Source of the DNA: a virus
Strand: one strand, 5' to 3'
DNA: 20,060 bases
IMG/VR virus record: IMGVR_UViG_3300034071_000802
Coordinates: 1 to 20,060 of that record
Notes under the pieces: generated by a model
Database searches by the model: none
The model's input: the letters and a program-made list of their open reading frames with translations, nothing else
What the model was told of the DNA's origin: nothing
Part shown: positions 1-20,060 of the stretch, piece by piece
How the letters are laid out: each line of letters opens with the position of its first letter
How positions within the stretch are numbered: position 1 is the first letter of the stretch
Program-made: the position numbers and the translations under genes

Positions 1-270
1 TTGCATCAGGCCCCAAGAGCCTCTCATTGGGTCTTCACGGTTGATTGCGTAGAGACTGCACCGAGATTCCCGGTACATGATCTTGTCTAGTTTCGGTAGT
101 TGTTGCTTTGACCAGCCTTGCTGAATAGCCATGTCCCACCATTGGGGGCATTTTGCGTCCACAGGGATAGTGAGACTTGACAGATCACGTGCCGGTGTTG
201 TAAAGAACGCTTCCATTTCATTGCTGATTGGGGTGATGATCACACCTATTGCTAGCAAGACTTTGAACAT
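1..270 (-). CDS. Lysozyme-like lytic transglycosylase (endolysin or virion hydrolase), partial
   Basis: Ninety codons are present; the gene starts at 270 and continues beyond the left edge. It probably cleaves host peptidoglycan. Residues 2-14 are hydrophobic and could be a weak signal or membrane segment. Residues 64-71 (IMYRESRC) carry the glutamate expected as the catalytic acid (E68), and residues 84-90 (GSWGLMQ) match the G-x-x-G-L-M-Q motif of the SLT/lysozyme-like fold. C41 and C71 could form a disulfide in an exported protein. A good ribosome site (AAGGAG) sits just upstream of the ATG and overlaps the end of the preceding gene, whose stop is one base away, so the two are probably coupled. 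The C-terminal half is outside the window, so further cell-wall-binding domains cannot be judged. Family assignment is fairly sure; endolysin versus virion-borne enzyme is open. Confidence 0.8.
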   Translation of the reverse strand, partial: MFKVLLAIGVIITPISNEMEAFFTTPARDLSSLTIPVDAKCPQWWDMAIQQGWSKQQLPKLDKIMYRESRCSLYAINREDPMRGSWGLMQ

Positions 271-271
271 A

Positions 272-493
272 TTACTCCTTTAGTGCTTCTATTACGACTG
301 ATTCCAGTTCGTGTTTTGCATCCAGAATTGAAATTAGTTTTCTAACTCCTTTTACGTCTGTTTCTGAACCGGGTTCTGAATCAGAAACTATTTGGTGTAA
401 TACCAATTGCATTTCTGTTAGTGCTTCAATTGTGTCTAACATTTGTGTTATTGATAATTGAACTTCTAATATTGGTTCATCTTTGTTAGTCAT
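272..493 (-). CDS. Hypothetical 73-aa acidic helical protein
   Basis: I do not recognise this protein. It is acidic and predicted mostly alpha-helical, with heptad-like leucine, isoleucine and valine spacing through residues 9-72, so a small coiled coil or helical bundle is plausible. There are no cysteines, signal peptide or membrane segment. Its start overlaps the end of the upstream 163-aa gene by 8 bases and its stop lies one base before the transglycosylase start. Its own ribosome site is weak, which fits translation by coupling. The position between WhiB-region genes and a lysis-type gene gives no firm clue to function. Confidence 0.65.
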   Translation of the reverse strand: MTNKDEPILEVQLSITQMLDTIEALTEMQLVLHQIVSDSEPGSETDVKGVRKLISILDAKHELESVVIEALKE

Positions 494-977
494 TGAGTTC
501 GCTCGACAGTCCTTTGTACAGTCTTGACATCATGAAGAAGTTGAGCATGGCGTCTTTGAGATCGCCGCTTGATTTATCTTCATCATATATTACTTCTGGG
601 TCGTCTTCAAACCTGATTGATGATAAGAAATCTGTTCCATGTAACATTGTGAACAGTCTGACACGACGTTTTAGTGGGTGTTCTGAAGGACGTAACGCAT
701 TATCTTCGTCATGTCCGTCTTTGATTGGTGATGCCCATCCGCATGTAACGATTCCGAACTTCGTATATGGAGACAGTTCTCTGGCCATGTCATGATCTTC
801 GAGCATGTCATAGATGTCGGCGTTCATTCCGATTGGGATAGTCATTGGTGTCTCACCATTGAATGTTTCAATTGCAAACAGAATTGCTTTGTCTAGATGA
901 AAAGCATCTGTTGAAGTTGACTTGAGTGATTCGTCGATCATCCGGTCAATATATTTTAGGTCATCTAATTTTGGCAT
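486..977 (-). CDS. Hypothetical 163-aa protein
   Basis: Unrecognised soluble protein. I chose the ATG at 977 (MPKLDDLKY) rather than a start 10 codons further upstream, because a clear AGGAG ribosome site lies 10-11 bases before it and the longer start has none. The N-terminal 40 residues look helical. The middle holds TCGWASP followed by an acidic and histidine-containing loop and then HPLKRRVRLFTML, which could be a small beta-rich domain. The C-terminus is again helical and acidic. It overlaps the end of the WhiB gene by 17 bases and the next gene by 8, so it belongs to the same coupled operon. Confidence 0.7.
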   Translation of the reverse strand: MPKLDDLKYIDRMIDESLKSTSTDAFHLDKAILFAIETFNGETPMTIPIGMNADIYDMLEDHDMARELSPYTKFGIVTCGWASPIKDGHDEDNALRPSEHPLKRRVRLFTMLHGTDFLSSIRFEDDPEVIYDEDKSSGDLKDAMLNFFMMSRLYKGLSSELND

Positions 978-1254
978 TATTTTTTGCTCTCCTTGTGGGT
1001 TTACCACGGTCTAGTGTGACTCCGCCCCACACGCCACATGAATTAGTTCGTGATCCGAACTCATAACATTGCAGACGTACTGGGCATTTTGTACATATTT
1101 GTTTTGCTTTATATAAATTGTTTTGTTCTTCTTTACCATCGCCGTGCTCAGGGAACCACCATCGTGTTGGATTACCGATGCACGCTCCCTGAGTCATGAA
1201 AAAAGGCTTGTAAACATTGAACTTTTGAGCTGCAATACTAGACATCGGCACCAT
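961..1254 (-). CDS. whiB-like: WhiB-family iron-sulfur transcription regulator
   Basis: A 97-aa protein with the WhiB signature. It has four cysteines at residues 25, 54, 57 and 63 in the C-x(n)-CxxC-x5-C arrangement that binds a [4Fe-4S] cluster, then the GVWGG turn at residues 74-78, then a basic C-terminal tail (RGKPTRRAKNNAKIR) of the kind that contacts DNA. A fifth cysteine, C73, sits right before the turn. WhiB proteins bind the host primary sigma factor and alter promoter choice; phage copies are known from mycobacteriophages, and TM4 WhiB interferes with host WhiB2. The start could be residue 1 or M4 (position 1245); neither has a strong ribosome site, and translation probably couples to the upstream gene, which it overlaps by 17 bases. 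This is the clearest host indicator in the window. Confidence 0.92.
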   Translation of the reverse strand: MVPMSSIAAQKFNVYKPFFMTQGACIGNPTRWWFPEHGDGKEEQNNLYKAKQICTKCPVRLQCYEFGSRTNSCGVWGGVTLDRGKPTRRAKNNAKIR

Positions 1255-1738
1255 TGGTCATGCGTGATACAAAGATGTTGATTGCTTTTTCTGCAGCTTC
1301 GTTGGCAACGTTAGCCATTGATGTGTGAACTGTTGATTCAATTTTGTCTTGTACGTTGTAGCTGTTGAGCGTGGACTGTACACAGTGGTCTACAACAGCA
1401 CGGAAACGTGTGTTGCTCATGATTGCTTGGTGGAAGTTTGAACTCAGACCATACGATTCATTTGACATGATTATCTCTGCAAGAACAGAGAAGTCAATTT
1501 TGTCAAGAACATTGTCACGTATATCTGTGGTGTCAATGCTGGATACAGTCCAGTCACGAATCTTGCGAAGGAATGAAGTGTTGCTCATTACATTGTTTGC
1601 AAGTGATTGAATTGCTTCTGCATTTAGACGATTTGTTACAGCAAGTTTTTGCTCAAACATTTCGTCGAATATATTTTGTAGTCGCAGTGTTTCTCCTGCA
1701 GCTACAAGTGCTGTTTCTAGTTCTTCTGTAGTTGTCAT
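1238..1738 (-). CDS. Hypothetical 166-aa helical protein with an internal duplication
   Basis: Not recognised. It is predicted almost entirely helical. Two segments resemble each other at a spacing of 56 residues: one starts MSNTSF at residue 51 and continues to about 86, the other starts MSNTRF at 107 and continues to about 138. Both end with a V-x-D-K-I-D/E pattern (NVLDKID and NVQDKIE). A third MSN occurs at 91. Only one cysteine is present. A GGAG ribosome site precedes the ATG, and the gene overlaps its upstream neighbour by the four bases ATGA, so it is coupled to it. Confidence 0.7.
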   Translation of the reverse strand: MTTTEELETALVAAGETLRLQNIFDEMFEQKLAVTNRLNAEAIQSLANNVMSNTSFLRKIRDWTVSSIDTTDIRDNVLDKIDFSVLAEIIMSNESYGLSSNFHQAIMSNTRFRAVVDHCVQSTLNSYNVQDKIESTVHTSMANVANEAAEKAINIFVSRMTNGADV

Positions 1739-1998
1739 TTTGTCTCCAACTTTCTTACGACGACGGAATAATTGTTTTCACCTTCATGACATGCCCATTC
1801 AAGTCCTGGGTACTTTGAATACGAATTTGCGTAGTTGCATGCTCTTATTTGGAATCGTTTTTTATCTTCTTTTGTTTTTGTTTTTGATGAATTCACTAGC
1901 ACCCATCTTCCAAATTCTCCTGAATACAGAAGTTCTTTGACTATTGCTTTTGTTAGATGAGTTTTGATTACTGCTGCTTCGATGTATTGAAGTGTCAT
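1735..1998 (-). CDS. Hypothetical 87-aa basic protein
   Basis: Unrecognised. The N-terminal part is helical (QYIEAAVIKTHLTKAIVKEL), followed by a short beta-like stretch (GRWVLVNSS), a lysine-rich loop (KTKTKEDKKRFQIRA) and a C-terminal strand (NYSVVVRKLE). The alternation suggests a compact alpha/beta domain. Two cysteines are present, with no membrane segment. An AAGGAG ribosome site lies upstream, overlapping the stop of the amidotransferase gene nine bases away. It therefore follows the amidoligase/amidotransferase pair immediately and could be a partner or substrate, but only position supports that. Confidence 0.65.
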   Translation of the reverse strand: MTLQYIEAAVIKTHLTKAIVKELLYSGEFGRWVLVNSSKTKTKEDKKRFQIRACNYANSYSKYPGLEWACHEGENNYSVVVRKLETK

Positions 1999-2007
1999 GA
2001 TTTCTCC

Positions 2008-2940
2008 TTAGTAATAGCTTGGGTGTGTTGTTGTGATTACATCTAGTGAGTCTGAATAGTTTGCGTGTAGATCATCCCAGCAAAAACAATTTGCGAAAGA
2101 ACCACAGTACAAACATGCTTTACATGATGGACAATGAGTGTGAAGTTCGTCGTTCTTGACGACTTCACTATGTGCACATGTGTAGCACTCAAGAAGCGCA
2201 GTGTGATTGTCTAGGTCAGTCATGAATACATCAAACTGTTCTAGAACTGCATCGAACTTGAGGTCAGCTTCGTCGTCGTAGTCATCGGAAACTTTTTGTT
2301 CCCATGGTTTGTATCCATATGTTGATTCGTATCCATAGTCCCAATCGTTGTATAGTGAACCGTAAGATCCTGCACGATATGGTGCTTGCTTATACGAACT
2401 GTTAGACCACCACATGTCATTAGCCCAATGACCATCTTGCTCATTGAGAATGTAGAAGTCAAACAAAGCATCTTCGTGTGTAGTCAAGAAGACAAGTTTT
2501 GAACCTTTAGCCCACGCAGACAACTTGTTGTAGTAGTCCATGTTGTCAAGTGATGTGATACCACCGACAGCAGGCATGATGTCTTGTGCAAACACTTTAG
2601 TGTCTGAACGAGTGTCATCTTTTTGAATAGCAACTGGCAGAATGCCGTTGTGTGCGACCACAGTTGAGTTGTCATTACCCAAGAAGAATGGGTGACAGTT
2701 ATCAACAGTTTCAGAACCATGCGTTGCCCACCTGAAGTGGAACGTCGCTGGTCCTTGGTGCGTTCTGCGCAAGTCAATGAACTTGTTAGCAACTTCATCG
2801 AAGTCCATGCTGTGTGCAGTGACGATTTTCTTGCCGGTTGAAATAGCAAAACCGAAACCATCTGGATTAGAGATGGCTGCGGTTCTGAACTTGTCCATGT
2901 CTGGTGTTACATAGTCAGGAATGAATGTTAGTAAGCACAT
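2008..2940 (-). CDS. Class II glutamine amidotransferase (Ntn-hydrolase) with C-terminal cysteine cluster
   Basis: A 310-aa enzyme expected to hydrolyse glutamine and release ammonia for a partner synthetase. Features of the family (GlmS, PurF, asparagine synthetase and phage relatives) are visible: Cys2 directly after the initiator Met, which becomes the N-terminal nucleophile; HFRWATHG at residues 68-75; NCHPF at 81-85; AHNG at 96-99 (oxyanion-hole Asn-Gly); and SDTKVFAQ at 112-119. The catalytic set looks complete. Residues 180-230 are rich in Tyr, Gly and Asp. Cysteines at 252, 255, 270, 273, 276, 279, 285 and 287 form a CxxC-rich cluster, probably binding zinc, which is not part of the usual domain. 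The gene overlaps the amidoligase end by 13 bases, with its ribosome site (AAAGG) inside that gene. It could act alone as a glutaminase, but the pairing argues for ammonia supply. Confidence 0.85.
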   Translation of the reverse strand: MCLLTFIPDYVTPDMDKFRTAAISNPDGFGFAISTGKKIVTAHSMDFDEVANKFIDLRRTHQGPATFHFRWATHGSETVDNCHPFFLGNDNSTVVAHNGILPVAIQKDDTRSDTKVFAQDIMPAVGGITSLDNMDYYNKLSAWAKGSKLVFLTTHEDALFDFYILNEQDGHWANDMWWSNSSYKQAPYRAGSYGSLYNDWDYGYESTYGYKPWEQKVSDDYDDEADLKFDAVLEQFDVFMTDLDNHTALLECYTCAHSEVVKNDELHTHCPSCKACLYCGSFANCFCWDDLHANYSDSLDVITTTHPSYY

Positions 2941-3965
2941 ATTTGCCTTTCACCGAGACGAATGTTTAGACGGTCGTCAAGGATTTTGTAAGTGTCAGGT
3001 TTGGTTGCGACCCAACTACGGAATGAATTGAATGCCAGGGCATTACCTGACATAACTTGTGGTGTGCTGATTTCTTCCGTGTAATGGAAGGCTGCGTCGC
3101 AGAACTGCAGAGCGGCTTGCACCGTCTCAGGTTTGAGTGAAGGACGGAAGAACCGTAACTCCACAGTCTGCACGTTGCGCAGGTTGACAGCACAGTAACG
3201 ATCATCGTTGACTGACTCACGTTTTGCCATCTTCATGAATGTAGACCCACGTAGTGTCTCCCGCTGGCCCCAGTCGTTGAATGTGTTTAGGAATGTATCA
3301 ACATCAAATTTAGCGTATGTTGATTTCCTGCCTGCAAATTTGATTAGCTCTGTTGGGTTCCCGTAAATAAATTTGAGGAACTTGAATAGATGCTTGTCAT
3401 CTTTGAATGCAGCACGAGACATGTGAATGTGCAGTCCACATGACTTCATGTTCCATGATTCATATCCGAGGCGACTGAGCCCCTTGATGCCTTCCCATTT
3501 GAAGTGTTTCATAAAGAAACCCAATGTCGCTGGATGCGACACGATTTCGAAACCATGGTCAATTGAACCATCTTCTTTTAGGTAGACAACATTTTCGTTG
3601 CCACGATGGTTGATTGTGTTGATAACCCATTGGGCACCTTCATCAATGTCACCATCTGTGCATTCGACTTCTTGTTCCATGCCTAGATATAGCGTTGAGC
3701 GATTATCTTCGGTTATTTTGCTGTAATACGATGATGTGCCATCGTCATGTAGGAAGCTGGCGTTTGGTTTGTAACTGTAACTGTGTACCAATGGACTCCC
3801 TTCGTTTTCTTCTTCTGCCATACAATCTTCTACGAAATTGTCGTTGCAACTTTCGCAACGTACATATCCGTCGAAACGATTGCTGAGTAAGTATTCTGTT
3901 TCCATGACATCGTCACACGACCAGCATGTACCGAGATCTTCTTCTTCTGCTTCTGATCGTGGCAT
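2928..3965 (-). CDS. Amidoligase (COOH-NH2 ligase, Amidoligase_2-like) with N-terminal zinc ribbon
   Basis: A 345-aa protein matching the glutamine-synthetase/GCS-like carboxylate-amine ligases often annotated as amidoligase. The motifs are in family order: LGMEQEVE at 94-101 (metal/ATP-binding acidic residues), LKEDGSI at 129-135 and GFEIVSHP at 138-145, GLHIHMSR at 177-184, and RYCAVNLRN with TVELRFFRPSL at 256-277. It should use ATP to join a carboxylate to an amine. An N-terminal extension has CxxC at 14-17 and 37-40 plus C48, a probable zinc ribbon, followed by an acidic linker. The ATG overlaps the stop of the 45-aa membrane protein (TAATG) and has an AAGGAG site. The next gene is a glutamine amidotransferase, the usual ammonia source. 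The substrate (peptide, protein, cell-wall precursor or small molecule) cannot be read from the sequence. Confidence 0.85.
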   Translation of the reverse strand: MPRSEAEEEDLGTCWSCDDVMETEYLLSNRFDGYVRCESCNDNFVEDCMAEEENEGSPLVHSYSYKPNASFLHDDGTSSYYSKITEDNRSTLYLGMEQEVECTDGDIDEGAQWVINTINHRGNENVVYLKEDGSIDHGFEIVSHPATLGFFMKHFKWEGIKGLSRLGYESWNMKSCGLHIHMSRAAFKDDKHLFKFLKFIYGNPTELIKFAGRKSTYAKFDVDTFLNTFNDWGQRETLRGSTFMKMAKRESVNDDRYCAVNLRNVQTVELRFFRPSLKPETVQAALQFCDAAFHYTEEISTPQVMSGNALAFNSFRSWVATKPDTYKILDDRLNIRLGERQICAY

Positions 3966-4102
3966 TACTTCTCCTTGTAAGTTGGGTGATTTCTTTTAGA
4001 CCTAAGTTTGCTTGACTGATAGGTATCAACCCATCCGAGTAGTACAACGCCGAGCACAATAAGTGTGCAGGCACCTGTGAAGAACAACATTAGATCAATC
4101 AT
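3965..4102 (-). CDS. 45-aa single-pass membrane microprotein
   Basis: A small gene encoding one hydrophobic helix at about residues 3-24 (MIDLMLFFTGACTLIVLGVV and following), then a short basic tail with SKLRSKRNH. The positive tail should stay in the cytoplasm. A GGAG ribosome site sits 8 bases upstream of the ATG at 4102. The start overlaps the upstream 79-aa gene by 8 bases, and the stop overlaps the amidoligase ATG by one base. The reading frame, ribosome site and coupling together make it credible despite its length. Function is unknown; it may anchor a partner at the membrane. Confidence 0.65.
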   Translation of the reverse strand: MIDLMLFFTGACTLIVLGVVLLGWVDTYQSSKLRSKRNHPTYKEK

Positions 4103-4334
4103 CTAATTTCTCCGTAATGAATGAACCTTTTGTGTATGTTGTGAAGTACTTTTTGAAAACGATTTCTGAAATTTGATGGAAGAAGTCAACTCGTTCTTCT
4201 TCGTCTTCTACTTCGATGAGAACACGAATAGGATCATGTTCATCTGTCCAAGCTGTGTAAACAAGAATTTCGATATTGTTAGGGTTGTCTGGAACTGGTG
4301 AATTGAGAATAATTTGTTTGATTAGTGATTGCAT
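4095..4334 (-). CDS. Hypothetical 79-aa acidic protein, first gene of the distal minus operon
   Basis: Unrecognised. It has an N-terminal helix (MQSLIKQIIL), a strand-like core (NIEILVYTAWT and IRVLIEVEDEEERVDFF) and a C-terminal segment with aromatics. The pattern suggests a small alpha/beta domain. A good GGAG ribosome site lies 6 bases before the ATG. It is the first gene downstream of the terminator at 4380-4425, so a promoter would be expected in the 45 bases between, but I see no convincing one; read-through from the upstream genes is the alternative. Confidence 0.7.
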   Translation of the reverse strand: MQSLIKQIILNSPVPDNPNNIEILVYTAWTDEHDPIRVLIEVEDEEERVDFFHQISEIVFKKYFTTYTKGSFITEKLDD

Positions 4335-4379
4335 ATTTGCTCCTAGTTAGTTGCCTATCCGACATATCTTTGGGGTGAA

Positions 4380-4425
4380 ACAAAAAACCCAGACCCGCCC
4401 GGTGGTTAGACCGAACGAGCCTGGG
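4380..4425 (-). terminator. Rho-independent terminator, leftward
   Basis: Positions 4388-4402 and 4411-4425 form a 15-bp stem (with several G-U pairs when read on the minus strand) around an 8-base loop. On the minus strand the stem is followed directly by six T residues (4387-4382). It lies 9 bases beyond the stop of the 107-aa gene and separates it from the amidoligase operon. It is directional, since no T-tract follows on the plus strand. Confidence 0.88.
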
Positions 4426-4433
4426 CTGCTGTG

Positions 4434-4757
4434 TTATGCGCCTACGATTGCAAGCGGCTTCATTTCCTCATACTCGGCAGCAATGATCTCTAGCGAACCG
4501 CCCAAGCGAACACGTTGCTTTGGGAACTTGTGCTCGATCATGTCACCCTCTGCGTTCTCCCAGTGAGTTTCAACATCGCCAATCTTTGCGACTTGCTCAA
4601 CGATCAACTTGGTTCCTGCTGTGATGCTGTACATCTTGACAGTCTCGTTAGGAATCCATGCTTCACGTCGTACACCGTTACCATCAACAGTGAACGCAAC
4701 GTTGGTATTCTTCGGGCCAGGATTCGACACCCCAGCGACAATAAGTTCTACATTCAT
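4434..4757 (-). CDS. Hypothetical 107-aa beta-rich protein
   Basis: I do not recognise it. The sequence alternates hydrophobic strands and turns (VELIVAGVSN, TNVAFTVDGN, EAWIPNETVKMYSITAGTKL, LIVEQVAKIGD, SLEIIAAEYEE), suggesting a small beta-barrel or beta-sandwich; an OB-like fold is possible but unproven. There are no cysteines and no membrane segment. A GGAG ribosome site lies 8 bases upstream of the ATG. The gene ends right before a strong terminator and has a 102-base leader containing a hairpin and an A-tract, so it is isolated from both neighbours. This suggests it is expressed strongly and separately. Confidence 0.75.
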   Translation of the reverse strand: MNVELIVAGVSNPGPKNTNVAFTVDGNGVRREAWIPNETVKMYSITAGTKLIVEQVAKIGDVETHWENAEGDMIEHKFPKQRVRLGGSLEIIAAEYEEMKPLAIVGA

Positions 4758-4794
4758 GATTTACTCCGTTTCTTTGGTTGATATTTTGAAAAGA

Positions 4795-4848
4795 TTTTTT
4801 TTTTGTGAGACTCATCTTGCCCCGCATCCCTGCGGGGGCAAGTGAGTC
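4795..4848 (-). other. Leader hairpin with adjacent A10 tract upstream of the 107-aa gene
   Basis: Positions 4809-4826 pair with 4831-4848 in a stem of about 17 bp around a 4-base loop, with one bulged base on each side. Read leftward, the hairpin is followed after four bases by ten A residues (4804-4795) rather than a T-tract, so it is not a standard terminator in either direction. It lies between the stop of the 118-aa gene and the start of the 107-aa gene. An mRNA-stabilising or processing hairpin is a reasonable guess. Confidence 0.55.
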
Positions 4849-4859
4849 ATAGTTACCGT

Positions 4860-5216
4860 TTACTTGACGTAGTTGAACGACCAACGACAGTCACCATCAT
4901 TGAAGTCAGGCTCAGATTCACGCTCGCCTTCACGAAGTTGTTGGTGCTTGTCATCGTCATGCACGAAGTCCTCAAAGAACTCGTATGTCTCATACCAGTC
5001 AGTCTCCTGACGTTTACGACGATCCCCCAAGGAATACTCCAAACAGGCTTGTTCAATCTGGTCAAGACTAAGACCGGCTATTGTGAGACCCTGATCAGAA
5101 AACGCTTTGTGAAAATAGCGCTCTGTCATTGGATAATTGTCGTCTGGTTGTGGACGCAAATTCTTGGGATACACACGCTTGTACTTGCTGATCCGAGGTA
5201 GTTCTATCTTTGTCAT
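4860..5216 (-). CDS. Hypothetical 118-aa acidic protein
   Basis: Unrecognised soluble protein. The N-terminus is basic and proline-containing (PRISKYKRVYPKNLRPQP), the middle is helical (LTIAGLSLDQIEQACLEYSL), and the C-terminal third is strongly acidic with many Asp and Glu (FFEDFVHDDDKHQQ, ERESEPDFNDGD). An AAAGGA ribosome site precedes the ATG by about 6 bases. It has a 71-base leader after the 45-aa membrane gene, and this leader holds a hairpin (5239-5274). A protein with a charged, partly disordered end of this kind could interact with nucleic acid or a basic partner, but nothing here proves that. Confidence 0.7.
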   Translation of the reverse strand: MTKIELPRISKYKRVYPKNLRPQPDDNYPMTERYFHKAFSDQGLTIAGLSLDQIEQACLEYSLGDRRKRQETDWYETYEFFEDFVHDDDKHQQLREGERESEPDFNDGDCRWSFNYVK

Positions 5217-5238
5217 ACAGTTCCTTTCAGTTGGTGGC

Positions 5239-5274
5239 TCTGCTTGGGGGACAAACCTGCTCCCCCAAGCGAGA
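5239..5274 (-). other. Leader hairpin upstream of the 118-aa gene
   Basis: Positions 5242-5251 and 5261-5270 form a perfect 10-bp GC-rich stem around a 9-base loop, extendable by about three pairs across a one-base bulge. No T-tract follows on either strand. It lies 23 bases upstream of the start of the 118-aa gene and close to its ribosome site. It resembles the hairpin at 4809-4848 in placement and in having a CTTG/CAAG segment beside a run of C or G. Confidence 0.5.
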
Positions 5275-5287
5275 CACGAATATTGAG

Positions 5288-5425
5288 TTATTTTTTACGT
5301 TCCAAACACCAGTTCTTGCTGACACTGATGTCCTTGATTGCACGTTCGTAGCCAAATTCGTAGGCAAAATAGCCAATGATTGCGACCACAATTGATGCAC
5401 AGGTGAACAAGCCAAACCAGTTCAT
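5288..5425 (-). CDS. 45-aa single-pass membrane microprotein
   Basis: Reads MNWFGLFTCASIVVAIIGYF at residues 1-20, an amphipathic start plus one membrane helix, followed by a soluble tail with AYEFGYERAIKD and a basic end (CLERKK). The ATG overlaps the stop of the 48-aa gene by one base (TAATG), so translation is probably coupled; its own ribosome site is weak. It has the same length and layout as the 45-aa membrane protein at 3965-4102 but no clear sequence identity with it. Function is unknown; small phage membrane proteins include holins, antiholins and host-interaction factors. Confidence 0.6.
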   Translation of the reverse strand: MNWFGLFTCASIVVAIIGYFAYEFGYERAIKDISVSKNWCLERKK

Positions 5426-5571
5426 TAGAAACTCACAGTCTGGTCAAACCACGACTTGTCGTAGTGTGTGATGAGAGTCGTAGTTAGTGCCTGAATCTTC
5501 TGGTTTGCATTCTCCAGTGACTTCTCTAGTTCTTCAATCTTTTTGTATAGCAAGTGTTCTTGGTATGTCAT
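5425..5571 (-). CDS. 48-aa coiled-coil microprotein
   Basis: A short gene with a clear AGAGG ribosome site 7 bases before the ATG at 5571. Residues 4-33 form a heptad-type coiled coil (HLLYKKIEELEKSLENANQK and following), then a short aromatic end (HYDKSWFDQTVSF). Its stop overlaps the start of the membrane microprotein (TAATG). The pair, coiled coil then membrane helix, may act together, but that is inference from coupling. Upstream (5572-5674) there is a 103-base gap in which I see no gene. Confidence 0.6.
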   Translation of the reverse strand: MTYQEHLLYKKIEELEKSLENANQKIQALTTTLITHYDKSWFDQTVSF

Positions 5572-5674
5572 GATTGCCTCTTTCGTGTTAGTAGTGGTTC
5601 AAAAGACCCTGTGATTTACAACCTCTGGGTCAACGGTTGGTTCATGAGTTTTGAGTCGGTCAATCGACTATGTA

Positions 5675-5911
5675 CTAGAAGAGTACGCTTGTTGGGTCAC
5701 ACACGAAGTTGTATGCGGCCACAGCATCGTCAAGGTCAAGACCAGAGAAGATGGATTCGTTCTTGAGAACTAAGTCGTAGACCTGATCACCAAACATTGG
5801 TTCTAGAAGTTCTATGAGGCGATAAGTCTCCTCACGATTGATTTCATGAACATCTGCTTGATACTCGGCTACTTCGGATAGGAACTCGCTGTATTCTTTT
5901 AGTGTTGACAC
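5675..5911 (-). CDS. Hypothetical 78-aa acidic helical protein (GTG start)
   Basis: Unrecognised acidic helical protein (LKEYSEFLSEVAEYQADVHE, RLIELLEPMFGDQVYDLVL, LDDAVAAYNFVCD). I place the start at the GTG at 5911: an AAAGGG site lies about 10 bases before it, and it begins 5 bases after the stop of the 30-aa gene. A longer frame from a TTG at 5947 would overlap that gene by more than 30 bases and has no ribosome site. The helical, acidic build resembles many small phage early proteins, but no family could be assigned. Confidence 0.6.
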   Translation of the reverse strand: MSTLKEYSEFLSEVAEYQADVHEINREETYRLIELLEPMFGDQVYDLVLKNESIFSGLDLDDAVAAYNFVCDPTSVLF

Positions 5912-5916
5912 GGCAG

Positions 5917-6009
5917 TTACGCCCTTTCTGTTTCTTGGTCTGCACAATCGCAGGCTTGGTTGATTGATTCGTGATAGCAGTAGTACTCTGATTCATTGTT
6001 GCAAGACAT
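5917..6009 (-). CDS. 30-aa cysteine-containing microprotein
   Basis: Begins at the ATG at 6009, 7 bases after a GGAG ribosome site, and ends at 5917, five bases before the next gene. It has four cysteines at residues 3, 11, 20 and 22 plus H13, in a Tyr-, Asn- and Glu-rich peptide ending ADQETERA. Metal binding is possible, but the spacing is not that of a named motif. It is the first gene after the inverted repeat at 6053-6088. Support is the ribosome site and fit to its neighbours; length alone cannot prove coding. Confidence 0.5.
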   Translation of the reverse strand: MSCNNESEYYCYHESINQACDCADQETERA

Positions 6010-6052
6010 AGTGGTTCTCCAGTAATTGGTAGTGAATATTTAGCATGGGTAG

Positions 6053-6088
6053 AAAATCCCCTTGCGTAGCAAAGAAGGGGATTTTTTT
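6053..6088. terminator. Inverted-repeat terminator, possibly bidirectional
   Basis: Positions 6053-6063 and 6075-6085 form a perfect 11-bp stem around an 11-base loop. On the plus strand it ends in seven T residues (6082-6088). On the minus strand it ends in four T residues that are part of the stem. It could stop leftward transcripts coming from 6868, or antisense rightward transcripts leaving the minus-strand operon. The plus-strand T-tract is the better one. Confidence 0.7.
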
Positions 6089-6089
6089 A

Positions 6090-6416
6090 GAAGGCGATCA
6101 CTCTGTCATAGGCTGACCAAGGAATGGGGTTGATCTTTTTTATGGGGGGGCACATGTGTTGTGTGTTGTTGACCGTATGTTGAACGTTTACTGTTGGGGG
6201 GCCTGGTCCTTGCGGGGAAACAGTTTGATGTATGTGACTAGGCGACAACACCCCCTTCAGGGGGGGCAGGGGGGGGTGGGGTGGTGTTGTACAAATGGAT
6301 GGTATCAGTCCATCTGCGGAGCGTTATCCCCAGGAATAGGGGGCGGGGGTCTTTGTTTAGGGATCCTACCCTTATTTTATATGGCGTTTAACACGAAATT
6401 TAGTGCTAAATTCAGA
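6090..6416. other. G-rich non-coding stretch with a stem around a G-quadruplex-like tract
   Basis: No convincing gene occurs in these 327 bases. The plus strand has many G-runs. The densest, 6260-6284, is G7, G8, G4 and G2 separated by one or two bases, enough for a G-quadruplex. It is enclosed by an 8-bp perfect inverted repeat, 6245-6252 with 6283-6290. A second G5-C-G5 run lies near 6340. Just after the stop of the 96-aa gene (reading leftward) is an AT-rich interrupted palindrome at 6397-6412. As leftward RNA the stretch would be C-rich and G-poor, as Rho-loading sites are. Confidence 0.5.
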
Positions 6417-6707
6417 CTACCATTTGACCTTGTTGGCCCAGTATGCGGCACTCATAGGTCCACGTGCAATGTTTTTGGCGTGACGGGTCTGAAACCTATT
6501 GCGCCGGCTGGCGTATTCTTTGGACTCACCCTCTTTTTTGGGGTTTCCTTTGACGCCTTGTTGACCGAATCGAATGGTCTTTACTTGTCCGCCAGATTTG
6601 GCGACAACGATGTGCGATTTGGTGGCATGGCTTGGGGTGGCTTTGGGTTTGTTGTAGCCACTGACGCCGGCTCGTGCTAGGCGTGGGTCTTTTTTGCTCG
6701 TTGCCAT
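6417..6707 (-). CDS. Conserved phage protein of unknown function (probably DUF6321-like), 96 aa
   Basis: A basic protein whose core (TKSHIVVAKSGGQVKTIRFG, then QQGVKG) and C-terminus (RFQTRHAKNIARGPM, then SAAYWANKVKW) I recognise from many uncultured marine and freshwater phages. I believe the family is DUF6321, but I could not check this. No function is established. The N-terminus MATSKKDPRLARAGVSGYNK is also typical of it. The net charge is strongly positive, which would suit nucleic-acid or virion binding. The start overlaps the stop of the 53-aa gene (TAATG), and the two genes are commonly found together as far as I recall. Confidence 0.75.
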   Translation of the reverse strand: MATSKKDPRLARAGVSGYNKPKATPSHATKSHIVVAKSGGQVKTIRFGQQGVKGNPKKEGESKEYASRRNRFQTRHAKNIARGPMSAAYWANKVKW

Positions 6708-6868
6708 TATTTTGCTTTCTTGCTGACAGCCATGTTGTCAATTAGGTTTGGGTAAGGTCTGCCGGCTTTTTTAGCACGGGCTTTTGCTGCCGCTTTCTGC
6801 GAAGCGGTTAGCGGTGTTGATTTACGTTTTGGGTTTGGTTTGTCCCAAACCTTTTTTGTAGTTGCCAT
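6707..6868 (-). CDS. 53-aa basic conserved phage protein
   Basis: Starts at the ATG at 6868, about 6 bases after an AAAGGA ribosome site, and ends overlapping the next start (TAATG). The protein is lysine- and alanine-rich: VWDKPNPKRKSTPLTASQ, then KAAAKARAKKAGRPYPNLID. Similar short lysine-rich proteins with the RAKKAGRPYPNLID-type motif occur in uncultured aquatic phages beside the preceding family, from memory. It is probably a nucleic-acid-binding or virion-associated peptide. It is the first gene of the leftward block and lies about 140 bases downstream of the putative promoter. Confidence 0.65.
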   Translation of the reverse strand: MATTKKVWDKPNPKRKSTPLTASQKAAAKARAKKAGRPYPNLIDNMAVSKKAK

Positions 6869-7057
6869 AGTTGTTCCTTTGGGCTTCCCCAGTTCTTTCG
6901 AACTGTGGTCGCAAGATCTTTTACTTGTTTTTCGACTCCCAGCTTCGGCTGGGGTCGTACTGTTTTCCCCCCTCCCTTACCCTCCCCCCACTTCGTTACA
7001 TACCACTTGGTTAATTATGTTGCGCCCACAACAAGTAACAAAGTGACCTAATGTGTG
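6869..7057. promoter_or_regulatory. Divergent control region between the leftward and rightward blocks
   Basis: This 189-base region separates divergent genes and has no gene of its own. It holds two hairpins: a 6-bp stem with TTTC loop at about 6891-6906, and a GC-rich stem of about 10 bp with TTCG loop at about 6927-6951. It also contains pyrimidine-rich runs of C (6965-6988 on the plus strand). The hairpins would lie in the leader of the leftward transcript. No clear rightward promoter could be picked out. Confidence 0.5.
7014..7041 (-). promoter_or_regulatory. Putative sigma70-type promoter for the leftward block
   Basis: Read on the minus strand, TTGTTA (7041-7036) and CATAAT (7019-7014) are separated by 16 bases. 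The -10 matches five of six consensus bases and the -35 four of six. Transcription would begin near 7007, giving a leader of about 140 bases before the 53-aa gene. This is a consensus match only. Confidence 0.35.
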
Positions 7058-7492
7058 ATGAAGCAAAACGACGAACTCACCTTGAACGCTGTGCAACAAC
7101 AGTACGTTGAATGGTTGTGTACTGCACCGAGTGAACGAGTGCCTCCAACCAAGAAAGCGTGTGCTGTTGCGTTGGGCGTTGACATCACAACGTTGCGTCG
7201 TTGGGAGAAGAAGGACATCTTTCGTCAGGCTTGGAAGGATTCTGTGGACGAAGTCCAGGGATCCCCGGAGCGGACGCAACGACTGCTCGACACGTTGTAC
7301 GCCAAAGGCTTAGATGGTGATGTGAAGTCTGCTCAGTTATATCTTCAGGCAACGAACCGTATGGCTCCGCCTACGGTGACAGTAACAACCGCAAAAAAAT
7401 CCGCTGAGCTGACTGACGAAGAATTAGATTCTTTGATTGCGGCTGTTGCTGGCCGTGAAAAGGCCCAGCGTACGCAGTTGAGAGCGGTGTGA
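7058..7492 (+). CDS. terS: Terminase small subunit-like DNA-binding protein
   Basis: A 144-aa protein with an N-terminal helix-turn-helix region at about residues 8-60 (LNAVQQQYVEWLC, CAVALGVDITTLRRWEKK, DIFRQAWKD). This is followed by a helical oligomerisation-type region (SPERTQRLLDTLYAKGLDGD, VKSAQLYLQATNRMAPP) and an acidic-to-basic tail. The layout is that of phiBC6A51-type small terminase subunits, which recognise the packaging site and recruit the large subunit. I chose the ATG at 7058; a GTG directly before it is an alternative. No strong ribosome site is visible. It begins the rightward block, but the large terminase gene is nearly 8 kb downstream. A different HTH DNA-binding role cannot be excluded. 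Confidence 0.75.
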   Translation: MKQNDELTLNAVQQQYVEWLCTAPSERVPPTKKACAVALGVDITTLRRWEKKDIFRQAWKDSVDEVQGSPERTQRLLDTLYAKGLDGDVKSAQLYLQATNRMAPPTVTVTTAKKSAELTDEELDSLIAAVAGREKAQRTQLRAV

Positions 7493-7494
7493 AC

Positions 7495-7620
7495 ATGGTT
7501 GAATGCCCAGATTGTGGAGAGGAGTACCCTCCTGTTGCTACTCATTGGCTCTGCCCTGCTTGCGGTATTGATGATAATTCTCAGCCTAAGATGGCTGTTT
7601 TCGAACTGAAAGAGGACTAA
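7495..7620 (+). CDS. 41-aa zinc-ribbon microprotein
   Basis: Starts two bases after the small terminase stop. Residues 4-7 (CPDC) and 20-23 (CPAC) form a two-knuckle zinc ribbon, followed by a short tail (AVFELKED). The codons, knuckle spacing and fit between its neighbours support it as a real gene. A peptide this size is mostly the zinc-binding unit itself, which could contact nucleic acid or a protein partner. Confidence 0.6.
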   Translation: MVECPDCGEEYPPVATHWLCPACGIDDNSQPKMAVFELKED

Positions 7621-7622
7621 TA

Positions 7623-7961
7623 ATGGCTGTACCTGCAAAACAAAATTTTTCGATTACCCGTGGAGATACCGAAACAGTGGTGGTAAACATCACTACAGAT
7701 GGTTCTACGCCGGTAGACATTACTGGTCGCACGTACCGTGCACAGTTGCGTAGCACGAAGGAATCCCCGTCGATTAGTGCATCATTTGTTTGCACGATAA
7801 CAAGCGCCCCTTTGGGCCAGGTTACTTGTGTTCTTTCAGCAGCTGCTAGTGCGGGTCTTTCTGCTGGAACCTATTATTGGGATTTTGAGGAAAACAATAG
7901 TGGAGTAATTACTACGATTATTGCTGGAACGGTAAACGTTCTTGCGGATGTGACCAGGTAA
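7623..7961 (+). CDS. Virion-associated beta-sandwich protein, 112 aa
   Basis: A beta-rich protein of the type found at the start of phage fibre or baseplate loci: FSITRGDTETVVVNITTDGS near the N-terminus, DITGRTYRAQLRS in the middle, GQVTCVLSAAASAGLSAGTY and YWDFEE near the C-terminus. The pattern resembles Ig-like or BppU-N-terminal-like domains that attach receptor-binding proteins, but the exact family is not certain. It begins two bases after the zinc-ribbon gene and abuts the collagen-like fibre gene with no spacing, so it probably works with that fibre as an adaptor or base. There is no signal peptide or membrane helix. Confidence 0.65.
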   Translation: MAVPAKQNFSITRGDTETVVVNITTDGSTPVDITGRTYRAQLRSTKESPSISASFVCTITSAPLGQVTCVLSAAASAGLSAGTYYWDFEENNSGVITTIIAGTVNVLADVTR

Positions 7962-8972
7962 ATGGCCACAAACCTTTTTACCATTGCGGTTGGTGGAGTT
8001 TCTGGGGCTGGATTAACATCCACAGAAAAAACATTTACTGTCACACGTGGTGAAACAGTCAACGCTGTAGACACGTCAGCCATCATTACGGTTGTTGGAA
8101 CTGGAACCATTGGGCCAGTTGGACAAACTGGAGCCACAGGTGCTACTGGAGCCACCGGTGCAACCGGTGCCACTGGTCCTGCAGGTACCAACGGCACAAA
8201 CGGAACCAACGGTGTTAACGGAACTGCAGCAACAATATCTGTTGGAACTGTTGTAACAGGCAACGAAGGAACATCTGCCATAATTACTAATGGTGGAACT
8301 TCTTCTGCCGCAGTATTTAACTTTACAATTCCAAGAGGAAACACTGGCGCAGGTGGTGCAACTGGTCCTACTGGTCCGCAAGGTATTCAAGGTGTTGTTG
8401 GTCCACAAGGACCTATTGGTGCAACTGGAGCTACTGGTGCAACGGGCGCCGCAGCAACCATTGCTGTTGGAACCGTATCTGCTGGACCGGCTGCTGTTGT
8501 CAACTCTGGCACAAGCGGGGCAGCAGTATTTGACTTCACATTGCAGACTGGTGCAACCGGGCCAACTGGTCCAACAGGGGCTACTGGTGCAACAGGCCCA
8601 CAGGGAATTCAAGGTATACAAGGAGATGTGGGCGCAACGGGACCGCAAGGTCCCACTGGTCCTACGGGAGCAACTGGCGCTACCGGTGCAACCGGTGCGA
8701 CTGGAGCAACAGGCCCTGGTCTAGTGGTTGGTGGAACTGCTGGACAGATTCTTAGCAAGATTGACTCGACTGATTACAACACTCAGTGGATAAACATCCC
8801 AACGATTAACGCTCTTGATGATATTGGAAACGTAAACGTTCCATCCCCAGTAAACGGTCAAGCACTTGTTTATAGCACTTCTACTTCGCAATGGATTGCT
8901 GGAACAGTTGCTACAGATCCAACTAGTAGTTCTAATTTTGCAGCAATCATGACAATGGACATAGGAGCATAA
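7962..8972 (+). CDS. Collagen-like tail fibre protein
   Basis: A 336-aa fibre. Residues 1-50 form a beta-type head resembling the preceding protein ([18 protein letters not shown]). Three collagen-type Gly-X-Y tracts follow at about 51-88, 126-163 and 197-252, rich in GAT, GPT and GPQ triplets and expected to form triple helices in a trimer. Two related 35-residue non-collagen spacers separate them: [17 protein letters not shown] and on to FNFTIPRG at 88-126, and [17 protein letters not shown] and on to FDFTLQTG at 164-197. The C-terminal 80 residues hold a motif common in phage fibres ([20 protein letters not shown], then [20 protein letters not shown]). It is likely a trimeric fibre shaft used in host attachment. 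Confidence 0.88.
8112..8717 (+). repeat. Triplet-repeat DNA coding for collagen-like tracts
   Basis: Three blocks of nine-base units encoding Gly-X-Thr or Gly-Pro-X triplets, separated by two related spacer segments. Synonymous codons vary a lot between units (for example ACT, ACC, ACA and ACG for Thr), so the protein repeat has been kept while the DNA repeat has decayed. Such tracts still tend to expand and contract by recombination. Confidence 0.8.
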
Positions 8973-9311
8973 ATGGCTATCGGAGATAGAAACGAATCAC
9001 GTCTAGGTGGGCCAATCCAACTTGGTACATCTACGACCACAATTGCTACAGCCGCAACTGGTTATGCAGAAATTATTAAACAAGTAATTATTACCAATAC
9101 GGACACAGTTGATCGAACCGTGACTTTGGCAATTGGTTCTGCAGCAACAGCTGCGAACCGTTTGTTTTCGAATCTACCAATTGGTGCCAACGACGTAATG
9201 GTGTGGGACACAGCATTGGTGTTGGCTGCTGGTGAAACCTTGCAGGGGTTGTCTGATACCGCCGCTAAGGTAACGGTTACGGTAGTAGGTTGGGAGAAGC
9301 AAACAGCCTAA
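8973..9311 (+). CDS. Virion structural protein, 112 aa, probable fibre-locus component
   Basis: A soluble, beta-rich, Ala- and Thr-rich protein: residues 33-58 (EIIKQVIITNTDTVDRTVTL and following) and the end (AKVTVTVVGWEKQTA) give an alternating strand pattern like small capsid-decoration or minor tail proteins of actinophages. No named family is certain. It follows the collagen-like fibre with no spacing, and its stop overlaps the next fibre start (TAATG), so it is made together with the fibres. There are no cysteines and no signal peptide. Confidence 0.65.
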   Translation: MAIGDRNESRLGGPIQLGTSTTTIATAATGYAEIIKQVIITNTDTVDRTVTLAIGSAATAANRLFSNLPIGANDVMVWDTALVLAAGETLQGLSDTAAKVTVTVVGWEKQTA

Positions 9312-10441
9312 TGGGAATTGACGCTGGATACGGAATTGGCTCAGTAAAGCCAGGGGTTTGCACTAGCACGACACGCCCTGGTTCACCCTATACGGGTCAA
9401 ATTATTTACGAAACTGATACCACTTTGGCAAAGGTGTGGAACGGTTCTGCTTGGGTTGATACACCTCCTGGTAAAGCAAACGTAGCGTCACCAACATTTA
9501 CTGGCAACGTGGTTCTACCATCTACAACTTCTGTCGGTGCTGTAACTGGAACAGAAATTAGTTATCTTGCTGGTATTACGTCAATGGTGCAAACACAGTT
9601 AAATGCAAAAGCACCTGTTGCCAGTCCTACATTCACTGGAACTGTTTCTGGAATAACCAAGTCAATGGTCGGCTTGGGTTCTGTTGATAATACGGCAGAT
9701 ACGGCAAAACCTGTTTCTACTGCACAACAAACTGCTCTTAACTTAAAGGCGAATGTGCATGACACATCATTTACTGGAAGCCCCCAATGCAATTTTGTTC
9801 ACGGTAACTTTTTTAGGCTAGACCTTGCTGCTGGAAATAATGGAAACGGAACTGGTAATGCTCAACTTAATTTGTGGATTAGCGAACCTGGTGCAAGTTG
9901 GACTGGTGCTGGTATTGCAAGAAATAGATTAAACTCTGCTGGCGGTTTTCCACGAGTTAATACTGGTCTTTCAGCACAAATAATTCGTTTTCCTGAAGGT
10001 GGGTCAATAGATTTTACTTGCACGAATTCCGCTGGAGGAGAAAACGCTTTTGCTTTTGACCCAAATGGTCTTGCGTACAAGGCTGGCGGTGGGTCATGGA
10101 CAGCGTTATCAGACATTCGGCTTAAGGAAAATGTTCGTGATTATGACAAAGGCACAGCAGAACTTATGCAGGTTCGTGTTCGTGAGTGGGAACACAACGG
10201 CAAAGGTGGTTTGCAGGATGGGTCTAAAGGTCTTGGTGTTGTTGCCAACGAAATTGAGTTGGTGCTTCCAAATACAGTTCATGCTTATGAAGGAAAACTT
10301 AACCCAGAAGATGAAGAAACCACACAAATCAAGGCTGTTGACCCAACAGAAATTACGTGGTTGCTAGTAAAAACTGTTCAAGAACAGCAAGCAACCATTC
10401 AGTCATTAACAGCACGTATCGAAACATTGGAAGCACAATGA
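9311..10441 (+). CDS. Tail fibre/spike with C-terminal S74 intramolecular chaperone
   Basis: A 376-aa protein. I use the ATG at 9311, which overlaps the preceding stop, rather than a frame extension starting at 9290. Residues 13-52 are an N-terminal module shared with the next two fibres (KPGVCTSTTRPGSPYTGQ, then IIYETDTTLAKVWNGSAW). Two ASPTFTG repeats (59-65 and 104-110) mark the shaft. The C-terminus from S267 (SDIRLKENVRDYDKG) to residue 376 is a Peptidase_S74 / endosialidase-chaperone domain. In this family the domain trimerises the fibre and then cuts itself off just before that serine. A terminal coiled coil spans about 349-376. The distal body (150-266) has no recognised enzyme motif, so it is probably receptor-binding rather than an enzyme. 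Confidence 0.88.
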   Translation: MGIDAGYGIGSVKPGVCTSTTRPGSPYTGQIIYETDTTLAKVWNGSAWVDTPPGKANVASPTFTGNVVLPSTTSVGAVTGTEISYLAGITSMVQTQLNAKAPVASPTFTGTVSGITKSMVGLGSVDNTADTAKPVSTAQQTALNLKANVHDTSFTGSPQCNFVHGNFFRLDLAAGNNGNGTGNAQLNLWISEPGASWTGAGIARNRLNSAGGFPRVNTGLSAQIIRFPEGGSIDFTCTNSAGGENAFAFDPNGLAYKAGGGSWTALSDIRLKENVRDYDKGTAELMQVRVREWEHNGKGGLQDGSKGLGVVANEIELVLPNTVHAYEGKLNPEDEETTQIKAVDPTEITWLLVKTVQEQQATIQSLTARIETLEAQ

Positions 10442-11550
10442 CTATTTCTGCTACAACACAAGGCATCAAACCTGGAGTCTGCACCTCAACTAATCGACCT
10501 GTGAACCCGTTTGATGGTCAGGTTATTTATATGACTGATGTTGACCAGACTGCGGTGTGGGATGGCACACAGTGGACTGTGTTGGCTCCCATTGCTGGTG
10601 GCAGAAACATGGTGGTGAACGGTGCGTTCAGTGTGTGGCAACGAGGAACATCCTTTAGCAACCCAGCCAACGCAGCGTTTACGGCTGACCGTTGGTTTAT
10701 GTATTACGATGGTTCGGGGGCGACACGGACTATCAGCCAACAAACTTTTACAGGGGACAATCCAACTGGTTTGAATGTTTCAAACTATATGCGTTTTGCT
10801 CAAACTGTTGCTGGTACTGGTTCAACAACAAACGGTATGTTTTCAAAAATTGAGGATGTGCGAAAACTCAATGGTCAAACTGTGACATTGAGTTTTTATG
10901 GTAAAGCAGATGCTTCAAGAACTGTCAACTGGCAAACATACCAAGAGTTTGGTACTAGCGGTTCAGGTTCTGTTCAAGCAAACTCAACAAACTTTAGTTT
11001 TACTTCAAGTTGGCAACGATTCTCCGTGAGTTTCACCATGCCATCAGTATCGGGTAAAACTATTACATCCAATAGTTCTGTTTCGTTTCTTCTTGTTTTC
11101 CCTGCAAACGCTACTGGAACTTTTGATATTACAGGTGTTCAACTTGAGGCTGGTTCTGTTGCTACACCATTTGAGTTTGAAGACTACGGAACCACACTCG
11201 CTAAATGCCAACGATATTTTTGGAAAGTAAGTGGAGCAATATCACCAAATATTGGTTTATGTGTTGGCGTTGGTACTGGAAGCACAAGCCCAGGAATAAG
11301 ACGTTTAACGTTTGCACTACCTGTATCCATGAGGACCAAACCAACAATAACAATTGGGGGAACTCACCGTCTATATACAGGCGGTTTAACAAACAGGGGT
11401 CTTGCTTCAGTAAACTTTAACTCATCTGGGCTGGACAGAATATCCATAGATGTAAACACAGAAAATACCACAACAGCAGGTGAGAGTTTGTTTTGGGTTA
11501 TTGACTCAAGTAACGCAATTGACTATCTTGACGTGAGTGCAGAATTATGA
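10438..11550 (+). CDS. Tail fibre, receptor-binding paralog 1
   Basis: A 370-aa protein starting at the ATG at 10438, which overlaps the preceding stop as ATGA; in-frame extension upstream lies within the S74 coding sequence and is rejected. It has the shared N-terminal module (KPGVCTSTNRPVNPFDGQVI, residues 11-30, to about 50). Next comes NMVVNGAFSVWQRGTS, then a jelly-roll-like carbohydrate-binding region ending DITGVQLEAGSVATPFE near residue 250-265, then CQRYFWK and a variable C-terminal domain. This order is common in phage fibres that bind surface glycans. It aligns along most of its length with the gene at 11704-12879. No enzyme motif or chaperone domain is seen. Confidence 0.82.
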   Translation: MTISATTQGIKPGVCTSTNRPVNPFDGQVIYMTDVDQTAVWDGTQWTVLAPIAGGRNMVVNGAFSVWQRGTSFSNPANAAFTADRWFMYYDGSGATRTISQQTFTGDNPTGLNVSNYMRFAQTVAGTGSTTNGMFSKIEDVRKLNGQTVTLSFYGKADASRTVNWQTYQEFGTSGSGSVQANSTNFSFTSSWQRFSVSFTMPSVSGKTITSNSSVSFLLVFPANATGTFDITGVQLEAGSVATPFEFEDYGTTLAKCQRYFWKVSGAISPNIGLCVGVGTGSTSPGIRRLTFALPVSMRTKPTITIGGTHRLYTGGLTNRGLASVNFNSSGLDRISIDVNTENTTTAGESLFWVIDSSNAIDYLDVSAEL

Positions 11551-11717
11551 TTTATTATATTGTGAATTATCAAGATAGACATTCAGTTATAGCAATTGAT
11601 GCTGATAAACGTATATCTATCCCCGATGACCCTGCTAACTCTGACTACCAGCAATATCTAGCATGGGTTACTGAAGGTAACACCGCCGAAGAATGGAGTC
11701 CAGATGCCACTGTCTAG
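11547..11717 (+). CDS. Small fibre-partner protein, paralog 1 (56 aa)
   Basis: Starts in an ATGA overlap with the fibre stop and ends 14 bases inside the next fibre gene. The C-terminal part (DPANSDYQQYLAWVTEGNTA, then EEWSP) matches the protein at 12879-13043 (DLANPDYQRYLDWVAEGNVA, then QEWQP). The motif NxDYQxYLxWVxEGNxxxEW resembles the end of small proteins that follow fibre genes in many phages, some of which act as fibre-assembly chaperones. That role here is inference. The N-terminus is beta-like (MIYYIVNYQDRHSVIAIDAD). Confidence 0.7.
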   Translation: MIYYIVNYQDRHSVIAIDADKRISIPDDPANSDYQQYLAWVTEGNTAEEWSPDATV

Positions 11718-12879
11718 TGTTGTGGGCGCACAATCAATTGTTAAACCGGGCGTATGCACGTCAACGACTCGACCTGCTAGTCCCTATGTTGGTCAGTGTA
11801 TTTATGAAACTGACACCCTATTAGCAAAGGTTTGGAATGGTTCAACATGGGCCGATTACCCAGAAGGAAAACTGACAGCGACTACTGCTGTCACATCTGG
11901 CAGGAACGTGGTTATCAACGGTGCTATGAACGTATGGCAACGAGGTACAAACACGGGAACGCTTGGTGTGGGTGGCGGTAGTTATGTTGGACCTGACCGT
12001 TGGTGGTTTTACAACAACGGATTTACCACAACAATGAGTCAACAGTTGTGTGGAGCAACACTTCCACAATTTAGAAACTGTCTTCGCATTCAAAGAACGG
12101 CAGGTCAAACTTCTATTGTTTCATCGGTTTTCTTTTCACCGCAAGAAACGATTAACTCGGTTCGGTTAGCAGGGAAAAATGCTACTTTGTCTTTTTATGC
12201 TCGTGCAAGTTCTGGGATTTCTAGCACAACTGCTTTGGTTGTTAGTGTTTGGACTGGAACTGGAACAGACCAAAGCAATTTAGGTGGTGGTGCATATACT
12301 GGTTCAGCAAATCCAATTAGTAGCAGTCCAACACTAACAACATCTTGGCAAAGGTTTACTGCTACTGGAGTAATTTCATCAACAGCTACAGAGGTTGGTG
12401 TACAAATAGGTTTTATCCCCGCTGGTACTGCTGGAGCATCAGATTATTTTGAAATAACTGGCATCCAACTTGAAGAAGGTTCTGTTGCCACACCATTTGA
12501 ACACGAAGATTATTCAACAACGCTCTTAAAATGTCAACGGTACTATTTCCGTTCATTTTGTAATTATCTCCTTGGTGCTGTGCGTGACGCAAACCTTCCA
12601 TATTTTACAAAACAATTTCCAACAACCATGAGGATAGCCCCATCGCTTTCATCTAATTACAACGCACGTGCTGCATCTTTGGCACCTGCGGTTGCTGGAG
12701 AAATAGGGTTTTATGGTAATGGTTGGTACGGAGGTTCTGGGGGTACTGCATTAAATGTTGACAATGGGGATACAGACCAATTAAGTTTTTACTTTACTGG
12801 ATGGATTGGTACCGCTGGACAAAATCTTACGATAATTTCAAATAACTTAACTTGGTTTGGATTTACGGCGGAGTTGTGA
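11704..12879 (+). CDS. Tail fibre, receptor-binding paralog 2
   Basis: A 391-aa paralog of the gene at 10438-11550. It has the same N-terminal module (KPGVCTSTTRPASPYVGQ at 14-31), then NVVINGAMNVWQRGTNTG, PDRWWF, and EITGIQLEEGSVATPFEHED followed by CQRYYF. The N-terminal and middle parts are alike, while the C-terminal third (after about residue 290) differs strongly and is rich in Gly, Asn and aromatic residues, as expected for a receptor-contact tip. The ATG lies inside the end of the preceding small gene. The stop overlaps the next small gene (TGATG). Two such fibres could give the virion two receptor specificities. Confidence 0.82.
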   Translation: MPLSSVVGAQSIVKPGVCTSTTRPASPYVGQCIYETDTLLAKVWNGSTWADYPEGKLTATTAVTSGRNVVINGAMNVWQRGTNTGTLGVGGGSYVGPDRWWFYNNGFTTTMSQQLCGATLPQFRNCLRIQRTAGQTSIVSSVFFSPQETINSVRLAGKNATLSFYARASSGISSTTALVVSVWTGTGTDQSNLGGGAYTGSANPISSSPTLTTSWQRFTATGVISSTATEVGVQIGFIPAGTAGASDYFEITGIQLEEGSVATPFEHEDYSTTLLKCQRYYFRSFCNYLLGAVRDANLPYFTKQFPTTMRIAPSLSSNYNARAASLAPAVAGEIGFYGNGWYGGSGGTALNVDNGDTDQLSFYFTGWIGTAGQNLTIISNNLTWFGFTAEL

Positions 12880-13043
12880 TGTACACATTTTACTTAACAC
12901 CAACAGGGGCAAAGTTCATTCGCACAATTGATGATCTGGGGATTACTCACATTATTCCCACAGACCTTGCTAACCCCGATTATCAACGCTATTTGGATTG
13001 GGTTGCTGAAGGCAACGTAGCCCAAGAGTGGCAACCAGAGTAA
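12879..13043 (+). CDS. Small fibre-partner protein, paralog 2 (54 aa)
   Basis: Starts in a TGATG overlap with the stop of fibre paralog 2; a longer frame from 12852 would lie inside that gene and is rejected. It shares the NPDYQRYLDWVAEGN motif with the protein at 11547-11717, while the N-terminal 22 residues (MYTFYLTPTGAKFIRTIDDL and following) differ. Each small protein therefore travels with one fibre, as a chaperone or accessory subunit would. The function is inferred from position and from similar arrangements in other phages. Confidence 0.7.
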   Translation: MYTFYLTPTGAKFIRTIDDLGITHIIPTDLANPDYQRYLDWVAEGNVAQEWQPE

Positions 13044-13060
13044 CGAAAGGGCTATAAGAT

Positions 13061-13597
13061 ATGGCTTTAACTCTCCCACACTCATTCTCGAATAACACGG
13101 TTGCTGAAGCAGCCGAGGTAAACGCCAACTTTAATGCGGTAAAGCTGTTTACCGACGCTCTGCAAGATGGCTCAGGGATTGACAACCTCGTAATTACCAA
13201 CAGCAAAATAGCGACATCTGCTGTAACCGAGGTAAAACTGGCTGCTAGTGCGGTAACTGAAAGCAAGCTTGCAGACCGTTCTGTTGGTTCAACGAAGTTG
13301 ACTGGTGCTGGTATCGTTCCGGTCACGGCCGGAACATACACATTCTTGGTTTCTGACGCCCACAAGGTTGTCACGTTTGCTAACGCCTGTACGGTGACTA
13401 TTCCAGCCGGCGGCTTTGTGGTCGGAGATCAAATCAACATCCTTCAAATTGGTGCGGGTCAAGTGGCAGTTAGCAACGCTGGAGTGACACTCAGACTTGA
13501 GTCGTCACGAAACAAAACACGTGGCCAATGGGCAATGGCAACATTGATCCAAATTGCGTCAAATGAATGGGTTCTAGTCGGCAACGTAGTAGCATAA
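13061..13597 (+). CDS. Virion fibre-type protein with pentapeptide-like linker, 178 aa
   Basis: Begins after a GAAAGG ribosome site. The N-terminus (LPHSFSNNTVAEAAEVNANF, then NAVKLFTDAL) is a pattern common at the start of phage fibre or neck-fibre proteins. Residues 43-80 form a repetitive linker (NLVITNSKIATSAVTEVKLA, then ASAVTESKLADRSVGSTKL), with a K(I/L) recurring every ten residues or so, expected as a beta-helix or triple-beta shaft. The C-terminal 90 residues form a beta-rich domain (FANACTVTIPAGGFVVGDQI, then ILQIGAGQVAV) like small fibre tips. No enzyme motif is present. It belongs to the fibre locus. Confidence 0.72.
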   Translation: MALTLPHSFSNNTVAEAAEVNANFNAVKLFTDALQDGSGIDNLVITNSKIATSAVTEVKLAASAVTESKLADRSVGSTKLTGAGIVPVTAGTYTFLVSDAHKVVTFANACTVTIPAGGFVVGDQINILQIGAGQVAVSNAGVTLRLESSRNKTRGQWAMATLIQIASNEWVLVGNVVA

Positions 13598-13598
13598 T

Positions 13599-14552
13599 AT
13601 GCAATTTGTTGGTTCAGTTGGTGGAACATACCTAGGCGTCCCAGCAACACTTAGTGCTGTTAGTGCCACGACTGGTGGTTGGAGCGCAACAATAACAAAT
13701 TATGATGCTTCGTATACTTATACGGTAACAACTACCGCAGGTTCTGTTTCACGAACCGGCGCAACGGTAACCCAATCTGGCTTGGCAAACAATCAGTCTT
13801 CAACTGTAACAATTGTAACTGTTAAAAGTGGTTTTGAATCTGCTTCTGGAACTCTTTCTGGAACGGCATTTACCCAACTAACCACACCAACATTGGGTGG
13901 TATTTCGGCAAATGTTGGTGGATTTACTGTTGGTATAACCAACCATGATGCCTTGAATACTTATGTTGTGAGCACCAACTCTGGGAGTGTTTCTGTTTCT
14001 GGTTCGACGATTACACAAACTGGTCTTGGAAACGGTGCCTCGGCAACCGTTTCTGTTTATGCAACAAGAGCTGGATTTGCAAACTCTGCTACAGCATCTA
14101 CAACTGGAACAGCGCAAAACGTATTGGCAACCCCAACAACGAGTGGAACTACGGCCACAACTGGAGGTTTTACATTTACGATCACAAACTACGATGCAGC
14201 AAATACATATACAATAAGCACTAGTGCTGGTAGTGTTTCCCGTTCTGGTTCAGCAATAACCCAGACTGGGCTTGGAAACGGTGTTTCAGCAACAGTCTCA
14301 ATTACCGCAAGCCGTGCAGGGTTTGTTAACTCTGCTACCGCAACACGTACTGGAACTTCAAGTCCTGCTTGTTCTTCGTGCACTTATGCCTACACGGCAG
14401 TTGAAGGTGGAAACTGTTGCTGTACTGGAATGTGCGGCGCTGCAAACCAAGTTTGCTGTTATGACATTATTGTTTACACAGGCAACCCTGCTGGATGTGT
14501 TGGGTGCAACGCATCAATCGGGTCATGGTACGCTTGTGACGGAACTTGTTAA
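13599..14552 (+). CDS. Ig-like repeat adhesin-type virion protein with 12-cysteine C-terminus
   Basis: A 317-aa protein beginning one base after the previous stop. Three related beta-sandwich repeats of about 82 residues span 12-256, each with the pattern T-x-T/G-G-(F/W)-x(4)-ITN(Y/H)DA, followed by (T)Y-x-(V/I)-x-(S/T), GSVS and TQ(T/S)GL. These resemble Ig-like or fibronectin-type modules used by phages to stick weakly to surface glycans. The last 60 residues contain twelve cysteines (258, 261, 273-275, 279, 286, 287, 300, 303, 313 and 317), including a CCC and a CC, which is unusual for a virion protein. They could bind metal or form disulfides outside the cell. No close family is known to me for this tail. 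Confidence 0.72.
   Translation: MQFVGSVGGTYLGVPATLSAVSATTGGWSATITNYDASYTYTVTTTAGSVSRTGATVTQSGLANNQSSTVTIVTVKSGFESASGTLSGTAFTQLTTPTLGGISANVGGFTVGITNHDALNTYVVSTNSGSVSVSGSTITQTGLGNGASATVSVYATRAGFANSATASTTGTAQNVLATPTTSGTTATTGGFTFTITNYDAANTYTISTSAGSVSRSGSAITQTGLGNGVSATVSITASRAGFVNSATATRTGTSSPACSSCTYAYTAVEGGNCCCTGMCGAANQVCCYDIIVYTGNPAGCVGCNASIGSWYACDGTC
13632..14366 (+). repeat. Three tandem Ig-like domain repeats (about 82 codons each)
   Basis: The repeats cover residues 12-256 of the preceding gene product. Landmark TN(Y/H)DA occurs at residues 33, 114 and 196. Repeats two and three are the most alike (both have TQTGLGNG and RAGF-NSATA), suggesting a recent duplication; repeat one has diverged. 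DNA-level similarity is clear between repeats two and three. Confidence 0.75.
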
Positions 14553-14571
14553 TAACTAATTAGGAGAAAAT

Positions 14572-14856
14572 ATGTCAGAACAATCATTAGTCCCAGAAGG
14601 TGATACTTCTGGATATGTACCAAGTATAACTTTCAATGCGGATGAAAATAAATTTGTTTCAGTTGCACCAGTTAAATGGTATGCATTTGTTATAAATGGT
14701 GAAGTGGTTTGGATGCAAACAGTAAGTGTTTCTTTGGAATATCTTGTTTCTGTTATGTCTTCAGGCCCAGAAATCATTGAAGTTCCTGAGCCCCTAATGG
14801 GTCAGGTTCTTAGTGGTTGGACTTATGATGGGACGTTCCATCCACCAGTAGTTTGA
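14572..14856 (+). CDS. Hypothetical 94-aa phage accessory protein
   Basis: Preceded by a strong AGGAG ribosome site. After a disordered N-terminus (MSEQSLVPEGDTSGYVPS) comes a small alpha/beta domain: WYAFVINGEVVWMQTVSVSL, then EYLVSVMSSGPEIIEV and GQVLSGWTYDGTFHPP. The pattern of an 'INGEV' strand followed by 'MSS-PEII' and a 'GW-YDGT-F' end is one I associate with small proteins next to fibre genes in aquatic phages. No biochemical role is known. Clear ribosome site and no overlap with its upstream neighbour suggest independent translation start. Confidence 0.68.
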   Translation: MSEQSLVPEGDTSGYVPSITFNADENKFVSVAPVKWYAFVINGEVVWMQTVSVSLEYLVSVMSSGPEIIEVPEPLMGQVLSGWTYDGTFHPPVV

Positions 14857-14858
14857 TT

Positions 14859-15086
14859 ATGACCCCATGGGAAAGATATAAGGAAAAGGTTGGTTCAACA
14901 AGACCTTGGGACATGTTGAATCCAGCTGAACCCAAAAGTTTAACGGAAGAAGCACAAGCAAGATATGACATTTGTAAAAGTTGTCCAGAACTAACTGGAG
15001 TAACAAAGCAATGCAAACAATGTTTGTGTGTTATGCCGTTAAAAGTAAAATTACAAAACGCAAAATGTCCTTTAGGAAAGTGGTGA
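14859..15086 (+). CDS. 75-aa cysteine-rich zinc-binding phage protein
   Basis: I start it at the ATG at 14859 (MTPWERYKEKVGSTRPWDML); a TTG two codons earlier lies in the overlap with the previous gene. Cysteines at 39, 42, 52, 55, 57 and 70 in RYDICKSCPEL, KQCKQCLCVM and AKCPLGKW form a probable zinc-binding unit. The C-terminal pattern KQCK-C-C-MP-K-KL-NA-CPLGKW is common in small proteins of cyanophages and other aquatic phages, in my recollection. Function is not established. It sits between the fibre locus and a membrane protein. Confidence 0.72.
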   Translation: MTPWERYKEKVGSTRPWDMLNPAEPKSLTEEAQARYDICKSCPELTGVTKQCKQCLCVMPLKVKLQNAKCPLGKW

Positions 15087-15088
15087 TT

Positions 15089-15310
15089 ATGGAAAAAGTA
15101 AAAGATTTTATCTACAACAATCCGGTTCGAGTTGCAGCATTTGTTTCAGCATTTGTTGCATTGTTTGCACCATTGTTTTCAAGCGCAATTCCAACGGAAA
15201 CCGTTGTTGCATTTGTGCTTTCTTCAATTGGTCTTGGTGAATACGCACAGCGTGCAGAGAACAAGAAAACCGATGAAGCCTTATTTACCGAGGTACCTGA
15301 AGAAGAATAA
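15089..15310 (+). CDS. Small membrane protein, holin-like (73 aa)
   Basis: Start at the ATG at 15089, with AGGAAAG a few bases upstream. Two hydrophobic segments, about residues 13-31 (VRVAAFVSAFVALFAPLF) and 36-50 (PTETVVAFVLSSIGL), make a hairpin-type membrane protein. A charged soluble tail follows (EYAQRAENKKTDEALF). Size, N-terminal KVKDFIYNNPVRV and topology resemble candidate holins of actinophages. Holins make membrane pores that release the endolysin, but no lysis gene is next to it; the lysozyme-like gene is on the other strand. The stop overlaps the large-terminase ATG (TAATG). Confidence 0.65.
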   Translation: MEKVKDFIYNNPVRVAAFVSAFVALFAPLFSSAIPTETVVAFVLSSIGLGEYAQRAENKKTDEALFTEVPEEE

Positions 15311-16896
15311 TGGAACTTAACGACCTTCTCAACGAGAAGGAATGGCGTAAATGTAAGGGATCAGAGGGTGCTACTACAGACGAACTTGTGGCCGCATTCT
15401 CTCATTTCTGTTCTACGTATTGGACTATTAGACATCCTGAGCGGGGTCGTATCAAGTTTCAAATGCGTGAAGCGCAGGAGGAAACTGTACGTACCTGGAT
15501 CGAGTCCCGATACAGCATCGTTCTAAAGGCACGACAGATTGGATTTTCTACTCTGGCTTCGGCTTTTACATTCTGGGAAACGTATTTCTGGGGTGACAGA
15601 TTTATTGTCATGCTTAGCCGTACGGAACGTGAAGCGTCAAAGCTTCTGCAGAAAACCAAGTATGGCTACAAGATGCTCCCACAATGGATGAAGGTCCGTG
15701 GGCCTGAGATTGTTTCTGACAACCTTTTGAAGATGGTGTTTGCTAATGACTCGGCTTTGGAGTCCTTGCCTTCTGGCAATGACCCTGCTCGTGGTGAATC
15801 TGTTTACCGAGTGGTAATCGACGAAATGGCGTTCTTACCTGACGCAGAATCCGCTTGGGCATCTATCGAACCAATTGCAGACGTTGGTGGACGTGTTATT
15901 TGTTTGAGCACCGCTAACGGTGAAGGCAACATATTCCATACGTTGTGGGTTGGATCACAGACTGGAACAAACCGATTCACGGGTATCTTCTTTCCTTGGT
16001 CTGCGGGTGATCGTGACGAGGACTGGTACGAGGCTAAAAAGCGTGATCTACCTGATTGGCAGTTAGCACAGGAATACCCTAGTGATCCAGAAGAAGCTTT
16101 TGTCCGTTCTGGTCGTCCGGTCTTTGACCTGGACGCTTTGCGTGGCATCGAACCCATTGACCCCATCCGTGGTTATTTGAAGAAGGGTTACGGCAAAAAT
16201 ATTTATGACTTTATTGACGATGGTGGTGAACTAGCCATCTGGGATATGCCCACCATTGGTGAGGCATATGTGATTGGGGCTGACGTGGCAGAAGGCTTAG
16301 GCCATGGTGACTACAGTTCTGCACACGTAATTTCTGCATCCACAGGAATGGTTGTAGCCCATTGGCACGGGCACATTGATCCCGACTTGTTTGGTGAGGA
16401 AGTCTTGAATGCTTTGGGTTGTTTCTACAACTACGCATTAGTTGGTGTGGAGTCAAACAACCACGGTCTGACAACTCTCAAGAGTCTCCAGAGGGTTGGA
16501 TACAGGAACATGTACCGGCAACGCAAGATGAACCACAGAAACCCTCAGCCTGGTGAGACTTTGGGTTGGCGTACAACTAGCGCTAGCAAGCCTTTAGCGA
16601 TTGACGAACTTGGTGCAGCGATCCGTGATTCGAGTCTTTCGTTGTATGACTTCAAGACCATTGCTGAACTTAGGACATTTGTCCGTGAAGCCAACGGCAA
16701 GATGCGTGGATCCCCACATGATGACCGTGTGATGTCTCTGGCGATAACTAACCAGATGTTGAAGTATGTCTGGTTGCCTGAGTACCGACAGGATCTAGAG
16801 CCTAAAAGGAACTCTTTGGCATGGTGGGAGCGTTATATTATCAAGGATGAAATACCAACCCGTCCCAAAATCGGTTCTTTCAACTCAAGAGTGTAA
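15310..16896 (+). CDS. terL: Terminase large subunit (packaging ATPase-nuclease)
   Basis: A 528-aa protein of the usual length. The ATPase half has an atypical Walker A (LKARQIGFST, 72-81, with R-Q-I-G-F-S in place of G-x-x-G-K-S), Walker B VVIDE at 168-172 with the catalytic acid E172, and a coupling motif LSTANGEG at 199-206. The nuclease half has acidic residues in RNase-H-like positions: D325 in VIGADVAEG, E381 in VGVESNNHG, and D471/D472 in GSPHDDRVMSLA. It pumps DNA into the capsid and cuts concatemers. The Walker A variant is seen in many phage terminases. The gene is nearly 8 kb from the small-subunit gene, separated by the fibre locus, and just upstream of the portal gene. Confidence 0.95.
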   Translation: MELNDLLNEKEWRKCKGSEGATTDELVAAFSHFCSTYWTIRHPERGRIKFQMREAQEETVRTWIESRYSIVLKARQIGFSTLASAFTFWETYFWGDRFIVMLSRTEREASKLLQKTKYGYKMLPQWMKVRGPEIVSDNLLKMVFANDSALESLPSGNDPARGESVYRVVIDEMAFLPDAESAWASIEPIADVGGRVICLSTANGEGNIFHTLWVGSQTGTNRFTGIFFPWSAGDRDEDWYEAKKRDLPDWQLAQEYPSDPEEAFVRSGRPVFDLDALRGIEPIDPIRGYLKKGYGKNIYDFIDDGGELAIWDMPTIGEAYVIGADVAEGLGHGDYSSAHVISASTGMVVAHWHGHIDPDLFGEEVLNALGCFYNYALVGVESNNHGLTTLKSLQRVGYRNMYRQRKMNHRNPQPGETLGWRTTSASKPLAIDELGAAIRDSSLSLYDFKTIAELRTFVREANGKMRGSPHDDRVMSLAITNQMLKYVWLPEYRQDLEPKRNSLAWWERYIIKDEIPTRPKIGSFNSRV

Positions 16897-16911
16897 CGAT
16901 TCGACCTTATT

Positions 16912-17139
16912 ATGATGAAAAGCTACCGTTGTCTCACATGTTTGGCAGAATTTGATTCAGATGAACTCCCAAGGCGGGGTTCAATTTGTTTTAAGTGCCA
17001 TGTAAAAACTATCCGTCTTGGATTCACCCATGGTCAAGAAGATTTCCATGGACCTACGATTGGCGAACGCCAACGTAAAACCGTCGCTGATGCTGCTGCT
17101 AATGGCATCAACGCTGAGCCTGTTACCAATTGGATGTAA
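16912..17139 (+). CDS. 75-aa zinc-ribbon phage protein
   Basis: Begins 15 bases after the large-terminase stop; two adjacent ATG codons are possible starts. Cysteines at 7, 10, 26 and 29 (YRCLTCLAEF and SICFKCHVK) form a zinc ribbon, followed by LGFTHGQEDFHGPTIGERQR and a helical end with INAEPV. This FHGPTI-ERQR pattern is one I recall from small zinc-ribbon proteins of aquatic phages located near terminase or portal genes. No function is established. A role in packaging or head assembly is suggested only by position. Confidence 0.72.
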   Translation: MMKSYRCLTCLAEFDSDELPRRGSICFKCHVKTIRLGFTHGQEDFHGPTIGERQRKTVADAAANGINAEPVTNWM

Positions 17140-17143
17140 TGGG

Positions 17144-17344
17144 GTGGAGACGGTCTGGGTACCTTTGGCGGTCGCAATCATCACGGGTCCTGCGGTGGTG
17201 GTACTACAGAGATTACGTAAAGAAAATACGGAACAACACGCAGAGGGAAGAATCCTTCTGAAGATGATCGGCACAAAAGTGGACAGAGTTGCAGAAAAAC
17301 TAGACAACCATATTGGTTGGCATGATGGTAAAAAGGACGCATAA
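17144..17344 (+). CDS. 66-aa membrane-anchored coiled-coil protein (GTG start)
   Basis: I place the start at the GTG at 17144, five bases after the previous stop. A frame extension upstream overlaps the zinc-ribbon gene by over 120 bases and carries no better ribosome site. Residues 5-22 (WVPLAVAIITGPAVVVLQ) form one membrane helix. The rest is a charged helical segment (RLRKENTEQHAEGRILLK, then MIGTKVDRVAEKLDNHIGW). This is an N-anchored protein of holin or spanin size. The stop overlaps the portal ATG (TAATG). Which lysis role it has, if any, is not clear. Confidence 0.62.
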   Translation: METVWVPLAVAIITGPAVVVLQRLRKENTEQHAEGRILLKMIGTKVDRVAEKLDNHIGWHDGKKDA

Positions 17345-19179
17345 TGGCACGAACGAGTAACCGTGAAATAATTACCAAGTACCGCAACAAGATCGAGCAA
17401 TCACGACGTTGGCGCCGTGAAGAGAAGTACGACGACACATGGAACCGAATGATCGACATGTATCGTGGCAAGCATTTCCGTACGACCTCAGAAGAAGATC
17501 GTCTGCTTGTAAACATTGCATTTGCAACAATTAACGTTATTGCTCCTGGAGTTAGCGTCAACTACCCAAAGATTACCGTAAACGCAAAGCGTTATGAAGA
17601 TGCTCCACGAGCTGTAATCACAGAAGAGATTGTGAACTATTGGTGGCGTCACTATGACTGTCAGAAAGAGTTCCGACGTGCAGTAAAAGACATGCTTATT
17701 CTTGGTCATGGTTGGGTTAAGACCGGATACCGCTTTGTTGAAAAAGAAGACGGATCATACGATACTGCAGATGAACTTGCCACAATGGAATCAATTACCG
17801 AAAGCGAATTGATCATTACGGAAGATCGTCCGTTCATCGAACGGGTGTCTCCATTTGACATTTTTGTGGACGCAGATTCAACATGCATGACAGATATCAG
17901 GTGGATCGCACAGCGAATCCGCCGCCCACTTGAAGACATCAAGAAGGACAAGCGATACAACGCTGCAGCACGTGAGATGGCTGCACCATCACACTTTAGC
18001 AAGTATGGGCAGGACGAGTACCGTGCACGTCGCTCAGAGAGCCCTGAGGACTCATACGTTGAGATCTGGGAGTTCTACGACCTAGATCGTGGACTCATGT
18101 CAGTGTTCTGTGATGGTGGAGATAAGTTTCTTGTCAACCCAACAAAGATACCATTCTCATTTGGTCACCCATTTGTGATGTTACGCAACTATGAAGTCCC
18201 TGACTTCTTTTATCCAATTGGTGAACTAGAAGCAATTGAGCCATTGCAGATGGAACTCAATGAGACTCGTACACAGATGATGAACCATCGTAAGAGGTTC
18301 TCACGCAAGTGGCTGTACAAGGAATCAGCATTTGATGCCGATGGTCGTTCAGCGCTTGAAAGCGATGAAGACAACATCATGGTTCCTGTTATCTCGGAAG
18401 AATCATTGGGTGGCGTTATCGTTCCAATGCCTGCAGTTATTAGCCCACCAGAGTTCTACAACCAGTCAGAACTGATTTCACAGGACATTGACCGTGTATC
18501 TGGTGTATCTGAATACCAGAGAGGCTCTCTTCCAGAGATCCGTCGTACGGCCACAGAAGCTGGCATCATTCAAGATGCGGCTAACGCACGATCTGCAGAC
18601 AAGCTTGCAATTGTTGAACGAGCAATTGGTGACTGTGCACGTCGACTTGTAATGCTGGCACAAGAGTTTATGACTGGTGAACAAGCAGTTCGTTTGGTTG
18701 GTAAATCAAGCGAACAAGTTTGGATCAACTTTGACCGTGACTACATCCAAGGTGAGTTTGACTTTGAAGTTGAAGGTGGATCAACCCAGCCGGTAAACGA
18801 ATCATTCCGTCGTCAGATGGCGATGCAGGTTGTGGACGCAATGGGACCATTTGCTCAGGCTGGGATTATTGACATGCCAAAACTTGCAACATACGTGTTG
18901 CAGTACGGTTTTGGTATCAAGTCTGCGTCTGGTTTTATTACCCAGCCACCTCCTCCTGAACCACAGCAGGCACCAGCTCCGCAGGAGCAGATGCCACCAG
19001 AGGCAATGCCTCCACAAGGTCTACCACCAGAAGCAATGATGCAGGGAATGCCACCACAAGGTGACATGGGTGGTTTACCACCTGAACTTGCACAACTTCC
19101 GCCTGAGTTGCTAATGCAAATCATGCAGGGTGGTGGAATGCCACAAGGTATGCCTCCGGGTATGCCGCCTGGTATGTAA
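17344..19179 (+). CDS. Portal protein with Pro/Met/Gln-rich tail
   Basis: A 611-aa protein; its place (large terminase upstream, scaffold and capsid downstream) and its sequence fit a portal protein, the dodecameric ring through which DNA enters the head. Landmarks include an N-terminal helical segment (REIITKYRNKIEQSRRW), NIAFATINVIAPGV at 57-70, ILGHGWVKTGYRF at 119-131 and VSPFDIFVDADS at 168-179. The helical core is FFYPIGELEAIEPLQMELNE at 288-307 and GVSEYQRGSLPEIRRTATEA at 387-406. The last 77 residues (535-611) are low-complexity, made of repeats like PPEAMPPQG and GMPPGM. Similar flexible tails occur on related portals and may lie in the capsid interior. The start overlaps the membrane-protein stop. 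Confidence 0.85.
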   Translation: MARTSNREIITKYRNKIEQSRRWRREEKYDDTWNRMIDMYRGKHFRTTSEEDRLLVNIAFATINVIAPGVSVNYPKITVNAKRYEDAPRAVITEEIVNYWWRHYDCQKEFRRAVKDMLILGHGWVKTGYRFVEKEDGSYDTADELATMESITESELIITEDRPFIERVSPFDIFVDADSTCMTDIRWIAQRIRRPLEDIKKDKRYNAAAREMAAPSHFSKYGQDEYRARRSESPEDSYVEIWEFYDLDRGLMSVFCDGGDKFLVNPTKIPFSFGHPFVMLRNYEVPDFFYPIGELEAIEPLQMELNETRTQMMNHRKRFSRKWLYKESAFDADGRSALESDEDNIMVPVISEESLGGVIVPMPAVISPPEFYNQSELISQDIDRVSGVSEYQRGSLPEIRRTATEAGIIQDAANARSADKLAIVERAIGDCARRLVMLAQEFMTGEQAVRLVGKSSEQVWINFDRDYIQGEFDFEVEGGSTQPVNESFRRQMAMQVVDAMGPFAQAGIIDMPKLATYVLQYGFGIKSASGFITQPPPPEPQQAPAPQEQMPPEAMPPQGLPPEAMMQGMPPQGDMGGLPPELAQLPPELLMQIMQGGGMPQGMPPGMPPGM

Positions 19180-19226
19180 CGAAAATACTCCATCTATAGA
19201 GCAACCAACAAAGGACTCAAACAGCG

Positions 19227-20009
19227 ATGAGCGACATAATTAGCAATGAAGTCGAAGCGGACTTGGCCCCTCAAGAGGGACAACCACAGGAAGTTAGCGA
19301 TGTAGTTGAAAACCTCAGTGAAGCGGAAATTGAACTGCTTCCTGTTGATGAGTTCGGTGACAAGTATGTCTCCGTTCAAGTCAATGGTGAAGACGTAAGA
19401 GTTCCACTCAAAGAGGCGCTTTCTGGATACCAGCGTCAAGCGGACTATACCCGTAAGACACAGGAACTCAGTGAGCAACGACGCCAATTTCAATTTGGTG
19501 CTGCTTTGCAAGAAGCCTTGCAGAACAACCCTAAAGAGACGTTGGACTTACTTTCCAAACATTACGGTATGGGAGAGCAACCTTCTACTGAAGAAGAACT
19601 CTTACTTGATCCGGTGGAAAAGCAGTACAAGCAGTTGGAACAACGAGTACAAGCTTTTGAACAACAAAAGGCAATGGACGAGTTGGAACGAACTGTTGAA
19701 TCGTTGCAGAACCGATACGGCTCTGATTTTGATGCTAATGAAGTTGTTGCCAAAGCTTTGGCTGTGGGTTCAACGGATTTAGAGGCAGTTTACAAGTCAA
19801 TTGCTTTTGACAAGGTTTATGAGGATGCACAGGTTGTGCGCACTCTTCGTGAGAAGAAGGCGCAAGAAGCAACCCAGATTACTCAGGCTAAGCGTCAGGC
19901 AAGTGTAACTAGTGGCACCACATCATCTTCTAGCGCTGATGTATCGGCAAAACCAATCACATCATTACGAGAAGCTTTTGAAGCCGCAAAACGGCAACAT
20001 AGCGTCTAA
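19227..20009 (+). CDS. Head scaffolding protein
   Basis: A 260-aa acidic, helical protein between portal and the probable capsid gene, where scaffolds lie. The N-terminal 50 residues are acidic and disordered. A small domain follows (YVSVQVNGEDVRVPLKEALS, then GYQRQADYTRKTQEL). The span from about 75 to 160 is a long coiled coil rich in Glu and Gln (EKQYKQLEQRVQAFEQQKAM). The C-terminal part has a Ser/Thr-rich linker (SVTSGTTSSSSADVS) and a last helix (SLREAFEAAKRQHSV) typical of capsid-binding ends of scaffolds. An AAAGGA site lies about 10 bases upstream of the ATG. It would guide assembly and then be removed. Confidence 0.82.
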   Translation: MSDIISNEVEADLAPQEGQPQEVSDVVENLSEAEIELLPVDEFGDKYVSVQVNGEDVRVPLKEALSGYQRQADYTRKTQELSEQRRQFQFGAALQEALQNNPKETLDLLSKHYGMGEQPSTEEELLLDPVEKQYKQLEQRVQAFEQQKAMDELERTVESLQNRYGSDFDANEVVAKALAVGSTDLEAVYKSIAFDKVYEDAQVVRTLREKKAQEATQITQAKRQASVTSGTTSSSSADVSAKPITSLREAFEAAKRQHSV

Positions 20010-20026
20010 CAACCTAAGGAGAAATC

Positions 20027-20060
20027 ATGTCAAACGCAAACTTTGATGCGCTGCTCTCAA
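20027..20060 (+). CDS. Probable major capsid protein, N-terminal codons only
   Basis: A very strong ribosome site (TAAGGAG) precedes the ATG at 20027, and eleven codons (MSNANFDALLS) follow before the right edge. Position right after the scaffold gene and the strength of the ribosome site suggest the major capsid protein. Sequence identity cannot be assessed from eleven residues. Confidence 0.6.
   Translation, partial: MSNANFDALLS

Follow-up and report, generated by a model that had tools for sequence, protein, structure and literature searches.

The window, a 20,060-base virus record from IMG/VR, carries on its minus strand two overlapping genes that appear to encode an amidoligase (AL) and a class II glutamine amidotransferase (GAT). 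The locus raises two questions: whether the two proteins act as one enzyme and, if they do, what that enzyme modifies.

Two overlapping genes and their predicted products

The open reading frames (ORFs), the 13-base overlap, and the complete motif sets described in the original prediction are all present, at the following positions.

2928-3965, minus strand: AL, 345 amino acids (ORF, PF12224 match, phrog_16683/22302, AF2 model, PDB matches)
3846-3926, minus strand: LIM-like zinc finger of AL, residues 14-40, C14-x2-C17 ... C37-x2-C40 (Cys conservation)
3153-3677, minus strand: AL active-site stretch, from E97/E99 through H179/H181 and R213 to E269/R271 (residue conservation)
2946-2951, minus strand: Shine-Dalgarno-like GAAAGG for GAT, inside the AL gene, 5 nucleotides (nt) upstream of the GAT ATG (sequence)
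2928-2940, minus strand: 13-nt overlap of the AL end and the GAT start (sequence)
2008-2940, minus strand: GAT, 310 amino acids (ORF, PF13230, phrog_25883, AF2 model, PDB)
2602-2937, minus strand: GAT active-site stretch, from C2 through R70-T73-H74-G75 and H97-N98-G99 to D113 (residue conservation)
2068-2187, minus strand: Cys-rich, zinc-ribbon-like C-terminal tail of GAT, from C252 (CxxC count)
961-1254, minus strand: WhiB-like regulator in the same operon (PF02467, E = 1.8e-11)
1-270, minus strand: start of a lytic-transglycosylase-like gene, truncated at the window edge (identified via a full-length relative)

The overlap of the two genes suggests that their translation is coupled. AL matches Amidoligase_2 (PF12224) with an E value of 4e-4 and 20.8 bits, below the gathering cut-off of 22; its homolog L008 exceeds that cut-off (45.2 bits), and AL matches phrog_16683/22302 strongly, with E values down to 5e-31. 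GAT scores similarly against GATase_4 (PF13230; E = 5e-4, 19.5 bits, below the cut-off of 23), which its relative L011 exceeds with 28.7 bits, and it strongly matches phrog_25883 (E = 1e-36). Structure prediction, which had been proposed for both proteins, gave confident AF2 models (pLDDT 91.3 and pTM 0.83 for AL; pLDDT 85.5 for GAT) with the expected folds among their PDB matches. A Foldseek comparison of the AL model with the PDB returned YbdK first (1r8g, E = 2.9e-5), then GmaS (5.8e-4), glutamine synthetase (GS), Dop/PafA, and GCL, with a clear fall to noise past these carboxylate-amine ligases. The best match of the GAT model was the GlmS glutaminase (1xff, E = 1.4e-7), with PurF and EgtC also found, and the GAT sequence profile likewise finds GlmS (E = 3.6e-10). 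Because TM-scores against PDB entries were low, about 0.37 for AL and 0.53 at most for GAT, the fold assignments rely on E values and motifs.

Viral contigs were scanned separately with AL and GAT alignments, and the best 80 loci were kept from each scan; the pattern scan used a 10-sequence alignment, as the profile of 84 sequences was too diverse. Removal of duplicates left 138 distinct pairs, a few of them from phage records. We looked among these for loss of catalytic residues as evidence against the original prediction and found those residues invariant or nearly so. The AL motif set comprises G95-x-E97-x-E99, D132, E140, H179-x-H181, R213, and E269-x-R271. E97, E99, D132, E140, H179, R213, E269, and R271 are invariant wherever aligned (136-137 sequences), and H181 is nearly so (133 of 136). 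We take the ExE, HxH, and ExR motifs to be the metal and nucleotide set of GS, with E97/H179/E269 and E99/E140 presumably mapping to its two metal sites, judging from what is established for GS. The GAT set consists of C2, which is exposed once Met is removed, R70, T73, H97-N98-G99, and D113; D113 occurs in 136 of 137 sequences and the others in 138 of 138. Motifs and predicted structures thus support AL as a carboxylate-amine ligase of the glutamine synthetase (GS/GCS) fold and GAT as a protein of the class II (N-terminal Cys) Ntn glutaminase fold.

Both proteins also carry putative zinc-binding segments. C14, C17, C37, and C40 of AL are each at least 90% conserved in 84 homologs, and the profile of this N-terminal finger resembles LIM domains weakly (E = 0.002). 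At least two CxxC motifs occur at the GAT C terminus in 98 of 138 homologs, and this tail co-occurs with the AL finger (Fisher p = 3.5e-5, uncorrected for phylogeny). Some actinophage-like relatives encode a second AL-like gene upstream of AL (L017:3145-3957, L023:4699-5514, L095:3617-4423, L096:3134-3940, and L109:3742-4392) that keeps most metal/nucleotide motifs but has neither the zinc finger nor the R213 motif.

The WhiB-like gene suggests an actinobacterial host. Short genes of unknown kind separate AL-GAT from the WhiB/transglycosylase end of the operon, and the plus strand carries phage structural genes, including a large terminase and a portal (Pfam, PHROG). A collagen-like Gly-x-Thr repeat protein is encoded at 7962-8972 and, beyond it, a tail-fiber-like protein with a Peptidase_S74 (endosialidase chaperone) domain at 9290-10441. 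Pfam gave no match for the 1-270 fragment; the full-length relative of this gene matches SLT_3 (E = 1.7e-6). Within the window's actinophage-like lineage, a WhiB-type neighbor cluster is present at 63 loci, and SLT-like genes in two sequence clusters share the operon of the pair at 27 and 33 loci. No transglycosylase adjoins the pair in the mycobacteriophage Marvin, Methylophilales phages, gut phages, or Clostridial elements. The linkage is therefore confined to one lineage, and we dropped it as proof of a cell-wall function.

Coupling of the pair across viruses

All 138 distinct pairs have AL before GAT on one strand, usually overlapping or separated by less than 100 nt. These pairs are kin by descent, many from one actinophage-like lineage, and do not represent 138 independent events. 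Among the best 80 loci chosen by AL similarity alone, GAT adjoins AL in 79, and the sole exception ends 33 nt past AL at the contig end. AL is missing from two of the best 80 GAT-selected loci: one is only 752 nt long, too short to judge, and the other (L159) is a fragment of 6.4 kb that includes portal and terminase genes. AL and GAT distance matrices correlate with r = 0.91, to which shared ancestry contributes, against a maximum of 0.13 in 999 permutations. The agreement in order and strand and the distance correlation are thus far beyond what chance would be expected to give in these sequences, and the best-80 scans support a near-obligate coupling in the window's subfamily. The co-occurrence that the original prediction had asked about thus extends across phages, and AL and GAT rarely occur alone.

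The rare solo copies are AL in Clostridioides difficile phages, GAT in Bifidobacterium phages, and one other GAT. C. difficile phage AR1086-1 has AL and no GAT in 130 kb, in the related plasmid record pCd11_2 no GAT adjoins AL, and Bifidobacterium phage BP742P1 has GAT with no AL within its partial 32-kb record. A gene for a DUF1653 protein precedes AL in AR1086-1 (L008) and pCd11_2 (L255); both also have an RNA 2'-phosphotransferase gene close to AL, and AR1086-1 has an RlaP-like gene as well.

The pair had already been annotated in Marvin, a cluster S mycobacteriophage (gp105/gp106), and its relatives. As in the window, AL adjoins GAT in the same order, with about 30% (AL) and 38% (GAT) identity by tblastn; unlike in the window, the genes are 79 nt apart and AL has a longer C terminus. 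Marvin gp105 (L005:4001-5362) is the amidoligase, though annotated as a glutamine amidotransferase domain protein, and gp106 is the glutaminase; the misnaming is repeated in other cluster S records. Methylophilales phages MEP401 and MEP402, for which one paper reports amidoligase and GATase genes (PMC10580990), resemble the window in that the two genes are neighbors, keep its order, and overlap, here by 10 nt. They differ in their longer AL (548 amino acids), their host group, and their DNA-replication neighborhood, with the pair upstream of the replication genes. According to PMC5498523 and PMC10580990, Iyer et al. (2009) predicted a peptidoglycan-modification cassette in phages phiEco32 and LUZ24. 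These have AL and then GAT, adjacent and in the window's order, but unlike the window's lineage they also encode a COOH-NH2 ligase and GGACT. They are very distant: the AL profile matches phiEco32 at 6e-9 and LUZ24 at 3e-4, and the GAT profile matches phiEco32 (5e-7) with no match in LUZ24.

These additional genes count for the main rival to an amidating enzyme. AL might instead work like YbdK or GCL and couple a gamma-glutamyl carboxylate to an amine or an amino acid, and GAT might trim gamma-glutamyl products as an EgtC-like hydrolase. GAT may not supply ammonia, because its PDB matches include EgtC, a gamma-glutamyl hydrolase of the same fold; the AL matches to YbdK, GCL, and GmaS fit as well. 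Phage C75C1 encodes class II GAT-like and GGACT (gamma-glutamyl cyclotransferase) domains in one fused protein (L170:6001-6897; GGACT E = 2.7e-21), with AL about 850 nt upstream, which ties AL-GAT to gamma-glutamyl chemistry. The equivalents of H74 and H97 are altered in this fusion. Against such trimming, no glutaminase residue is missing from GAT, which matches the GlmS/PurF glutaminases best. Further, COOH-NH2 ligase and GGACT were found neither in Marvin nor in any of 30 long actinophage-like records, incomplete ones perhaps among them, in searches positive for LUZ24 and phiEco32; the window itself is a record of just 20 kb. Since the 30 relatives did not yield these genes, we rejected a larger gamma-glutamyl cassette in the window's lineage, and we consider the gamma-glutamyl reading rather unlikely.

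Pairs on Clostridial elements and a mycobacterial plasmid

When genomes were scanned with AL, the loci came mainly from Ruminococcus and other Clostridia. At 80 Clostridia-dominated loci, a class II GAT accompanies AL in 74, nearly always just downstream. It belongs mostly to a more GlmS/PurF-like subfamily, which means that AL has another class II glutaminase as its partner there. Of the 80 loci, 63 have genes for mobility functions (relaxase, NikA-like, resolvase, or integrase); by type, resolvase genes occur at 39, relaxase at 31, NikA-like at 28, and integrase at 15. A DUF960 gene adjoins AL at 53, often preceding it. Pfam analysis of 82 other neighbors gave no capsid, portal, or terminase family among 25 listed of 70. 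Phage-like recombinase and tail-lysozyme genes occur at single Clostridial loci, and some of these elements may be phages. Some Ruminococcus loci have genes for short hydrophobic proteins or DUF4314 between AL and GAT (e.g., L199:1156-1347 and L201:6827-7048). We rejected these small ORFs as a conserved peptide substrate because they belong to several unrelated families.

An intact pair is also found on the Mycobacterium abscessus plasmid pGD21-2, whose listed genes include conjugal transfer, FtsK/SpoIIIE, and type VII secretion functions, with no capsid, portal, or terminase among the genes in its incomplete gene table. The annotated start of its GAT (L254:4953-5624) omits the N-terminal MCILSY; an upstream in-frame start restores the catalytic Cys. 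Judging from their gene content, the Clostridial mobilizable elements and pGD21-2 seem to make no virus particle.

This distribution bears on the proposal, made in the original prediction, that the target could be a virion protein, which would then be amidated during assembly. In gut phages (L011 and L159), the pair is located between portal-like and scaffold/capsid genes, an arrangement that would suit a virion target. Elsewhere, the pair adjoins DNA replication genes or sits in a separate non-structural region, as it does in some other phages. The related pairs of Clostridial elements with relaxase genes and of pGD21-2, which has no annotated virion genes, argue against a dedicated virion-protein substrate and weaken the proposal, leaving it very unlikely in our estimation.

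The PafA/Dop fold matches prompted us to consider amidation of Pup. We rejected this reading, since AL matches YbdK and GS at least as closely as PafA/Dop, and since Clostridia and, in distant form, phages of gammaproteobacteria have the pair; to our knowledge, neither Clostridia nor the hosts of those phages have Pup. In another reading, the pair would serve nitrogen metabolism as an auxiliary metabolic module whose product is an amide or a gamma-glutamyl metabolite; this was proposed for a Planctomycetes phage that encodes amidoligase, GAT, GGCT, and glutathione synthase (PMC10945688). Zinc fingers, present on AL and often also on GAT, would better suit the binding of a macromolecule, and the pair is found in widely differing hosts and elements and occurs several times in one Ruminococcus genome. 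A small-molecule role for AL-GAT therefore appears distinctly improbable. We also rejected a known anti-phage defense protein, as PADLOC gave no match for six proteins of the AL-GAT group.

Candidate reaction and target

Because a GS-fold ligase occurs with a near-obligate glutaminase, AL-GAT is most simply read as a glutamine-dependent amidating enzyme. We somewhat favor the view that AL and GAT are its ligase and glutaminase subunits and that the target is probably a host macromolecule. From the sequences, it is natural to infer, as the original prediction did, that ammonia from glutamine would feed an amide-forming ligase. In the proposed complex, GAT would hydrolyze glutamine via its N-terminal cysteine and pass the ammonia to AL. 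With ATP and Mg, AL would turn a carboxylate into an acyl phosphate and this activated form into a primary amide; the carboxylate is probably the gamma-carboxylate of a glutamate or one on a similar side chain. The zinc fingers on AL, and often also on GAT, may help to bind the target or a partner. We count against this reading the solo AL genes of C. difficile phages and phage-like plasmids and the AL homologs that, in the wider amidoligase family, pair with gamma-glutamyl cyclotransferase instead of GAT (PMC5513430 and PMC11253131).

Two known peptidoglycan-amidating systems offer comparisons with the proposed amidating enzyme. Actinobacterial peptidoglycan amidation uses a class II glutaminase in LtsA/AsnB-type diaminopimelate amidation, where a single chain carries an asparagine-synthetase-type ligase domain. 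AL-GAT shares the glutaminase class and differs in having two genes and a predicted GS-fold ligase. MurT-GatD combines a Mur-ligase-like ligase with a class I (triad) glutaminase; unlike it, AL-GAT has a predicted GS fold and a class II Ntn glutaminase, and on these folds the two systems would be analogous, not homologous. Like the proposed AL-GAT enzyme, MurT-GatD of Staphylococcus aureus consists of ligase and glutaminase subunits, and it amidates a peptide carboxylate, that of peptidoglycan glutamate (PMC3267633).

The target is more likely to be a host component because related pairs occur on elements seemingly without virions. Our first choice of substrate would be a peptidoglycan stem peptide or precursor, and our second a host protein. 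Peptidoglycan comes first because of the MurT-GatD precedent and because phage papers propose peptidoglycan or cell-wall modification (PMC5498523, PMC10580990, and PMC11318856). The peptidoglycan target of the original prediction thus keeps its place as first candidate, while the argument from the neighboring transglycosylase is weak, that linkage occurring in one actinophage-like lineage only. A broader proposal is that phages, mobilizable elements, and plasmids alike carry AL-GAT as general cargo, with which they amidate a macromolecule of the host (cell wall or protein) recognized through LIM-like zinc fingers, for instance to exclude competing elements; we think this rather unlikely.

The locus had been singled out as a poorly characterized system. 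This stands insofar as its function is at the stage of a proposal, but the pair has already been annotated and discussed in several phages, and the window holds a divergent, minimal new example of it. New here are the related pairs that rumen Clostridia carry next to genes for relaxase, NikA-like protein, and resolvase and the pair on a mycobacterial plasmid that has conjugation genes; the literature passages covered, with the 2009 source paper outside their scope, contained no mention of such pairs.

The pair is widespread and tightly coupled and its catalytic residues are intact, while the same passages go as far as proposing a function. Because plasmid-like elements with no annotated virion genes also have it, the search for a substrate narrows to host components. 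The cultivable cluster S mycobacteriophages of Mycobacterium smegmatis, with the two-gene form, lend themselves to a clean test. If peptidoglycan or a host protein were shown to be amidated, a long-standing prediction would be settled.
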